From the NCBI RefSeq assembly GCF_000512895.1, contig NZ_CP007033.1:2219001-2283000 (forward strand): a stretch of DNA of 64,000 nucleotides. The letters are read 5' to 3'. The translations under genes were made by a program, and so were the position numbers. Positions within the stretch are counted from its first letter, which is position 1. Every line of letters starts with the position of its first letter. Source of the DNA: Dehalobacter restrictus DSM 9455. GTDB lineage: Bacteria > Bacillota > Desulfitobacteriia > Desulfitobacteriales > Syntrophobotulaceae. This document shows, in pieces, positions 1 through 64,000 of this stretch. The notes under the pieces were generated by a model. The model did no database searches. It saw only the letters and a program-made list of their open reading frames with translations, and had not been told where the DNA came from.

Positions 1-160
1 GCACATCGTCAAGCCTCTGGGCTTCCAGCGCTTCCAGAACGTCTGCAGGCTGCAGGCTCCCGGCTGATTTCACAATAACGCCATCTTTAACCAAGACATC
101 ATTGATCCCGGACAATCTTTGGGCCGGGTCAATCACATACGCATTCTTAATCCACAACAC
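1..160 (-). CDS. pyrC: Dihydroorotase, N-terminal fragment (truncated by window edge)
   Basis: The frame opens with GTG (160-158), preceded 8 bases upstream by an AGGAGG site (minus strand, 173-168), and stays open to base 1. The 53 visible residues begin MLWIKNAYVIDPAQ and continue with DVLVKDG, the usual start of a dihydroorotase/amidohydrolase (first beta-strands of the metal-dependent hydrolase fold). The catalytic HxH site lies outside the window. The start overlaps the end of pyrB by 14 bases, so the two are translationally coupled. Dihydroorotase catalyses the third step of pyrimidine synthesis, which fits the pyrR-pyrB-pyrC order. The name rests on operon position plus the N-terminal pattern. 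Confidence 0.8.
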   Translation of the reverse strand, partial: MLWIKNAYVIDPAQRLSGINDVLVKDGVIVKSAGSLQPADVLEALEAQRLDDV

Positions 161-1082
161 TGCCTGTCCCTCCTATCAACAAGTAAATCAAAGCCATCCG
201 AACGGCAACACCGTTGGTGACCTGCTCTTCAATCACAGACTGCACACTGTCAGCCAAATCACTCGTAATCTCGACACCTCTGTTCATCGGACCGGGGTGC
301 ATGATAATAGTATCTTTGCCGGTTTGTTTTAACCTTTCCAGGCTAAGACCGTATAACCTGCTGTATTCCCGGATTGACGGAAAGAGGCCGCTTTGCTGCC
401 TTTCCAACTGAAGACGGAGAGCCATCACCGCATCGGCCCCGGGCAGTTCTTTATCCAAATCGTAAGAGGTCTTCACACCAAGGTAATTCATTTCCGATGG
501 CAGCAGCGTCGGCGGGCCAACCAAAACGACTTCCGCACCAAGTTTTTTCAGTCCGAGGACATTGCTCCGCACAACTCTAGAGTGCAGCACATCGCCGACA
601 ATCACAATTTTCTTGCCTTGAAGTTCGCCCAGTCTTTCCTGCATCGTAAAAAAGTCCAGCAAGGCCTGAGTCGGATGGGCATGCTGGCCGTCACCACCAT
701 TGATCACGCCGGCTGAAAGCTCATCGGCGAGGAACCCTGCCACCCCTGAGCTGCCATGCCTGATGACTACCAAATCGACTTTCATGGCCTGAAGGGTCTT
801 CGCTGTATCCAGAAGGGTTTCCCCCTTACTTACACTGCTTTGGGCAACTGCAATATTTGACGTATCTGCTCCAAGGATTTTGGCCGCAGTCTCGAAGGAA
901 GTCCTGGTCCGGGTGCTGTTCTCATAAAAAAGCATGACCACAGATTTTCCTCTGAGTGTCGGTAATTTCTTATTGGGTCTTGCCAGAATCTCTTTCATCG
1001 GAGCCGCAGTCTTCAAGATATGTTTGATTTCTTCCGCTGTCAGTATGTCCAGATCAAGCAGGTCCTTGTGCTTCCAATTCAT
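147..1082 (-). CDS. pyrB: Aspartate carbamoyltransferase catalytic subunit
   Basis: A 311-residue ATCase that condenses carbamoyl phosphate with aspartate in the first committed step of UMP synthesis. Visible family motifs: the carbamoyl-phosphate loop STRTRTSFE, HPTQALLD in the middle, VGDVLHSRV at the start of the aspartate domain, and HPGPMNRGVE near the C-terminus. The chosen ATG at 1082 has GGGAGG seven bases upstream; an ATG 18 bases earlier overlaps that ribosome site and gives an unusual N-terminus. No pyrI regulatory-chain gene is visible, as is normal in Firmicutes. Expression is expected to be controlled by the attenuator just upstream. Confidence 0.97.
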   Translation of the reverse strand: MNWKHKDLLDLDILTAEEIKHILKTAAPMKEILARPNKKLPTLRGKSVVMLFYENSTRTRTSFETAAKILGADTSNIAVAQSSVSKGETLLDTAKTLQAMKVDLVVIRHGSSGVAGFLADELSAGVINGGDGQHAHPTQALLDFFTMQERLGELQGKKIVIVGDVLHSRVVRSNVLGLKKLGAEVVLVGPPTLLPSEMNYLGVKTSYDLDKELPGADAVMALRLQLERQQSGLFPSIREYSRLYGLSLERLKQTGKDTIIMHPGPMNRGVEITSDLADSVQSVIEEQVTNGVAVRMALIYLLIGGTGSVVD

Positions 1083-1103
1083 GCGTACGCCTCCCATCAA
1101 TCA

Positions 1104-1138
1104 TTAAAAATTCCTCCAGCCAAAGGGCAGGAGGAATT
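1104..1138 (-). terminator. Attenuator terminator in the pyrB leader
   Basis: On the minus strand a perfect 9-bp stem (AATTCCTCC / GGAGGAATT, 1109-1138) is followed by a short T-run, 22 bases before the pyrB ATG. A terminator immediately in front of a gene in its own operon indicates attenuation. Its loop segment CCCTTTGGCT (1118-1127) can instead pair with AGCCAAGGG (1161-1169), forming an antiterminator. Confidence 0.85.
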
Positions 1139-1160
1139 GAATAATCAACTTTCTCGCTTT

Positions 1161-1194
1161 CCCTTGGCTATCTCTCAGGATAACATTTAAAGGG
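1161..1194 (-). promoter_or_regulatory. PyrR-binding loop (anti-antiterminator) of the pyrB leader
   Basis: The minus strand reads TATCCTGAGAGATA, close to the PyrR RNA recognition consensus ARUCCNGNGAGGYU, with the closing pair switched from A-U to U-A on both sides. It is enclosed by a CCCTT / AAGGG stem (1190-1194 with 1161-1165). The 3' side of that stem is the same AGCCAAGGG needed for the antiterminator. Binding of PyrR-UMP would therefore free the terminator and switch off pyrB. Confidence 0.85.
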
Positions 1195-1212
1195 TTGGAC
1201 TCAAAATGTTCG

Positions 1213-1871
<659 letters not shown>

Positions 1872-1894
1872 CTGATTCAATTTTATTATAATTT

Positions 1895-1923
1895 AGTTTA
1901 GTGTACTATGCACCAAATGTCAA
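1895..1923 (-). promoter_or_regulatory. Probable sigma-A promoter of the pyr operon
   Basis: Minus strand TTGACA (1918-1923), 17 bases, then TAAACT (1895-1900). The -35 box contains the TGA stop codon of rluD. A second -10-like TATAAT lies 4 bases further on (1885-1890) but has no -35 at usual spacing. Transcripts would start just before the pyrR leader. Confidence 0.6.
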
Positions 1924-2885
1924 TCGCTATTCTTTAGCTTTTCCAGAACGTCCCGAAATGATTCGGGTGGATCTGCCGTAAATGTCATCTTTTCTCCGGT
2001 CCTCGGATGAATAAAACTCAGTGTCTCGGCATGAAGAACCTGCCCAGTCATGCCAAAAGGATTTTTTTTTGGCCCGTAAAGCGGGTCTCCCAGCACAGGA
2101 TGTTTCAAATAGGCCATATGTACTCTGATCTGGTGGGTCCTTCCTGTATCCAACACCGCTTTGATCTCGGTAAATTGCATAAATCGTTCCAGTACATAAT
2201 AGTGCGTCACCGCATTGCGGGAATTCTTAAAAACAACCGCCATTTTCTTACGATCCTTTGGATCTCTGCCAATGGGTGCATCCACAGTTCCCGACGGTTC
2301 AGACATCAGCCCGTGAACGACAGCCCTGTAGCTTCGTCCAACACTGTGCTCTTTAATCTGATGGGCAAGATGATGATGCGCGTCATCCGTTTTAGCAACG
2401 ACCAACAGCCCGGAAGTATCTTTGTCGATCCGGTGAATAATTCCCGGGCGGATGACACCATTAATCCCGGAAAGGTTTTGGCAGTGATACAGCAGTGCGT
2501 TGACCAGCGTTCCGCTCCACGCACCAGGAGCAGGATGCACCACCATGCCCTGAGGTTTATTGACCACAAGAAGATCATCATCTTCATACACAATATCCAG
2601 CGGTAATTCTTCAGGCAGAACATCCAGCTTCTGCGCAGGAGGAATACTGATCTCAATACGGTCTTCTTCCTGAACCCGGTAATTGGCCTTCTTAGGCTGG
2701 CTATTGACAAGCACGCGTTCCTGCTGGATAAGGTTTTGTATATAGCTTCTGCTCAGTGAGGTGCATTCCGCCAGCGCCGTATCCAGCCGCTGGCCGGGAG
2801 CTACCTGAACAAACTGCCATTCCTCGCTGTCCGGCTCCTCAATAAAATGATCCTGCGTTTCATCTTCAAAATAATGATTCGTCAT
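1920..2885 (-). CDS. rluD: Large-subunit rRNA pseudouridine synthase, RluD family
   Basis: A 321-residue protein with an N-terminal S4 RNA-binding domain (about residues 33-95, RLDTALAECTSLSRSYIQNLI) and a RluA-type catalytic domain. The active-site motif HRIDKDTSGLLVVAK carries the catalytic Asp; GRTHQIRVHMAYLKHPVLGD follows later. It isomerises uridine in 23S rRNA. The start overlaps lspA by 20 bases; lspA-rluD-pyrR is a common Firmicutes arrangement. The RluD assignment, rather than another RluA paralogue, rests on length and context. Confidence 0.92.
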   Translation of the reverse strand: MTNHYFEDETQDHFIEEPDSEEWQFVQVAPGQRLDTALAECTSLSRSYIQNLIQQERVLVNSQPKKANYRVQEEDRIEISIPPAQKLDVLPEELPLDIVYEDDDLLVVNKPQGMVVHPAPGAWSGTLVNALLYHCQNLSGINGVIRPGIIHRIDKDTSGLLVVAKTDDAHHHLAHQIKEHSVGRSYRAVVHGLMSEPSGTVDAPIGRDPKDRKKMAVVFKNSRNAVTHYYVLERFMQFTEIKAVLDTGRTHQIRVHMAYLKHPVLGDPLYGPKKNPFGMTGQVLHAETLSFIHPRTGEKMTFTADPPESFRDVLEKLKNSD

Positions 2886-3351
2886 TTGTATCCTCTTTCA
2901 TTCGCATCAAAAGTATAATCAACAAGATACCGCCGATGACAATCATGCTGTCGGCGATATTAAAAATATAGGACCAGACCTTGAAATCTAGAAAATCAAT
3001 CACTTTTCCGGTAAGCAATCGGTCCCAGAGATTACCGAGCGCTCCGCCCCCGATCAGACCCATGCTTACCCGCATAAGCCTTTGTCCGTGCGGCACTTTT
3101 CTTTGAAAATAGAACAGGGCGGCAAGAACAATTACAGAAACAGTGACCAGCACCCACTTTTGGCCCTGCAGCATGCCAAAGGCCGCACCGGGATTCAATA
3201 TATATGTCAGATGGAAAAAGCCCGGGATAACGACCCGGCTTTCTCCCAACGTCATATTGCTTTGAACGACCCATTTACTGAGACGGTCTAAGACTAAGAC
3301 AACGATCAGTGTTACCCAGGTATATAAGAATGGCAAAAGGTTACCCTCCAT
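2866..3351 (-). CDS. lspA: Lipoprotein signal peptidase (signal peptidase II)
   Basis: A 161-residue polytopic membrane aspartyl protease that cleaves the signal peptide of diacylglyceryl-prolipoproteins. Four hydrophobic segments are visible. Conserved motifs: NPGAAFGML, then GGALGNLWDRLLTGKVIDFLDF with the first catalytic Asp, and FNIADSMIVIGG with the second. Globomycin is the classical inhibitor of the family. It lies 11 bases after the phosphotransacylase gene and overlaps rluD by 20 bases. Confidence 0.96.
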   Translation of the reverse strand: MEGNLLPFLYTWVTLIVVLVLDRLSKWVVQSNMTLGESRVVIPGFFHLTYILNPGAAFGMLQGQKWVLVTVSVIVLAALFYFQRKVPHGQRLMRVSMGLIGGGALGNLWDRLLTGKVIDFLDFKVWSYIFNIADSMIVIGGILLIILLMRMKEDTNDESLF

Positions 3352-3362
3352 CTAATGAATCA

Positions 3363-3944
3363 TTAATCCTCAATGATCACCGTTCCGGTGTCTCCGTTTT
3401 TAAGCCCCAGCGCATTCGCTTCATCGGTATCGATGTGCAGATCAAGTGCATAAGTTGATTTTACTCTGACCAGAACGTTATGAAGAATGCCGCCACGAGG
3501 TCCTTCAAAAAGCACTTTTACCATATCCTTATCCTTGATACCATACTGCAGCGCATCGTCTTCACTGGCATGGATATGACGCATCGCAGCAATGACTCCG
3601 CGTTCCAGACTTACTTTTTTATCTCCGGCTGAAATATTAATACCGGGTGTCCCTTCGGTATTACCGGAATCTCTTGCCGAAATGTTTAATCCCAGTTTAA
3701 TCGCGTCTGTCACAGCAAGTTCAATCTGGGTTTCATCACGGGCAGGCCCCAGGACACGGACTCCCTCAAGTTTCCCTTTGGGACCGATCAGTGTTACAGT
3801 CTCTTCAGCCGCAAACTGTCCGGGCTGACTTAAGTCTTTCTTTTTAGTAAGTGTACTGTTTTCACCAAAAAGCTGGTTGATATGTTCCTCCGAAAGATGA
3901 AGATGACGATTGGATATTCCAACCGGAACAGAAAATGTACGCAT
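3363..3944 (-). CDS. pduL: PduL-type phosphate acyltransferase (phosphotransacylase)
   Basis: A 193-residue protein with the tandem PTAC domains of PduL: VGISNRHLHLS near the N-terminus, AMRHIHAS in the middle and LHIDTDEANA near the C-terminus. These carry the histidines that bind the two zinc ions. PduL interconverts acyl-CoA and acyl phosphate. No N-terminal encapsulation peptide is present and no microcompartment genes are nearby, so a housekeeping, soluble role in acetate/propionate metabolism is inferred. The ATG at 3944 has AGGAG eight bases upstream; a GTG three codons earlier overlaps that site. The C-terminus is 11 bases from lspA. Confidence 0.9.
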   Translation of the reverse strand: MRTFSVPVGISNRHLHLSEEHINQLFGENSTLTKKKDLSQPGQFAAEETVTLIGPKGKLEGVRVLGPARDETQIELAVTDAIKLGLNISARDSGNTEGTPGINISAGDKKVSLERGVIAAMRHIHASEDDALQYGIKDKDMVKVLFEGPRGGILHNVLVRVKSTYALDLHIDTDEANALGLKNGDTGTVIIED

Positions 3945-4160
3945 GATGTTCACTCCTCAATGTTTGTTTGAATGATCGCTCCATGGTCCATGATCGCAAC
4001 AATTGCTTGTCAAGAAGCTTTCCGATATAAATGACCGCAATACTTTAATGTTTCTATTATAAACCAGATAGCTGCAGATATCCTGCATCGTACGTTTAAG
4101 ATTCAAAAAACTTCTTTGTCTTCAAAGACTCCGATTCCGGCAGATCTGGTAATGGGAATA

Positions 4161-5368
4161 CTAGGGAACCACTGATTAATAACGTTTTTTATCATCCCAA
4201 TAAATAATAAAGTGGGATAATCCCAAGTTAGCGGCCCTATCGCCGCCGATTTCAGCTGCCTTTTCCGAGTAATTCTCGAAAAAAGGCGTACTTATCCCCG
4301 GATTACGCGCATTGGCTTCGCCAGCCGCCGCTTCGGGCGCACATCAGCAGGTTTGCGCTGGCGGCCAGCATATACAGTCTATTCAGATTCTTGGCAATTC
4401 CTCTATAACAAACCTTTTTGAAGCCAAATATGTTCTTAATGATATGAAAGGCGTGCTCCACTTTGGCTCGGACAGACGCTTTCCGAAACTCTATATGGCA
4501 ATAAAAATCCCGTGCAGGGCCATTGTCCATGCTGCGTTTCTTTCCGGGACGCTCAGCGATACGGTAATCAATTTGTGATTTGTGAGGGTCCTCTGTGATT
4601 TCCGGTCGTTTATTTAGTCCCAAATATCCGGCGTCACCGTAGAAAACCTCGTCTTCCGGCCTCATTAGCTTTGACGCTTCGGCTATGTCATGCACATTTG
4701 CGCCTGTTGCCGCTATACCATGAATATAACCGGTCCCTGCGTCCACACCGATATGGCATTTCATGCCGAAATACCACTGATTACCCTTCTTTGTTTGGTG
4801 CATCTCCGGATCGCGGCTACCGCTTGCGTTCTTCGTTGAGGATGGCGCGCTGATCAGTGTGGCGTCAACAATGGTTCCACCTTTCATGATATGTCCGCAC
4901 TGTTCCAAACAACGGTTGATCGCCTCAAAGAATGCCTTCCCTAAGCCGCTTTCCTCAATCAAATGACGGAATTTGAGCAGGGTGGTCGCATCCGGCGCCT
5001 GCTCATGTATGAAGTCTATTCCCATAAATTTTCGCATGGCGTAACTGTCGTAAATGGCATCCTCTACACCTTCGTCAGAAAGGCTAAACCATATCTGCAG
5101 CAGATACATTCTCAGCATTTTTTCAATCCCGAGCGGTGGACGACCGCGCTTACCGTCAAAATAGTGCGGCTGTATAAGCGCCACCCATTCGTCCCAGGGG
5201 ATGATCTCGTTCATTATTTCAAGAAATTCTTCTCGTTTCGTTTTCTTCCGTCGGTTTGAGTATTCTATATCCGAAAAGGTTTGTTGCCCCATTTTTACCA
5301 CCTGTTACTGTTTTCTTTAATTTTACCATTTTTTTGTCCGGGGGGCGATTTAATCAGTGTTTCCCTAG
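4161..5368 (-). mobile_element. Complete IS5-family insertion sequence with CTAG target duplication
   Basis: Inverted ends are visible: GGAACCACTGATTAA at 4165-4179, and the reverse complement of GGAAACACTGATTAA at 5350-5364 (14 of 15 match). The element itself is 1200 bp (4165-5364). It is flanked by CTAG on both sides (4161-4164 and 5365-5368), as expected for the CTAR target of the IS5 group. It holds one intact transposase gene, so it may be active. It separates yggT from pduL. Confidence 0.92.
4303..5292 (-). CDS. IS5-family DDE transposase
   Basis: A 329-residue full-length transposase, in the usual size range of IS5 (about 326). The N-terminal domain begins MGQQTFSDIEYSNRRKKTKRE. The DDE residues are in GGTIVDATLISAP, FYGDAGYLG and SVRAKVEHAFHIIK. 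The ATG at 5292 follows AGGTGG at a 5-base spacing; a GTG three codons earlier is possible. No frameshift or stop interrupts it. Codon usage resembles the host. The gene reads in the same direction as its neighbours. Confidence 0.93.
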   Translation of the reverse strand: MGQQTFSDIEYSNRRKKTKREEFLEIMNEIIPWDEWVALIQPHYFDGKRGRPPLGIEKMLRMYLLQIWFSLSDEGVEDAIYDSYAMRKFMGIDFIHEQAPDATTLLKFRHLIEESGLGKAFFEAINRCLEQCGHIMKGGTIVDATLISAPSSTKNASGSRDPEMHQTKKGNQWYFGMKCHIGVDAGTGYIHGIAATGANVHDIAEASKLMRPEDEVFYGDAGYLGLNKRPEITEDPHKSQIDYRIAERPGKKRSMDNGPARDFYCHIEFRKASVRAKVEHAFHIIKNIFGFKKVCYRGIAKNLNRLYMLAASANLLMCARSGGWRSQCA

Positions 5369-5485
5369 AATTATTTTACCATATGAAGTCAAACCCCGCG
5401 ACGGTACAGGAAGTGTAAAGGCGTTTAAATGGCCTTCACGGTGTCGAATACGTCATGGATGACATGGCATTCGGTTGAGAATACG

Positions 5486-5511
5486 GAAAACTCGTCTCAG
5501 GACGAGTTTTC
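5486..5511 (-). terminator. Intrinsic terminator after the ylm/yggT operon
   Basis: Perfect 11-bp stem GAAAACTCGTC / GACGAGTTTTC with a 4-base loop, 51 bases beyond the yggT stop. The AT ends of the stem provide T-rich sequence on both strands, so it could act in either direction. Confidence 0.7.
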
Positions 5512-5561
5512 TATTTGTGATATTCAATATCTCACTTCATTTGCTGGACGCTTCTTCCGTT

Positions 5562-5855
5562 CTAAATAATGAGCCTGGCAATAAGCGCATAAAGCGGCGC
5601 AAGAATCACACTTTTGATCAGTACGATGGCCAGGACAGCAAAAAACGGGGCAAAATCCACCATCATTGCCTGGTTACCAAGCCGTATTTTTCGAAAAGGC
5701 CTCAAAAGTGGTTCAGTGATATCGTAAATGATCCGAATAAATTGATTACTTGGCGAATGAGGTATCCAGGATAAAATACAGCGTATGATTACAAGCCATT
5801 CCAAGATCAGAAGGACCTTGTCGATAATTGCGTAACTCCAATAAAGAATCGTAAT
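5562..5855 (-). CDS. yggT: YggT/YlmG family membrane protein
   Basis: The frame encodes up to 97 residues with two transmembrane helices and the family signature RCILSWIPHSPSNQFIRIIYDITEPLLRPFRK between them. The first in-frame standard codon is TTG at 5804, but it would cut off half of the first helix and has a poor ribosome site. In-frame codons extend upstream with ITILYWSYAIIDKVLLIL, which matches the usual YlmG N-terminus. An ATT codon at 5855-5853 lies 8 bases after a run of seven G, so a rare ATT start is proposed. YlmG-type proteins help FtsZ/nucleoid organisation. It is the last gene of the ylm operon. Confidence 0.85.
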   Translation of the reverse strand: MTILYWSYAIIDKVLLILEWLVIIRCILSWIPHSPSNQFIRIIYDITEPLLRPFRKIRLGNQAMMVDFAPFFAVLAIVLIKSVILAPLYALIARLII

Positions 5856-5901
5856 TCTGATTACCCCCCCAAGATTAATGCCTGTGGATGAATGCCTTCG
5901 G

Positions 5902-6429
5902 TTAATTGTTGGTTTTAGGCCAGAGGATATCCCGCTCGGTCGTTTTGTAATTCAGCTCGCCGCTAATATCCACATTATTTGGGACAAACAGAAAAATACC
6001 ATTGCCAACCTTCTGCATATTCCCACCTAAAGCATAGGTCGTACCGCTGATAAAATCAACGATTCGCTGGGACAAATGACCGTCGGTCCGTTCCAGGTTC
6101 AGAATAACTGATTTGCGGGCTTTAAGGTGTTCGGCAATTCCCTGGGCTTCCTCGAAAGAGACCGGCTCTACGACGATGACCCTTACCTGCTTTTGGGTGT
6201 GAATGCTGACCACAGAAGCCTGTTTTCTTTTCAGGGCATTGTCTTTGTATGTTTCCCTGCTGAAGGATTCGCTCGGAGCAGGTTCTCTGAGCGCATTATC
6301 TCTGAAACTGCTGTTTCTGGACTTTTCTGCTCTTCCGGAATACTCTTCTTCTAATTCTTCAGGTTCGAAATCGTCCTCATCGTCCCCAAAACCCATAATA
6401 CCTATAAATTTGTCAAGTATCTTTGCCAT
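5902..6429 (-). CDS. sepF: SepF, FtsZ-associated cell division protein
   Basis: A 175-residue protein: an N-terminal amphipathic segment (MAKILDKFIGIMGFG) for membrane binding, an acidic/Ser-rich linker to about residue 75, then the SepF core (VRVIVVEPVSFEEAQGIAEHLK ... VILNLER ... RIVDFISGTTYALGG). SepF forms rings that bundle FtsZ filaments and tether them to the membrane. The ATG at 6429 has GGAGG six bases upstream; an ATG two codons earlier abuts that site. With no ftsA in the dcw cluster here, SepF may be the main FtsZ anchor (inference). Confidence 0.95.
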   Translation of the reverse strand: MAKILDKFIGIMGFGDDEDDFEPEELEEEYSGRAEKSRNSSFRDNALREPAPSESFSRETYKDNALKRKQASVVSIHTQKQVRVIVVEPVSFEEAQGIAEHLKARKSVILNLERTDGHLSQRIVDFISGTTYALGGNMQKVGNGIFLFVPNNVDISGELNYKTTERDILWPKTNN

Positions 6430-6478
6430 TTTCATCCTCCATGATTTTAATTTTTCTATAAGTTTTATTTAAAATATA

Positions 6479-7168
6479 TTAATTCCTGTGTCCAAAAATC
6501 GTGCTTCCGACCCGGACAATCGTAGTGCCCTCTTCGACCGCAGTTTCATAATCCTGGCTCATCCCCATCGACAAGTGGGGAAGACCATCAGGCCCTCCGG
6601 CACCTTTCGTCAGTAAATCATCTCTGATCTCCCTGAGTTTCCGGAAATACCCTCTTGTTTCTTCGGGTCCGGCATTAAGGGCCCCAATCGTCATTAGTCC
6701 GTGAACAGTCACATAGGGGAAATCGTGCACGCTATCCATAAAGTCCTGAATTTCTTCGATCTCGAGACCGGCTTTGGCCTCATCCCTCGCAACATTGACC
6801 TGGACAAGCGTCTTCCATCTGATCTGGCGTTTTTCCCCTTCCAGATTCAGCTTCTCCAACAGAGCAAAGCGATCCAGCGAATGAATGAGCGCGATGCTGT
6901 CGTCTAGGTATTTTACCTTATTCGTCTGCAGGTGGCCAATGATATGCCACTGGCAATCCTGCGGCAGCAAGAGATGCTTGGTCTGCCACTCCTGTACTTT
7001 ATTTTCCCCGAAAGCCCTTAAGCCTGCCCTGTATGCTTCCATGATCCTGTCTTCAGGTACTGTCTTGGATACGGCCAGAAGTGCGATATCTTTCGGGCTG
7101 CGGCCTGCTCTCGCAGCAGCTGCCGCGATTTTTTGCTGTACTTCCGAAATGTTATTGACTATACTCAT
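6479..7168 (-). CDS. yggS: PLP homeostasis protein, YggS/YlmE/PROSC family
   Basis: A 229-residue alanine-racemase-like TIM-barrel protein without a second domain. The PLP lysine is in LLAVSKTVPEDRI; GENKVQEWQTK, WHIIGHLQTNKVKYL and the C-terminal LSMGMSQDYETAVEEGTTIVRVGSTIFG are family hallmarks. It binds pyridoxal phosphate and buffers the free vitamer pool; no catalytic reaction is established. It stands between sepF and a HlyD-like gene, the normal ylm order. Start ATG with AGGAG seven bases upstream. Confidence 0.95.
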   Translation of the reverse strand: MSIVNNISEVQQKIAAAAARAGRSPKDIALLAVSKTVPEDRIMEAYRAGLRAFGENKVQEWQTKHLLLPQDCQWHIIGHLQTNKVKYLDDSIALIHSLDRFALLEKLNLEGEKRQIRWKTLVQVNVARDEAKAGLEIEEIQDFMDSVHDFPYVTVHGLMTIGALNAGPEETRGYFRKLREIRDDLLTKGAGGPDGLPHLSMGMSQDYETAVEEGTTIVRVGSTIFGHRN

Positions 7169-7288
7169 TGTACTCCTGCCGCCTTTGTTGGCGTATGATC
7201 ATTTATATGTTCTACATTTTCCTTGATTTCCCTGCTTTTTATGCAAGAAATGGCTTGGATTTGTTGACTTTTTTAAAACTTTTTTAAA

Positions 7289-8260
7289 TCAAGACTTTAC
7301 ATACATGCCTTCAATGCCCTCTACCGGGTTAACGACAACCCGAACGCCTTCTGGAAGACCTTCGACACAGACTAAATTCTCGTTGCTGTCCTTGACGATG
7401 ACACTCTGGTAGCGGATCACGCCATCCTCCAGGACATAGACTCCTTTTTCCTCACCGGAGGTGCACAAGGCACTGGCAGGAACGACCGAACCCTTGGTCG
7501 GGGACCGAAATCTCCAGATAATTTCGCGTATCCTGTTCTCCGTTGTCCCTTGAACATATTGACTAAAACGGATCACTGCTCCTCCGGGCTGCGCCGAAAG
7601 TTTCATGACCGTACCATAGCATTCTTCGTCATCAATCACAAACTCAACAACATCTCCAATAGCCAGGGAATCCTGGATCCCCAGATACACAAATACCCAG
7701 CTCGGATAAAGGTTGTTCACCATCTTGCCGATCGGGGAATGCAGACTGACCGTGGTATTCTGACTGTTATCCGCAGATTGACCGTTCCCCTGGGCAGTCT
7801 CTGTCTGCTTCGTTTCTGTCCCGTCATTTTGCGTCTGGGCCAATAATCTGTCCAGATCCATATTCATCAGATTTTCCGATGTCATGATCTGTTCCAGCCC
7901 GTCCCGCTGCGAATAAAACAGGCCCGAAACCGGTGCGCTTATCCATATCCCTGAGTCAGATTGCTCATGTCCTACTCCGGCAGGGATCACGCGGGCTACT
8001 GATTCACCCTTTTTAAATCTTCTTCCTTCCGCGCCAACCAGTACAACGGTTCCTTCAGCCGGCGCCGTCAGTACGGTTTCCGTATTGGCAAATACGGCCT
8101 TCACTGTTTTTTCGTGTTGTACAAGGCCCTGATGAACAGTCTCAAACGAAAGTGAGCCGGCAATCCACGATGACCGGTAATCCCAAAGGAATAGGCCGAT
8201 TATAGACAAAACCAATATCATAAAAAATACATTAAATCTTTTTCTGGTTTTTTTAGCCAT
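7289..8260 (-). CDS. HlyD-like membrane-anchored adaptor protein of the ylm locus
   Basis: A 323-residue protein with one N-terminal membrane helix (about residues 9-27), followed by an extracytoplasmic part. A biotinyl-lipoyl-like half motif (VLTAPAEGTVVLVGAEGRRFKKGESVARVIP) and its partner (ISAPVSGLFYSQRDGLE) resemble HlyD/membrane-fusion adaptors. A Gln/Asn/Thr-rich stretch follows, and the C-terminal beta domain ends VEGIEGMYVKS. No ABC transporter or outer membrane component is nearby. The gene is inserted between yggS and pgeF, so a link to envelope or division functions is inferred; the real substrate is unknown. Start chosen as the third of three tandem ATGs, 6 bases from AGAGGA. Confidence 0.75.
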   Translation of the reverse strand: MAKKTRKRFNVFFMILVLSIIGLFLWDYRSSWIAGSLSFETVHQGLVQHEKTVKAVFANTETVLTAPAEGTVVLVGAEGRRFKKGESVARVIPAGVGHEQSDSGIWISAPVSGLFYSQRDGLEQIMTSENLMNMDLDRLLAQTQNDGTETKQTETAQGNGQSADNSQNTTVSLHSPIGKMVNNLYPSWVFVYLGIQDSLAIGDVVEFVIDDEECYGTVMKLSAQPGGAVIRFSQYVQGTTENRIREIIWRFRSPTKGSVVPASALCTSGEEKGVYVLEDGVIRYQSVIVKDSNENLVCVEGLPEGVRVVVNPVEGIEGMYVKS

Positions 8261-8284
8261 CATCATTCCTCTTACAAACAGTAC

Positions 8285-9100
8285 TTATGAGAATCCGATA
8301 TAAGCGGCCATCCTGCCGGTTATCCCTTCTCTCCTGTAAGAAAAGAATTCCCCGGCATGACAAGATGTGCACATTTGAGCGGTCGATATATTCTCTGCAC
8401 GAATTCCGGCGGAGATCAACAACTGACGGTTTGCTTCCTGTAAATCCAGACTGTACTCACCCGGTTCCGTTTCCGAAAGCACGGAAGGTTCGTTCCATTT
8501 TTCTCGAAATATTGAAGCGACGGAATCTCCAACGACATAACAGCACGGTCCGATGCAGGGGCCGATCGCGGCCAAACATTCTTCCGCATCAGCTCCAACT
8601 TGAATCATCCTGTTCACCATCTCTTGGACGATATTAGCTGCCGTTCCTCTCCAGCCGGCATGCGCAAGCCCGATGATTCTGCTGCGCGGATGAAAAAAGA
8701 AGACAGGCACACAATCCGCATAAAAAGTTAGCAACCCTACATCCTGCGCTGTAAGCATTCCATCGCAGGATGGCAGCGCCGATACCAAATCCTGCATACC
8801 CCTGCCCCGGTCTTTTTCTGTTACAAACCGTACAGCAGTGCCGTGAACCTGTTCAGCGGTGACACAGTCTTCTGGTGAACGCCCTATTCCGGCCAGAAAT
8901 ATCCGTCTATTATGTAAAACATCATCAATCGTATCACCGACATGCAAAGCCAGATTCAAAGAGGAATAAGGCGGGCTGCCGACGCCCCCGTCCCTGGTCG
9001 AGAACACGGCGGTTACTCCGTGAAGGGACCATTTAGGAATTTTCAGGTAAGCCAGCCCGCCGACCGTTTGTCTTTCCCATGCCATATGATTATACCTCAT
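8285..9100 (-). CDS. pgeF: Peptidoglycan editing factor / purine nucleoside phosphorylase (YfiH/YlmD, laccase-domain)
   Basis: A 271-residue COG1496 protein. Motifs in order: STRDGGVG, SLNLALHVGD, TAEQVHG, CDGMLTAQDVGLLTFYADCVPVFFF, GLAHAGWRGT, IGPCIGPCCYVVG and a final GRMAAYIGFS. The conserved His/Cys residues bind metal. The family acts on purine nucleosides (phosphorylase/deaminase) and limits misincorporation into peptidoglycan precursors. Three starts are possible: TTG at 9109, ATG at 9100, or ATG at 9085, which has GAGG nine bases before it. Part of the ylm operon upstream of the HlyD-like gene. Confidence 0.92.
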   Translation of the reverse strand: MRYNHMAWERQTVGGLAYLKIPKWSLHGVTAVFSTRDGGVGSPPYSSLNLALHVGDTIDDVLHNRRIFLAGIGRSPEDCVTAEQVHGTAVRFVTEKDRGRGMQDLVSALPSCDGMLTAQDVGLLTFYADCVPVFFFHPRSRIIGLAHAGWRGTAANIVQEMVNRMIQVGADAEECLAAIGPCIGPCCYVVGDSVASIFREKWNEPSVLSETEPGEYSLDLQEANRQLLISAGIRAENISTAQMCTSCHAGEFFSYRREGITGRMAAYIGFS

Positions 9101-9172
9101 TGCAGTCAAACCTTAAATCATCTCTATCTATTATATCGAAAAAAACCTTTGAATACAGCTCTTTTACAATTT

Positions 9173-9430
9173 TTAATAGTTGATATTGATTAAATCCCTG
9201 CCGTCGACCAGGATTACATCAATACCGATCTTGATCACTTTTTCCCAAGGAACAAATACGTCGCCCGCCTTCCCACTGCCAAAGAAGCCTTTCGCCCGGG
9301 AGGAAGCCATGATAACGATGCCTTTCACAATTCCTTTTTCCAAATCCAGATCAAGGTCGATGACCGGCCCTAAGCGCCGCCCGTCCTCTATATTGATAAT
9401 ATCGAGTACCCTCAATTCAGAGACTCTCAT
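9173..9430 (-). CDS. ylmC: YlmC/YmxH family PRC-barrel sporulation protein
   Basis: An 85-residue single PRC-barrel domain protein, MRVSELRVLDIINIEDGRRLGPVIDLDLDLE ... VFVPWEKVIKIGIDVILV. The family is conserved in endospore formers, with its gene next to sigG, and is sporulation-associated; the biochemical role is not known. The ATG at 9430 has GAGGAGGGG about 7 bases upstream. A longer frame to 9481 would place the strong ribosome site inside the gene, so it was not chosen. That ribosome site is buried in a hairpin (see the separate entry). Confidence 0.88.
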   Translation of the reverse strand: MRVSELRVLDIINIEDGRRLGPVIDLDLDLEKGIVKGIVIMASSRAKGFFGSGKAGDVFVPWEKVIKIGIDVILVDGRDLININY

Positions 9431-9437
9431 GGCAAAG

Positions 9438-9471
9438 CCCCTCCTCTCACTTACTATCATATGAGGAGGGG
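9438..9471 (-). promoter_or_regulatory. Hairpin sequestering the ylmC ribosome-binding site
   Basis: On the minus-strand RNA, CCCCTCCTC (9471-9463) can pair perfectly with GAGGAGGGG (9446-9438), a 9-bp GC-rich stem with a 16-base loop. The 3' arm is the ylmC Shine-Dalgarno sequence. No T-run follows, so it does not look like a terminator. Translational control of ylmC is inferred. Confidence 0.55.
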
Positions 9472-9499
9472 TTGCAATCATGACATATTTGAATTGAAT

Positions 9500-10273
9500 T
9501 TAGACATGCTTGCGCATATACTTCAGAGCTGCCTTTTCCAGGCGGGAAACCTGGGCCTGGGATATCCCAATTTCTTCGGCCACTTCCATCTGGGTTTTAC
9601 CCTGGAAGAAGCGCAGTGAGATAATCTTCTTTTCCCTTTCTCCGAGTTTGCCCATACCTTCCTTGATCGAAAGTGATTCCAACCAAAGTTTGTCCGACTG
9701 TTTGTCATCACCGATCTGATCCATGACAAAAATCGGATCGCCACCGTCATGATAGATCGGTTCAAAAAGCGACACAGGTTCCTGGATCGCATCGAGCGCA
9801 AAAATAACATCTTCGTGAGAGATTTCCAGTTTCTCGGCAATCTCATTGATTGTCGGCTCCCGCGAGCACTCGGACGCCAGCTTATCCCGAACCTGTAGGG
9901 CTTTATAGGCGATATCCCGTAAAGATCTGCTGACTCTGATCGGATTGTTATCCCTTAAATAGCGCCGTATCTCCCCGATAATCATTGGGACAGCGTAGGT
10001 AGAAAACTTGACGTTCTGACCAAGATCAAAATTGTCGATCGCCTTCATCAAGCCGATACAGCCTACCTGAAAAAGGTCGTCCACATGCTCCCCTCTATTG
10101 CTGAACCGCTGAATCACGCTGAGCACCAGGCGAAGGTTTCCCCGGACTAGTTGTTCGCGAGCCGACTTGTCCCCGGCCTGAAATTTCAAAAACAGTTCTT
10201 TCATCTTGGCACCACTTAAGACGGGCAGTTTGGACGTATTCACTCCGCAGATCTCAACCTTGTTTAAGACCAT
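9500..10273 (-). CDS. sigG: RNA polymerase sporulation sigma factor sigma-G
   Basis: A 257-residue sigma-70 family factor directing late forespore transcription. It begins VLNKVEICGVNTSKLPVL, nearly the same as Bacillus SigG. Region 2 (NLRLVLSVIQRF, VDDLFQVGCIGLMKAIDNFD, VKFSTYAVPMIIGEIRRYLRDNNPIRVSRS) and region 4 (FFQGKTQMEVAEEIGISQAQVSRLEK) are intact. Start ATG at 10273 with GGAGGG six bases upstream; a longer frame to 10357 is not supported. It lies downstream of spoIIGA-sigE, the conserved order. It is expected to be sigma-F and sigma-G dependent. Confidence 0.97.
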   Translation of the reverse strand: MVLNKVEICGVNTSKLPVLSGAKMKELFLKFQAGDKSAREQLVRGNLRLVLSVIQRFSNRGEHVDDLFQVGCIGLMKAIDNFDLGQNVKFSTYAVPMIIGEIRRYLRDNNPIRVSRSLRDIAYKALQVRDKLASECSREPTINEIAEKLEISHEDVIFALDAIQEPVSLFEPIYHDGGDPIFVMDQIGDDKQSDKLWLESLSIKEGMGKLGEREKKIISLRFFQGKTQMEVAEEIGISQAQVSRLEKAALKYMRKHV

Positions 10274-10353
10274 TAAAATACCCTCCAGATGTGGTTTTTC
10301 ATGGTTATTCTCTGGAGAGTATGCCCTGACAGCAGACAAGTTATTCCAAATCG

Positions 10354-11091
10354 TCATTCCAACCGGACAAATTCTTTCCGCAGCCTGCGTATGATGCGCT
10401 TTTCGAGTCTGGATATGTATGATTGCGAGATCCCGAGGCGGTCAGCCACCTCCTTTTGCGTCTTTTCTTCGCATCCGCCCATGCCGAATCTAAGCTCCAT
10501 GATCAGTTTTTCCCGCTCACTTAGACTGCCCATTGCGAGGTCCAGCAGCTGCCTGTCGACTTCCTCTTCAATCGGGCGCGAGATGATATCGTTCTCGGTT
10601 CCCAGTACATCGGACAGAAGCAGCTCATTGCCGTCCCAGTCGATATTCAGAGGTTCATCGAAAGAAACCTCTGTCCTTATTTTATTATTTCTGCGCAGAT
10701 ACATCAGAATTTCATTTTCAATACAGCGGGAAGCGTAAGTGGCCAGCTTGATTTTCTTGGCGGGATCAAAGGTATTGACCGCTTTAATCAAACCGATCGT
10801 CCCGATCGAGACCAAATCCTCGATACCGATTCCCGTGTTCTCAAATTTGCGGGAGATATAAACAACCAGTCTTAGGTTGCGCTCGATCAACATATCTTTC
10901 ACCGAAAGGTCCCCATGCTCGAGTCTCGTGATCAGATATTCCTCTTCTTCCAGTCGCAGCGGGGGCGGCAGGGCTTCGCTGCTGCCGACATAAAAGACCT
11001 CCCTTACCCGATGCAGTTTCAGGAACAAAAAAATTAATTTTCTCTTAAATGCTGACATAACTACCCTATAGTACTGTTTGATGCGGTTCAT
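10354..11091 (-). CDS. sigE: RNA polymerase sporulation sigma factor sigma-E (pro-sigma-E)
   Basis: A 245-residue mother-cell sigma factor made as an inactive membrane-associated precursor. The N-terminal pro-sequence is basic/hydrophobic (residues 1-30) and leads to [13 protein letters not shown], the processing region recognised by SpoIIGA. Region 2 ([38 protein letters not shown]) and region 4 ([27 protein letters not shown]) follow. Its ATG overlaps the spoIIGA stop by one base (TGATG), so protease and substrate are translationally coupled. Confidence 0.97.
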
Positions 11092-11984
11092 CAGGCGATC
11101 TCCTCCTTGCCAACTGGCTTTTGAATATGTTCCGGATGCAGCAGGGCCACAAATTTACCTTCCGAGTTCAGACCATGCGGGACCAAGGCGGCGGTAACGG
11201 CATGTTCCCATACCTTTTCCCCCTGACGGATCTTAACAGATCCGAGCCGGATTCCCGGCAGCCAGGTCTGGCCATTGATTCCCCTGGCGGAAATAAACAC
11301 CATTTTTTGTATACAGGGGTCTTCACTATTCCAGATATAAGTCCAGGGGTTGGCACTTTCCCGCCAGGGCATAAGCAGAAACCTTTGAATTCCTTCCGGC
11401 AGGGCCTGGGCCACAGCTTTTTCTTCCACAACCATCACAGGTGTCCCGGTCAGCGGATCCCGCAGTTCGTTTCCGGTATCCAGCAGTGCCTTAATCTGTG
11501 CCTGCCGTCCATTTTCAAAAGACAGCTCAACCTCGTAGCATACATTATCGAGAAATAACGTCGTTTTTTGGATTCTCTCCCAGACCCGGCAGCCTGCGGT
11601 CAGAATCAGGGCAATCACAGGCAGGACCCATAAATCCTTTAAAGCCAGCCCTGTGCCTTCCAGCCCAAGCCAACCCGCCAGCGCATAATAGATTCCGGCG
11701 CTTAAGGATGCCAGAAGGCTGAAATACAGGAGTCCTTTAGCCAGGTCAAGGATTGTTCTGGTTTTCAAAGCTACTGCGACCATGCCGACAGGAATCAGGA
11801 TTCTGGAAACAGCGATGACCCACGAGGGACCAAAGATGATGAATACAATTGGCAGCTCGCCAAGAAGAACTGCTCCCAGTAGATTTCGAACCTGAATCTT
11901 TTTTCGAAGCAGATGGGCCGTAAAAACCAACAAAAAAGCATCCATAGCCCCATTGATGAACAGAATAATATCCAGGTAGACCAT
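11091..11984 (-). CDS. spoIIGA: Sporulation sigma-E processing peptidase SpoIIGA
   Basis: A 297-residue membrane aspartic protease. Five hydrophobic helices occupy about residues 1-150. The C-terminal cytoplasmic half carries the retroviral-like active site [22 protein letters not shown]. It cleaves pro-sigma-E in the mother cell after a signal from the forespore protein SpoIIR. Length agrees with the family (about 300). First gene of the spoIIG operon, overlapping sigE by one base. Confidence 0.96.
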
Positions 11985-12023
11985 ACCCGAAATCCTTTCT
12001 GCGCGAAGTCATTTCATTAACAA

Positions 12024-12057
12024 ATTATACCTCTGCACAGAGAGAAATCCTGTCGCT
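12024..12057 (-). promoter_or_regulatory. Candidate Spo0A-activated promoter of spoIIGA-sigE
   Basis: Minus strand: a perfect -10 TATAAT (12024-12029) lies 40 bases before the spoIIGA start. At the usual 17-base distance there is no -35 box. At 21 bases there is GCGACA (12051-12056), within AGCGACA, a 5-of-7 match to the 0A box TTCGACA. The Bacillus spoIIG promoter is known for a similarly stretched spacer with an overlapping 0A box, so the resemblance is suggestive. Confidence 0.5.
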
Positions 12058-12247
12058 TTACGTGGGCTTGGGATGCGATTTTTTTGGCTAAGGGAATACA
12101 GATTATGGGGGATATTTGGTTATTTTTTCTTTTCCGGGGTATCAGCCTTGCCCAAAGCACCCCGCTTGCACGTTCTCGCAGCTGCTCGCTCTAATCCTCG
12201 CTGACGTGCCAAACCTCTGGGATTCAATGTATGTGGTCGCTAAATTA

Positions 12248-12267
12248 ACCACCAGCATATTGGTGGT
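12248..12267 (-). terminator. Weak candidate terminator after the peptidoglycan-binding gene
   Basis: Stem ACCACCA / TGGTGGT with a 6-base loop, 30 bases beyond the stop codon of the gene at 12297. On the minus strand it is followed by TTAATTTAG, only a weak T-tract. Confidence 0.4.
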
Positions 12268-12296
12268 AGTTCGTTAAATATTAACGTTTGTGGAAA

Positions 12297-12749
12297 TTAC
12301 GTCGTCTTGCGGCGGATTACCTGATCTAAAGCTGTAAAAGTCTGAGGTCCCGCAATCCCATCTTGGGTAAGTCCATAATTTCTTTGGAAAGCAATCACAG
12401 CTTCCCTGGTCTTAGGCCCGAATACTCCATCATCCATTCCTGGGTCATAGCCGAGTTCTTTAAGGATTGACTGCAGTGTAGCAACTTCCGGACCTCGGGA
12501 ACCGACTTTGAGAAAAGCAGGTTCAGTAAGGGTCCTGTTCAAAGCTGCTATAGTTGCCGGACCTACAATTCCGTCCCGTACCAGCCCGTTATTTTGCTGA
12601 AAGGCCATTACTGTTGATTGGGTACGGGGACCAAAGATACCATCCGGATTCCCCGGATTATAACCCAGTTCGATCAGTGCAATTTGCAGCTGTCTGACGT
12701 CATTGCCACGCATCTCTAGCTTGAGAGTTCTAGTTAACCGAAGGCTCAT
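12297..12749 (-). CDS. Tandem peptidoglycan-binding (PG_binding_1) domain protein
   Basis: A 150-residue protein made of two PG_binding_1 repeats: residues about 12-72 (GNDVRQLQIALIELGYNPGNPDGIFGPRTQ) and 84-143 (GPEVATLQSILKELGYDPGMDDGVFGPKTREAVIAFQ). No signal peptide, membrane helix or catalytic domain is visible, so it may be a spore-coat/cortex component or be released by lysis (inference). It has GAGGGGG about 8 bases before its ATG. Single gene with its own flanking gaps, next to the sporulation block. Confidence 0.85.
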   Translation of the reverse strand: MSLRLTRTLKLEMRGNDVRQLQIALIELGYNPGNPDGIFGPRTQSTVMAFQQNNGLVRDGIVGPATIAALNRTLTEPAFLKVGSRGPEVATLQSILKELGYDPGMDDGVFGPKTREAVIAFQRNYGLTQDGIAGPQTFTALDQVIRRKTT

Positions 12750-13089
12750 TGAAGCTACCCCCTCGTAATTATCCTTATATTTTCTAGTAAGTTCTGGGCA
12801 TTATCGTTTTTATAAGCTTACCACCATCTTATGTTTTCTTAGGGTGACTATGTGAAAAAGGCCTGTCCCAGAATCTGAGGCGCCTCAGATTCTGGGACAG
12901 GCCTGGCGGTGGTGAGTGGGTATCTGTAATTTGCTATGTTGTGCCGGTATTCTTCCGGAGTCGTTTTCTTTTAAGAGCCTGATCAGTCTTTCGGCAGTTT
13001 TCTGAGTTAATGAGGATAGCAAAAAAGACGCCTTATTTGAGACGCCTTCAGCATTAAATAGACCAACTTTTATGATTAAAAGTCGGTGT
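12750..13089. other. 340-base intergenic region downstream of ftsZ
   Basis: It contains the 46-bp perfect palindrome at 12859-12904. A long minus-strand open stretch (about 12890-13080) without a good start shows short transposase-like residues (TPEEYRHNIANY). There is a hairpin around ACTTTTA / TAAAAGT (13066-13083) just after ftsZ. No confident gene. Confidence 0.5.
12859..12904 (-). terminator. 46-bp perfect spacerless palindrome, probable terminator
   Basis: Bases 12859-12881 are exactly complementary to 12882-12904 (23 pairs, no mismatch). The left half starts AGGCCTGTCCCAG and ends CTGAGGC. On the minus strand it is followed by TTTTTCAC, so it can end transcripts coming from ftsZ. The arm is far longer than an ordinary terminator stem. 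Confidence 0.7.
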
Positions 13090-14154
13090 TTATCTTTTAT
13101 ACTTCAGGAAATTCGGGATATCCACGTGATCCTTGAATGGATTGAAGTCATCCATCTTGGCTGTTTCCTGTGGGTTCTTTACTTTTTTGACAAAGCTGGA
13201 CCGCTGGTCAAAGCCTGTGGCGATGACCGTTACCCGGACATCATCTTTTAGGTTTTCATCAATGACTGCACCGAAGATAATGTTGGCCTCCTGATCGGCT
13301 GCTTCACCGACAATCTCGGAAGCTTCGTTGACTTCAAGCAGGGTCAGGCTTGGACCGCCGGTGATATTCAGCAGAACACCCTTCGCGCCTTCAATCGAGG
13401 TTTCAAGCAGCGGACTCGAAATCGCCTTGCGGGCGGCATCGACCGCTCTGTTTTCTCCGGAAGCCTGTCCAATACCCATCAGTGCCGAACCGGTATCGGA
13501 CATGATGGTCTTGACATCGGCAAAGTCAAGATTGATAAGTCCCGGAATAGTGATCAGGTTGGAAATTCCCTGTACGCCTTGCAGCAGTACGTCATCTGCA
13601 ATGCTGAAGGCTTCCTGGACCGTCGTATGTTTATCGACAACCTGCAAGAGTCTGTCATTTGGAATGGTAATCAGCGTATCAACCTTTTCCTTCAGTTCAA
13701 GGATTCCTCTTTCAGCCTGCATGGCTCTTTTGCGTCCCTCGAACGAGAAAGGCCTTGTAACAACGCCGACTGTCAAGGCTCCAATTTCCCTGGCGATCTC
13801 GGCAACAACGGGTGCAGCTCCCGTTCCTGTGCCCCCGCCCATACCGGCGGCAACGAAAACCATATCGGCACCGAGCAGCGCTTTGGCAATCTCGTCGCGG
13901 CTCTCTTCGGCCGCACTGTGACCGATCTCCGGATTAGCTCCTGCACCGAGTCCTTTGGTGAGTTTAATGCCGATTTGTATTTTTTCAGCTGCTCTGGACA
14001 TTTGAAGCGCCTGAGCATCTGTATTCAGCCCGATGAACTCTACTCCTTTAAGACCAACGGAAATCATTCTGTTTACGGCATTGTTTCCGCCGCCGCCGAC
14101 TCCTATTACCTTGATCCGTGCAAACTGCATCTCATCACTAATGAATTCGAGCAT
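13090..14154 (-). CDS. ftsZ: Cell division protein FtsZ
   Basis: A 354-residue tubulin-like GTPase that forms the division ring. The N-terminal GTP-binding part has [15 protein letters not shown] and the tubulin signature [19 protein letters not shown]. The T7 loop [11 protein letters not shown] and [12 protein letters not shown] follow. The C-terminal linker is short and ends in the conserved tail [10 protein letters not shown] that binds SepF/FtsA/EzrA-type partners. Last gene of the dcw cluster. There is a 152-base gap before it, where many relatives have ftsA. Confidence 0.98.
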
Positions 14155-14306
14155 CTTTTCCCCTGCCTCTCCTTATTCTAGTCCTCATCTATTGGTTATG
14201 TTTTTCCGATGCAAACGGTTAATCGTCAACCCAACTATATGAGTTCGAGATGAGAAACTATTACTCCTCTTTTTCCGTCATAATATTTAAATTTTTTTGA
14301 TTCCAA

Positions 14307-14651
14307 TCAGGTTTTATGATATCTATTAATGATATGTCGGCGAACAATACTGATGTTTTGGAATAATCTGGTGCCAAAGGCCACCACGGCAGCAAGATAC
14401 AGGTCTACGCCTATTCTGTCCCCGATAAATGCCAGCAAGCTGGCCATAATGATATTGACAATAAAACCGCTGAGGAAGATCGTGCTGTCGAAATGATCTT
14501 CCTGATAGGATCTTATGCCGCCCATGACTGAGTCCAGTGCACCTAAAATCGCCACTGAAAAGTATTTGGTATAATCAACCGGAATACTAAACGGACTTAC
14601 AAACCCAATGAACAGTCCAATAATTAATCCGAAAACCGGCAGCAGCCACAT
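14307..14651 (-). CDS. sbp: Small basic protein Sbp (YlxV, DUF1290)
   Basis: A 114-residue protein with three hydrophobic helices and the family segment FSVAILGALDSVMGGIRSYQEDHFDSTIFLSGFIVN. Ends in a basic tail (RRHIINRYHKT). Found in Firmicutes and Actinobacteria between divIB/ftsQ and ftsZ; its function is not established. It starts 13 bases after the ftsQ stop. Confidence 0.9.
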   Translation of the reverse strand: MWLLPVFGLIIGLFIGFVSPFSIPVDYTKYFSVAILGALDSVMGGIRSYQEDHFDSTIFLSGFIVNIIMASLLAFIGDRIGVDLYLAAVVAFGTRLFQNISIVRRHIINRYHKT

Positions 14652-14664
14652 GATCTATCCCTCG

Positions 14665-15390
14665 CTATCTTCCTAAAACAGGTTTCCCTGCAGTTAAATC
14701 GATATATTTAATTGCTTTTTCAACTGTTTTGTATTCTTCACTGTTTAACAATTCCTGAAGCAGCTTCAGCTTTTCTGTAAACTCGGCGTCAAATCCTATT
14801 TTCACTTCAATGCCGGAGGTCATATAAAGGCTTATTTGCCCGTCCGTTGTACTGTGAACCTCTCCAATCAGCGGCAGAAGTTCCGCAGGGGCTTGTCCCA
14901 GCAAAAGAAGGGCTTTGTTCAGATTCACATTGTTAATCTTTTGCCCAGGCCCGATTGTTTCAGGGACTTCGATTCCGGTCAGCACTGGGTTGTCTTCCGC
15001 GGGCCAGGAATCATAAAACTTCAGAATGACGCCATGAAGATCCACGACGACAACCCCGTCACCAGTTAAGATCATTGCGACCGGAACACGTTCCTGTACT
15101 TTGACCACCAGCGTTGCCGGTAGTTCTTTTTTTACCTGCACCTGATCAATCAGCGGGTGCAGCTTGACCTTCATCGCCAGGGCTTCGCTATCGGTCAAAA
15201 AAATATTCTCACCCTTTACTGTTCCCAAAAGCTGTAATACTTCATTCGCGGTGACATTGCTTAATCCTTCTGTCCTGACTTCCTTCACGTTAAAAAAATC
15301 TGATTTGGAAAACATATAAAATCCTACAGCAATGAGACAGATCAAAGCCGCTGCGTAGATCCAAAATGTATTTGATCTGGTTTGAGCCAA
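14665..15390 (-). CDS. ftsQ: Cell division protein FtsQ/DivIB
   Basis: A 241-residue bitopic protein: short cytoplasmic N-terminus, membrane helix at about 9-26 (FWIYAAALICLIAVGFYMF), POTRA domain (FFNVKEVRTEGLSNVTANEVLQLLGTVKGENIFLTD) and the FtsQ beta domain (VQVKKELPATLVVKVQERVPVAMI ... YIDLTAGKPVLGR). It links early and late division proteins with FtsL and DivIC. Lies between murA and sbp. Confidence 0.94.
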   Translation of the reverse strand: MAQTRSNTFWIYAAALICLIAVGFYMFSKSDFFNVKEVRTEGLSNVTANEVLQLLGTVKGENIFLTDSEALAMKVKLHPLIDQVQVKKELPATLVVKVQERVPVAMILTGDGVVVVDLHGVILKFYDSWPAEDNPVLTGIEVPETIGPGQKINNVNLNKALLLLGQAPAELLPLIGEVHSTTDGQISLYMTSGIEVKIGFDAEFTEKLKLLQELLNSEEYKTVEKAIKYIDLTAGKPVLGR

Positions 15391-15451
15391 AATCTTCCTC
15401 TCCTGCTCTCGTTTTATCTATTTTACATTATCCGCCTGGCAAGGTGCAACA

Positions 15452-16708
15452 CTATTGTTTGACAACCCGCTGTATTTTTGCTCCCAAAGCCCTGTATTTT
15501 TCCTTAAGATCTTCATAACCCCGGTCAATATGATCGATTCTCTCCAGAACCGTACCCTCTTCAGCAGCCAAAGCTGCCAAAAAGAGAGCTGCTCCAGCGC
15601 GCAAATCAGTTGCTTCCACAAACGCACCTTCGAGGTTGGGCCGGCCGTTAATAATTGCGGTTCTTCCCTCGACGGTGATTCTGGCACCCATCCGTCTCAA
15701 CTCAGCGACATGCTGGAAGCGGTTTTCGAAAATCGTCTCGGAAACAATACTTGTTCCGTCAGCAATCGTTAACAGTGCCAGGAACTGCGGCTGCATGTCG
15801 GTCGGGAATCCTGGGTAGACCAGCGTTTTAATTTCGAGCGCTTTAAACTGTCCTTTTTGGCGTACCCTGACGCTGTCTCCATAAGGAGTCACTTCAGCCC
15901 CCCCCTGGCGCAGTTTGGCAATAATGGGGCTGATATGTTCGGGAATCACGTTTTCCACCAGGATATCCCCGCCTGTCATGACAGCAGCGACCATATGCGT
16001 GCCGGCTTCTATCCTATCAGGGATAACGGTGTGTTCCGTACTCTTAAGTTTCGCAACGCCGTCGATGCGCAGGACGTGAGTCCCAGCCCCTCTGATCCTG
16101 GCTCCCATTTTATTCAGTAGATTTTGCAGGTCAACAATTTCCGGTTCTCTGGCCGCATTGCGGATGATGGTTGTGCCTTCGGTTAGAACCGCAGCCATCA
16201 TGATATTTTCCGTAGCCCCGACACTCGGGATATCCAGATAGACATCTCCGCCCCTGAGTTTCCCCGCTGTGGCCTCTATGTATCCATGTCTCTCTTCAAC
16301 ACGTACGCCGAGCTCCTGCAATCCTTTAATATGTTGATCCATCGGACGTGTCCCAATCGCACAGCCGCCCGGTCTGGATATTTTTACCCTTCCGTTTCGT
16401 GCGAGCATCGGGCCTAAAATCAAGTTGGATGCCCGCATTTTCCGCATTAACGCTTCATCGACAATGCAGTCATTCAGTGAAGAGGAATCAATGGTCAGTT
16501 CATTTGAGCTGAATTGTGTTTTACAGCCAAGGCTTTTCAGAACTTCGCCCATACAAAGGATATCTGTGAGATGAGGAATTCCTTGCAGTCCTGTTTTTCC
16601 ATCGGCCAGAATGGCGGCTGCCATGAGCGGCAGTGATGCGTTTTTTGCTCCGCTGGTCCGAATACTTCCCTCAAGTCTTTGTTTTCCCGTAATGACATAA
16701 CGATCCAT
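15452..16708 (-). CDS. murA: UDP-N-acetylglucosamine 1-carboxyvinyltransferase
   Basis: A 418-residue EPSP-synthase-like enzyme that adds enolpyruvate from PEP to UDP-GlcNAc, the first committed peptidoglycan step. The active-site loop SRPGGCAIGTRPMDQH contains the cysteine (about residue 116) attacked by fosfomycin. SGAKNASLPLMAA holds the conserved Lys-Asn. ATG at 16708 has GGAGGAG eight bases upstream; ATG two codons earlier is also possible. It sits between murB and ftsQ. Confidence 0.97.
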   Translation of the reverse strand: MDRYVITGKQRLEGSIRTSGAKNASLPLMAAAILADGKTGLQGIPHLTDILCMGEVLKSLGCKTQFSSNELTIDSSSLNDCIVDEALMRKMRASNLILGPMLARNGRVKISRPGGCAIGTRPMDQHIKGLQELGVRVEERHGYIEATAGKLRGGDVYLDIPSVGATENIMMAAVLTEGTTIIRNAAREPEIVDLQNLLNKMGARIRGAGTHVLRIDGVAKLKSTEHTVIPDRIEAGTHMVAAVMTGGDILVENVIPEHISPIIAKLRQGGAEVTPYGDSVRVRQKGQFKALEIKTLVYPGFPTDMQPQFLALLTIADGTSIVSETIFENRFQHVAELRRMGARITVEGRTAIINGRPNLEGAFVEATDLRAGAALFLAALAAEEGTVLERIDHIDRGYEDLKEKYRALGAKIQRVVKQ

Positions 16709-16735
16709 CGTCATGTCTCCTCCCCCTTTAGCCAA

Positions 16736-17611
16736 TTAAATGACGCGTATTTCTGTTTCGAGCTGAATATCAAATTTTTCGGACACATCTGTTTGAATTA
16801 CCTGAATAAGCGTTAAAATGTCAGTGGATGAGGCGTTCCCTCTGTTCACAATGAAATTGGTATGTTTCTCAGATACCTGAGCATCCCCAAGGCGGCGTCC
16901 TTTCCACCCTGCCTGCTCGATCAGCCTTCCCGCGGAGTCTCCGACAGGATTGCGGAATACACTTCCTGCATTGGGATACTCCAGCGGCTGATGTTCTTTC
17001 CTTTTAGCCATAAGACCCTGCATCTGAGCCTGGATCACGGCCTGATCCCCTGGATGGAGGGACAGCGTACATTCCAGGACAATGCATTCCTTTTCTAAAA
17101 GGGAACTGCTGCGATACCCAAAAGCAATCTGGTTCTTCGGTATAATTTCAATTTTTCCCTCGGCCGTCAATACACTAACTTTCTTAACCAAATCACCAAT
17201 TTTTCCGCCATAAGCACCTGCATTAATGGCTGCTGCTGCGCCGAGTGTCCCTGGTATCCCGCAGGCAAACTCGAGCCCGCTAAGGCCGCTCTCTCCTGCC
17301 TCCCGGGCCAGACGCATCAGAGGATAACCTGCTTCGGCCGTGACTTCTTCACCATGCCAGCGAATGCTGTCCATGGCTGTAACAACAATCACCACGCCCT
17401 TGAATCCGTGATCCGGCAGCAATACATTTGAACCCCGGCCCAGAAGCAGAAACGGTATGTTATTCTTCCTGCACCCATCAATCACGGAGACCAGTTCCTC
17501 AGTGTCCCGGGGCCAGACAGCAAGTTCGGTCATACCGCCGATCCTCCAGGTATTCAGCTTTTTTAAAGGATAATCTTTTTCAATCCTACCCTTTATGTTC
17601 GGTAAGTACAT
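16736..17611 (-). CDS. murB: UDP-N-acetylenolpyruvoylglucosamine reductase
   Basis: A 291-residue FAD/NADPH enzyme that reduces enolpyruvyl-UDP-GlcNAc to UDP-MurNAc. FAD-binding LLGRGSNVLLPDHGFKGVVI and EFACGIPGTLGAAAAINAGAYGG are present, with YRSSSL and the proton-donor Ser in NAGSVFRNP. The sequence is of type II (it lacks the Tyr loop of E. coli MurB). It directly follows murG and precedes murA. Confidence 0.97.
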   Translation of the reverse strand: MYLPNIKGRIEKDYPLKKLNTWRIGGMTELAVWPRDTEELVSVIDGCRKNNIPFLLLGRGSNVLLPDHGFKGVVIVVTAMDSIRWHGEEVTAEAGYPLMRLAREAGESGLSGLEFACGIPGTLGAAAAINAGAYGGKIGDLVKKVSVLTAEGKIEIIPKNQIAFGYRSSSLLEKECIVLECTLSLHPGDQAVIQAQMQGLMAKRKEHQPLEYPNAGSVFRNPVGDSAGRLIEQAGWKGRRLGDAQVSEKHTNFIVNRGNASSTDILTLIQVIQTDVSEKFDIQLETEIRVI

Positions 17612-17676
17612 GATATTCCTTTCCCTTTTCCTTACAGCATATCGTATGCTGATCCGGCTTGCAGTGTTAAAGAAGT

Positions 17677-18786
17677 TTATCTCCAGGCATTCTGCAGGCA
17701 GAGATTGATAATGCGGTCCAAAGCTCCAGGCGCAAATACCTCCCTGGCCCGCGCGGCCATTTCTTCCAGTTTAAACGAATTCAACAGCACTTTTTGAACA
17801 TTGTCCCACAAAATCTCCGCATTCAGTTCCTTATCTAAAATAACACAGGCTGCTCCCTTATTTTCAAAAGCCCTGGCGTTATATTCCTGGTGATTTTCAG
17901 CTGCATACGGGTACGGGATCAGGATACCGGTCTTCCCTGCAGCCGAGATTTCTGCCAGCGTGGATGCCCCAGCCCGGCAGATGCACAAATCGGAGCAGGC
18001 CAGAGCTTCAGGCATATGCTCAACGTAGGCTAAGATTCTCCATTGCTCTCTTTGCCAGTTGATGTTACGCGTTTCAAGCTCATGTAAAACCGTATCATGC
18101 GTCGCTGTCCCGGTTGCCCAGATCAGCTGGACATCCGGGTATTCGGCCAGCTTTGGCAGGAGTCCGGTCAGCGCCTGATTGATGCTCAGTGCACCTCTGC
18201 TACCGCCGGTGACCAAGATTGTTCTCTTGCCGGGATCAAGACCAAAGGCCTTAGCTCCGGCTTTGCGGTCAATCTTGCCGATTTCTTCCCTGACCGGCAG
18301 GCCGACAACCTTAAGCTTGTCTTTAACCCTAAAATATTTTTCACTTTCCGAAAATGTCAACAAAATACATTTGACCATTCTGGCCAATATTTTATTGGTC
18401 TTGCCCGGAAAAGCGTTCTGTTCGTGTAAAACGGTCGGGATACCAAAAAAGGCTGCTGTAAGTACCACCGGGCCGGATACATAGCCGCCGGTCCCTACAA
18501 CCAGATCCGGACTGAATTCTTTCAAGATCCTTTTCGTTTCCCATAAGGCCCGAACGTTCGTGCCGGCTGCTTTCAGTATTTCGGCGCTTAACTGCCGCGG
18601 CATCCCTTGACCGGATATCCCGCGGAATTCGAGACCGTTTTCCGGAATCAGCTTCGCTTCCATGCCGCTTCTTGTTCCAACGTACAGGACACGGATATCA
18701 TTCAGTCGCTCCTGCAGCGCTTTGGCGATTGCCATTGCAGGATAGATATGCCCGCCTGTGCCGCCTCCGGTTACAATAACCCGCAA
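17677..18786 (-). CDS. murG: MurG, lipid II-forming GlcNAc transferase
   Basis: A 369-residue GT28 enzyme that adds GlcNAc to lipid I at the inner membrane face. N-terminal GGTGGHIYPAMAIAKAL and GTGGYVSGPVVL bind the lipid side. The C-terminal domain has the UDP-GlcNAc motifs VTGGSRGALSIN, CRAGASTLAEISAAGKTGILIPYPYAAENHQEYNA. The start is TTG, immediately after the ftsW stop codon, with GAGGAGGT seven bases upstream. Confidence 0.97.
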   Translation of the reverse strand: MRVIVTGGGTGGHIYPAMAIAKALQERLNDIRVLYVGTRSGMEAKLIPENGLEFRGISGQGMPRQLSAEILKAAGTNVRALWETKRILKEFSPDLVVGTGGYVSGPVVLTAAFFGIPTVLHEQNAFPGKTNKILARMVKCILLTFSESEKYFRVKDKLKVVGLPVREEIGKIDRKAGAKAFGLDPGKRTILVTGGSRGALSINQALTGLLPKLAEYPDVQLIWATGTATHDTVLHELETRNINWQREQWRILAYVEHMPEALACSDLCICRAGASTLAEISAAGKTGILIPYPYAAENHQEYNARAFENKGAACVILDKELNAEILWDNVQKVLLNSFKLEEMAARAREVFAPGALDRIINLCLQNAWR

Positions 18787-19902
18787 TTAAAAGACCTCCT
18801 CAGATCTGCCCGCAGCCGCAGAAATATTCAAGAGCAGCCCGGCTCCGATCATTGTAAATAAAAGTGATGTACCCCCATAGCTTAGGAATGGCAGGGTGAT
18901 TCCCGTTACCGGCAAAACGCCCGATACCACACCCATATTGACCATTGCCTGGATCCCGATCAGGGATGTCAAACCCACGGCCATCAAACCAAGAAATGGT
19001 TCCGGCGCCAGCATGGCTGTCCGGAAGCCGCGCCAGATGAAAAGGAAAAAGAGCAGAACAACGAGTGAGGCACCGACAAAACCAAGCTCTTCTCCAACCA
19101 TGGCAAAAATAAAGTCTGTATGGTTCTCAGGCAGATAAAGAAATTTTTGTCTGCTTTGACCGAGTCCCAGTCCGAATAATCCGCCAGGCCCGAGAGCCAG
19201 GAGCGACTGAATAGTCTGATAGCCCTTACCTGAAGGATCAGCCCATGGATCAAGGAAAGCAAAGATCCTGCGCATTCTGTACGGAGCAGCTGCAATCGCG
19301 GCAACCACCATCGCCAGCCCGGCCAGACCAAGGCCTGCCATGTGCCACATTCTGGCCCCTGCGGCCAGAAGCATAAAGAAAACAGTAGCGGCAATTACCA
19401 GCGTTGTGCCGAGATCAGGCTGCAGCATAATCAGGGCACAGACCACACCCAGCAAAGCCAGGGAAGGGATGATGCCCTTACGGAATGACTTGATTTGATA
19501 AGGATTCACGGTAAGGAACCTCGCCATGGTCAGCACCATGGCCAGTTTCGCCACTTCGGAAGGCTGGATGGACATCGGACCAAGTCCAATCCAGCGGGTT
19601 GCACCATTCACTGTCCTGCCGATTCCCGGGATCTTAACCAGGATCAGCAGAACCAAAGCTGTGTATAAAATAGGTTTCGCCCACTTATGCAGAAACGCGA
19701 TATCGATCATAACGGCGACACCCATGGCTGCAAGCCCCAGAGCCACCCACAGCAGATCCGCTTTGAAATAATGATAAGGATCCTCATAGTACAGGTAGCC
19801 TTTCACAGCACTGGAACTATAGGTCATGATGATCCCGATCAGCAGCAGGATAAGAATCACGCCTAGCAGAACCGGGTCGACCTTTAGAAATTTTCGGATC
19901 AC
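18787..19902 (-). CDS. ftsW: FtsW, SEDS-family septal peptidoglycan polymerase
   Basis: A 371-residue protein with about ten membrane helices. SEDS motifs: RWIGLGPMSIQPSEVAKLAMV, LIMLQPDLGTTLVI, YQTIQSLLALGPGGLFGLGLGQSRQKFLYLPENHTDFIFAMVGEELGFVG and GVLPVTGITLPFLSYGGTSLL. It polymerises glycan strands with its class B PBP partner. A GTG start at 19902 with GGAGGGGGG upstream was chosen; the longer frame (to 20085) runs into murD and lacks a ribosome site. The dcw position supports FtsW rather than RodA or SpoVE, although SpoVE is not excluded. Confidence 0.94.
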   Translation of the reverse strand: MIRKFLKVDPVLLGVILILLLIGIIMTYSSSAVKGYLYYEDPYHYFKADLLWVALGLAAMGVAVMIDIAFLHKWAKPILYTALVLLILVKIPGIGRTVNGATRWIGLGPMSIQPSEVAKLAMVLTMARFLTVNPYQIKSFRKGIIPSLALLGVVCALIMLQPDLGTTLVIAATVFFMLLAAGARMWHMAGLGLAGLAMVVAAIAAAPYRMRRIFAFLDPWADPSGKGYQTIQSLLALGPGGLFGLGLGQSRQKFLYLPENHTDFIFAMVGEELGFVGASLVVLLFFLFIWRGFRTAMLAPEPFLGLMAVGLTSLIGIQAMVNMGVVSGVLPVTGITLPFLSYGGTSLLFTMIGAGLLLNISAAAGRSEEVF

Positions 19903-19921
19903 ATAGCTCCCCCCTCCAAAA

Positions 19922-21289
19922 TCATTCGGGTTCGCTATAATGCTTACGCACCAAATCCTTAAACAATTCCCCTCTTTCTTCATAACTTTTAAACATATCC
20001 CAACTTGTACAGGCTGGCGACAGTAAGACGACGTCACCCGGCACTGCCTCGGTAATAGCAATACTGACAGCATCCTTAAAATCAAGCGTCCGGATAATTT
20101 TCGGGAACCCTAAACGGACAGCAATCTCCTCGAGCTCTGGAGCCGCCATCCCCACTAAAATCAGACTTTTTACCCTTATACGTGCTTCCTGCAAGAATTC
20201 TGTCATATCAAGGCCTTTGTTTTTACCTCCAGCAATCAGCACGATCGGTTCCTCATAGGACTGAAGGGCTTTGATTGATGAGTCCGGATTGGTTCCCTTG
20301 GAGTCATTAATATACAGAATATCTTCAAATCTGCCAACGATTTCCTGGCGGTGTTTCACCGGCCGAAAGTGACGCAGTACGTCAGCAATTTTGGAGATAT
20401 CGAGTCCGAACTCGAGCGCAGCTGCCACTGCAGCCATCACGTTCTCAAGATTATGGCCACCCTTCAACAGCAGTTCCTTGCGTCCGATGATCGTCGCGGC
20501 AACGCTATGATCTTTTTTCAGGACAATATCCTCTCCATTTAAGCAGATTCCGTCTGGCAAATTTTCCTTCAAGCTGAAGAATACCACCCGGGCCTTGGCT
20601 ATAGCGGCTAATTCTTTAACAGTCGGATCATCCCAGTTTAGGATGGCCAAATCCTGTTCCGTCTGGTTTTCAAGAATCCTGGCTTTAGCTGCAGCATATT
20701 TCTCCAGTGAACCGTGCCGGTCCAGATGATCCGGTGTCAAGTTCAAAAAGATCGCAATGTTCACCCTGGTCTTATTAATCAGTTCCAGCTGAAAGCTCGA
20801 AAGCTCTGCAACGACAATTCCGTTCTGATCAAGATGTTCAACTTGGCCGCATAAAGCAAGCCCTATATTCCCAGCGACGACCGTCTCACGTCCGGTTTCC
20901 TTAGCCAGCTCTCCGACAAGCGTCGTGGTCGTCGTTTTGCCATTGCTTCCGGTTATGCCGGTAATCACTGCCCTTGAATCCCTCAAAGCAAGCTCTACCT
21001 CGCTCCAGAGTGGAATACCCGTCGCTGAAGCCTGCCGTATAAACGGCAGGAACGGGGAAACCCCCGGTGATAAAACCAGTAAATCGGGCCTGATATCCTT
21101 CAGCTCCGGTTCCCTTTCCAAAATAAGATGAGCAGCGTCCAGTTTCAATTCATCTATACCTGTAAGCTTGGCCAAAGGCTGCATATCAGTAAGAAAGACC
21201 TCCGCCGCTTTGCCCTGAAGCTTCCGGGCCGCAGCCAGGCCGCTCCTGCCGCCGCCTACGACCAATACTCTTTTTCCGGCTAATTCCAC
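19922..21289 (-). CDS. murD: UDP-N-acetylmuramoyl-L-alanine:D-glutamate ligase
   Basis: A 455-residue Mur ligase adding D-Glu. N-terminal UDP-binding Rossmann part (VLVVGGGRSGLAAARKL), ATPase P-loop GITGSNGKTTTTTLVGEL, LNLTPDHLDRHGSLEKYAAAKARI and C-terminal INDSKGTNPDSSIKAL, LLSPACTSWDMFKSYEERGELF. All are typical of MurD. Between mraY and ftsW. Confidence 0.97.
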   Translation of the reverse strand: MELAGKRVLVVGGGRSGLAAARKLQGKAAEVFLTDMQPLAKLTGIDELKLDAAHLILEREPELKDIRPDLLVLSPGVSPFLPFIRQASATGIPLWSEVELALRDSRAVITGITGSNGKTTTTTLVGELAKETGRETVVAGNIGLALCGQVEHLDQNGIVVAELSSFQLELINKTRVNIAIFLNLTPDHLDRHGSLEKYAAAKARILENQTEQDLAILNWDDPTVKELAAIAKARVVFFSLKENLPDGICLNGEDIVLKKDHSVAATIIGRKELLLKGGHNLENVMAAVAAALEFGLDISKIADVLRHFRPVKHRQEIVGRFEDILYINDSKGTNPDSSIKALQSYEEPIVLIAGGKNKGLDMTEFLQEARIRVKSLILVGMAAPELEEIAVRLGFPKIIRTLDFKDAVSIAITEAVPGDVVLLSPACTSWDMFKSYEERGELFKDLVRKHYSEPE

Positions 21290-21307
21290 AGTACGATCCC
21301 TCCAACC

Positions 21308-22315
21308 TTAATTGATCATCAACCAAAAGGCGCTAACCCCAATCAACGTAAAGATGGCTGCAGCCAGCCAAAAAACACGTACAACCTTTTTTTCGCTCCA
21401 GCCGCCCAATTCAAAATGATGGTGCACCGGACTCATCCGAAATATCCTCTTCCCCCGGGTCTGAAAAGAAACAACCTGAAAAACAACGGACAGACCTTCC
21501 AGGACAAAGACCCCGCCGAGAATCAGCAAAACAAATTCACTCTTGCTGAGGACCGAGACCGCAGCCAGCGCTCCGCCCAGAGCAAGTGATCCACAGTCGC
21601 CCATAAAGATCCTGGCTGGGTGAATGTTAAACCTTAAGAATCCCAGACAGCCTCCCGCAATGGCCGCGGCAAAAACCGCGAGGTCGCTGGAAGAAACATC
21701 GATGCCGTCAATAAATCCTGTCCGCGCAGCCAGATAAGCGATGCCAACATAGCCGACAGCTGAAATAACTGTACAGCCTGCGGCCAGTCCGTCCAGTCCG
21801 TCTGTCAGGTTAACCGCATTGGACATATACACCACAATAAGTATGACCAGCGGATAATAGAAAATCCCTAAATCTATTTCCAAAGCAGTGAACGGAAGTT
21901 CTACCGCTGTACCCCTACCAAGGTACAGGGTGGATACTCCGACTAATATCACCGCAAGCAGGATTTGCCCGGTCAGTTTCTGCCATGCTCGTAAGCCAAG
22001 GTTCTGCTTCCTAATTACTTTTAAAAAATCATCCAGAAAACCAAGCAAGCCAAAGCCCAAGGTCACAAGGAGCATGGTTATTATTCCGGGTGAATAAGGT
22101 TTTTCCGCAATAATCAGCACCCCGGCTGTTATTCCAATAAGAAATATAAGTCCGCCAATCGTCGGTGTCCCGGCCTTGGCAAGATGCCGTTTGGGACCAT
22201 CTGCCCTAATACTTTGACCAAATTTTAACGTACGCAGAACCGGAATCAAAAAAGGTCCCGCCAGAAGACTTACCAGCAGGGCAATTCCTGCCGCCAAATA
22301 GATTTTTTCCGTCAC
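21308..22315 (-). CDS. mraY: Phospho-N-acetylmuramoyl-pentapeptide transferase
   Basis: A 335-residue membrane enzyme that makes lipid I from UDP-MurNAc-pentapeptide and undecaprenyl phosphate. Around ten helices. Motifs: [32 protein letters not shown] with the Mg-binding Asp pair, [30 protein letters not shown], and [14 protein letters not shown] with the histidine loop. The next gene on the strand is murD. Upstream there is a 125-base gap with a long palindrome before murF. Confidence 0.97.
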
Positions 22316-22356
22316 TTCCCGAATGTTCCTTTCTTAGCTAAAATAACTTAGTCATT

Positions 22357-22424
22357 GGGGTAGGTCTGCAGGCCACAATACCGCTTTTCGGCGAATTGCG
22401 GTATTGTGGCTCGCAGACCAACCC
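22357..22424. repeat. Palindromic element A (short form) between murF and mraY
   Basis: Arms 22358-22384 and 22398-22424 are inverted repeats, 24 of 27 matching, around a 13-base loop (TTTTCGGCGAATT). The left arm reads GGTCTGCAGGCCACAATACC. It is related to elements at 57582-57747 and 57922-58034, sharing GTCTGC ends, the CCACAAT stretch and the CCGCTTTTCGGC segment. It lacks the long central part of those two. No T-run follows on the minus strand, so it is not a simple terminator. Confidence 0.8.
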
Positions 22425-22440
22425 GAAAAAATATCGTCGT

Positions 22441-23850
22441 CTACTCTTCCTGACAAAGCGCACCGCTCACGCGCTCCATCCTCATGCCGCGAGACCCCTT
22501 AATTAAAATCCACACGTCACTACCCATCTCCTTAATAAGTGACTTCGCAAGCGAAGCGGCCTCAGCGCATTCGCTGCAAACATGAAGGCCGGAGACAGGG
22601 AAGCCTGCCTCCGAGGCTCCTTGCGCAATATCTTCAGCCATTTTGCCGACCGTGATCAGCGTGTTGATTCCCAACTTCGCAGCAGTCCGACCGACATCCC
22701 GGTGACCGGGGACGGCAGAATCCCCCAATTCATACATTTCGCCAAGCACTGCGATCGTCTTTGCCCCTCCCCTTTCAGCCAGCACGTGCAGTGAAGCTTT
22801 CATGGAGGTAGGATTTGCATTATACACGTCATTAATGATCGTACTCCCGAAAACGCCCTGCTGAATCTCAAGCCTCATTTTGGACAGTTCCATTTCCTCG
22901 AGTGCTTTGGCTCCTTCAGCCAGGGATACCCCTTTAGCCAGCCCAACACTCAAAGCCGCCAGTGCATCGAGCACATTGTGCTCTCCTGGCAGCGGGAGGC
23001 GAACCTCAGCTCTGTCCTCGCCGGATACAACTTCAAAACACGTCGTTAGCGTCCCGGAGCTGTGGATATTGACAGCATAAACATCTGGAGACGCATATTT
23101 ACCGGAAATCCCGTAGAAGACTTTTTTCACATCAGCAGCGGCTGCCTTGTTGACACTGAACGCATCCTCTGCATTCAGCACGGCTATGCCTCCTTCCGAC
23201 AGAGCGGCAACCAGTTCCCATTTGGCCTTCGCAATATTCTCCTGTGATCCTAACAACTCCAAATGTGTTGTCCCGATATTCGTGATCACAGCAACCGAAG
23301 GGCTGCAAATATGGCAAAGGGCCCTAATCTGCCCGAGTCCGCGCATTCCCATCTCCAGAACCATGATCTCGGTTCCTGCCGGTGCATTCAGGATGGTCAG
23401 TGGCAGCCCGATCTCATTATTATGGTTTTCCAGATTTTTATGAACCTTAAAGCTTTTAGCAAGTACGGCAGCCGTCATATCCTTGGTCGTAGTTTTGCCG
23501 CAGCTGCCGGTAATCCCAATGACCACAGGATCCAGCGTTTTTCTCCACGCCCTGGCTAAATCCTGCAAAGCCCGTAGAGAATCCTCCACAGCAATGATTG
23601 CTTTGCCTGCGGGAATAACCGGAAGCCCCAATTCTCCCAGGCTGCGGGTTTCCGCCAACGCAATTGACGCCCCGGCTTCAAAAGCTTTGTTGATGAATAG
23701 ATGCCCGTCGGTCTTTTCTCCCCGGATCGCAGTGAACAGCACTCCTTCGAAAGCTGCCCTGCTGTCAATGACGCATCCCTTAAAATAAGCCGACTCCGAA
23801 CCGTAAAGTCTGCCGCCAAGAATTTCGGCAATTATACCGCTATTCCACAT
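22441..23850 (-). CDS. murF: UDP-MurNAc-tripeptide:D-alanyl-D-alanine ligase
   Basis: A 469-residue Mur ligase that adds D-Ala-D-Ala. P-loop GITGSCGKTTTKDMTAAVL, NHNNEIGLPLTILNAPAGTEIMVLEMGMRGLGQI, ITNIGTTHLELLGSQENIAKAKWEL and INDVYNANPTSMKASL are family motifs. The ATG at 23850 (AGGAG eight bases upstream) overlaps the end of murE by 11 bases; the frame further upstream is only the murE shadow. The final step of nucleotide-precursor synthesis. Confidence 0.96.
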   Translation of the reverse strand: MWNSGIIAEILGGRLYGSESAYFKGCVIDSRAAFEGVLFTAIRGEKTDGHLFINKAFEAGASIALAETRSLGELGLPVIPAGKAIIAVEDSLRALQDLARAWRKTLDPVVIGITGSCGKTTTKDMTAAVLAKSFKVHKNLENHNNEIGLPLTILNAPAGTEIMVLEMGMRGLGQIRALCHICSPSVAVITNIGTTHLELLGSQENIAKAKWELVAALSEGGIAVLNAEDAFSVNKAAAADVKKVFYGISGKYASPDVYAVNIHSSGTLTTCFEVVSGEDRAEVRLPLPGEHNVLDALAALSVGLAKGVSLAEGAKALEEMELSKMRLEIQQGVFGSTIINDVYNANPTSMKASLHVLAERGGAKTIAVLGEMYELGDSAVPGHRDVGRTAAKLGINTLITVGKMAEDIAQGASEAGFPVSGLHVCSECAEAASLAKSLIKEMGSDVWILIKGSRGMRMERVSGALCQEE

Positions 23851-25318
23851 AACCCAATCTCCTAAGAACTTTATCTGCTTCTTCCCGGTCATCAAAATGT
23901 ATTTTCTCCGTGCCAAGAATCTGATAGTCTTCATGTCCTTTGCCGGCGATAAGTACCGTGTCCCCGGAACCGGCTGCCATACAGGCCTCGTCGATCGCAC
24001 TGCGGCGGTCTTTTATCACCTTGTAATTGGCTGATTTAAGCCCCGGAATAATATCTTCAATAATTTCATCAGGATCTTCAGTCCGGGGATTATCTGAGGT
24101 TACGACAATGTAGTCGCTAAAACGGCTGGCGGCTTCTCCCATGAGCGGCCTTTTTTTTCGGTCCCTGTCCCCGCCGCAGCCAAATACTGTGATCAGCTTT
24201 CCAGCAGTAATTTCTCTGGCCGTACGCAAAACATTTTCCAGGCCGTCCGGTGTATGTGCATAATCGACAATAACCAGAAAAGGCTGGCCTTTGCGAATAC
24301 TCTCAAATCTGCCCGGAACCCCTTTGATACTGTGAAGCGCTTGCATCACAATCTCAGTCGGATATCCGCTTTCCAGTGCCCAGGCAATTGCGGCCAAGAC
24401 ATTGTAAACACTGAATTTACCAGGGGTACTGTAAAAAAGTTCGGCGCTTTTCCCGTGAAAAAGCACGTCAAATTCAACACCTCTGTCTGAAAGCCTGATA
24501 TTCACAGCCCGGTAGTCCGCCTCGTTGTCAACGCCATACGTGACTACCCTGCAACCTGCCTGTTCTTTCAGAAAAACGCAGGAGCCGTCGTCAGCATTGA
24601 GCACAGCCAGCTGGCCGGCTTTTCCGCCGTTCAAGCCGGAGAAAAGTAGCGCCTTCGCTTTGAGGTATTCCTGCATATCCTTATGGTAATCCAAATGATC
24701 CTGTGTCAGATTGGTAAAAATCCCGGCATTGAATACGCAGCCGTTGACTCTTCCCAAATCGAGCGCATGCGAAGATACTTCCATCACAGCGAGATCCACA
24801 TTTTCCGCAACCATTTCAGCTAATAAAAGTTGAATTTCCGTCGATTCAGGCGTGGTATGCTGGCCGGGATACGCATTGTTTCCTATTCTGCTGCCAAGTG
24901 TACCGATCAGACCAGTTTTCTTGCCGCTTTGCTGCACGATCCGCTCAATCAGATGCGTCACTGTGGTTTTGCCGTTCGTCCCGGTTACACCGACAAGTTC
25001 AAGTCGGTCGGATGGTTTCCCGAAGACCTCAGCAGCTAAAAAACCCATAGCCTTCCGGGTATCCGTAAATTTAAGCTGGGGTACGGCTAGCGGCAAGAAC
25101 TCCTCCACGGCTAACGCTGTAGCACCAGCCCGGACCGCAGCCTCGGCAAACGCATGACCGTCCGCCTGATAACCTCTAATGCATACATATAGATTGCCCG
25201 GAGATACCGTTCTTGAGTCATGAGCGATCCCATTAATTACCGTCTGCGTATCTCCAAGCACTTCAACCTGTTTCATAGTGTCAATGATTTCCGCCAGTGT
25301 TTTTTCAAAACTAGACAC
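23840..25318 (-). CDS. murE: UDP-MurNAc-L-Ala-D-Glu:diaminopimelate ligase
   Basis: A 492-residue Mur ligase. P-loop GVTGTNGKTTVTHLIERI, TTPESTEIQLLLAEM, FTNLTQDHLDYHKDMQEYLKAKALLF and the third-residue selection motif DNPRTEDPDEI. DNPR predicts meso-diaminopimelate rather than L-Lys at peptide position 3. GTG start at 25318 with AGAGGTG six bases upstream. It follows the PBP gene in the strand order. Confidence 0.97.
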   Translation of the reverse strand: MSSFEKTLAEIIDTMKQVEVLGDTQTVINGIAHDSRTVSPGNLYVCIRGYQADGHAFAEAAVRAGATALAVEEFLPLAVPQLKFTDTRKAMGFLAAEVFGKPSDRLELVGVTGTNGKTTVTHLIERIVQQSGKKTGLIGTLGSRIGNNAYPGQHTTPESTEIQLLLAEMVAENVDLAVMEVSSHALDLGRVNGCVFNAGIFTNLTQDHLDYHKDMQEYLKAKALLFSGLNGGKAGQLAVLNADDGSCVFLKEQAGCRVVTYGVDNEADYRAVNIRLSDRGVEFDVLFHGKSAELFYSTPGKFSVYNVLAAIAWALESGYPTEIVMQALHSIKGVPGRFESIRKGQPFLVIVDYAHTPDGLENVLRTAREITAGKLITVFGCGGDRDRKKRPLMGEAASRFSDYIVVTSDNPRTEDPDEIIEDIIPGLKSANYKVIKDRRSAIDEACMAAGSGDTVLIAGKGHEDYQILGTEKIHFDDREEADKVLRRLGYVE

Positions 25319-25396
25319 GAGCTACACCTCTTCTCAGCTATCTTACCACAATCATGCTTTTTTTTCTAACTCCATCCCGATTGTGACCTATCGTCT

Positions 25397-27454
25397 TTAT
25401 TCGGCCAGGTCCGGATTCAGGCTGATCGGGATCCGCTCTCCCAGGTTTTCAATCGCTTCCACATCCGGGTCACTCACTTCCAGCCAGGGAGCTAAGGTTT
25501 CTTTACCTGTTTCCGTTCCGAGATAAAGCAGCACTGTCGAACCCTTTTCGATCTCTGCGTCACCATGCGGGATCTGGTCAATTACAACTGCGCCGCTTCC
25601 TTCAACTTTCACGTTGAATCCCTGTTTTTTAAGGGCGTTTTGAGCCTCAGCTGGAGAATACCCCAAAACGGAAGGCACTGTAGCGGCCTCTTTAACAGCG
25701 GGAAACTCCACACCATAAAGCGGTTCTCCCGGAGTGAGCGGAGCATTCAGATCAGGCTGGATGCCAAGATATTTCAGGGAATCGAGCATAACGCTCGAGA
25801 ATACCGGGGCTGCCACGACCCCGCCGTAGAAAGGGACACCATCAATGACGACCAGAATCGCTAGACGTGGATTATCTGCCGGCGCAAACCCGATAAAAGA
25901 AGCAACATATTCTCCCTGGATATAACCGCCGCTGCCGACTTTCTGGGCTGTGCCGGTTTTCCCGGCTACCCGGTAGCCGGGAAGAAAGGTTCTTCTTCCC
26001 GTGCCATTGGTGACGACAGACTCCAGGATTTCACGTTCGAGCTTAGCTGTATCCTCACTGATGACCCGACGTACCGTCTTATTTGCAAATGGGACAACCA
26101 CTTGACCCGTTTGCAGCGTGATTTCCTGAACCAACTGGGGCTCAAGCAGCGTGCCCCCGTTGGCAACTGCCGAAACTGCTGTCAGGAGCTGAATAGGGGT
26201 AACATTATTGGTTTGGCCAATGGACATCGTAGCCAGATCCAAGGCCGTTGCTTTCTTCTTTTTGGCCAGGATACCTTTCGCCTCTCCGGACATTTCAATC
26301 CCTGTCTTCTGCCCGAAACCGAACGCCGTCAGATATTGATAAAACTTATCCATCCCGAGGCGCTGCCCCAGCATAATAAATCCCGGGTTGCAGGAGTTCT
26401 CGACAACTTCCACCATGGTTTGAGTTCCGTGCCCGCCAGCTTTCCAACAGCGGATTTTTTTGTTTAAAATTGTCGCATAACCGGGATCTGTAAAGCTTTC
26501 TTTCGGGTTATAGTCACCCTCTTCAATCGCTGCTGCGAGTGTAATGATCTTAAAGGTTGACCCTGGTTCATAGCCATTTTGAATTGCAATATTCCGTCGG
26601 GTTGACGCATTGGACGCTTGGTAGTTATTCGGATCATAAGTGGGTGCAGAAGCGATCGCCAGCATCCGTCCTGTTGAAGGCTCCATAACAAGAATAGAGG
26701 CATTCTTTGGGACTTTGCCTTCCATGTTGACACCCTGGCCGGCCATCAGTTTAGCCAGCTCTCTTTCGGCAAAAGCCTGGATGTTTTTGTCTATGGTAAG
26801 TTTGACTGTATTTCCCTGAACCGGCTGGATAAATTCATGCTGGCCTCCGGGAATTTTTATGCCGTTTGCCCCGTATTCGGTAAGGATGCTGCCGGATGTT
26901 CCTGTAAGCTCTTCATCCCTGGAGTATTCAATTCCTTCCAGCCCCTGACTGTCAATTCCGGTAAAACCTAAAATATGCGCCGCCAGTGAGCCATTCGGAT
27001 AAAACCGTGTACTGTCTTCGATAATACCGATACCCGGGAAATTTTTCCCGGTGATCTCTGCCGCAGCTTCCGCAGATACTTTCTTTTTGACATACTCGAC
27101 GGAAGTCCGTTTCGTAATTTTTTGCAGGACCTGTCCTTGCTCCATATCCAGAATAGCGGCAAGTCCGGCCGCTATTTCATCCTGCCTCTTGGATTTTCTG
27201 ACTTCGGCCGGAATCGCATAGACTGTCTGGGCACTGACACTCATCGCTAGGATATTGCCGTTGCAGTCTTCAATATTGCCTCTTTTAGCTGCGACCGGAA
27301 CGCCGCGGTAATGCTCGGCATCCGCCAGGTCTTTTAGAAAAGGGCCGTCCCGCAGCTGAACAAACGCGAGCCGGATAATCAGAATCAGCAGGAAAAGGCT
27401 GCATAGCCCAAATAATAAGAGAATTCTTTTACGCGTCTTGATGTATTGCACCAT
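25397..27454 (-). CDS. Class B penicillin-binding protein with PASTA domain (PBP2b/SpoVD type)
   Basis: A 685-residue transpeptidase. Membrane helix at about 11-31, dimerisation domain to about 200, transpeptidase domain with STFK (residues 299-302), SCN (354-356) and KTGTAQ (about 496), then one C-terminal PASTA domain (VPSVLGYSPAEAQNALKKQGFNVKVEG). It crosslinks septal or spore-septum peptidoglycan, with FtsW as partner. Only one class B PBP gene is present at the locus where Bacillus has both pbpB and spoVD, so it may serve both roles (inference). Confidence 0.93.
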   Translation of the reverse strand: MVQYIKTRKRILLLFGLCSLFLLILIIRLAFVQLRDGPFLKDLADAEHYRGVPVAAKRGNIEDCNGNILAMSVSAQTVYAIPAEVRKSKRQDEIAAGLAAILDMEQGQVLQKITKRTSVEYVKKKVSAEAAAEITGKNFPGIGIIEDSTRFYPNGSLAAHILGFTGIDSQGLEGIEYSRDEELTGTSGSILTEYGANGIKIPGGQHEFIQPVQGNTVKLTIDKNIQAFAERELAKLMAGQGVNMEGKVPKNASILVMEPSTGRMLAIASAPTYDPNNYQASNASTRRNIAIQNGYEPGSTFKIITLAAAIEEGDYNPKESFTDPGYATILNKKIRCWKAGGHGTQTMVEVVENSCNPGFIMLGQRLGMDKFYQYLTAFGFGQKTGIEMSGEAKGILAKKKKATALDLATMSIGQTNNVTPIQLLTAVSAVANGGTLLEPQLVQEITLQTGQVVVPFANKTVRRVISEDTAKLEREILESVVTNGTGRRTFLPGYRVAGKTGTAQKVGSGGYIQGEYVASFIGFAPADNPRLAILVVIDGVPFYGGVVAAPVFSSVMLDSLKYLGIQPDLNAPLTPGEPLYGVEFPAVKEAATVPSVLGYSPAEAQNALKKQGFNVKVEGSGAVVIDQIPHGDAEIEKGSTVLLYLGTETGKETLAPWLEVSDPDVEAIENLGERIPISLNPDLAE

Positions 27455-27501
27455 AGAAAATCTACCCCTTTTGAACAGAGGTAGATTAAACTCAGGCGAC
27501 G

Positions 27502-28026
27502 CTATCTTTGGGTTGAAGCAAAAAAACTAGAAAATATGCTGAATACATTTCCAAGTATAGAATTGGCTTTGCCTTCATCCGGCACCGCCGCAGTCTTCTG
27601 AGTTTGGTCAACCTCTGCTGTACTCTCAGGCTGGATCAGGCTGCTGGCGATATAGATCGTTCCTTCCGGCTTCTCCATGCCCATCGCCAGAGCAACCTTT
27701 TCAATTCTGGAAACGGAGCTGAGCTTGTCGACTTCAACCTGCAACAGATCATTTTCTACGTTCAGGGTCTGAATTTCTTTTTGCAGGGCTTTGATTTCCG
27801 CAGCTTTGACCACGGTGATGTGTACTGTTTTGGCCCCAATCAGACCGAACATTCCAATGATCCCCAACATGACCAAGAGCGCTATGGCCCGGTACTTCAA
27901 CATCTGAGAGGTCTTTTTGGACGGGGTGGCTTTTTTGGCCTTTGGCTTGCCTTTATCAACAATTTGATCATATTCCTGATAGGCAAAGGATTCATTGAAT
28001 TGTAGTTTTCTCTGTGCTGTTAACAT
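27502..28026 (-). CDS. ftsL: FtsL-like septum formation protein
   Basis: A 174-residue bitopic protein: basic cytoplasmic N-terminus, membrane helix at about 47-65, then a leucine-zipper-like coiled coil (KAAEIKALQKEIQTLNVENDLLQVEVDKLSSVSRIEKVALAMGM) characteristic of FtsL/DivIC. The C-terminal tail (residues 125-174) is longer than usual. Sequence conservation is low in this family; position between rsmH and the PBP gene carries much of the assignment. Confidence 0.85.
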   Translation of the reverse strand: MLTAQRKLQFNESFAYQEYDQIVDKGKPKAKKATPSKKTSQMLKYRAIALLVMLGIIGMFGLIGAKTVHITVVKAAEIKALQKEIQTLNVENDLLQVEVDKLSSVSRIEKVALAMGMEKPEGTIYIASSLIQPESTAEVDQTQKTAAVPDEGKANSILGNVFSIFSSFFASTQR

Positions 28027-28047
28027 CGTATTCTTCTCCCCCCCTAT

Positions 28048-28986
28048 TTAGACCTTAAGTTTCTCAGCAGTACGAAGCTTGGCGCTCCGCGATCTGGGAT
28101 TATCATTTTCCTCTTCCCTGGATGGAACAATCGGTTTTTTATTGACCAGCCTCGCAAGGGGTTTTGCCCCGCAGCAACATACCGGAAGAGAAGGCGGACA
28201 TGTACATTTGCCCATCCAGGACTGAAATTTGTTTTTAACAATTCTGTCTTCCAAAGAATGAAAGGTAATGACGGCTATTCTTCCGCCATCCTGCAGGCAA
28301 CGCAGAGCCTGATCCAATGTTTCTTCCAGTACCTCAAGTTCTTTATTCACAGCAATCCTTAAAGCCTGAAAAGTGCGCTTGGCAGGATGAGGTCCCTCTC
28401 TGCGGGCTGCAGCAGGGACCGCATTCTTTATGATTTCAACAAGTTGCCCTGTTGTTCTGATTCTATCGTGAGTTCGGGCTTCGCCAATAAACTTTGCAAT
28501 TCTCAGCGCCCATTTTTCTTCTCCGTAATCCCGGACGATTCCGGTCAGGTCTTCCACACTCCAGCTGTTGACGATTTCTTCGGCAGTAAGCGGTTTTCTG
28601 CGGTCCATGCGCATGTCGAGCGCTGCATCCTGCATATAGCTGAAGCCTCTTTCCGCTTCATCCAGTTGGGGCGACGAGACCCCTAAATCATACATGATCC
28701 CCGCTACCGGCAATAAGCTATTCGCTCGAATCGTATCCTCAAGTTCCACAAAGTTCTTTTGAAAAACAGTGACTCTTGAGTTATTGGTGAACTTCATACG
28801 GGCATTGGCAACAGCAGTTTCATCCTGATCAAAACATACCAGCCTGCCCGAAGCACTCAACCGCTGGAGCAACAGTGCCGAGTGTCCGGCTCCCCCCAGC
28901 GTACAGTCCACGTATAGTCCGTCAGGGTCTGTAAACAGCATTTCAATTGTCTCTTGCAGCAGGACGCTTTTGTGTTCAAAAACCAC
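28048..28986 (-). CDS. rsmH: 16S rRNA (cytosine-1402-N4)-methyltransferase
   Basis: A 312-residue SAM-dependent methyltransferase (MraW). HKSVLLQETIEML at the N-terminus, SAM motif YVDCTLGGAGHSALLLQRL, MYDLGVSSPQLDEAERGFSYMQDAALDMRMD, and AVITFHSLEDRIVKNKF are diagnostic. Methylates C1402 of 16S rRNA at the P site. Second gene of the dcw cluster after mraZ. Confidence 0.97.
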   Translation of the reverse strand: MVFEHKSVLLQETIEMLFTDPDGLYVDCTLGGAGHSALLLQRLSASGRLVCFDQDETAVANARMKFTNNSRVTVFQKNFVELEDTIRANSLLPVAGIMYDLGVSSPQLDEAERGFSYMQDAALDMRMDRRKPLTAEEIVNSWSVEDLTGIVRDYGEEKWALRIAKFIGEARTHDRIRTTGQLVEIIKNAVPAAARREGPHPAKRTFQALRIAVNKELEVLEETLDQALRCLQDGGRIAVITFHSLEDRIVKNKFQSWMGKCTCPPSLPVCCCGAKPLARLVNKKPIVPSREEENDNPRSRSAKLRTAEKLKV

Positions 28987-29063
28987 TTGAGAGCCATTCC
29001 TTCCTTTGCTTTATCGCAAGCGTACCCACTTTTCGTTTACCCTATGTACGATGGTGTATTTTT

Positions 29064-29501
29064 CTAGATCATTAAACCCATTGCAGCAAGGGACTCAGCA
29101 TCATCTTCATAATTTTTGGCAGCGTTGGTGCTGTATTCTCTCCATTTCAAGGAATCCCAGACCTCGATTCTATCCATGACACCGACAACAACGACATCTT
29201 TTTCCAAAAAAGCACGCTCCCGCAAATTTGCAGGTACCAAGATCCTCCCCTGTTTATCAAATTCACACTCGGCAGCGCTGGAAAAGAACAAGCGGGTAAA
29301 TTCACGGGCTCTGGTTTGCGATACCGGAAGCTGTTTCAGCTTCTCCACAAAATCAAACCATCCGTTTTCAGGATAAAGAAAAAGACAGTCCTCCATCCCC
29401 TTGGTAATAAACGACTTATTGCCAAGAAGCTCTCTGAACTTTGCCGGTATGATCAGACGGCCTTTATTGTCTATCGTATGGAGAAATTCCCCCATGAACA
29501 T
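29064..29501 (-). CDS. mraZ: MraZ, transcriptional regulator of the dcw cluster
   Basis: A 145-residue protein with two AbrB-like MraZ domains: MFMGEFLHTIDNKGRLIIPAKFRE and a second repeat CEFDKQGRILVPANLRERAFL. It binds GTGG-type direct repeats upstream of its own gene and represses or modulates the cluster. Start ATG at 29501 gives the canonical MFMGE N-terminus; a longer frame to 29525 is not supported. Five operator-like repeats lie directly upstream. Confidence 0.96.
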   Translation of the reverse strand: MFMGEFLHTIDNKGRLIIPAKFRELLGNKSFITKGMEDCLFLYPENGWFDFVEKLKQLPVSQTRAREFTRLFFSSAAECEFDKQGRILVPANLRERAFLEKDVVVVGVMDRIEVWDSLKWREYSTNAAKNYEDDAESLAAMGLMI

Positions 29502-29510
29502 AATCTTCAC

Positions 29511-29556
29511 CCCACCAGGCACCACTAACTTACCACTTCAACCCACTATACCCCAC
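29511..29556 (-). promoter_or_regulatory. MraZ operator repeats overlapping the mraZ promoter
   Basis: Minus strand shows five GTGG(G/T) units starting at plus-strand positions 29552, 29542, 29532, 29521 and 29511. Spacing is 10, 10, 11 and 10 bases, one per helical turn. MraZ is known to bind such direct repeats upstream of mraZ. A -10-like TATAGT (29545-29550) lies between the first two repeats, so binding would block RNA polymerase. Confidence 0.85.
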
Positions 29557-29676
29557 ATATTCTCTATTTTTCTGAGAATTCCTGCTACAAAAAAAAGAAA
29601 ACAAAAAAATAGGAATTTAGTCCCTATCTTTCATGTTTTCCTTAATCCGCTAATCAAAAAAATCCAAACATAATGG

Positions 29677-30936
29677 TTAGGTAATGTCCTGCGAATTTTT
29701 ATTTGGCAGGATCGCAGCAGCAAAATTCTGTTCTTGGAAAAGTTCACGAATCAGTTCCCGCAGAATCAGATTTTTCACCATCTTGGGCAGAACGCCGCTT
29801 TGCTTCACGAAAGCAGGCAGGGCGAATGCTTCCCCGCTGCTTTTTGTTTTCACTTCCCGTAAATTCGTACTGACCAATTCCAGAAAATCCTGAAACGAAT
29901 AGACTCGAAACCGATAAATATCCTGTTCCAGGGCAATAAATTCCAAAAGAGCAATTACCATTTCCTCATAACTTGTTTCTTTTTTCATATCGAGCAAAGC
30001 AGCAATCTTCGGTATAATATATTCATAAAGCATCCTCCTGTAAGGAATGCCTTTAAAGCCCAGCTTTTCTCCCAACGCCAAAATTTTTTTCTCACCGAGA
30101 GACAGCATCATGCGAATAAAAAAGTCCTCATCCCCTGTTGGTTCGATATAATACTTTTGGCCTTTCAGACGCCTGAACTGCCTTATAACATCGTAATAAC
30201 CAAGTTCAAGATGGTATCTGGCCTGTTCATTGCTGAAATCCAGGATACTGCCAAGCGTCTCGGCGGGAGAAATATATTGAACATGAACCTCCCTGTCCGT
30301 AAGCTTTCTGCGACGGCCCAGCGCGTTGGTCCTGATAGCAATGATCTCTTTGAAACCTTTGCCCACCAGCATGTTTAAAGGCAGATTGTCATAGAAACCG
30401 CCGTCAAGATAGTGTTTTCCGTCAATTTTTTCTTGCTGAAAAGCAGGAAGGTTTGAGCTTGCCAGTAAATATTCTACAACTTTGCCCTTGGGGACATCCT
30501 CGAGAAAAAATTCCATGGGTTTCATATCCGACAGGGAAACCGTCGTAAATCCGAACAACATTTTGGATTCTCTAAGCTTGTCTTCATCCACGATTTCCTG
30601 AAGCAGTTTTTTGATAAATGTGATATCCAGGCCTTTGCTGGAGGCAATCTCCTTGGTCTTTTTCATGTAGTAAAGCAGTCCATCATGGGATATGTCCAAC
30701 TTTTTAAGTTCTTCCAGCCGTACTTCTTCGATATCAAATACCTTCGAGGGAGACATCTCATACCACAGCTCATACGCTTTATCCAGTTCGTCCTGAACAA
30801 TCATCGCTCCATTCAGCGCCCCGATAGACGTACCGGCCACTGCCCCGTAGCTTATGCCCAATTCCTGCATCGCCTTACAGGCTCCAATCTGATAGGCGCC
30901 CTTTGCCCCTCCGCCTTCCAAAACAAGACCGTACAT
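29677..30936 (-). CDS. Patatin-like phospholipase / esterase
   Basis: A 419-residue protein with an N-terminal patatin domain (residues 1-210): oxyanion hole LEGGGAKGAYQIG, nucleophile GTSIG and catalytic Asp in DGGFYDN, so the Ser-Asp dyad is complete. The C-terminal half (to 419) has no recognised domain and is rich in charged helices. No signal peptide; cytoplasmic acyl hydrolase acting on lipids is inferred. It lies upstream of the dcw promoter region, same direction, with about 120 bases between. Confidence 0.9.
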   Translation of the reverse strand: MYGLVLEGGGAKGAYQIGACKAMQELGISYGAVAGTSIGALNGAMIVQDELDKAYELWYEMSPSKVFDIEEVRLEELKKLDISHDGLLYYMKKTKEIASSKGLDITFIKKLLQEIVDEDKLRESKMLFGFTTVSLSDMKPMEFFLEDVPKGKVVEYLLASSNLPAFQQEKIDGKHYLDGGFYDNLPLNMLVGKGFKEIIAIRTNALGRRRKLTDREVHVQYISPAETLGSILDFSNEQARYHLELGYYDVIRQFRRLKGQKYYIEPTGDEDFFIRMMLSLGEKKILALGEKLGFKGIPYRRMLYEYIIPKIAALLDMKKETSYEEMVIALLEFIALEQDIYRFRVYSFQDFLELVSTNLREVKTKSSGEAFALPAFVKQSGVLPKMVKNLILRELIRELFQEQNFAAAILPNKNSQDIT

Positions 30937-31027
30937 CCTTCCACTCCTTCACTCAAACTCCTGAGGTTAATACCGATCTCACCTGCACTTAGTTCTATCA
31001 AAAATGCTTACACTTTTATGATACACT

Positions 31028-31057
31028 AAAAAAGCCCTGCGGAATATACCGCAGAGC
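31028..31057 (-). terminator. Terminator after the DUF1858 gene
   Basis: Minus strand hairpin GCTCTGCGG / CCGCAGGGC (31034-31057) with a 6-base loop, followed by six T. It lies 48 bases after the stop codon. Confidence 0.88.
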
Positions 31058-31105
31058 CTTGTTGTTGTGAGAATGATCGGGGCACTTAGAGTGTATTTAG
31101 AGTCC

Positions 31106-31300
31106 TTACTGTCCGACGGCTTTGTTAAGCTCTGCCACCAGATCATCAGGGTTTTTGCCATGCGTGATCGCAGCGCCTTCAACACTCTCCCTTGTTGCAG
31201 ACGGGCATCCCAGACAGTGCATACCAAGTGCCACAAAAATTTCTGCAGTTTGCGGGTATTGTCTGAGAACCTGGCCGATAACCATATCTTTCGTGATCAT
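31106..31300 (-). CDS. DUF1858 domain protein (small CxxC protein)
   Basis: A 64-residue protein, MITKDMVIGQVLRQYPQTAEIFVALGMHCLGCPSATRESVEGAAITHG. This is the DUF1858/ScdA-N-like fold with a CxxC (CLGC) motif, usually suggested to be redox or metal related, function unknown. AGGAGG lies six bases upstream of the ATG at 31300. The longer frame to 31372 has no ribosome site. Confidence 0.85.
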   Translation of the reverse strand: MITKDMVIGQVLRQYPQTAEIFVALGMHCLGCPSATRESVEGAAITHGKNPDDLVAELNKAVGQ

Positions 31301-31397
31301 TCGAGTTCCTCCTGTACAAGTTAGTTCAATGCTATTATAAAATATTTCATTATAAGAAGCAAACAAATTCATCGCGATTAGAATTTAGTAATAAATA

Positions 31398-33566
31398 TTA
31401 AAATAAATGAAAAGAAAAGTCGATGTTAGGCAAGACCATTTGAATCAGATAGAAAAAATCCTGATAATGCCATGAACACGTGATCAGAATGCCAAAAAAG
31501 ACTGTGGCTGGAACGATCAGCAGGCGTGAGTGTTTCCCACCGGCTTTCCAGGAGCCTCTGATCCTGGCAGGCAGGAATATAACGGACAGAAGGATATACG
31601 TCGCAATCGGGAAATAGTAAGGCATGCCGTATATTGTCAGCACGAAAGCAACGCCAACAAGAACAATCCAGCCGTATTTTCTTTCCATCCAGCATGTCAG
31701 CCCCAACGTCCCCGGATTTTGAGGGAAGGCTGAAGCTGCAACACCAACCTGCAGCAATCTTAAGACGATCAAAAAGAAGGAGATAAGGATGCAGACAAGT
31801 GCGAACGGGAGATCCTGTACTTCCTTAAGCCAGGTGAAGTCATAAGAAATCCAGGGCGGTATGGTATCGACCGGCAAATTAAAAAGTGGAGAAGCAACAA
31901 TCGCTCCGAGCGTTCCCATGCGGGCCACGAGCGACAGACAACACCAAAAAAAAGCTCTGCGCACGGCCCTTTTGGGCAAATCATTAAACAGCTCCTGGTA
32001 TTTCCATTTAATCGAGAAGAAGTTTTGGGCGCTCAAAAACACGAGGCAGATCAGCCATAAAATTACGGCAACTTTTTCCGTTTTCCATTTGGAATCTGAT
32101 GGTTGCACCATGTTGGCTGACCCATCGGAATAATAAGTCAGTTTTCCCCATTCACCCTGCAATCCTTCAGGCAGGATCAAAATATTCTCTGTTACGCTTG
32201 AATCAACCGGACCTTTTGGGAATGAAAGTTGATACTGTGAAAAGCCGGAAATCATATCTCCAGCCTTCCGAAAGTATTCTGAGGAAGCCGCGGAATCATC
32301 AATGCCTTTGGCAATCGTCCAGGCTAATACCGACGGATGCTTTGCCGCAACGGCAGCAAGATCTTCAAAAACCGCCGGATCCGGTATCTTAGACGACGCC
32401 GTAAAACCGACAGGCATTTCCAGCCATACGCCCACGCCAAGCTTGTCTGCGGCATACAGCCAGCTCTCATCAGGGAAGAAGCCCATAAAGCAGATCACAT
32501 GATAGCCGCCGGATTTAAGGTTCTTCAGAAAGGTCTCCGTCTGGCGCTGATTTCGAATTGTGTAATCCTGTTCCTGGGAAATGATTTGGCCCCGGACGTC
32601 CAAGGCTGTACCGTTCATTATCCATTTTCCGTTTGCTGTTCCCAGCTGACGGATTCCGACCGGGAGCTGAAGACTGTCATAGCCTCCGCGGTTATTGGTT
32701 ATATTCAGATTAAGCTCATACAGGAAAGGATCTTCCGGACTCCAGGAATGCGCAGTCGGCACCTGAAAAACCAGCTCCGCGTCTTGCTCAAATTTGCCGT
32801 TGGTACTCAGCGGAAGTACACATTCGGCGAGCTTCTGCTGATTAGCGGTTAAAGCTCCGTTTAAGACCCAAGGTCCTTGCTCCAGCATATCGTGATGCTT
32901 GATCTTCACGCGGGCCTTCACTTGCTTTTTCGCTGAATCATACGAAACAGCTATGCTCGATAAATCAATGGTCGTTTCTGATACTGCCTCCAAGCGTACC
33001 TGACCGGTAATTTTTCCTTGTTCCGGCCATAACCAGCCAAAAATTCTGTTCTGCTGAACGCTGTTCTTCTCAGCCTTCAGGTACAACGTGTTTTCCTTGC
33101 TGAAATCAAATCTGGAGGCAGGAAAGTTTAAAATATATACGCCGCCGTTTCCTTCAACTTCACCGATCAAATTCACATCATCAATGCCGTTTAAGAATAC
33201 GCTTACCTTTCCGTTTACCCCTTCCAGAACCAACTGAGCCGTCTTGTAACTCCATTTGCCGGTAACAGAAAATTTTTTAGCGGCAACATCGAACCCTTGA
33301 CTCGAAGGTATAATCAAATCTTTGGCCTGGTTGAGGTCCAAAACATCAATCATGTTATCCATTGCCTCATTTTCATAGGTCAAAGCCTGTCTTAAGCTTG
33401 AATAGCTATTCCATTTTCCGCCTAAGTCCTGGGCAATCCTGTACGGTTTAGTGACAGGGTTATCACTGTATAGTTCAACACCCGGAGTGTTTTCCCAGCA
33501 TATGGATACTGCAAGAGCAGCAATAATAAACATCGAAACAAGTATGACTGTAAATCTTTTAAACAT
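31398..33566 (-). CDS. Membrane-anchored glycoside hydrolase family 2-like protein, catalytic Glu apparently missing
   Basis: A 722-residue protein. An N-terminal membrane helix (about 4-22) is followed by an extracytoplasmic part resembling GH2: jelly-roll sugar-binding domain (about 70-190), Ig-like domain (195-310) and a partial TIM barrel (315-440, with GVGVWLEMPVGF). The conserved segment HPSVLAWTIAKG aligns with the GH2 acid/base region, usually ending SLGNE, but here the Asn-Glu is Lys-Gly. From about 499 onward it has four to six membrane helices. A non-catalytic, membrane-integrated carbohydrate-binding role is inferred; no named family is certain. Start: ATG at 33566, GAGG four bases upstream. 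Confidence 0.65.
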   Translation of the reverse strand: MFKRFTVILVSMFIIAALAVSICWENTPGVELYSDNPVTKPYRIAQDLGGKWNSYSSLRQALTYENEAMDNMIDVLDLNQAKDLIIPSSQGFDVAAKKFSVTGKWSYKTAQLVLEGVNGKVSVFLNGIDDVNLIGEVEGNGGVYILNFPASRFDFSKENTLYLKAEKNSVQQNRIFGWLWPEQGKITGQVRLEAVSETTIDLSSIAVSYDSAKKQVKARVKIKHHDMLEQGPWVLNGALTANQQKLAECVLPLSTNGKFEQDAELVFQVPTAHSWSPEDPFLYELNLNITNNRGGYDSLQLPVGIRQLGTANGKWIMNGTALDVRGQIISQEQDYTIRNQRQTETFLKNLKSGGYHVICFMGFFPDESWLYAADKLGVGVWLEMPVGFTASSKIPDPAVFEDLAAVAAKHPSVLAWTIAKGIDDSAASSEYFRKAGDMISGFSQYQLSFPKGPVDSSVTENILILPEGLQGEWGKLTYYSDGSANMVQPSDSKWKTEKVAVILWLICLVFLSAQNFFSIKWKYQELFNDLPKRAVRRAFFWCCLSLVARMGTLGAIVASPLFNLPVDTIPPWISYDFTWLKEVQDLPFALVCILISFFLIVLRLLQVGVAASAFPQNPGTLGLTCWMERKYGWIVLVGVAFVLTIYGMPYYFPIATYILLSVIFLPARIRGSWKAGGKHSRLLIVPATVFFGILITCSWHYQDFFYLIQMVLPNIDFSFHLF

Positions 33567-33644
33567 AAAACCTCGCAAAATCTTGCATTTTCATATTTAT
33601 TTCGAGCAAAGCCCTAAAAAAACCTGCAAAAAATTAGAAAACTT

Positions 33645-33665
33645 GGCTGCCAAGCTTTGGCAGCC
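33645..33665 (-). terminator. Terminator after perR
   Basis: Perfect 9-bp stem GGCTGCCAA / TTGGCAGCC with a 3-base loop. The minus strand continues AAGTTTTCTAATTTTTT. It lies about 155 bases beyond the perR stop and ahead of the GH2-like gene. Confidence 0.75.
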
Positions 33666-33819
33666 TTAGTTACACTTATATCCATCAGAAAGATGTTATG
33701 ACCGCGGCATTTATCCATCCACGGACATCAAAAATGCTGATAACAGTCTGAAACTATTACCAGCATCATATTTAGCGTTCTCTTGTTTAGAAGTTCACCC
33801 CAACATTTGACGGAGAGCC

Positions 33820-34251
33820 TTATTCTTTGCTGTCTTGACAACCTGGACATACCCCATAAAACACCAGGTTATGGGTATGCACATCAAAGCCTGTTTTATC
33901 AGTGACCATTGCATCCATATCAATTAATGCGCTATGAAAATCGACAACCCTGCCACATCTCGAACACATCACATGATAATGGTTTACCGGATTACCATCG
34001 AAACGGCTGGACATATCCCCACAAGGAAGTTCCAGAAGAAACCCATGTTCCTTGAGCATATTCAGTGTGTTGTAAATCGTGCCCAGGCTCACACCGGGGA
34101 ACTTCGTCTTCACCTGTTTGTAGATCTCTTCCGCAGTGGGATGGGAATCAGTAACTAATAAAAATTCCAAAATTGCCTGCCTTTGGGGAGTAAAGCGTAT
34201 TCCCTTATCCTTTAATCCCTTTAGAATTTCGACAGCATTCACGGCTTTCAA
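33820..34251 (-). CDS. perR: PerR, peroxide-responsive Fur-family repressor
   Basis: A 143-residue winged-helix regulator. The metal-sensing residues of PerR are all at the same numbers as in Bacillus PerR: His37, Asp85, His91, His93 and Asp104. The structural zinc site is Cys96, Cys99, Cys135 and Cys138. Asp104 rather than Glu favours PerR over Fur. Oxidation of His37/His91 with Fe2+ would release DNA. A Per box stands 56 bases upstream, so autoregulation is likely. Confidence 0.93.
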   Translation of the reverse strand: MKAVNAVEILKGLKDKGIRFTPQRQAILEFLLVTDSHPTAEEIYKQVKTKFPGVSLGTIYNTLNMLKEHGFLLELPCGDMSSRFDGNPVNHYHVMCSRCGRVVDFHSALIDMDAMVTDKTGFDVHTHNLVFYGVCPGCQDSKE

Positions 34252-34306
34252 TTCCTTTCGTCAATTGTTGAGAAGCTTTGAGTTTGTATATAAATTTAGT
34301 CTATTT

Positions 34307-34321
34307 TTAGAATCATTATAA
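34307..34321 (-). promoter_or_regulatory. Per box upstream of perR
   Basis: Minus strand TTATAATGATTCTAA matches the Per box consensus TTATAATNATTATAA at all but one position. It sits in the AT-rich leader of perR, where repressor binding would cover the promoter. Confidence 0.85.
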
Positions 34322-34362
34322 TTATTTGTATTATATACCCACTGGACAAATGCCGTCAATAA

Positions 34363-34395
34363 AAAGAAAGAGCATCTTTCAGATACTCTTTCTTT
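34363..34395 (-). terminator. Terminator after the ferredoxin gene
   Basis: Stem AAAGAAAGAG-ATCT / AGAT-CTCTTTCTTT with one internal mismatch and a 3-base loop, 15 bases after the ferredoxin stop. AT-rich flanks on both sides. Confidence 0.75.
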
Positions 34396-34409
34396 ATTGC
34401 AGTATTTAA

Positions 34410-34580
34410 TTATCCTTCAATAATTGCACCAGAAGGACAAGCGTCTACACAAGCGCCACATTCTGCACAGGTATCAGCATCGATGACATATTTGCCGTCG
34501 CCTTCGCTAATAGCTCCTACTGCACATTCATCGACACAGGATCCGCATGTTGTGCAGTCGTCAGTAATAATGTATGCCAT
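34410..34580 (-). CDS. 2[4Fe-4S] ferredoxin
   Basis: A 56-residue clostridial-type ferredoxin. Two cluster motifs: C9-x2-C12-x2-C15-x3-C19, and C38-x2-C41-x2-C44-x3-C48-P. The first motif ends Cys-Ala instead of the usual Cys-Pro. The chain starts MAYIITDDCTTCGSCVDEC. Low-potential electron carrier of anaerobic metabolism. GGAGGG lies 9 bases upstream of the ATG. Monocistronic between a promoter and a terminator. Confidence 0.97.
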   Translation of the reverse strand: MAYIITDDCTTCGSCVDECAVGAISEGDGKYVIDADTCAECGACVDACPSGAIIEG

Positions 34581-34613
34581 AGTCCCAACCCTCCTTTTCC
34601 TATTTCACCAGCA

Positions 34614-34642
34614 ACTATATCAAAGTGCAGACAAAAAGACAA
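34614..34642 (-). promoter_or_regulatory. Sigma-A promoter of the ferredoxin gene
   Basis: Minus strand TTGTCT (34637-34642), 17 bases, TATAGT (34614-34619), 33 bases upstream of the ATG. Good match in both boxes and spacing. Confidence 0.65.
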
Positions 34643-34713
34643 GTGTATTTTTGAGCTAAGCTATTTCCGGAAAGAAAAATGATTGCCATGCAAACCTTAA
34701 AATATTTGAAATA

Positions 34714-34857
34714 CTAAGGCCTGTATGGCACCTTGTATAATCTCCTCAGGCAATAGGAACAGTATGGAAGCATCCGGTTGCTGACGTGGTTGCGGCGAAA
34801 TGTGACCCTGGAAATATCATCGTGTTCGTGTCCGCAGGAACGGCATCTTTCAATCAT
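34714..34857 (-). CDS. Small zinc-ribbon-like protein of unknown function
   Basis: A 47-residue basic protein with two CxxC pairs (CRSCGHEH near the N-terminus, YCSYCLRRL near the C-terminus), compatible with one zinc ribbon. The ATG at 34857 gives MIERCRSCGHEH; a GGAG 11 bases upstream is only a fair ribosome site, and an in-frame ATG lies six codons earlier. Not recognised. Same strand as the ferredoxin gene and the PHP gene. Confidence 0.5.
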   Translation of the reverse strand: MIERCRSCGHEHDDISRVTFRRNHVSNRMLPYCSYCLRRLYKVPYRP

Positions 34858-34932
34858 TGAATTTCCATCTCCCATTTGTGTTATTGTGAACAAAGAAACG
34901 CAATTAACAATTAACGTCAATGTTTAGTTCTA

Positions 34933-35712
34933 TTATTCTCCAATCAGCGTGTTTTTAAACATCAAAGCATGAGGTCTTTGCCCCGCAAACCCGGTTATTT
35001 CTTTTACGCCGAATAGCTTTAACTGCTGGACAACCTCTTCAAGATCACGTCCCACCGTACTTGGTTCATGCGCATCTGAGCCTAGGGTGATTGGGATGCC
35101 CATCTGGTAAATCAGTTCAAGCAGTTTCGGCTCCGGATAAAATTCCTGCACAGGCTTATACCGTCCGTTGGTATTGACTTCGATGGCCAGTCCTTGCTTC
35201 CTAATCGTTTCCAGGGTCCTGCCTGCAAGAATCCTTACGTCTGTCCGCGGCCTGATTTTGAACAGTTTGATCAAATCGAAATGCCCGATAATCTGAAACA
35301 TTCCGCTGGCAGCTGCTTTTTCCACCAGCGCGAAGTACTCCAGGTACAAGCTGTCAGGGTCCCGCCTAAGATGTTCTTCTTCTTCCTCGGGATAATCGAA
35401 GAACCATCCGCTAATTTCATGGACAGAACCGATCGTATAGTCAAAGGGATATGAACTAATCCGTTTGCGGATCAGTTCTTCATTTTCTTCCCGATAGTCG
35501 ACCTCAAGACCTATTCTCACCTGCAATTCAGGATACTCTTCGGCGACTTCCCTGATCAGATCCAGGTTTAGGTCATTCCAGTACATATCATGATCTGCAA
35601 AACCAATCTGAACTAAATTCTTCTTTTTAGCCTCGTCAAGAAAAAGACGGATATTTCCCCTTGTTACTTCCCGGTCAAGATGCCCGAGCAAATGAACATG
35701 TAAATCAAGCAT
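34933..35712 (-). CDS. PHP-domain phosphatase, histidinol-phosphatase (HisK/HisJ) like
   Basis: A 259-residue PHP-family metal-dependent phosphoesterase. Metal-binding motifs: LHVHLLGH, GFADHD, GLEVDYREEN, GSVHEISGW, IGHFDLIK, EVNTNGRYKPVQEFYP and GSDAHEPSTVGR. The family of this size hydrolyses histidinol phosphate, but no his genes are nearby, so the substrate is open. A 27-base imperfect palindrome lies 37 bases upstream of its start. Confidence 0.85.
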   Translation of the reverse strand: MLDLHVHLLGHLDREVTRGNIRLFLDEAKKKNLVQIGFADHDMYWNDLNLDLIREVAEEYPELQVRIGLEVDYREENEELIRKRISSYPFDYTIGSVHEISGWFFDYPEEEEEHLRRDPDSLYLEYFALVEKAAASGMFQIIGHFDLIKLFKIRPRTDVRILAGRTLETIRKQGLAIEVNTNGRYKPVQEFYPEPKLLELIYQMGIPITLGSDAHEPSTVGRDLEEVVQQLKLFGVKEITGFAGQRPHALMFKNTLIGE

Positions 35713-36126
35713 AACCTACCTCGTAACCTTTAATACTTTTTTTAAATCTTAGATCGAATGATTCATTCTATCTAAAGATTATCCGGCGGAATATGAAACA
35801 TCTGTATGCAATCTATTTTCCATAAAAAGCACCAAATTCCTGCAAAAAAACTTTTGCATAGTTTCTTAGAAAACAGGACACAATGATATTAGTCTCACGT
35901 TTTCCAATTTTATCCCCACTCCTCTCTTTTCTTAACTTGCGGCAGATGGTCGCAAGTTTTTTTGTTATTTAACAGAAATATATATATTAAAAATCATGTT
36001 GTTAGGGCTGCTTGTGTAATTATTTAACGAAAGTTGTACTAGCGTTTGATAATTCAGACATGCGGCTGGTTCAAGCGAATAGAATTAACCGAGTAATCTT
36101 ATTCTGAAAAGCTGAAGGAGCTGCTG
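35713..36126. other. 414-base intergenic region between divergent PHP and NptA-like genes
   Basis: It holds a dyad TTAGATCGAATG / CATTCTATCTAA (35749-35775), a small hairpin TGCAAAA / TTTTGCA (35842-35859) and a plus-strand intrinsic terminator at 35934-35963. No gene precedes that terminator on the plus strand, so a small RNA or leader is possible. No protein-coding frame with a ribosome site was seen. Confidence 0.55.
35934..35963 (+). terminator. Orphan intrinsic terminator
   Basis: Stem AACTTGCG (35934-35941) / CGCAAGTT (35951-35958), 9-base loop, seven T after it. It reads on the plus strand, 164 bases upstream of the NptA-like gene, with no plus-strand gene before it. Confidence 0.8.
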
Positions 36127-37044
36127 ATGCTTGTCCCCATCTGTTTTACTTTTTTAGGCCTGATGATATTATTGACAGGAATAAAAATTCTTAGAGATGG
36201 CCTGGAAAAATTCACAGGGTCTTATTTCCAGCTCGTTCTGCAGAGATTCACCGCAACCACCGGGAGAGGATTCATCAGCGGCATTCTGGCGACAAGTATC
36301 CTGCAATCGAGCACAGCGCTGACCGTAATGGCAATTTCCTTTGTTGACGCCGGTTTGTTAAGCTTTCAAAATACGTTCGGACTGATCCTCGGAAGCAATA
36401 TTGGCAGCACGGTAACGCCCCAGCTTTTGTCTTTGCCGCTCAAGGATTTCGCCATATGGCTGGTCCCGCCCGGATTTCTAGGGTTCTGGCTGCTGAAAGG
36501 CAAAATAAAATTCTTTTGCTATGCGTTGGCCGGCTTAGGCCTGATGTTTTTCTCTCTTTCCGTTTTGGAATCCGCGATGATCCCGCTTGCCTCGACCTCA
36601 TATTTCCAGGAACGGCTACTCCATCTAAACAGCAGCTATCTTGAAAGCATTGTGGCAGGTACCGTTCTCTCGGCGGCCCTGCATTCTTCAAGTGCAACGG
36701 CAGGCCTTGTGATGGTTTTAACAGAAAGAGGCTGGCTTGATCTGCCAACCTCCCTTGCGTTTATTTTCGGAGCCAATATCGGGACCTGCTTCACCGCTTT
36801 GATTGTCTCAGCTTTTACCTCAAGATCAGCTCAATGGGTTGCGTTATTTCATGTGTTCGTTAACGTTTTTGGCGTTCTGATGTTTTACCCGCTTCTGGAT
36901 CCGCTGACCGAGATGATCAGGTTCCTTGGAGGAAGCCTAAGCCGCCAGATTGCCAACGGTCATACAATTTTTAACATCCTGTCTTCGCTTATGGTTCTTC
37001 CTCTGCTGCCCTATATCAGCCGGTTACTGGCCAGATCCCGTTAG
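36127..37044 (+). CDS. Na+/Pi cotransporter family protein (NptA/PF02690)
   Basis: A 305-residue integral membrane protein with two inverted Na_Pi_cotrans repeats. The repeat signatures are SILQSSTALTVMAISFVDAGLL ... LGSNIGSTVTPQLLS in the first half and ALHSSSATAGLVMVLTERG ... FGANIGTCFTALIVS in the second, i.e. the QSST/HSSS and GxNIGT motifs. It lacks the C-terminal PhoU-like domain of longer members. Phosphate uptake or efflux is inferred. AAGGAG lies 9 bases before the ATG. One of only two plus-strand genes; its stop codon overlaps that of fapA. Confidence 0.9.
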   Translation: MLVPICFTFLGLMILLTGIKILRDGLEKFTGSYFQLVLQRFTATTGRGFISGILATSILQSSTALTVMAISFVDAGLLSFQNTFGLILGSNIGSTVTPQLLSLPLKDFAIWLVPPGFLGFWLLKGKIKFFCYALAGLGLMFFSLSVLESAMIPLASTSYFQERLLHLNSSYLESIVAGTVLSAALHSSSATAGLVMVLTERGWLDLPTSLAFIFGANIGTCFTALIVSAFTSRSAQWVALFHVFVNVFGVLMFYPLLDPLTEMIRFLGGSLSRQIANGHTIFNILSSLMVLPLLPYISRLLARSR

Positions 37045-38990
37045 CGCGTACTACCGTCCCATCTTAGCTTTCCAACCTGAAGGTTCCCTTTGTCCCTGAA
37101 AATATCAACTTTTTGAGCCGGTTCATCAATCTTGATCAGCTCTTTGCCAATGAAAATTTTAATATTGGCGTGGCAAAACTCAATATTGATATGGCTGTCT
37201 TTGGATGCCTTGATTGTCGTGGCACTGATATTCGAGCCGCCAAGTTCCCAAATGTAAACATCACCCGAGCAACTGATCTCGCCGCCGCGGCAGACACCAT
37301 GAATTTTCATACAGCCTTCAATTTTTAAAATGGAATTGTACACGCCTTTATGGCAGAAGAAATCGCCGGCGCAGCTGATTTCAGAGTTCTGGACATAACT
37401 GACGTCACAAAGAACACTGGCCGAGGCGGCCAGTCCTTTGGTGGCCATGAAGAAACCTACAATCTTCAGGGCATTTTTAAGATAAAGCGTATCTTTAAGT
37501 TGAAGCGGTCCTAATCCGATCATAAAATGCTTCACCGAACGTATCGCCTGATCAAGCTCCGGGGATACAAACCCGCGTTCCTGGCTGTTAAGCAGTCTCT
37601 CCAGCTCTTCAACCTTCTTTGGCAATTGTTGAAAATTCTTCTCCAGGATGACCTTGAACAGCTGGCCAACACTCGTATTGGCGGATACTCCCTGCAGCTG
37701 CTCAATCTGATGAACACAGAGCGCAAGCCCTTCACTGACTTCCTGCATGGTTTTGATAAACTCGGATCTAGAGACATGTTTCTCTCCGACAAGTATTTTA
37801 CTGGCTATAATATTATTTCTTACTGCCAGTCCCGTTTCCGCTTTAATATCAGCGCCTGAGACAGAACCCTGTACTTTGACTGTGCCGGAGGAATGAATAT
37901 ACAGTCCGTCCGCAACATTGCCCCCGATAAACACATCGCCTGGAAAGTCGATGCTTCCGGTACTCAGATCAACATCTTTGTTTTGAATAAACGCGTTTTC
38001 AACTAAGTATGTATTTTTATTGACCCTTACCGGTGTACCGGAACAGGAGGCTTTAACTTCCATATTCTCAGTCAGATAGACATTCTTCTTCATTGTAATC
38101 ATGAAGTCTTTGATTTTATCAACCTGAGTGGCTTTTCCGAAAATGTTCGTACCGGGGACCCCTTCTTTACCCGGGATCTTCCTGGCCAGAATATCATCCT
38201 TCTGGCAAAGGACAATCTTACAGGCGAAATAATCAATTTTTTCTTCATTGCTTTCTTCATTCTGAAATACGGGTTCACCAACATAGTCGATTAGCTGGGG
38301 CTGAACAGTTGGAATCGGCAGGGTTGCTTCAGCGATGACAATTTCCCTTTCACCATCGACTGCCATAAAATCCGCCCAAAGATTGCTCTTTATTCCATAA
38401 ACAATTCCTTTGTCATTGATTTCTTTCAGCAGGTTTGCTTCCGTTGGCAGCTCATCAGGTTCAGGGGAAGCGTCAAAGGAAACATGTTGTTCCAGTACAA
38501 ACTGCGAATAATTCGGGAGAGAATTGGCTAGGACGAATTTACCCGCACGGGCGTGTCTGACTCTCGCGACAGCTTTGCTGCCATCCGGCTCAACTGAGAT
38601 TCCCCAGGAAAGTCCACCCTGCTGGACCAAAGGATAGAATTCAAAGGTATCACCTTTATTAACGGGCATTTCATATCCAATTTCGTTGCCCAGCATAAAT
38701 AATTTCCCAGCATGTGGATAAGGAACGATGCTTTGCACCTGCGATCCGGGATAAATCGTATATTTGACTTGATCCCAGAGGACCCGGGTATCTTCCTCCT
38801 GAGTATCTTCCTGCGGAAAATTTTGTTTATCCGAATCCGGCAAAATTACTTTTACCTTATAGAGTCTGCTGAAGACTCCCGGTTTCTCTATGGTCTCTAT
38901 CTGCAGCGCTTCAGGATCACAGCCCCATTCCCGAGACCATCTCTCTCTGATTTCTTCCAACGTTTTACCTGTTGCAATCATTTCTTTCAT
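37041..38990 (-). CDS. FapA/DUF342 family polymer-forming protein
   Basis: A 649-residue protein. An N-terminal Jag-N-like segment (MKEMIATGKTLEEIRERWSREWGCD) is followed by the FapA domain with its beta-helix (GSIDFPGDVFIGGNVADGLYIHSSGTVKVQGSVSGADIKAETGLAVRNNI) and a helical hairpin (about 430-530). Cytoplasmic; the family is common in sporulating and motile Firmicutes, function uncertain (cell-shape or signalling scaffolds have been suggested). The ATG at 38990 has AGGAG upstream. Convergent with the NptA gene; the two stop codons overlap. Confidence 0.88.
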   Translation of the reverse strand: MKEMIATGKTLEEIRERWSREWGCDPEALQIETIEKPGVFSRLYKVKVILPDSDKQNFPQEDTQEEDTRVLWDQVKYTIYPGSQVQSIVPYPHAGKLFMLGNEIGYEMPVNKGDTFEFYPLVQQGGLSWGISVEPDGSKAVARVRHARAGKFVLANSLPNYSQFVLEQHVSFDASPEPDELPTEANLLKEINDKGIVYGIKSNLWADFMAVDGEREIVIAEATLPIPTVQPQLIDYVGEPVFQNEESNEEKIDYFACKIVLCQKDDILARKIPGKEGVPGTNIFGKATQVDKIKDFMITMKKNVYLTENMEVKASCSGTPVRVNKNTYLVENAFIQNKDVDLSTGSIDFPGDVFIGGNVADGLYIHSSGTVKVQGSVSGADIKAETGLAVRNNIIASKILVGEKHVSRSEFIKTMQEVSEGLALCVHQIEQLQGVSANTSVGQLFKVILEKNFQQLPKKVEELERLLNSQERGFVSPELDQAIRSVKHFMIGLGPLQLKDTLYLKNALKIVGFFMATKGLAASASVLCDVSYVQNSEISCAGDFFCHKGVYNSILKIEGCMKIHGVCRGGEISCSGDVYIWELGGSNISATTIKASKDSHINIEFCHANIKIFIGKELIKIDEPAQKVDIFRDKGNLQVGKLRWDGSTR

Positions 38991-39153
38991 GGCCCGCACT
39001 CTCCTTAAACAACCTGGAAAAATAGTCTTATTTCAAAAACAAAGCACACAGGACTTTAGTCCTAAAAAAACATATATATTAAATAAATGTATTAGATTAT
39101 TAACGAAAATTAGCCAAAGATTATCTGTTAATTTATAATTTTTTTAAAAAAAG

Positions 39154-39181
39154 AATACTGTAATAGCATGATTACAGTATT
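39154..39181 (-). terminator. Terminator after the LCP gene
   Basis: Stem AATACTGTAAT / ATTACAGTATT, 11 bp, 6-base loop, followed on the minus strand by CTTTTTTT. It lies 56 bases past the LCP stop. Confidence 0.87.
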
Positions 39182-39236
39182 TTATGATTATTCTCTCTCA
39201 TTTTACTGACTATTTCGATATTTGTCTACAAGAGAA

Positions 39237-40493
39237 TTATTCAGGAATGATTAATAGCTTTATTTCCTTCGTCTTTTTATTTGAAGCATTGCCATTGTTC
39301 AAATTACTTTCATCCTGCCCCAAGCTGTTGCCCTGGTCCGGACTACCCGTACCCTGTCCAATGTCCGTACCGGTTCCGCCGCTTGTTCCCGTACTTCCGT
39401 CATTCAACGCTGCTCCGGATGATTCTTTACTGCTCCCGCTCGTACTGCCCGAGTCATCGTGACCTGGAGATGCGGTGCCGTTTGGATCTGAAGAGCCTCC
39501 GGGTACCGTGATATGGGATCGAAGTTCCGGGCTCAGCAGGTCGAGGACTGTCCCGTCGATGGTTATATCGGTGGTAATCCCGAGCAGAAGATTCTTAGTC
39601 ACTTGTTTGGCATGATCGGGATTGACTTCCCAGTAACTGATATTGTCAAGATAAAGTCCATAGCCAGGCAGTGTTTGATTCACCATGTTTGAACTGTCGA
39701 AAGCCGCAGCTGCCTTGGATAGTCTTAGAATATCCGCGAGTTTCAGATCGCTTTCAACAACTTCATTGATTTGAGGAATAAGCTTGGGTAGTTTAATAAT
39801 GGTTGAGGGCTGCAGGACTGCTTTGGCCACTGCTTTCAAAACCTTCTGCTGCCGTGCAGTTCTGCCGATGTCCGCGGTGCTGTCTCCCCGGAATCTAGCA
39901 TACTGGAGCACCTGAGTCCCGGTCAGATGCTGCTCTCCGGCTTTCAGGTCAATCACGCCGTCAACTTCGTCTCCGGTCTCTTTGTACATATCCATTTCAA
40001 CATCGAGTTCAATTCCGCCCACTGTGTCGATAATACTTTTAAAACCGTCAAAATTGGTTACGACATAGCCGTCAAGCAGTATGCCCGTCAGTTCGGTAAC
40101 CTCATCCATCAGCTCAGGAATTCCTCGGTACATCACGACCGAATTAATTTTGATGTAAGAATTTGATCCGGGAAGGCTGACCCTGGTATCCCTGGGAATG
40201 GACAAGAGAGAAATTAATTTCGTATCAGGATCCACACTCGCAACAATAATAGTATCCGTATTATAGGAAGTCTGTCCGGGCCTTTTGTCTGCGCCGATTA
40301 ACAGGAAGCTTATCCGTTTGTTAAGAGAGTCCGTACTTGCGTTTTCTGTACTCTCCCACATACCTGTACTTCCTTGATTTAAGAAAAAGTAGCCAAAGGC
40401 AGCCGAACCGGCAATAATCCCTGCGAGCAGAACTGCAATGATCGTAAAAGCTTTCCTTTTTTTATTTTTTTCCTCAAGTCTGTCCCACTCCAT
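39237..40493 (-). CDS. LytR-CpsA-Psr (LCP) family glycopolymer transferase
   Basis: A 418-residue membrane-anchored protein: cytoplasmic tail, one helix (about 14-35), LCP domain (62-300) with LLIGADKRPGQTSYNTDTIIVASVDP, SIPRDTRVSLP, KINSVVMYRGIPEL and LQYARFRGDSTADIGRTARQQKVL. The conserved Asp and Arg residues that bind polyprenyl pyrophosphate are present. A low-complexity Gly/Ser/Thr tail (about 330-410) follows. LCP enzymes attach teichoic acids or other glycopolymers to peptidoglycan. Its start overlaps the selD stop by 20 bases. Confidence 0.93.
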   Translation of the reverse strand: MEWDRLEEKNKKRKAFTIIAVLLAGIIAGSAAFGYFFLNQGSTGMWESTENASTDSLNKRISFLLIGADKRPGQTSYNTDTIIVASVDPDTKLISLLSIPRDTRVSLPGSNSYIKINSVVMYRGIPELMDEVTELTGILLDGYVVTNFDGFKSIIDTVGGIELDVEMDMYKETGDEVDGVIDLKAGEQHLTGTQVLQYARFRGDSTADIGRTARQQKVLKAVAKAVLQPSTIIKLPKLIPQINEVVESDLKLADILRLSKAAAAFDSSNMVNQTLPGYGLYLDNISYWEVNPDHAKQVTKNLLLGITTDITIDGTVLDLLSPELRSHITVPGGSSDPNGTASPGHDDSGSTSGSSKESSGAALNDGSTGTSGGTGTDIGQGTGSPDQGNSLGQDESNLNNGNASNKKTKEIKLLIIPE

Positions 40494-41568
40494 TTATCGT
40501 TGTCTTGGTAAAGGCATGGGTTCCCCCACGAATTAATACTTTTCCGGGTTCTCCCTTCGATATTCTGCCAATGATTTCGACAGAATGCACATTCCTGTTA
40601 TGACATTCCGTGATTAGCGTTTCAATTTTTTCTTCAGGCACTGCCAGAAGCAGCCCACCTGAAGTCTGAGCATCACCGAGGATCAATTTCCAGTCCAGAC
40701 TGCACTCTGCATCCAGATAATCCTCGAGATAAATCAGGTTGGACAATGTTCCTCCGGGGATTGTTCCTTTCTCTAGACAGTCCCAGGCACAGTCCAAAAC
40801 CGGAACATTCCCTGCAAATATCTCAGCCTGCATACCGCTGGCTTTCATCATTTCGTGAAGATGTCCCAACAGACCAAAGCCGGTAATATCCGTACAGGCA
40901 TTTACTCCGGTCTGGACTGCAATCTCCGACGTTTCCTTATTCAGCCGTGCCATGACCTCAATGGCGGCTTTCTCATCCGTTGCTGGGACAATCCCGTTTT
41001 TTATCCCAGTCGTGATAATCCCAAGTCCTAATGGTTTTGTCAGAACGAGCAAATCGTTTTCCCTGGCGCTGGAATTAGTCAGCACCCGATCAGGATGAAT
41101 AATGCCTGTTACGGACAGACCATACTTCGGTTCAGGATCATCGATCGAATGCCCACCGATGATTAAGGCTCCGGCTTCTTCAACTTTGTCTTTTCCCCCT
41201 CTTAGTATCTCCATTAATATGCTTTTATCAAGCTTATCAATCGGAAAAGAAACAAGATTCAGCGCAGTCAGCGGACGCGCACCCATGGCATAGATATCAC
41301 TGAGGGCGTTGGCTGCGGCAATTTGCCCGAAAGAATATGGATCATCAACGATCGGAGTAAAAAAGTCAACTGTCTGGACGATCGCCTGATTGTTATTAAG
41401 ACGGTAGACACTCGCATCATCTGACGTATCAAAGCCGATCAGAAGATCCGGGTTGGACGTTTGTTTTGGAAAGTGACACAAAACTTGTGCCAGGTCACCA
41501 GGACCAATCTTGCACCCTCAGCCAGATTTGCTCGAGTACTGCGTCAGTCTTATTTTGTCACCGGACAT
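40474..41568 (-). CDS. selD: Selenophosphate synthetase, selenoprotein (Sec17)
   Basis: Reads 364 residues if the in-frame TGA at 41520-41518 is decoded as selenocysteine. The N-terminus is MSGDKIRLTQYSSKSG-Sec-GCKIGPGDLAQVL; Sec17 and Lys20 occupy the catalytic positions (Cys17/Lys20 in E. coli). ATP-binding and other motifs follow: IGFDTSDDASVYRLN, ANALSDIYAMGARPLTALNLV, IIGGHSIDDPEPKYGLSVTG, TDITGFGLLGHL, GDAQTSGGLLLAVP. It makes selenophosphate from selenide and ATP. ATG at 41568 has GGAGGG upstream. A conventional reading would start after the TGA and lose the active site. selA is next upstream. Confidence 0.95.
41487..41515 (-). promoter_or_regulatory. Bacterial SECIS hairpin of selD
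   Basis: Starting three bases after the TGA, the minus-strand RNA can form a two-part stem: GTGC / GCAC at the base and GGTC / GACC at the top, with an internal loop and a CTGGT apical loop. Position just 3' of the Sec codon and inside the frame is as expected for a SelB-binding bacterial SECIS. Confidence 0.7.
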
Positions 41569-41719
41569 TGCTTTCCCTCCTTTCGTTTTCTCCTTGTTGC
41601 TCACTTTGTTTTTTTCAAAAGCAATTATATCACAACATGATCTGCAGACCTAATATAAAATACAAAAGGATAAATCAACAATTTAGTAAGAAATTTTAGA
41701 ATGCTGTACGAGTATTTTG

Positions 41720-43165
41720 TCACGGATTCCATTCCCGTAAACGGTCTGCAATCACCTGATAATCCTCCGGAAGCAGCGTCCGAGGGTCAAAAACAACTGC
41801 ATCTTTCACAATGCGGGCAAGAATAGGTACGTCTCCCTGTCTTAAAAAACTTTCAAGATCAACTACGGAATTCTGCTTTGGCTTTACCGCACATACGTAA
41901 GTCGGAAGCACCGCCGTCGGAAAAGCCCCGCCTCCGACGCAGGATTCAGCGTCCATAACCTGTATTTCCAAACCGGGCAGGCCGGCAAGCATTTCACTAA
42001 GCTTCAGCGCGTCTTTCCGAAGATCATCTTTTGTATGGGAAAGCATATTCCAGACAGGTATTTTACCGATTTCCCCTCTCTGATAGAAACGGAGCGTTCC
42101 AATCAAGGCAGCCAGAACCAGCTTATCAACTCTCAAAGCCCGAGTAAGCTGATTTTTTTTCAAGCAATCAATCAGTTCCTTTTTGCCAATAATAATTCCG
42201 GCCTGAGGGCCTCCCAAAAGTTTATCTCCACTGAAAGAGACCAGTGAAGCTCCGCTTTTCAGCGTATCCTGCACCGTCGGTTCCTGCGGAAGACCATATT
42301 CCGATCCATCCAGGAAACTGCCGCTGCCAAGATCCACGACAACCGGAATCCCCGACTCTTTACCGAGCACCACAAGCTCATCAACCGGAACTTCATGCTG
42401 GAATCCCTGAATCCGATAATTACTGGTATGTACTTTCAGCAGCATCGCCGTCTCCGGGCCAATCGCCTCCTGGTAATCCTTCAGCCAGGTCTTATTCGTT
42501 GCTCCGACTTCCACCAGTTTTGCCCCTCCTGCTTTGAGCACTTCAGGAATGCGGAAAGATCCGCCGACTTCCACCAGTTCTCCGCGGGAAACAATGACTT
42601 CTTTATGGACGGCAAAAGTATTCATGATTAAAAGTACCGCTGCTGCATTGTTATTCACAACAAGGGATGCCTCGGCCCCGGTCAGCTCTGCCAGAATTTC
42701 TTCGATATGGCTGTACCTCGAACCGCGATTTCCGGTTTCAAGGTTAAGCTCAAGATTGCTGTAAACAACAGCCTGTTCCGCGACATAAGCGGCGGCTTCC
42801 GGAGCAAGCAGTGCTCGTCCGCAATTCGTATGCAGAATTACACCTGTAGCATTGATGACTCTCTTCATACTTCCGTAACCTCTCAATTCTGCCCGGATCT
42901 CCTTATACAACCACGCTCGAAAGACCGGTACAAATTCTTCAGGCTGACAGTGCAAAAAATTCTGAAGTTTTTTAGTTTTTCCACTATTCAATTCTTCACC
43001 ATCTTGATTCAGATCATCCAAAAGAATCTTTCTGGCTTTTTCCAAAGCCTTCCTTACAGCCCAGGTAATTGCCGAAAGTTCATAACCGTTACAGGCATCG
43101 GTTTTTGCTAATTCGGCAATGACCTCGTTTACCGGAGGAAGAAGACGCAGTTTGCTGTTTCTCAA
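41720..43165 (-). CDS. selA: L-seryl-tRNA(Sec) selenium transferase
   Basis: A 481-residue PLP enzyme that converts Ser-tRNA(Sec) to Sec-tRNA(Sec). Motifs: LRLLPPVNEVI at the N-terminus, VINATGVILHTNCGRALL, VVNNNAAAVLLIMNTFA, DLGSGSFLD and the PLP lysine in SFSGDKLLGGPQAGII. The chosen TTG start at 43165 has GGGGTG five bases before it and fits the family length; the frame stays open to an ATG at 43264, which lacks a ribosome site. selB and tRNA-Sec are not seen in this window. Confidence 0.93.
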   Translation of the reverse strand: MRNSKLRLLPPVNEVIAELAKTDACNGYELSAITWAVRKALEKARKILLDDLNQDGEELNSGKTKKLQNFLHCQPEEFVPVFRAWLYKEIRAELRGYGSMKRVINATGVILHTNCGRALLAPEAAAYVAEQAVVYSNLELNLETGNRGSRYSHIEEILAELTGAEASLVVNNNAAAVLLIMNTFAVHKEVIVSRGELVEVGGSFRIPEVLKAGGAKLVEVGATNKTWLKDYQEAIGPETAMLLKVHTSNYRIQGFQHEVPVDELVVLGKESGIPVVVDLGSGSFLDGSEYGLPQEPTVQDTLKSGASLVSFSGDKLLGGPQAGIIIGKKELIDCLKKNQLTRALRVDKLVLAALIGTLRFYQRGEIGKIPVWNMLSHTKDDLRKDALKLSEMLAGLPGLEIQVMDAESCVGGGAFPTAVLPTYVCAVKPKQNSVVDLESFLRQGDVPILARIVKDAVVFDPRTLLPEDYQVIADRLREWNP

Positions 43166-43308
43166 AAAAACACCCCGAATTCTGCAATCTAAGACAAAAT
43201 GTTCATTCTTACCCGCTTGGTTTTTTTTAGGATTTCGACAAGCCGGATCGTTTAATATTATCATAATAACATTTCAGCCCACTGAAATAAATCCAAGGGG
43301 GAAAGGCA

Positions 43309-43491
43309 ATGGAGCCGTCCGGAACAAAAATATACGACTTCTGCGTGTTTCAAGCAAAAAAAAAATCGAAATGCATTTTCTGCAATGGCAAGGATCAGCT
43401 TCTGTTGTTTAAAAAGCAACCCGTTTGCCCGGATTGCCTGATCAGTATCCGCAAGCTCTACAAGGCAGGCCATTTCAATCCTGCCGGCTAG
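43309..43491 (+). CDS. Small double-CxxC protein of unknown function
   Basis: A 60-residue protein with KCIFCNG and VCPDCLISIRKL, two CxxC pairs that could bind one zinc. AGGGGG lies about 8 bases upstream of the ATG (43309), a strong ribosome site. Intrinsic terminator 10 bases after the stop. Not recognised. Plus-strand, convergent with mecA. Confidence 0.7.
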   Translation: MEPSGTKIYDFCVFQAKKKSKCIFCNGKDQLLLFKKQPVCPDCLISIRKLYKAGHFNPAG

Positions 43492-43501
43492 TACCCAAAA
43501 C

Positions 43502-43525
43502 AAAAGGAGCTGTTAGCTCCTTTTC
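43502..43525 (+). terminator. Terminator after the small CxxC gene
   Basis: AAAAGGAGCT / AGCTCCTTTT hairpin followed on the plus strand by CTTTTTC. It overlaps the last codons of mecA on the other strand. Confidence 0.85.
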
Positions 43526-44136
43526 TTTTTCTCGAGGCGTTTTAAGATTTTTACGGCATCTTCCTCGATAATCGTTTCACCGTGCTCTTTGAGAAAAGTA
43601 TCCGTGGTCATGACAGATTCCCCAAATTCATCCAGTATCGCTTCAGCCAGTTTCTTTTTACGCGGGTTTCCAATATTGCTGATTGTCAGGTAATATTCAC
43701 CCTCATATTGGAACAACGCGGATTGAAGCTGGAGAATCCCCGGCAAAAGACGGACTGCGGAAATAACATCTTCGAATTCTTCAAACAAATATACCCATTG
43801 CTTTTCAGACGCAAACTTCGGAGAAGGGCGTGGATTCTTTTTCTTTTCTCCAAAAGCGGTTTGAATAATATGGTTAATTTCCGCATCAATTTGTTCTTCC
43901 TGCTTAATTACCGTTATGACAAATTCATCTTCTGAAGCAACAGTAGCCTGGATCCAGAAAGGCTGATCTAAACTAAAGTCTACCTCATCTCTGGCTTTTG
44001 AAATCAATTCCCAAAAAAACTGTTCAGTTCTCGCGGAACGTTGAAACAAGTCAGCAAGAGATATATTGCGATCTGCGAGCTCGGTAAAGGAGATAAAAAT
44101 GCGAACCGTATTGTCATTTACCTTAAGAATACGCAT
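43513..44136 (-). CDS. mecA: MecA-like ClpC adaptor protein
   Basis: A 207-residue protein. N-terminal substrate-binding part MRILKVNDNTVRIFISFTELADRNISLADLFQRSARTEQFFWELISKA; the C-terminal Clp-binding domain (about 115-205) has WVYLFEEFEDVISAVRLLPGILQLQSALFQYEGEYYLTI. MecA targets proteins (ComK in Bacillus) to ClpCP. ATG at 44136 with GAGAGGTGG upstream. Stop codon lies inside the terminator hairpin of the opposing gene. Confidence 0.93.
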   Translation of the reverse strand: MRILKVNDNTVRIFISFTELADRNISLADLFQRSARTEQFFWELISKARDEVDFSLDQPFWIQATVASEDEFVITVIKQEEQIDAEINHIIQTAFGEKKKNPRPSPKFASEKQWVYLFEEFEDVISAVRLLPGILQLQSALFQYEGEYYLTISNIGNPRKKKLAEAILDEFGESVMTTDTFLKEHGETIIEEDAVKILKRLEKKKRS

Positions 44137-44251
44137 AAGTTCCACCTCTCCTTTCCATGGACGTGATTGATAAAAACACGATTGCTTAATTATATTATAT
44201 CATGAGACGTCAATAATCAATTCCATTAAATGTCAAACATAAGCTATGCTA

Positions 44252-44704
44252 TTATATGAAATTGTCAGCTTGTCGGGTTAATACGCTGCATTGAACTACC
44301 TGTTTTTTCTGGTGAAGATAAGTGACTTCCACTAAATCGTTCTTATGAAGCTTATGGAAAGCAGCCGCATTAATACTTAACGTGAGTATCTCTTCTCCGC
44401 TGCGTAAAATGAGCGTATACTGCTCAGCTTCCGCCGTGAGGCTTTCGATGACCCCTTTCGATACTGCAGGGTCGTTCAGCCAATCCTGATTGTAATCCAT
44501 AAACATCAGGGAGTAAATAAAAACGATCAAGACCAGGAAAAGCGATTTGGCTGCAGCAAGAAATTTGCTGAAATAATTCTTTTCGGCCAACGCCTTTCTA
44601 AGTATAGAAAGACATTTTGTCCCTATAAAAATGCAGACAAGAAAAAGACCGCTCAAAGCCGGCCAACTAATTTTAAAAAGATATAAGTAATAGTCGATAT
44701 GCAC
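44252..44704 (-). CDS. Hypothetical membrane protein
   Basis: A 150-residue protein with two membrane helices (about 13-33 and 48-68), followed by a cytoplasmic/extracytoplasmic beta-rich domain (residues 80-140: YTLILRSGEEILTLSINAAAFHKLHKNDLVEVTYLHQKK), possibly OB-like. GTG start with AAGGA seven bases upstream, inside the end of the small rubredoxin-like gene region, so these two are cotranscribed. Not recognised. Confidence 0.65.
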   Translation of the reverse strand: MHIDYYLYLFKISWPALSGLFLVCIFIGTKCLSILRKALAEKNYFSKFLAAAKSLFLVLIVFIYSLMFMDYNQDWLNDPAVSKGVIESLTAEAEQYTLILRSGEEILTLSINAAAFHKLHKNDLVEVTYLHQKKQVVQCSVLTRQADNFI

Positions 44705-44706
44705 TG

Positions 44707-44817
44707 CTAATCCTTTTTCACTATCTTTTCTTTATCAGCGCCGCATTCGGGACATTGTTTTGGACGACATCTTCCTTCAGAGACCTTTTTGCATACACTG
44801 CATTCCCACAAAGCCAT
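44707..44817 (-). CDS. Rubredoxin-like (RCKP-type) mini protein
   Basis: A 36-residue protein: MALWECSVCKKVSEGRC then RPKQCPECGADKEKIVKKD. Two CxxC pairs (CSVC and CPEC) form a rubredoxin-like metal site; the R-C-x-P-K element fits the 'RCKP-type' small rubredoxin-like family. GGAGGG lies 9 bases upstream of the ATG. The stop is 2 bases before the GTG of the downstream membrane protein. Electron transfer or metal binding is inferred. Confidence 0.8.
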   Translation of the reverse strand: MALWECSVCKKVSEGRCRPKQCPECGADKEKIVKKD

Positions 44818-44943
44818 ACTCAGATGCCCTCCTTTTCTAATTTAAAATGAATTCAATTTTAAATTAATATAAATCAATATCTGAAAAAAGTCAAGTTAGC
44901 CTACCAAGCCTCCAGCCACCAGTAAACAGGCAGGCGGAGCCAA

Positions 44944-45372
44944 TCAGGCCAAAGCCTTTAAATCTTCCAGCTCATCGGTTCTAAAAATAAATGCCGGATC
45001 AAGCTGAACGATCAGTCTATCCGGGAGATTGACAATTCCTCCGATAAATGAGGCAGCAACCAAAGGAGGAGCCTGGACAACATTCTCGAGTGTCCTTACC
45101 TCAATGATCTCATCAACGGCAATGCCGACAACATTGTCATTAATTTTCATAATGATTGCAAAACCAGCCTCATTCCGGGACGGAATCGCAAATTTGGCAT
45201 GCAGATCAATCAACGGAATTGCCTGACCTCTGATAATAATAAGGCCCTTGACATGTCTCGAGCACTGTGGTACAGGATGAACTTCTGTCAACTGAGTTAT
45301 TTCCTGAACAGTCTCGATCGGGAGGCCGTATTCTTCGCTACCAAGTGAGAAAATGACGGATTGGGAGCCCAT
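44944..45372 (-). CDS. cheW: Chemotaxis coupling protein CheW
   Basis: A 142-residue CheW-fold protein: VIFSLGSEEYGLPIETVQEITQLTEVHPVPQCSRHVKGLIIIRGQAIPLIDLHAKF and VVGIAVDEIIEVRTLE. CheW links chemoreceptors to CheA; CheA itself is not in the window. Last gene of the sigma-D-type unit, following flgG by 40 bases. Confidence 0.92.
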   Translation of the reverse strand: MGSQSVIFSLGSEEYGLPIETVQEITQLTEVHPVPQCSRHVKGLIIIRGQAIPLIDLHAKFAIPSRNEAGFAIIMKINDNVVGIAVDEIIEVRTLENVVQAPPLVAASFIGGIVNLPDRLIVQLDPAFIFRTDELEDLKALA

Positions 45373-45412
45373 CGTAATCACCTCTTACACGTTTCTACTT
45401 TTTAGAAGCCGG

Positions 45413-46183
45413 TTAGACCTTTCCTATTTCATTGACGGCTTTCTGTAAAATTTCATCATTGGTTTGGACCACTTTTTGATTCGCTGAATACGAGCGCGTT
45501 ACCTGAATCATTTTGACCATTTGCGCATTTAGGTCGACGTTTGATTCCTCAATAAAACCTTGTTCAACCCGGATGTTTTTCGGTGGTATCTCCGTAGGCT
45601 GATTCTGGCTGTTATAAAGACTCGTAAGTCCGTCACGATCCAGATCTTCCGCAGGGATGTTCACAATTGTAAGTCTGTCTATGACCTGGCTGCTCTCAGT
45701 ACTGATAATTGTTCCATCCTGCAGAATGGTGAAATCGTCCGGCAAAGGGCCGATTGCTCCATTTTGACCAAGAACAAGATTACCGCCTGCTGTTCTGAGC
45801 ATGCCGGAAGGATCAACCTGAAAATGTCCGTTTCTGGTATAACGTTCCCCGTCAAGCGTTTCAATGGCGAAAAAGCCGTCACCGTTAAGCGCCACATCAG
45901 TCATATTCCCGGTTTCCCGGATCAAACCGGGTTCTGTGCTGTATAAGACTTTCTCCGCGTAGACACCCGTTCCCATGATTCCCAGTGGAACATTTTCCGA
46001 AGGCTTATCACTGGTCGTAGAAGGGGTAAGCCTGCTGACCAGCAGACGCGGAAATGAAGTGACTCTTTCACTTTCCTCGAGATAACCGGGATTGTTCATG
46101 TTTTCAAGATTCCGGTCTATTGCCTCACTCTGTTGGTTATTCATAATCATACCTGAAGCTGCTGTATATAATCCTCTGAGCAA
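45413..46183 (-). CDS. flgG: Flagellar basal-body rod protein FlgG
   Basis: A 256-residue axial protein. N-terminal LRGLYTAASGMIMNNQQSEAIDRNLENMNNPGYLE, middle DVALNGDGFFAIETLDGERYTRNGHFQVDPSG and C-terminal GFIEESNVDLNAQMVKMIQVTRSYSANQKVVQTNDEILQKAVNEIGKV are the FlgF/FlgG signatures. The TTG at 46183 gives the standard M-LRGLYTAASGM start with GGAGGGG upstream; a GTG three codons earlier is alternative. Distal rod subunit; it could equally be FlhP/FlhO. Confidence 0.88.
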   Translation of the reverse strand: MLRGLYTAASGMIMNNQQSEAIDRNLENMNNPGYLEESERVTSFPRLLVSRLTPSTTSDKPSENVPLGIMGTGVYAEKVLYSTEPGLIRETGNMTDVALNGDGFFAIETLDGERYTRNGHFQVDPSGMLRTAGGNLVLGQNGAIGPLPDDFTILQDGTIISTESSQVIDRLTIVNIPAEDLDRDGLTSLYNSQNQPTEIPPKNIRVEQGFIEESNVDLNAQMVKMIQVTRSYSANQKVVQTNDEILQKAVNEIGKV

Positions 46184-46223
46184 AAAACTCACGCCCCTCC
46201 AACGAACGTTTATTCTTGGATAG

Positions 46224-46631
46224 CTATTCTTGAATTGCCTGTTTCAGCATGGAAAGATGCATCGTCAGCATCCTGGATAATGAATTGTATTGAAGCGTAT
46301 TTTCTGCAAGCCTGGTCATTTCGAGGTCAATATCCACGTTATTTCCGTCATTGCGGTAGGTGGTGTTCTCATCCTTAACTACAAAGCCGTCTGAAGTCAG
46401 CCCTGTCCCGATAATAGGGATATGGCCGGGCTCTGTACCGGATACTGCTGCTGTATTGTTCATGCTGTCCATCGTGGCCTGCAGGATTTTATCGAAACTA
46501 ACATCTGATCTTTTAAAATCGGGCGTGTCATTATTAGCAATATTGTCGGCTAAGACACGCTGACGCAGTCCGAGTCCATCCAACCCGCCCTCGAGTAAAT
46601 TAAAAATCGGACTATCCAGCCAACCTGCCAT
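46224..46631 (-). CDS. flgB: Flagellar basal-body rod protein FlgB
   Basis: A 135-residue proximal rod protein. LRQRVLADNIANNDTPDFKRSDVSFDKIL and the C-terminal GNNVDIDLEMTRLAENTLQYNSLSRMLTMHLSMLKQAIQ are diagnostic. Start ATG at 46631, six bases after GAGGAG and two bases after the preceding stop. In Bacillus flgB heads the fla/che operon with flgC and fliE; here it is in the late unit with neither neighbour. Confidence 0.9.
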   Translation of the reverse strand: MAGWLDSPIFNLLEGGLDGLGLRQRVLADNIANNDTPDFKRSDVSFDKILQATMDSMNNTAAVSGTEPGHIPIIGTGLTSDGFVVKDENTTYRNDGNNVDIDLEMTRLAENTLQYNSLSRMLTMHLSMLKQAIQE

Positions 46632-46633
46632 AC

Positions 46634-47467
46634 TCATCTCCTCATCGCAATAGTTTGAACCGTCATCTCATCTTGATCCTGCCTTAGCCTTAATTCCACC
46701 TGATAGGCTCTTTGAATCTGGATCAGATCCGTCATCGAGCTTAACAAATTGGCATTGGATTTTTCCAGCATACCACTCTTAATAATTCCACAGCCGTCCT
46801 CACCTGGGACTTCTTCAACTGCTTTACCTGAAGCATCGGTAGACAGGAAAATATTATTGCCTGTGTGTTCCAAACCATTAGGGTTAGCAAATCGAAAAAG
46901 CAGCACTTTACCTAATTGAACTCTATTGTCCTGGCTTTCTTCATCATTAGAATTCTGATCATCAGAAGAGTACTCTGTATCCTCTTCTGATGTGGCTATT
47001 TTTACACCACTGATAATCCCTTTATCATCTATACTGATCTCTGAAACATCCCCGGGTATAGTAATCCGCGGCTCAAGCAGCATACCTTGGTTATTTACTA
47101 GGTTACCCGCACCGTCCTTGCTAAAAATTCCTGCGCGTGTATACCCTAGCTGTCCATTCGGCATTCTAACCTGAAAAAAACCATCCCCGACAATAGCCAT
47201 GTCAAAATCATTACCTGAATTCGCAAGGTTACCCTGGCTAAAATCAAACCGGTTTCCGGTGTAGAGATTAATATTCAAAACCGGTTTTCCGCTTCCCGGC
47301 ACACCACCATACAGAGCTATTGTATTGCTGTAATCCTGCGCATCATAGCCTTCTTCAACGGAGAGCAGCTGCGCTTTAAACCCTGAAGACAGATTATTGG
47401 CCATGTTATTACCGACCCGGTCTATTCTGCTTTGCAGGGTACGGAGATATTCTGTGGATACCTGCAT
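46634..47467 (-). CDS. Flagellar rod/hook-basal protein, FlgF/FlgG-like
   Basis: A 277-residue flagellar axial protein. N-terminus MQVSTEYLRTLQSRIDRVGNNMANNLSSGFKAQLL; middle DMAIVGDGFFQVRMPNGQLGYTRAGIFSKDGAG; C-terminal GMLEKSNANLLSSMTDLIQIQRAYQVELRLRQDQDEMTVQTIAMRR. Between about 170 and 195 it has an acidic Asp/Glu/Ser insertion not usual in the family. GGAG five to seven bases before the ATG at 47467. Probably the FlgF-like rod subunit. Confidence 0.82.
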   Translation of the reverse strand: MQVSTEYLRTLQSRIDRVGNNMANNLSSGFKAQLLSVEEGYDAQDYSNTIALYGGVPGSGKPVLNINLYTGNRFDFSQGNLANSGNDFDMAIVGDGFFQVRMPNGQLGYTRAGIFSKDGAGNLVNNQGMLLEPRITIPGDVSEISIDDKGIISGVKIATSEEDTEYSSDDQNSNDEESQDNRVQLGKVLLFRFANPNGLEHTGNNIFLSTDASGKAVEEVPGEDGCGIIKSGMLEKSNANLLSSMTDLIQIQRAYQVELRLRQDQDEMTVQTIAMRR

Positions 47468-47610
47468 ATCCTTTACTCCTTTTACTCTTTCGTCGCAAAA
47501 TAACATTCAAGCTCATAAATGTTTAAACATCTAATTCTCTGTAAAAGCCTAAATTCCTTTAATCTTTTGATTACATCTTTTTACTACATATACCATTCAT
47601 AGCTGGATTA

Positions 47611-48534
47611 TTAGTTCCGCTTCAAGTCGATCAGTTCCTGCAGAAGCGTATCGGATACCGTGATAACCCTGGAATTGGCCTGGAACCCGCGTTGGGTCAC
47701 GATCATGTCCGTAAACTCCTGGGAAAGGTCAACGTTGGACATTTCCAGGTAATTCGGGATAATCATCCCGCGGCCCTTTGCTCCCGGCGAATCGATAGCG
47801 GCAGGTCCGGAGTTATTGCTCTCGGAGTAATAGTTATTTCCTTCTGCAGTTAAACCACCCGGATTCGGGAATGTCGCAATGGCGATTTTAAACATCGCCT
47901 TCGTTACCGAGTATATTCCGTCGGAATAAACGCCCGTAACGACACCATCCTGACCGATGCTATAGCTCGACAAGGTATAATCTGTATCTCCGGTAAGCGT
48001 TTCACCAAGCTTAAACTTGATGCCATTCGGAACAGGAGGATTTCCCCACGGATTAGCCGCATCAGGGGTAACCACAGCCGCTGTGGTCGCGTTTCCTGCA
48101 GTAACAGCACAGACACTGGTATACCCCTGAACCTTAGCGCCGGTTCCCACATTAATTAAAGTGCCGTCTTTATCAAAATCAAAATTACCAACGCGGGTGT
48201 ACACATTGTTGGTCCCGGTATTCAAGACAAACATTCCTTCTCCCTGGATCATCATGTCGGTGGCTTTTCCCGTATATTGTGAACTGCCCTGGCCCATGAC
48301 TTTATCCACAGAACCAAGGATGCTGCCTAAACCGATGCTGACGCCATTCGTCCCCCCCATCGTTGTTGTCGGCGCGGAAGCTCCGCGGATCTGCTGGCCG
48401 AGCATCGTTGCAAAACTGGCCCTCTGCCTTTTATAACCGGCAGTATTCACATTCGCAATATTATTACCGATGATGTCCATACTGGTTTGATGATTTTTCA
48501 GACCGGTAATGGCTGAATATAATGAACGCATCAT
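47611..48534 (-). CDS. flgE: Flagellar hook protein FlgE
   Basis: A 307-residue axial protein with MRSLYSAITGLKNHQTSMDIIGNNIANVNTAGYKRQRASFATMLGQQ, then SSQYTGKATDMMIQGEGMFVLNTGTNNVYTRVGNFDFDKDG and C-terminal GMIIPNYLEMSNVDLSQEFTDMIVTQRGFQANSRVITVSDTLLQELIDLKR. The fliK-flgD-flgE order supports hook protein; it is shorter than E. coli FlgE (about 400), as in many Firmicutes. About 140 bases separate it from the next gene. Confidence 0.9.
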   Translation of the reverse strand: MMRSLYSAITGLKNHQTSMDIIGNNIANVNTAGYKRQRASFATMLGQQIRGASAPTTTMGGTNGVSIGLGSILGSVDKVMGQGSSQYTGKATDMMIQGEGMFVLNTGTNNVYTRVGNFDFDKDGTLINVGTGAKVQGYTSVCAVTAGNATTAAVVTPDAANPWGNPPVPNGIKFKLGETLTGDTDYTLSSYSIGQDGVVTGVYSDGIYSVTKAMFKIAIATFPNPGGLTAEGNNYYSESNNSGPAAIDSPGAKGRGMIIPNYLEMSNVDLSQEFTDMIVTQRGFQANSRVITVSDTLLQELIDLKRN

Positions 48535-48560
48535 AAGGCGCTACCTCCAATAATTATTTT

Positions 48561-49037
48561 TTATTCCGTAACGGGATCAGCGGTTCCGGCTTCTCTTATT
48601 TCCAGAATATCTTCCATACCCAGCGCTTGGTCGCCGATCATCAGTGTTAAAGAACCCTCCGACCATTTAACTGAGGAGATTGTTCCCGTGATTTTTTCTG
48701 TTTTCCCATCGGTCGTGATTTGCCCGACAACCTCTTTGCCGATCATCGCAGCACCTTGGGTAAGCAGCGATTGGCTGTTTAACGTAACCATACTTTCCTT
48801 CAATTCATCAATCGCCGTTGCCATATTGCCCATTTGTTCCAGAGAGCTGAACTGAGCAAGCTGGGCAACAAACTGGGAATTGTCCATCGGAGACATTGGA
48901 TCCTGGTTTTTCAACTGAGCAATCAAAAGCTGAAGAAAAGCCTGTTTATCCAAAGCTGCATTGTCGGTACTGCTTTTGGTGTCTGTGGGTTTGGTTGTAT
49001 CCGTCGTCGAACCGGCTACATGATAAACGCTTGCCAT
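48561..49037 (-). CDS. flgD: Flagellar hook assembly scaffold FlgD
   Basis: A 158-residue hook-capping protein. Conserved N-terminal half LDKQAFLQLLIAQLKNQDPMSPMDNSQFVAQLAQFSSLEQMGNM. The C-terminal half (GKEVVGQITTDGKTEKITGTISSVKWSEGSLTLMIG) is short. GAGGAGG before the ATG. Directly after fliK. Confidence 0.95.
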   Translation of the reverse strand: MASVYHVAGSTTDTTKPTDTKSSTDNAALDKQAFLQLLIAQLKNQDPMSPMDNSQFVAQLAQFSSLEQMGNMATAIDELKESMVTLNSQSLLTQGAAMIGKEVVGQITTDGKTEKITGTISSVKWSEGSLTLMIGDQALGMEDILEIREAGTADPVTE

Positions 49038-49052
49038 CGTTTCCTCCTCGTT

Positions 49053-50330
49053 TTAGACACTGACATTAATGCGATTGCCCTGTATATTTGAAGTCAGGTA
49101 AGAAGTAAACACCGGCAAAATACCGCCTGCCTCTTCTTGAAGGGTTAAGGCTGTCTCCTGCTGACTGCGGTAATTGCTCCTGTCCTGTGAAGACTGCTGG
49201 TCATTCTGACGGTAGCCCATTTCCAGCGTTCCGCACGAAACACCGATCTGGGCAAGACCGTTCCGAAGGTCCTGCAGATTGTTCTGGAGCAAAGATCCCG
49301 TAGCCTGCTCAGAAGCATTAAGGACCAGATGCAGCTGCCCATTCTCCAGCTTCATCGATACATTCAGCTTTCCAAGATCCTGCGGCTGCAACTGAATGGT
49401 GAGCTCCTTAATCTCTCGAGAATTCAGACCCTGTTTGTTCAGAATGTCCAAAACCTGGTTCCAGACCGAATTTGCACTAAGCGATCCTGCTTTCCCACTG
49501 CTTAAATCCGTCATTGAACCGGAAAGCGCCGCATCGGTCTTGTCTCCCGAACCAAAGATCTGGTTGGGGTCTATCATGCTGTCCATCGCGTGGTTTTGAG
49601 CGTCATCGGCCGCTGCCACACCGGTTAGGTTATCCTGGACTGCCGTGTCCAAATTGTCTGCTCCGTACTTATCTTGAATCAGAGATAATTTATCGGACAG
49701 CCAGTTAAGCAGCTTCGCATTCGTATTAAAAACGTTTGTTGCTTGATTATTCTGGTTTTTCTGTGAAATAATTTCCCCAGAAAGTTCTTTTAAATAACCT
49801 ACTATATCATCCAACTCCGCTGGATCGAGAGAATTGGCTGTTGAACTAGAAATCCCTTTTAGTCCGAAAGCCTTCAGGTAATTCCCAAGGTGCAAACCTT
49901 CACCCTTAGCCATAATCTTATCGGGTTGCCCTGCTGATGAGGATAGAACCTCTTTCAAGGCTTGTTCAAGCATCATCCAGGCAGCATTGCTTTCTTTTAA
50001 CGCTGAACCTGATACCCGGGAACTATTTTGGTCTCCGTTTGATCCGGAAGTGGCCTCCATGCCAGCCGGAAATAAATTTTGAAGAAATTGCAGATATGTG
50101 CCCAGTTCCGAAGCCATCCCGTCAGAAACGGTGTCTTCTCCGGAATTGGAATCCGAACGATCTCCCGCCACTTCTCCAAGCGTTTGTTCATCAGCCTTGC
50201 TGGAAGGATCCAAATTCTGCATAAAAAGCGCAAACAGAAGGTTGTTCTGGTCAATGCCCTTCCCTTCTTTTCCTGCTGCAGAATCCGTTTTTGCTCCTTC
50301 AACATTGACAGGCGTCAAAACTACATTCAT
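49053..50330 (-). CDS. fliK: Flagellar hook-length control protein FliK
   Basis: A 425-residue protein: a long, low-complexity, Ser/Asn/Gln/Asp-rich N-terminal part (to about 305) and a C-terminal Flg_hook domain (LTIQLQPQDLGKLNVSMKLENGQLHLVLNASEQATGSLLQNNLQDLRNGLAQIGV). FliK measures hook length and switches the FlhB gate. AGGAGG lies before the ATG. First gene of the unit behind a sigma-D promoter. Confidence 0.92.
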   Translation of the reverse strand: MNVVLTPVNVEGAKTDSAAGKEGKGIDQNNLLFALFMQNLDPSSKADEQTLGEVAGDRSDSNSGEDTVSDGMASELGTYLQFLQNLFPAGMEATSGSNGDQNSSRVSGSALKESNAAWMMLEQALKEVLSSSAGQPDKIMAKGEGLHLGNYLKAFGLKGISSSTANSLDPAELDDIVGYLKELSGEIISQKNQNNQATNVFNTNAKLLNWLSDKLSLIQDKYGADNLDTAVQDNLTGVAAADDAQNHAMDSMIDPNQIFGSGDKTDAALSGSMTDLSSGKAGSLSANSVWNQVLDILNKQGLNSREIKELTIQLQPQDLGKLNVSMKLENGQLHLVLNASEQATGSLLQNNLQDLRNGLAQIGVSCGTLEMGYRQNDQQSSQDRSNYRSQQETALTLQEEAGGILPVFTSYLTSNIQGNRINVSV

Positions 50331-50359
50331 CCTTTCACCTCCTTGTACTGCTATTCAAT

Positions 50360-50387
50360 ATATCGGCAAACTTTCGTCCGGACTTTA
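50360..50387 (-). promoter_or_regulatory. Sigma-D (sigma-28) promoter upstream of fliK
   Basis: Minus strand TAAA (50384-50387), 16 bases, GCCGATAT (50360-50367). This matches the sigma-28 consensus TAAA-N15-GCCGATAA. It lies 30 bases before the fliK start and directly behind the terminator that ends the sigD transcript. Confidence 0.85.
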
Positions 50388-50404
50388 GTGTCTGTCAAAT
50401 AAAA

Positions 50405-50431
50405 AAACCATTTTGTCCTCAAAAATGGTTT
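50405..50431 (-). terminator. Terminator at the end of the early flagellar operon
   Basis: AAACCATTTT / AAAATGGTTT stem, 7-base loop, followed by TTTTATTT on the minus strand. It begins within the sigD stop codon and separates the early operon from the sigma-D unit. Confidence 0.85.
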
Positions 50432-51182
50432 AAAAAATATTTTTTTTCTGTCTCCCGAGATAGCCCCGTAACCGTAAGATGGCTTGAGAATGAATTTGGG
50501 AGATCCGCGATTCCGATAAGTTCATCACCGCCGATATCTCTTTTAAAGTCAACTCTTCCCGGTAATATAAAGCGATCACCAGCTTCTCTTTCTCTGATAA
50601 TTTCTCAATGGCTTCTGTCAAAATTTGTTTCTGCTCCTCTTTTTCGATCTGGCCGAACGAATCCTGCGAGCTCGGGTCGATGATCAAATCAAGAGGTGAA
50701 CCGGTAATGTCCTCGTTATCATGGAAATTGGCATCTTCGATCGATACAAGTGTCATATACTGTCCCTGCAGCAAGGTCGCATTCAATTCATCAACGGAAA
50801 TATCCAGATGCCGGGCTGCTTCTTCCAGTGTTGGGCTGCGTCCGAGCTGGTTTTCCAGCTGAGCATAACCCTGGGTAACCTGTTTAACCTTCTGACGGGC
50901 CGAATGCGGAACCCAATCCATCGATCTTAATCCGTCGATGATCGAACCCCTGATTCTTAACGTTGCGTACGTTTCAAATTTCACGCTGCGGGAAGGGTCA
51001 AATCTCTGAAGCGCATCCAGTAATCCAAATACGCCGTAACCGAATAAGTCTTCCTGATCAATATGTTCCGGCAGTGACATCGCCAGCCGACCTGCAATCC
51101 TCTTCACGAGCGGCAGGAATTTCTCTAAATGCTCTTCTGTCCATACAGCTTGTTTGGGTGTATTATATTGTCCTTGATACAT
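50430..51182 (-). CDS. sigD: Flagellar sigma factor sigma-D (FliA/sigma-28)
   Basis: A 250-residue sigma-28. Region 2 (LPLVKRIAGRLAMSLPEHIDQEDLFGYGVFGLLDALQRFDPSRSVKFETYATLRIRGSIIDGLRSMDWVPHSARQ), region 3 and region 4 (LVIALYYREELTLKEISAVMNLSESRISQIHSQAILRLRGYL). The signature WVPHSARQ is typical. Transcribes late flagellar genes and is held by FlgM until hook completion; flgM is not in the window. AAGGAGGTG before the ATG. Confidence 0.96.
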   Translation of the reverse strand: MYQGQYNTPKQAVWTEEHLEKFLPLVKRIAGRLAMSLPEHIDQEDLFGYGVFGLLDALQRFDPSRSVKFETYATLRIRGSIIDGLRSMDWVPHSARQKVKQVTQGYAQLENQLGRSPTLEEAARHLDISVDELNATLLQGQYMTLVSIEDANFHDNEDITGSPLDLIIDPSSQDSFGQIEKEEQKQILTEAIEKLSEKEKLVIALYYREELTLKEISAVMNLSESRISQIHSQAILRLRGYLGRQKKNIF

Positions 51183-51197
51183 GCGGCTTACACCTCC

Positions 51198-51614
51198 TTA
51201 CTGATCATCACTCCAGCCCATTTTTCTGACAATCTCCGCTCTGGCCGCTGCATCCGGCAAATGATCCATCATCTGGTTGTTGATTTGGCCCGGAACCCGT
51301 TTTTTCAGTGACTGAAGGCTCTCTTTCGGCTGCCCCGTCTCGTAGGGAGCGTTATCGTCCTGACTTTCAGTATCCCCTAGGAAGATATCGATTCTGGAAG
51401 ACGGTTTTTCTTCTTTAACCGGAGGAGCAACTCCGTTCCATAATAGAATAAGCCCTTTGCCTAAAAGATAAATAAATAAAAAAGCCAGTATGGTTCGGAG
51501 TATAATAGCAGGATAACGATAACCGTTGAAGATGGAAAACACCAGAACAATTCCGGCGCTGACAACTGACAGTCTGAATGCGTTTTCTTCAAGTTTTTTA
51601 TCAGACTCCACCAT
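51198..51614 (-). CDS. Hypothetical membrane protein of the fla/che operon
   Basis: A 138-residue protein with two membrane helices (about 14-31 and 39-60), then a soluble Ser/Glu/Gln-rich tail (PSSRIDIFLGDTESQDDNAPYE ... INNQMMDHLPDAAARAEIVRKMGWSDDQ). Its ATG overlaps the cheD stop (TAATG) and it precedes sigD by 15 bases. The position recalls Bacillus swrB near sigD, but no sequence relation is visible. Not recognised. Confidence 0.7.
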   Translation of the reverse strand: MVESDKKLEENAFRLSVVSAGIVLVFSIFNGYRYPAIILRTILAFLFIYLLGKGLILLWNGVAPPVKEEKPSSRIDIFLGDTESQDDNAPYETGQPKESLQSLKKRVPGQINNQMMDHLPDAAARAEIVRKMGWSDDQ

Positions 51615-52096
51615 TAGATCACCTTTTCCCCATGGTTAATCGTTCTCACATGCAAATCGCCAGATTGAATATCAAAAGTGATCGTCCGCCCGAAGCTGCC
51701 GCCAACGTCATAGACGAGCAGAGGAACCCCGACCTTCTTTAATTCCTGTTCCACTGCCTGCGCGTTGCGCTCTCCGATTTTCAAGAGCGGTGCCTTATTC
51801 CCAAACGAAAACATCTGAGACCCGCCGGCCATTTTGGCTTTGAGTCTCGATCTCATGACCCCTAACTTAAGCATTTCCTCAAGCATCATGGCCAGGCACG
51901 TATCAGCATACTTTGCCGGATTGCCCTGAAGGCTCTCCAAAGAGCTTGGAAGCATGATATGGGCCATTCCTCCGATCTGGGTTGACGGATCATAGACACA
52001 TATCCCGATACACGAACCCAGGCCGGCCGTCATCAGCTTGTCAGGCGCTCTTCCTACTTTGTAATCAGCCATCCCTACAACGATCATCTTGCTCAT
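51614..52096 (-). CDS. cheD: Chemoreceptor glutamine deamidase CheD
   Basis: A 160-residue CheD. Catalytic Cys in GLGSCIGICVYD, His in GGMAHIMLP, with KMAGGSQMF and GERNAQAVEQELKKVGVPLLVYDVGGSFGRTI. Deamidates receptors and stimulates CheC. Overlaps cheC by 4 bases (ATGA) and the next gene by one. Confidence 0.95.
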   Translation of the reverse strand: MSKMIVVGMADYKVGRAPDKLMTAGLGSCIGICVYDPSTQIGGMAHIMLPSSLESLQGNPAKYADTCLAMMLEEMLKLGVMRSRLKAKMAGGSQMFSFGNKAPLLKIGERNAQAVEQELKKVGVPLLVYDVGGSFGRTITFDIQSGDLHVRTINHGEKVI

Positions 52097-52695
52097 ATAC
52101 CGAATACTCCTAATAATTTATCAAGTGAACCTTTATTCGGAATAAAGAAAAATTTTCCTTCCACCTCTTTAACTCCGGATAATTTCGTATCTATGATCAA
52201 AACGTCGTCATCGATCATCCCTTCTTCCAGCAGGACACCGTCAATCATCGCGCCGACCATGTCGATGGCCATGGCCGGAACGGACGGCTGAAGAAAAACT
52301 CCGGAAAACTTGGATAATGCAATCACGAAGGAACTAACCAGAATATTTCCGACTTCCTGCAGTGCCGACTGCGCCATTTCGTCCTCAAAAATATCCGGGC
52401 GTTCCGGAAGCGCAAGCAATTTCTGGGCAATAACCCTGGCGCTTTCAGTCGGCAGGACAAATATGGCCTTTCCGGGGGCATCACCTTCAACTTTAAGATA
52501 AAGGGCCACCTGGACCGTATCATACTCACCAAGCGCCTCGTTAAGCTTTTCGAGTGGCACAAGCCAAACTTTCGGAACGGACATATCTATTCTTGCCTGC
52601 AGCAGCTTAGAAAGTGATGTTGCCGCATGCCCGGAACCTATATTCCCAATTTCCTTAAAGGCTTCCAGCCTGATTGCAGATATCTCCATGTTCAA
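52093..52695 (-). CDS. cheC: CheY-P phosphatase CheC
   Basis: A 200-residue CheC. The two phosphatase helices are EIGNIGSGHAATSLSKLL and LQEVGNILVSSFVIALSKFSG, each with Glu-x-x-Asn. It dephosphorylates CheY-P and partners CheD. Overlaps the PilZ gene and cheD by 4 bases each. Confidence 0.95.
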   Translation of the reverse strand: MNMEISAIRLEAFKEIGNIGSGHAATSLSKLLQARIDMSVPKVWLVPLEKLNEALGEYDTVQVALYLKVEGDAPGKAIFVLPTESARVIAQKLLALPERPDIFEDEMAQSALQEVGNILVSSFVIALSKFSGVFLQPSVPAMAIDMVGAMIDGVLLEEGMIDDDVLIIDTKLSGVKEVEGKFFFIPNKGSLDKLLGVFGI

Positions 52696-53342
52696 ACCAA
52701 TCCTTTCTTACGCATCTCTCGTTGCAGCTCAAAAACATAGGAAATGATTTTATCACGCATTCTTTCAGAAATCTCATAAAATTCCGCTGAAACCAGGAAA
52801 GCATTTTTTTCTTCTTCTTTCACGCAACGAACGACTATTGCCGGAATCTGCATCGCCGTATCCCCAATGACAGGTTCCACTACGACCAGCGTTTTTTCGG
52901 GTACACACCCTTTTGTCTGAAAAAGCAAACCGCCGCCGCTTAAATCATGCATAAATCCTTTCTGCTCAATCCCTAAACCTTCTTTTTCCACGGTCCTATA
53001 TTGAAGAGGACTGACGACTTGGATCCTGACATATTTTCTTCTTTGAACTTTGAATATCTTTTCCGGAAATTCAATGATAAACGTTGGAATAGGCACAGAA
53101 AACCTTTTAATCAGAACGGTCGAAAAGGAATACGCCGACAGATCGTCGACAAATACAACTTCCAACGCGGTTCCCTCTCTGAGCGGAATAAACTGACCAT
53201 CAACAACCGGTACCCCGATTGTTATGATTTTTTGCCCAACCTCTTCAACCCTGGTCTTATATCTGCCTTGATATTCTCCTTCAGGGACTACGATCTGGAC
53301 ACTTAAGCCCTCATAGATTTTGTCTTTATAGAGCACCTTCAT
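52692..53342 (-). CDS. YcgR-like PilZ-domain c-di-GMP effector
   Basis: A 216-residue protein: an N-terminal YcgR-N-like domain (to about 95) and a PilZ domain with the c-di-GMP site RRKYVR and, 30 residues later, DLSGGGLLF. In Bacillus, YpfA/DgrA inhibits flagellar rotation. Here it takes the place between flhG and cheC where Bacillus has cheB-cheA-cheW. Start is uncertain: ATG at 53342 with GGGGAG close by. Confidence 0.88.
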   Translation of the reverse strand: MKVLYKDKIYEGLSVQIVVPEGEYQGRYKTRVEEVGQKIITIGVPVVDGQFIPLREGTALEVVFVDDLSAYSFSTVLIKRFSVPIPTFIIEFPEKIFKVQRRKYVRIQVVSPLQYRTVEKEGLGIEQKGFMHDLSGGGLLFQTKGCVPEKTLVVVEPVIGDTAMQIPAIVVRCVKEEEKNAFLVSAEFYEISERMRDKIISYVFELQREMRKKGLV

Positions 53343-53396
53343 CACTCCCCAAATAGCGCTCTGACCAGGCATATCATTTTCGTTTGACAAAAGACG

Positions 53397-54263
53397 TTAT
53401 TTTAATTTCAACAGAGAAGAAATAAATCCTCTAATCCCGCTGTTTTGAGTCGGAGGCTGCATAAATACGCCCGCAACATTTCCTGCAATCCATTGGACGC
53501 ATCGGTAAGCATAACTTTGAGGATCCAATAGCCCAACCGGCTTTTGTTCCATCACGGAGCGCCCGACTGACGGATCGTCGTAAACCCATCCCAATAAACT
53601 GATGGGCATACCCAAAAACTTCGTAACCGCATGCTCCAGTCTTTCATAGGCCTGCCTGGCTTCTTCCTCACTCTTGACCCGATTCACCACAATGTTGAGA
53701 TTCACTTTTCCGGTCGGGCTTTTGATTGATTTGATCAGCCCATAAGCATCGGTCATGGAAGGCGGCTCCGGCGTCAGAACGAGAATGACATCGTCCGCAG
53801 CACTGATAAAGTTCAATACGGTATGTCCTAAACCAGCTCCGGTATCAATCAGCAGAATATCCGCCATTTTTTCGAGACGGCCAAGATTAACAAGAACATT
53901 TTTCAGCTGTCCCCTGTCCAAATTGGCGAGCTCTACCATCCCGGATGCTCCAGGCAATACTTTGATTCCTTTGCCAATCGGGTAAAGAATATCTTCAATT
54001 CTTTTTTCGCCGGTCAGCAGGTGCTTAATATTGTATTTCGGCGTGATCCCAAAAGCGACATCAACATTAGCCAGCCCGAGATCACCGTCCAGAATGATCA
54101 CCTTGTAATTGTATTCAGCCAGAGCAAGGGCCAAGTTCACCACAAAACTGGTTTTGCCCACACCGCCTTTCCCGCTGCTGACTGCAATGACCCGCATATT
54201 TTTTGGTACCGTAACTTCTCTTTCACTCGCCATCTGCCGGAGTGTACTGGCCTGGTCATACAT
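53397..54263 (-). CDS. flhG: FlhG (YlxH/FleN) MinD-like ATPase
   Basis: A 288-residue ParA/MinD-type ATPase. The deviant Walker A SSGKGGVGKTSFVVNLALAL, Walker B VIILDGDLGLANVDVAFG, and MADILLIDTGAGLG are present. It controls flagellar number and placement with FlhF. ATG at 54263 with GGGGAGG upstream gives MYDQASTLRQMAS. Overlaps flhF by 8 bases. Confidence 0.95.
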   Translation of the reverse strand: MYDQASTLRQMASEREVTVPKNMRVIAVSSGKGGVGKTSFVVNLALALAEYNYKVIILDGDLGLANVDVAFGITPKYNIKHLLTGEKRIEDILYPIGKGIKVLPGASGMVELANLDRGQLKNVLVNLGRLEKMADILLIDTGAGLGHTVLNFISAADDVILVLTPEPPSMTDAYGLIKSIKSPTGKVNLNIVVNRVKSEEEARQAYERLEHAVTKFLGMPISLLGWVYDDPSVGRSVMEQKPVGLLDPQSYAYRCVQWIAGNVAGVFMQPPTQNSGIRGFISSLLKLK

Positions 54264-55446
54264 ATGGATTTTCCTCCCCAAGAACGTACCGGGTAAGTTT
54301 CTCGGAAGTAGCTGCATCAATATCATCCGGGACATTCTGTCCGTTTGTTAAATAAGCAACAGGCAAATTGGTTTTTGCCAAGAGATCAAGTATGGAACCG
54401 AGAGAAAAGCTCTCATCCAGCTTCGTTAAGATCAGATGCGTGGATAATTTTTTAAATCTTTCATAGACTTTCATCTGGTCAGCCAGGTTGGTCGTAACAC
54501 TCATGACAAGCATTGTCAGATCAGGTTTTGCCTTGTCCAGAAAAGCTTCCAATTCATCCATATGAAGATCGTGCTGTGGACTGCGTCCGGCTGTATCAAT
54601 AAAAATAAGCTCTTTGTCGGCATGGATGTCAATCGCTTCTCTTAACCCTTCCGGCGTCATAACGACTTCAACCGGAACACCGATGATTTCTCCGAAAGTT
54701 CTGAGTTGTTCCACTGCCGCTACTCTGAATGTGTCGGCTGTTATCAGCGCGACCTTTCTTCTTTCAATGATGCTGAAACCTGCCGCAAGCTTCCCAATGG
54801 TTGTTGTTTTCCCGACTCCGGTAGGTCCTACCATCGCGACCACCAATGTCCTGGATTTGCTGGGCCTGATAACTTCGGTATTTGAACATAGCCGCTCTAC
54901 TTGATTTTCCAACAGTTCAAATACTTTCACATTATTTTTCCATTGATCTTCGGCAAGATCGTTTTTAATAGGCTCGAGCAGTTCAGCGGCAGTTTCTCTG
55001 CTGGCCCCTCTATCCGTCATAAAATGGATCCAGTCAGAGTAAGGTTTGGATTCGGCACTGATGCTTACGTCCCCTTTGGTGATATGCCCTTTGATTTCTT
55101 TCAGAATCGTGTGCATTTGTTTGATTTCGGACTGGGCATCATAGGAAATACGCTGCTCTCTCGTGTTTTCATTTTCTTTTTCTCTGTAAGCTTCATAGGC
55201 CTTCTTTATCGCATCCGTATTAACGACCTTGACAGGTTCCTCCTCCGCTGGGTTCATCGCGGCATGGTTCGGCTGCCTATCTTCAATCGCTGCGGTAATT
55301 TCCACTTTTGTACGCGCAAAAAAACCCAGGAATCCGCCTTCTTTAATTTGGCGGGTCTGCAGAATCACTGCCTCCGACCCAAGATCCCGTTTGATCTTCC
55401 CCATTGTATCCGCCACATTGTCACCGATGAACCGTTTCACCCTCAT
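54256..55446 (-). CDS. flhF: FlhF, SRP-type flagellar GTPase
   Basis: A 396-residue SRP-family GTPase. The basic N-terminus (MRVKRFIGDNVADTMGKIKRDLGSEAVILQTRQIKEGGFLGFFARTKVEITAAIE) is typical of FlhF. G-domain: MVGPTGVGKTTTIGKLAAGF, ADTFRVAAVEQLRTFGE, LIFIDTAGRSPQH, TKLDESFSLGSILD. Recruits the first flagellar protein to the site. Adjacent to flhA (0 bases) and overlapping flhG. Confidence 0.96.
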   Translation of the reverse strand: MRVKRFIGDNVADTMGKIKRDLGSEAVILQTRQIKEGGFLGFFARTKVEITAAIEDRQPNHAAMNPAEEEPVKVVNTDAIKKAYEAYREKENENTREQRISYDAQSEIKQMHTILKEIKGHITKGDVSISAESKPYSDWIHFMTDRGASRETAAELLEPIKNDLAEDQWKNNVKVFELLENQVERLCSNTEVIRPSKSRTLVVAMVGPTGVGKTTTIGKLAAGFSIIERRKVALITADTFRVAAVEQLRTFGEIIGVPVEVVMTPEGLREAIDIHADKELIFIDTAGRSPQHDLHMDELEAFLDKAKPDLTMLVMSVTTNLADQMKVYERFKKLSTHLILTKLDESFSLGSILDLLAKTNLPVAYLTNGQNVPDDIDAATSEKLTRYVLGEENPYV

Positions 55447-57510
55447 TTAATCCAACACCACCATTCCAAGAGCCTGAACCTCTATTCCCTGTACAAGTTC
55501 ATTATAAGACAAGATGACCAGGTGAGGAAGCTGACGCTCTGTCATTCTTTTTAAACTTATCCTGACCACAGGAGCACACAACATTACGGGATTGTGTCCC
55601 TGCAGCATGATTTTTTCCACTTGGGCACCTATTTTTTTTAAGAGCTTCTGCAAAACATTCGGATCAATATTTACGTAACTGCCATAGTCCGAAGGACGAA
55701 GGTTATCTAAAATCATCTGCTCAATCCTCGGTTCAAGCGTGAGTACCGGCAATTTTTTTTGAGGATTCAGGAAGGGCTGTACAATCTGGCGGGCCAAGCC
55801 TTGCCGGACATGTTCGGTAAGCCTGTCGATATCTTTTGTCAAAGGAGCACTATCCGCGAGCGTTTCCAGGATCGTCACCAGATCTCTGACCGATACCCTT
55901 TCCCGCAGCAGATTGCTGAGCACCTTCTGAACCTGCCCCAGGCTGAGCAGGTCAGGAATAAGCTCTTCAACGACTGCCGGCGACTGTTCCTTGGCATGGT
56001 CCATTAACTTCTTCACATCCTGCCGGCTGATAATCTCATGGGCATGCGTTTTAAGAATTTCCGTCAGATGGGTCGCGAGTACTGTCGGTGCATCGACGAC
56101 GGTATATCCGGAAAGTTCTGCCTGCTCTCTGACCGACGCATTAATCCATTTGGCATCAAGGCCAAAGGCCGGTTCTTTGGTCGGAACGCCCTGGATGGAA
56201 TCATCCTCGATCCCCCCGCTGAAAGCTAGGTAATGATCGGTCATCAATTCCCCGGAAGCAACCTCAGCGCCTTTCAGTTTGATCGTATACTGATTCGGCT
56301 GCAGGTTCATATTATCCCTGACCCTGATCACCGGAACGATAAATCCAAGTTCCCCAGCCAGCTGCTTGCGGATCAGAATAATCCTGTCCAAAAGATCCCC
56401 TCCCTGACCGGCGTCAACCAGCGAAATCAGCGCATAGCCGATCTCCAGCTCCATATGATCCATTCCAAGCATATTCATCACATTTTCAGGCTTCTTGGTC
56501 TCATCCATATCGTTTTTAACCGCCGCCGCCGATTCTATTTTGGCTGCCTGAGCAGTGCTGCGCTGAAGATAGTAACCCATGCCGGCAGTAGCTGCGGCAA
56601 ACATCAGCATGGGTACCCGAGGCATACCAAAAATAGCAAGGGCTATCAATACCCCGGAAGTAATATAGAGCGCCTTTGGCGTCCTGAAGAGCTGTTTGGC
56701 TAGATCCTGGCCAAGATTACTGTCCGATGCGGCTCTTGTCACGATGAGACCTGTGGCTGTGGAAATAAGCAGTGCCGGGATCTGGGTTACCAGACCGTCT
56801 CCGATCGTCAGCAGCGTATAGGTGTATAGCGCGTCGGTGACCGCCATGCCCTTGGTTACCATCCCGATAATAAAGCCACCGATAATGTTAATCAGCAGGA
56901 TAATAATTGCCGCAATGGCATCCCCTTTGACAAACTTGCTGGCCCCGTCCATCGCGCCGTAAAAATCCGCTTCCTGCTGGATATTGAGTCTTCGGGTCCT
57001 GGCTTCCTGATCCGTGATGATGCCGGCGTTCAGATCGGCATCGATGCTCATCTGTTTTCCGGGCATCGCATCCAGGGTAAAGCGTGCCCCGACTTCGGAT
57101 ACGCGCTCCGCACCTTTGGTAATGACCATAAACTGTACCACGACTAGGATGCAGAACACAATAAAACCGACAACCGGATTTCCCTGGATAACAAACTGTC
57201 CAAACTGCTGAATGACCTGCCCCGCGTGAGCCTCGAGCAAAATCAGTTTTGTGGTGGAAAGGTTCAGGGCCAGTCGAAACAGTGTCATGGTCAGCAGTAA
57301 AGAAGGCAGTACGGAAAACTCCAGCGGGTCCTTCGTGAAGACAGCCAGCAGAAGAATCAGGACTGACCCGGTAATGTTCAAGGTGATAAGAAAATCAAGC
57401 CAGCCTGCGGGCACGCCAAGGACCATGACGACAATAATGCCGACGATGCCGATGGCTACGATAATATCCGTATTTCTTGCTAATCTGCCCGCGCGAGTTG
57501 TCGTCGCCAT
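55447..57510 (-). CDS. flhA: Flagellar export gate protein FlhA
   Basis: A 687-residue gate protein. Eight membrane helices in the N-terminal half, with the FHIPEP region VVQFMVITKGAERVSEVGARFTLDAMPGKQMSIDADLNAG and the C-terminal cytoplasmic domain (about 340-687, DLLDRIILIRKQLAGELGFIVPVIRVRDN). ATG at 57510 with AAGGAGG upstream; the frame to 57567 has no ribosome site. Preceded by a 545-base gap from flhB. Confidence 0.96.
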   Translation of the reverse strand: MATTTRAGRLARNTDIIVAIGIVGIIVVMVLGVPAGWLDFLITLNITGSVLILLLAVFTKDPLEFSVLPSLLLTMTLFRLALNLSTTKLILLEAHAGQVIQQFGQFVIQGNPVVGFIVFCILVVVQFMVITKGAERVSEVGARFTLDAMPGKQMSIDADLNAGIITDQEARTRRLNIQQEADFYGAMDGASKFVKGDAIAAIIILLINIIGGFIIGMVTKGMAVTDALYTYTLLTIGDGLVTQIPALLISTATGLIVTRAASDSNLGQDLAKQLFRTPKALYITSGVLIALAIFGMPRVPMLMFAAATAGMGYYLQRSTAQAAKIESAAAVKNDMDETKKPENVMNMLGMDHMELEIGYALISLVDAGQGGDLLDRIILIRKQLAGELGFIVPVIRVRDNMNLQPNQYTIKLKGAEVASGELMTDHYLAFSGGIEDDSIQGVPTKEPAFGLDAKWINASVREQAELSGYTVVDAPTVLATHLTEILKTHAHEIISRQDVKKLMDHAKEQSPAVVEELIPDLLSLGQVQKVLSNLLRERVSVRDLVTILETLADSAPLTKDIDRLTEHVRQGLARQIVQPFLNPQKKLPVLTLEPRIEQMILDNLRPSDYGSYVNIDPNVLQKLLKKIGAQVEKIMLQGHNPVMLCAPVVRISLKRMTERQLPHLVILSYNELVQGIEVQALGMVVLD

Positions 57511-57581
57511 TCTGCCGTATCCTCCTTTACTTAATTCTGTGTTTTCAAAAATGATCCTTGGATCCATTCAAAAAAACTTTT

Positions 57582-57747
57582 GGGGTAAGTCTCCGTGATA
57601 TATAGCCGCTCTCGGCCGTTGCGTCTTCCTGACGCGTCGCTCCTTGCCATCCGTGGCACCGCGACATTAGGCCATCCGTGGCCGTCAAAAGGCCGCGCTG
57701 CGCACTCCATGCTCCGCTGACGCTGGCTATATATCACGGAGACCTAT
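57582..57747 (+). repeat. Palindromic element B (long form)
   Basis: Outer arms GTCTCCGTGATATATAGCC (57589-57607) and its perfect reverse complement (57725-57743), 19 bp, enclose a 117-base core. The core holds CGGCCGTTG (57613-57621), two GCCATCCGTGGC hairpins, AAAAGGCCGCG (57687-57697) and GCTCCGCT (57711-57718). The same blocks occur in element C in the opposite orientation. The arm sequence differs from C, but pairing is kept. Confidence 0.85.
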
Positions 57748-57921
57748 CTCTGAAGCTATCTTTGTTTGGGTATTCCTTCAAGAAGTTTACTGTTTGCATG
57801 TTCTCATAGTTTGGAATAGGTCTGCAAGTACATAATTCCACAATGGCATACAAACCTGCGTGAATGAGCTTACGTTCAATTCGGGGCAAAAAAGCTAGAC
57901 CCTATAATAAGCATAAGATCA

Positions 57922-58034
57922 GTCTGCGTGCCACAGTTCCGCGGCGAGCGGAGCCTGGATGGCGCAACGCGGCCTTTTGTGCCATGGATGGCACAACGGC
58001 CGAAAGCGGAATTGTGGCACGCAGACTTGCCCCG
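57922..58034 (-). repeat. Palindromic element C (long form)
   Basis: Arms 57922-57943 and 58007-58028 (22 bases, one mismatch) with ends AGTCTGCGTGCCACA and TGTGGCACGCAGACT. The core contains, on the minus strand, TCGGCCGTTG (57995-58004), a GCCATCCATGGC-type hairpin, AAAAGGCCGCG (57969-57979) and GCTCCGCT (57948-57955), as in element B. The arms are close to those of element A. It ends 21 bases before the flhB stop. Confidence 0.85.
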
Positions 58035-58055
58035 ACATAATGGTGCCAGCTCCCG

Positions 58056-59123
58056 CTACGCGGAATAGGATCGTCTCTTCTTGTTGAGACGGAAGACAAA
58101 CGCGAGGACTTCGGCGACCGCCTTGTATAGCTCCCCCGGCACAACCTGTCCCAGCTCAACCTGGGAATAAAGCGATCTGGCCAAAGGCTTGTTTTCCATA
58201 ATCACAATATTGTTTTCTTCCGCAACCGCCCTGATTCTTAAAGCTATTTCATTCTGCCCTTTGGCGACGACATAGGGAGCAGGATATTTGGCTGTATCAT
58301 ATTTTAAGGCGACTGCATAATGCGTCGGGTTTGTAATGACGACATCTGCCTGCTTCAGGTCCTCCATCATTCGGCGCATAGCCATCATGCGCTGGCGCTT
58401 CTTAATCTGACCCTTGATGAGCGGATCTCCCTCCGTTTGTTTGTATTCTTCTTTGATTTCTTCCTGGGACATCCTAAGGTTTTTCTCATAATCCCACCAT
58501 TGATAAAGGAAATCTGCAAACGCAATCACCAGAAAGGCCAGCGCGATCTTCCAGGCCATTTCAAACAACAATCCGCTTAAAAAAATGACGGACTGCCCGA
58601 CTTCAGCCCCTTGCAGCGCCGGAAATACATCCATGTTTTTGCGAATGATATCGATAAGAAAATAACCGATTACCAGTACTTTGAATAAAGACTTGACCAA
58701 ATTGACCAGGGCCTTCAGCCCGAACATCCTCTTGGCCCCTTCAACAGGATTCATCCTCGAGAATTTCGGAATCATAGGTTCGGTAATGAATACCGGTCCC
58801 GTCTGCAGGATATTTACAGCAAATGCGACCACCAGCGCAGCCGCAAATACTGGAGCCAGAATCAGCAGGCACTGCCAGGAAATATCGATAACAACCTTCC
58901 AGAGGGACTGAAGATTCCAGTCCCCGGAAAAATTTGCTGTGTACGTAAAAATGTTGGCTAATCTTTGAAACACATTCGGCAGCCACATTTTCAGCAAACC
59001 GACGATAGCCAGAAGCATTACGGCCGAAGTCAGTTCCTGACTCTTCAGTATCTGGCCTTTTTTACGGGCTTCCTGCCTTTTTTTAGGAGTCGCCGGGAAC
59101 CTTTTTTCTGCTATGTACGCCAC
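58056..59123 (-). CDS. flhB: Flagellar export switch protein FlhB
   Basis: A 355-residue protein: four membrane helices and a cytoplasmic domain with the self-cleavage site NPTHYAVALKYD. RFPATPKKRQEARKKGQILKS at the N-terminus and NKPLARSLYSQVELGQVVPGELYKAVAEVLAFVFRL at the end are conserved. Switches export from hook to filament substrates. GTG start overlapping the fliR end by 13 bases. Confidence 0.95.
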   Translation of the reverse strand: MAYIAEKRFPATPKKRQEARKKGQILKSQELTSAVMLLAIVGLLKMWLPNVFQRLANIFTYTANFSGDWNLQSLWKVVIDISWQCLLILAPVFAAALVVAFAVNILQTGPVFITEPMIPKFSRMNPVEGAKRMFGLKALVNLVKSLFKVLVIGYFLIDIIRKNMDVFPALQGAEVGQSVIFLSGLLFEMAWKIALAFLVIAFADFLYQWWDYEKNLRMSQEEIKEEYKQTEGDPLIKGQIKKRQRMMAMRRMMEDLKQADVVITNPTHYAVALKYDTAKYPAPYVVAKGQNEIALRIRAVAEENNIVIMENKPLARSLYSQVELGQVVPGELYKAVAEVLAFVFRLNKKRRSYSA

Positions 59124-59890
59124 CCCCTCAACAGTTCAAAAAACCACTGCATCGTAACATCAAAAACCCGCGATACCGTATCACCAAAGAAAGTAATCAT
59201 CAAGTACAGCATGGCGAGGCCAAAGATGATCTTTACTGGGAATATCACAGAAAATATATTAAGCTGGGGTACGGTCTTCGCTAAAAGGCCGATACCGACA
59301 TCGGCCAGTAAGATGGCACCAAAGATCGGCATCGCAATCTGCAGCGATAAACTTAAGACCTTCCCGGTAATGTCTATAAAGAATGCTGCGCCGTAGTTCA
59401 CACCAGAAGGATTAATCGGCAGAAATTCATAACTTCTGGTCACCGCAGCAATGATATAGTAGTGGGAATTGGTAGCCAGAAGAAGCATGGTCGCCAGCAA
59501 AGCTAGGAAACTTCCTGTCATCGGGCTTTGCATACCATTGATCGGATCAACAATGTTTCCGGTCATAAACCCGAGCTGAAAATCAATCAGCTGCCCGGCT
59601 CCCTGCATAGCCATCGTAAGCAAGCTGATAATGAATCCCATCGTCAGGCCCAGGAGTATCTCCTTCACCAGTACTCCGATCAGCGGAATCCATTCATTCG
59701 GTATCATGGGGTTTTGGGCTTGAATCAGCGGATAGGCAACGACTGACAGCCCTGCGGCGAGACCAAGTCTTATCATCGCCGGAACGCCTTTGGCACCGAA
59801 CACCGGCGCAAGCATGACCACTCCTGCCCAGCGGGAAAAGATAAGCATAAATAAAATAAGATTCCACTGTAAGTAATCAGACAGGTTCAA
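59111..59890 (-). CDS. fliR: Flagellar export protein FliR
   Basis: A 259-residue polytopic export-gate protein with about six helices, beginning NLSDYLQWNLILFMLIFSRWAGVVMLAPVFG. LLAKTVPQLNIFSVIFPVKIIFGLAMLYLM is the conserved C-terminal segment. The TTG at 59890 has GGAGG seven bases upstream; the frame to 59986 is not supported. FliP-FliQ-FliR form the export pore. Confidence 0.94.
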   Translation of the reverse strand: MNLSDYLQWNLILFMLIFSRWAGVVMLAPVFGAKGVPAMIRLGLAAGLSVVAYPLIQAQNPMIPNEWIPLIGVLVKEILLGLTMGFIISLLTMAMQGAGQLIDFQLGFMTGNIVDPINGMQSPMTGSFLALLATMLLLATNSHYYIIAAVTRSYEFLPINPSGVNYGAAFFIDITGKVLSLSLQIAMPIFGAILLADVGIGLLAKTVPQLNIFSVIFPVKIIFGLAMLYLMITFFGDTVSRVFDVTMQWFFELLRGWRT

Positions 59891-59913
59891 GTTACGTCCT
59901 CCATTGGACCGCT

Positions 59914-60186
59914 TTAATACCGGGCATATTTGGCAATCTCCGTAAAGAGCGTTGCCGTGTAAGTGGTCATCACATTGAGCATCCAAGGACCCAGGATAAG
60001 CAGAATCACGGCAACACCCAATAATTTTGGAATAAAGGACAGCGTTTGCTCCTGTATTTGCGTCATAGCCTGGAAGACACTAACAACAAGGCCGATAAGC
60101 AAGCTCACGGCCAGGATCGGTCCGCCAACAATGACTGCTACCGCTATGGCTTCTTTAGCCATCGCAAGAATTTGATTTTCAGACAT
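59914..60186 (-). CDS. fliQ: Flagellar export protein FliQ
   Basis: A 90-residue protein with two helices: MAKEAIAVAVIVGGPILAVSLLIGLVVSVFQAMTQIQEQTLSFIPKLLGV. Pore component with FliP and FliR; length and motif are typical. 23 bases separate it from fliR. Confidence 0.96.
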   Translation of the reverse strand: MSENQILAMAKEAIAVAVIVGGPILAVSLLIGLVVSVFQAMTQIQEQTLSFIPKLLGVAVILLILGPWMLNVMTTYTATLFTEIAKYARY

Positions 60187-60220
60187 TCCGTTTCACCTCT
60201 GGCAAATTTCTTGGGACCCT

Positions 60221-60871
60221 TTAACTGAAACTTGAAACCAGAGACTTCACCACCAATGACCATCCGTCAACCAAAACAAACAGCAATATCTTGAACGGCA
60301 GGGAAATCATCATCGGAGGTAGCATCATCATCCCCATCGACATCAGCGTGCTCGATACAACCATATCAATAATAATAAAAGGAATAAAAATCGCAAAACC
60401 CATCTGGAAAGCCGTCTTCAATTCACTGATGACAAAAGCCGGGATTAAAACATACGTGGGGATATCCCCATACGTTTTGGGCTGCTCTATTTTGGCCATA
60501 TTCACAAACAACGCCAGATCTTTTTCTCTGGTTTGTTTGAACATAAACGTTCGCAGCGGCTGTTCGGCCTTGTCCAAGGCTTCCTCCTTGGTAATCTGGG
60601 TTTTCATGTAAGGCTGAAGCGCATGGGTATTAATCTCGTTGAACGTTGGCATCATGACAAAAAAAGTCAGAAACAAGGAAAGTCCGATAATGACTTGGGT
60701 AGGAGGCAGCGTTTGTGTTCCCAGCGCATTACGGACAAAAGATAAAACGACAACAATTCGGGTGAAAGAAGTCATTAATACCAGAATAGCCGGTGCAAAG
60801 GAAAGGACCGTAACAAGTAAAAGGATCTGAACGGCAGAGCCGGTCTGGCCTGCATCAAGTGTAATGTTCAT
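60221..60871 (-). CDS. fliP: Flagellar export protein FliP
   Basis: A 216-residue protein with about four helices and FliP signatures [42 protein letters not shown] and [58 protein letters not shown] lies before the ATG at 60871. It overlaps fliO by 17 bases. No long cleavable signal is visible. Confidence 0.96.
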
Positions 60872-61343
60872 TTTTTTCCTCCTTGAGAAATCTCTCAAGT
60901 TCAGCAGAAAACGGTTCATTCTTTTGTTTCTTTTTTAACTTCTTCCAGATCACGGACATCCATTCATCCATTTTTTCTTGCGGTTGTCGTGCAATTTCAT
61001 CAAGAATTTCAGCCGCCACATCCAAATCATCGATCTCAGCCACCTTTGTAATATGATGGTCCGTCCCACCGAGAACCTGGATCTTCCCGGCTATTTCGAC
61101 CAGGTACAGTGCCTGCTGGCCGTTTAAAACCTGCCGGTCAAGGACCCTTACCCACGGAGACTGGATACTCCGCATGGAGAAACGGTTCAGCCGTTTGATC
61201 AGCCATAAGGCCACGACAAGAATAATCAGAAAAACCACAATCATCCCGATCAGACCGGGCCAGGAAAAAGCTTCCGTTGGGGTTACCGCTGATCCCGCAG
61301 CTCCTGAAGCACCGGGATAAGGCAGTTTATCATAATCGTTCAT
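60855..61343 (-). CDS. fliO: Flagellar biosynthesis protein FliO
   Basis: A 162-residue bitopic protein with one helix (about 31-50) and a cytoplasmic part with the FliO segment [39 protein letters not shown]. Assists FliP assembly. Basic Lys-rich C-terminus. Located between cheY and fliP as in Bacillus. Confidence 0.9.
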
Positions 61344-61345
61344 GG

Positions 61346-61708
61346 CTATTTCAGCGCCTTGGCGATCGCTTCAAGCACTCTTTCCGCCTGGAAGGGCTTG
61401 ACGATGAAATCCTTTGCTCCGGACTGGATGGCTTCAATAACCATGGCCTGCTGACCCATTGCACTGCACATGATGACTTTGGCCTGCGGATCCTTGGTTC
61501 TGATCTCTTTTACAGCCTGAAGCCCGTCCATTTCGGGCATGGTAATGTCCATAACCGTAATATCCGGTTTCAGCTCCATGTATTTATCGACTCCAACCCT
61601 CCCGTTTTCTGCCTCACCAACAACCTGATAACCATTATTGACCAGGATATCCTTGAGCATCATTCTCATAAAAGCAGCGTCATCAACAAGCAAAACTGTT
61701 CTACTCAC
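61346..61708 (-). CDS. cheY: Chemotaxis response regulator CheY
   Basis: A 120-residue single receiver domain: acidic pair D9-D10, phosphoacceptor Asp54 in VMDITMPEMDG, Thr/Ser-type position at CSAMGQ and Lys in FIVKPFQ. Phosphorylated by CheA (not in window), dephosphorylated by FliY and CheC; binds the switch. Between fliY and fliO. Confidence 0.96.
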   Translation of the reverse strand: MSRTVLLVDDAAFMRMMLKDILVNNGYQVVGEAENGRVGVDKYMELKPDITVMDITMPEMDGLQAVKEIRTKDPQAKVIMCSAMGQQAMVIEAIQSGAKDFIVKPFQAERVLEAIAKALK

Positions 61709-61725
61709 GATTCTTCCTCCTCGAT

Positions 61726-62913
61726 CTAGTTTAATGTGTCAATTCTTTCATTTGGATTCACAATTTCTGTGATACGGATACCAAAGGTCTCGTTGATCAC
61801 GACAACCTCACATTTGGCAATTAGTTTTCCGTTGACAATCATATCAACCGGTTCACCTGCCAGGCGATCAAGTTCAACGACGGATCCGGGACCCAAGTCC
61901 AGGATCTCCTTAATGGTTTTTATTGCTTTACCAAGTTCAACATTGACCTGAAGCGGAACATCATAAATCAATCCTAAATTGTTCGGTAGACTTGCGAGCC
62001 CCCCTGAAGAAAGCGGTGCAAACTGCGCCGGCTGCACAAAGGTCGGCTGGACCTTCGGGGAGGGGAAATCCACGGGCGGCTGCCATTTGGTTTCCATTGG
62101 CAAAGGTGGCGGAGCCTGAGGTCTCGGAATATTCGGCTCAAGCTGTACCGGGTCGGACGGTGCAGTATACTGGGGCATCGGCTCCGGTACTGTTTCCTGA
62201 GCCGATGCCGTGTACATTTGTCCCAGAAGCTTATCGGCCATGCCTTTGGCGACGTCAAACGGAAGTACCTGAATCAGAACGCTGTCAATAATTCCTTCAA
62301 TGATCATTCTAAAAGATACTCTGATCAATAATTCATCGGCATTCAGATTCTTGCTTAATTCATAGGCCTCCTCGTCCTTCTCCGCTACGATAACGCGGGG
62401 TGGTGTAATATCCACAACGGAATTAAACACCGTGGACATGGATGTGGCCGCTGACCCCATCATTTGATTCATCGCTTCTGAAATGCCGCTTAATTGGATA
62501 TCGGACAGTTCATTTGTCGGATTCTTGCCGGTTCCTCCCATCATCAAATCCACAATAATGGAACCATCTTCTCGGGAAAGAACCAGCATATTGGATCCTT
62601 CAATCCCTTTTGTATATTTGACATCAATCAGTACATGCGGCACGGGATAATCTTCAAATACTTTCTTTGCTGTGGTCAAATCAACTTTTGGAGCAGTTAT
62701 CTCAACGCGCTTTCCAACAAGCTGAGATAGCGTCGTTGCTGCTGTCCCCATCGATATATTCGCAATTTCTCCCATAGCGTCTTTTTCCATATCAGTAAGC
62801 TCAATATGCTGGCTGCTGCGGGAAACAGGCTCGTCGGCCTCATGGGAATCGATATCCATCGAACCGGACAGCAAGGCATCTATCTCCTCCTGCGAAAGCA
62901 TTCCGTTACCCAT
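61726..62913 (-). CDS. fliY: Flagellar switch phosphatase FliY (CheC-FliN fusion)
   Basis: A 395-residue protein. N-terminal peptide MGNGMLSQEEIDALL resembles the CheY-P-binding end of FliM. The CheC-like domain has both active helices, MGEIANISMGTAATTLSQL and SEAMNQMMGSAATSMSTV. A Pro/Gln-rich linker (about 240-310) precedes the FliN domain (LQVNVELGKAIKTIKEILDLGPGSVVELDRLAGEPVDMIVNGKLIAKCEVVVINETFGIRITEI). Overlaps fliM by 8 bases. Confidence 0.95.
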   Translation of the reverse strand: MGNGMLSQEEIDALLSGSMDIDSHEADEPVSRSSQHIELTDMEKDAMGEIANISMGTAATTLSQLVGKRVEITAPKVDLTTAKKVFEDYPVPHVLIDVKYTKGIEGSNMLVLSREDGSIIVDLMMGGTGKNPTNELSDIQLSGISEAMNQMMGSAATSMSTVFNSVVDITPPRVIVAEKDEEAYELSKNLNADELLIRVSFRMIIEGIIDSVLIQVLPFDVAKGMADKLLGQMYTASAQETVPEPMPQYTAPSDPVQLEPNIPRPQAPPPLPMETKWQPPVDFPSPKVQPTFVQPAQFAPLSSGGLASLPNNLGLIYDVPLQVNVELGKAIKTIKEILDLGPGSVVELDRLAGEPVDMIVNGKLIAKCEVVVINETFGIRITEIVNPNERIDTLN

Positions 62914-63898
62914 CCTCATTCCCCCCTTTTTTTATGACCTCAGTAATCTGTACTGCCATTTTGTTTCCGAATAAACCAGGCATTCCCTTAAATTTAATGT
63001 ATTCCCCGACGTAGACGGAGAGAGGATCCTTGATGCCCTGATTCAGAGGGATCACATCCCCCCGTTCCAGATTGATCAGATCCTGTATCGTAATCTGGGC
63101 TTTACCGATAATGGCTTTCATCGGCACTTTGGCCCATTCAATCTTTTGCCGGATCAGTTCTCTCTCTGCGGATGATATGACCTTTCCTCCGGACGAGAAC
63201 AGCAGCAGATTATTCAGTTTTTCTAAAATCGGCTTCATAACAATATATGGAAGACAAACATTGATCATCCCCGATTGTTCTTCAATCTTCACCTCCATGG
63301 TTACAACAACCACCATTTCGTTTGAAGCAACAATCTGGGTGAATTGGGAATTTGTCTCCACATTAACCAGCTGAGGATTCCCTTCAAAAATTTCAGCCCA
63401 GGCTTCCCCCATTAATTGAACGATCTTGCCGAGCCGGCTGACAATGATTTTACGTTCGATTTCAGTCAGATCACGATTTTTGGCCGGTTCCGCACCATGA
63501 CCGCCAAGCAGTCTGTCCACCAGAATGAAGGCCAGCGAAGGGCTAAGTTCAAGCAGTCCATTTCCTTCCAGCGGCGGCATGCTGAAAATTCCAAGGATCG
63601 TCGGATAGGGCAAAGAACGGATAAATTCATCATACGTCACCTGCTCGGTAGACAGCACTTTGGCATCCACGGCAGTATGCATGTTCCCAGCCAGAAAAGT
63701 CGCCAGTGAACGGCAAAAATTCTCATGAATATTCAGCAAGGAGTTCAGCTGCCCTTTGGAAAACTTGTTGGGCCTTTTAAAATCATAAACTTTTATTTTA
63801 TGAGGGCTGGACATTTTGATGGTTTCTTCATCAACTGAGCCGTCCGATAACGCATTTAGTAAAGCATCGATTTCCGCCTGGGATAATACTTCACCCAT
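62906..63898 (-). CDS. fliM: Flagellar motor switch protein FliM
   Basis: A 330-residue switch protein. N-terminal VLSQAEIDALLNAL (CheY-P binding), IKVYDFKRPNKFSKGQLNSLLNIHENFCRSLATFLAG, the GGxG segment RLLGGHGAEPAKNRDLTEIERKI and C-terminal SpoA domain LINLERGDVIPLNQGIKDPLSVYVGEYIKFKGMPGLFGNKMAVQI. Between fliL and fliY. Confidence 0.97.
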   Translation of the reverse strand: MGEVLSQAEIDALLNALSDGSVDEETIKMSSPHKIKVYDFKRPNKFSKGQLNSLLNIHENFCRSLATFLAGNMHTAVDAKVLSTEQVTYDEFIRSLPYPTILGIFSMPPLEGNGLLELSPSLAFILVDRLLGGHGAEPAKNRDLTEIERKIIVSRLGKIVQLMGEAWAEIFEGNPQLVNVETNSQFTQIVASNEMVVVVTMEVKIEEQSGMINVCLPYIVMKPILEKLNNLLLFSSGGKVISSAERELIRQKIEWAKVPMKAIIGKAQITIQDLINLERGDVIPLNQGIKDPLSVYVGEYIKFKGMPGLFGNKMAVQITEVIKKGGNEDG

Positions 63899-63925
63899 CC
63901 AATCCCTCCTCCTTAAAATTATGTT

Positions 63926-64000
63926 TTAATCATAAATGAAATTTTTAAACAACACTTCTTTGATCTGGTCGCCGCAGACGTCATTCAACTCGGTCAGCAG
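63926..64000 (-). CDS. fliL: FliL, C-terminal fragment (truncated by window edge)
   Basis: The final 24 codons are visible: LLTELNDVCGDQIKEVLFK then NFIYD and a TAA stop at 63928-63926. The pattern (Leu-Asn ... Ile-x-x-Val-x-Phe-x-x-Phe-x) is the usual FliL end, and fliL precedes fliM in Firmicutes. 27 bases separate it from the fliM start. Confidence 0.75.
   Translation of the reverse strand: MLTELNDVCGDQIKEVLFKNFIYD

Follow-up and report, generated by a model that had tools for sequence, protein, structure and literature searches.

The window, a stretch of 64,000 nucleotides from Dehalobacter restrictus DSM 9455, contains on its reverse strand a gene for a membrane-anchored protein related to GH2 glycosidases, preceded by a sigma-H-like element, a terminator-like hairpin and the gene of a Fur-family regulator (Table 1). 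We refer to it as the pseudo-GH2 gene. Its reading frame is open from a TTG at 33578 and includes an internal ATG at 33566. Among 30 homologous loci, three are fragments and 27 include the start, and in all 27 the first residues at the place of this ATG are Met-Phe; the ATG is thus the likely start codon. The homologue search matched 39 of 41 genomes, and the alignment used below (A1) comprises 26 of the 30 loci, with the window sequence as L001 and without the near-identical L003 and the fragments L014, L015 and L016.

Table 1. Features of the pseudo-GH2 locus, in window positions; residues are numbered from the ATG.
Feature	Position	Strand	Basis
Whole gene, 722 aa, membrane-anchored pseudo-GH2 protein	31398..33566	-	ORF and homologue comparison
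N-terminal membrane anchor, residues 2-23, predicted N-in by charge	33498..33563	-	Helix 2-23 of the model
GH2 N-terminal beta-sandwich, about residues 41-200 (limits set by us from the model)	32967..33446	-	Profile and model; PF02837 below cut-off
GH2 Ig-like domain, about residues 201-312, PF00703	32631..32966	-	Pfam
Truncated, degenerate GH2 barrel, about residues 313-490	32097..32630	-	Model: five beta/alpha units, then short strands
HPSVLAWTIAKG, residues 410-421, Lys-Gly at the Asn-Glu position	32304..32339	-	Enzyme alignments, LacZ mapping, homologue columns
FPDE, residues 364-367; AHY(P/Q) in aligned GH2 enzymes	32466..32477	-	Alignments
C-terminal membrane domain, residues 495-722, no known family found	31401..32084	-	Pfam and structure searches
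Sigma-H-like element AGGTTTTTTTAGGGCTTTGCTCGAAA, first base 59 bases before the ATG	33600..33625	-	
Terminator-like hairpin between the Fur/PerR-type gene and the pseudo-GH2 gene	33645..33665	-	
Fur-family (presumably PerR-type) regulator, conserved upstream neighbour	33820..34251	-	

A partial GH2 fold joined to the membrane

Pfam scans with the single protein placed PF00703 over its cut-off (E 3.6e-7) and PF02837 below it (E 0.065), and PF00703 was present in all 26 aligned homologues. The NCBIfam models of beta-galactosidase and beta-glucuronidase matched the protein far below their own cut-offs, and the family profile matched solved GH2 enzymes with a best E of 1.5e-21, over residues 96-442. 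An AlphaFold2 model from 26 sequences had a mean pLDDT of 83.6 and a pTM of 0.79, with pLDDT under 50 at residues 70-79, 452-456, 482-492 and 716-722. When compared with known structures, the model gave the GH2 beta-glucuronidase 8dhe as best Foldseek match (E 7.1e-24), and in VIA-align it matched 6b6l with a Z of 27.6 and 3.8 Å over 417 residues, a count that takes in some membrane helix residues because the aligned range extends to residue 582; further GH2 entries were one to two Z units from 6b6l.

The modelled barrel consists of five beta/alpha units, after which come short strands and, from residue 495, membrane helices; the stretch that joins barrel and membrane includes the low-confidence segments 452-456 and 482-492. 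The protein does have a GH2 fold in its sandwich, in its Ig-like domain and in the barrel as far as the first half goes, and a whole barrel is absent. The original prediction, made from the sequence, had proposed just this layout of sandwich, Ig-like domain and partial barrel, and the match to GH2 enzymes together with the constant presence of PF00703 bears it out. It was also right that a short barrel runs into membrane helices; the number of these, given as four to six, is corrected to one N-terminal and five to six C-terminal helices.

Loss of the catalytic residues

Lys-Gly had been proposed to stand where active GH2 enzymes have Asn-Glu, and two comparisons confirm this. In the two enzyme alignments that reach this part of the protein (6mvf and 7vqm, both with W-x-x-x-N-E), Lys420-Gly421 aligns with Asn-Glu. 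Likewise, mapping by the family profile of residues 186-429 to LacZ 208-469 puts residue 421 at the place of E461, the acid/base Glu of LacZ. Column 421 of the 26 homologues holds Gly in 22, Glu in two, Ala in one and Phe in one, and column 420 holds Lys in 21 and Asn in none. The loss is not peculiar to this gene: the acid/base column is without Glu in 24 of the 26 homologues, and genomes throughout the order show the same architecture. Both sequences with Glu at this column (L008 and L010) come from one genus and have Leu in place of Trp416; their Glu is possibly a chance return.

In GH2 enzymes, strand 4 ends in an Asn followed by the acid/base Glu, at the place of Lys420-Gly421 in our protein, and strand 7 carries the nucleophile Glu, for which we found no counterpart. 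The two catalytic residues of LacZ are 76 positions apart. In our protein, the membrane helix at 495 comes just 74 residues after residue 421, with short strands in between that are partly modelled at low confidence, and residues 384-490 of the 26 homologues contain no Glu conserved at the 90% level. The predicted loss of the acid/base Glu is therefore real, and the part that would bear the nucleophile is missing as well. We also considered that a catalytic Glu had moved elsewhere. Across residues 24-722, the only Glu residues conserved at the 90% level are Glu65, Glu367, Glu383 and Glu628, the last in the membrane domain, and none of them forms a GH2 pair, so that the search for a conserved pair in the GH2 arrangement came out negative. 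The barrel domain PF02836 had no match in the protein, in its 26 homologues or in the D. restrictus genome. The retaining mechanism of GH2 enzymes cannot be used by the pseudo-GH2 protein.

Another part of the barrel has been remodelled in the family, where F-F-P-D-E-x-W replaces the AHY(P/Q) of the aligned enzymes. Pro365 and Trp369 are present in 26 of 26 homologues, Glu367 in 25 and Asp366 in 24.

Topology and membrane domain

In the model, helix 2-23 precedes the outer part and the bundle 495-722 follows it. Residues 1-5 have on average 1.9 K+R and 0.0 D+E in the aligned homologues. Loops 518-533, 614-633 and 667-680, with mean K+R of 4.7, 2.5 and 4.0 in the 26 sequences, are predicted inside, and loops 564-587 and 646-651 and the tail, with 1.0, 0.1 and 1.1, are predicted outside. 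The predicted topology thus has the N-terminus inside, the GH2 part outside and three membrane loops inside. No other membrane stretches are conserved as well as these inner loops, in which 29, 25 and 20% of the columns have one residue in at least 90% of the sequences, against 4 and 0% in the outer loops. Arg536, Trp626 and Glu628 are invariant in the 26 homologues.

Modelled alone from 45 sequences, the membrane domain reached a pLDDT of 87.8. Comparison of 45 members with Pfam gave a best E of 0.17, and no family matched more than two members. Against the PDB, the best Foldseek E was 1.1 and the best VIA match had a Z of 5.9 (5.7 Å over 156 residues), and among the matches listed by either comparison no known membrane fold had a strong score. 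A wider home for the domain was sought among 398 genomes of the phylum and rejected, since 11 of the 12 genomes matching at E 0.01 belong to the order and the sole match beyond it is marginal (E 0.009). Beyond the order, the listed matches to the full profile end at residue 437 or before and are GH2 parts. It appears that the membrane domain forms a family which awaits definition.

Distribution and selection

The profile matches 71 of the 82 genomes of the class, some of these 71 being rows of the search profile itself. By family, matches occur in 24 of 25 genomes of the family of D. restrictus, 45 of 45 of a second, two of three of a third and none of nine of a fourth, which belongs to another order. 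Genomes with two or three matches contain complementary pieces, seemingly of one gene. Scanning of named genomes gave nine loci: two from Gracilibacter, one from Candidatus Dichloromethanomonas and six labelled Peptococcaceae. A divergent homologue at L094:2008-4461 has an open frame of 819 residues, in which the query matches are split into three stretches. A scan for viral relatives with the single protein yielded two pattern matches, neither of them a relative.

The pseudo-GH2 gene is under purifying selection, with dN/dS values of 0.11-0.18 in the six pairs formed by four genes of the same genus. The barrel part, at 0.18-0.20, is the highest region in five of the six pairs, and the membrane domain shows 0.05-0.14. 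A decaying gene or a local mutation is ruled out by these values together with the presence of the gene in 71 of 82 genomes of the class; the pseudo-GH2 state is a family trait.

Neighbouring genes

Of 29 loci, 23 have a Fur-family gene (PF01475) upstream in the same orientation, at a distance of no more than 300 bases in 20; three of the six loci without it had less than 400 bases of upstream sequence. Partly from its box, we take this gene to be of the PerR type. Downstream, comparison with the window genes located mraZ, along with wall and division genes, in 17 of 27 loci. A patatin gene was considered as a fixed downstream partner and rejected, being present in just nine of 13 loci of the same family. 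In two loci of the second family the next gene has no Pfam match; to our eyes it looks MetE/uroporphyrinogen-decarboxylase-like. None of these neighbours supports the link to a transporter that the original prediction had entertained.

The two conserved genes are probably separate units. A stem followed by a T run was seen in 15 of 21 gap stretches, as judged by eye and with no control run; the hairpin of Table 1 is one of 11 terminator-like sites in the region, against 6.5 expected. At p 0.05, PerR-box-like sites occur in two of 22 gaps as compared with 14 of the 23 stretches ahead of the regulator gene. A member of a PerR regulon would have such a box in its own upstream region, and the gap of L075, a locus from the genus Dehalobacter, has none at p 0.05 (5 mismatches). 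Both the stem/T runs and the scarcity of boxes in the gaps argue against an operon. Upstream of the regulator, a PerR-box-like palindrome (34307-34321, one mismatch to the PerR consensus) and the regulator's own likely promoter overlap, which suggests that the Fur/PerR-type gene is autoregulated. Over the whole window, 11 PerR-box-like matches with up to three mismatches were counted, where shuffled sequence would give 3.6.

A sigma-H-like promoter element

Upstream regions set side by side share AGG(G/T)TTT and, further on, CGAAT. Among 54 upstream regions, each at most 160 bases long, 36 contain the pattern AGGNTT-N15/16-GAAW, against 0.55 expected from 100 shuffles of each, and 35 contain a stricter form; the motif was noticed in these same regions and then matched to a consensus, and the 54 loci are not independent cases, because they include close relatives (L001-L004 and others) and one genome twice (L010 and L064, both without a site). 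L062 and L063, with no upstream sequence, are excluded from the 54, and 18 of the 54 are without a site. As a control, 334 other open frames of at least 150 aa, taken in any frame from 24 longer loci and not proven genes, gave one match to the pattern and none to its stricter form. The Dehalobacter copies are imperfect, with GAAA instead of GAAT.

The upstream elements fit the sigma-H consensus RNAGGAWWW and RNNGAATWW given in the accessible text of PMC8510167, and, by our own count, the same spacing is found in the SigH promoters that the accessible part of PMC7438776 shows for ftsZ, frr and CD2063 of C. difficile. Within the D. restrictus genome, the N14-GAAT form has 21 sites against four for the reversed pattern, and 14 of the 21 fall within open frames of over 120 codons. 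The other two forms, one of which finds the window site, are not clearly above their reversed controls (10 to 8 and 7 to 5), and the motif TTGCAGGNTTTTT alone is not enriched in this genome (3 against 2 for the reversed pattern). The genome has a SigH gene over cut-off, and within a single frame of 748 aa two pieces match SpoIIE, each below cut-off.

Elsewhere in this genome, such sites (at L113, L116, L118, L120, L124 and L125) precede genes for a dGTPase, SpoVS, a PHP-domain protein, a polyprenyl-synthase-like protein, a CheA-like protein and a cell-wall protein with SLT and CWB2 domains. The SpoVS site has its first base 84 bases from the start codon, and the SLT+CWB2 site overlaps an opposite open frame. 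As far as the accessible texts go, spoVS depends on sigma-H in B. thuringiensis (PMC8510167) and is on the C. difficile SigH list (PMC7438776), and it is the only one of the six genes that these sources back as a sigma-H gene. Two Spo0A-type genes are over the curated cut-off (C1:1322131-1322922 and 1710114-1710899). The species with these sites is not reported to form spores.

Possible function

We tentatively favour, with somewhat less than an even chance of being right, a non-catalytic membrane protein that binds glycans of the envelope or organises the envelope as a scaffold. Binding or organising envelope sugars, rather than cutting them, is what we would expect because the cutting residues are gone, the gene is retained across the order and a promoter-like site usually precedes it. 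The remodelled top of the half barrel (FPDE loop, Glu383, Thr417 and Lys420) might be where the outer part binds a glycan or glycoconjugate from the envelope of its own cell, and the membrane domain could link this outer part with a partner at the inner face that belongs to the envelope or the division machinery. From the sigma-H-like element, expression would begin, or be maintained, as cells pass from growth into stationary phase or sporulation. According to the accessible text of PMC3910700, H2 is the only electron donor of D. restrictus and PCE/TCE are its acceptors; from this way of life, the lack of a PF02836 gene and the nearby wall and division genes, the ligand, if there is one, is likely an envelope glycan of the cell itself. 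Glycan binding may be wrong, because half of the GH2 sugar-binding pocket is missing. That the proteins form an order-specific family of transition-phase (sigma-H) receptors, in which the dead half barrel, its pocket newly specialised, reads the cell's envelope glycan on the outer side and a new membrane domain reports or anchors it to an inner-face partner, seems to us rather unlikely.

A signalling receptor, whose outer pseudo-GH2 part would sense a glycan or the state of the envelope and whose inner loops would signal to a putative cytoplasmic partner, is suggested by the receptor-like arrangement of the model and by the strong conservation of those loops; we rate it a minor possibility, as Pfam scans found no signalling domain in the protein and no kinase or response regulator was identified in the part of the neighbours scanned. 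Nor is it likely that the GH2 shell is a structural scaffold only, that is, a spacer or interaction platform for envelope or division proteins that binds no sugar. Many residues that never vary, the LNG and GxW motifs among them, belong to the GH2 fold, and residues 426-490 are poorly conserved (5% of columns), as a mere scaffold would allow; however, barrel strands 1-4 are conserved much like the sandwich (21 and 19% of columns; all region means from 23 of the 26 rows), and the FPDE loop is specific to the family.

An active enzyme of different chemistry is improbable. It could use Asp366, Glu367, Glu383 and Lys420, all well conserved as detailed above or, for Glu383, in 24 of 26 homologues, or else the invariant Arg536, Trp626 and Glu628 at the inner face; yet Glu383 is Ala in two of the 26, and the membrane domain has no recognised enzyme family. 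Three of the aligned active GH2 enzymes also have Glu at the place of Glu383, which, with those two Ala residues, means that it need not be catalytic. Transcription with the Fur/PerR-type gene as a peroxide-stress gene, for which the position of that gene speaks, is highly improbable in view of the stem/T runs and of the few PerR-box-like sites in the gaps.

A literature search on inactive GH2 proteins found nothing related, and term searches of the accessible text of the proteomics papers PMC12016555 and PMC9888536 found no mention of the pseudo-GH2 protein. What is new here is the sigma-H-like element upstream of the pseudo-GH2 gene, a promoter predicted from sequence. Through its conservation, an envelope protein still without a name would be linked with the transition phase, and the function of this protein thereby becomes testable in a relative that can be handled. 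The only family matches of the protein are to GH2 glycosidases, as which it could not work, and a name derived from them would mislead. A sugar-degrading role makes little sense because the order includes an organohalide respirer described as living on H2 and chlorinated ethenes.

A non-catalytic envelope protein, as we propose, can be set beside three known systems. With the GH2 beta-glucuronidases and beta-galactosidases (8dhe, 3cmg, 6b6l and LacZ) it shares the sandwich and Ig-like domains as well as the first half of the barrel; unlike them, it has an added membrane anchor and membrane domain, the nucleophile half is missing and the acid/base Glu is absent from nearly all homologues. Pseudoenzymes that keep a glycosidase fold exist as a general kind, and they have in common with our protein a retained fold, a lost catalytic pair and purifying selection, but here the barrel is only half there and is joined to a membrane domain for which no family was recognised. 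Finally, 7TMR-DISM receptors likewise combine an outer beta-sandwich with a multi-pass membrane part, whereas the pseudo-GH2 protein has a GH2 shell outside and no signalling domain found inside.
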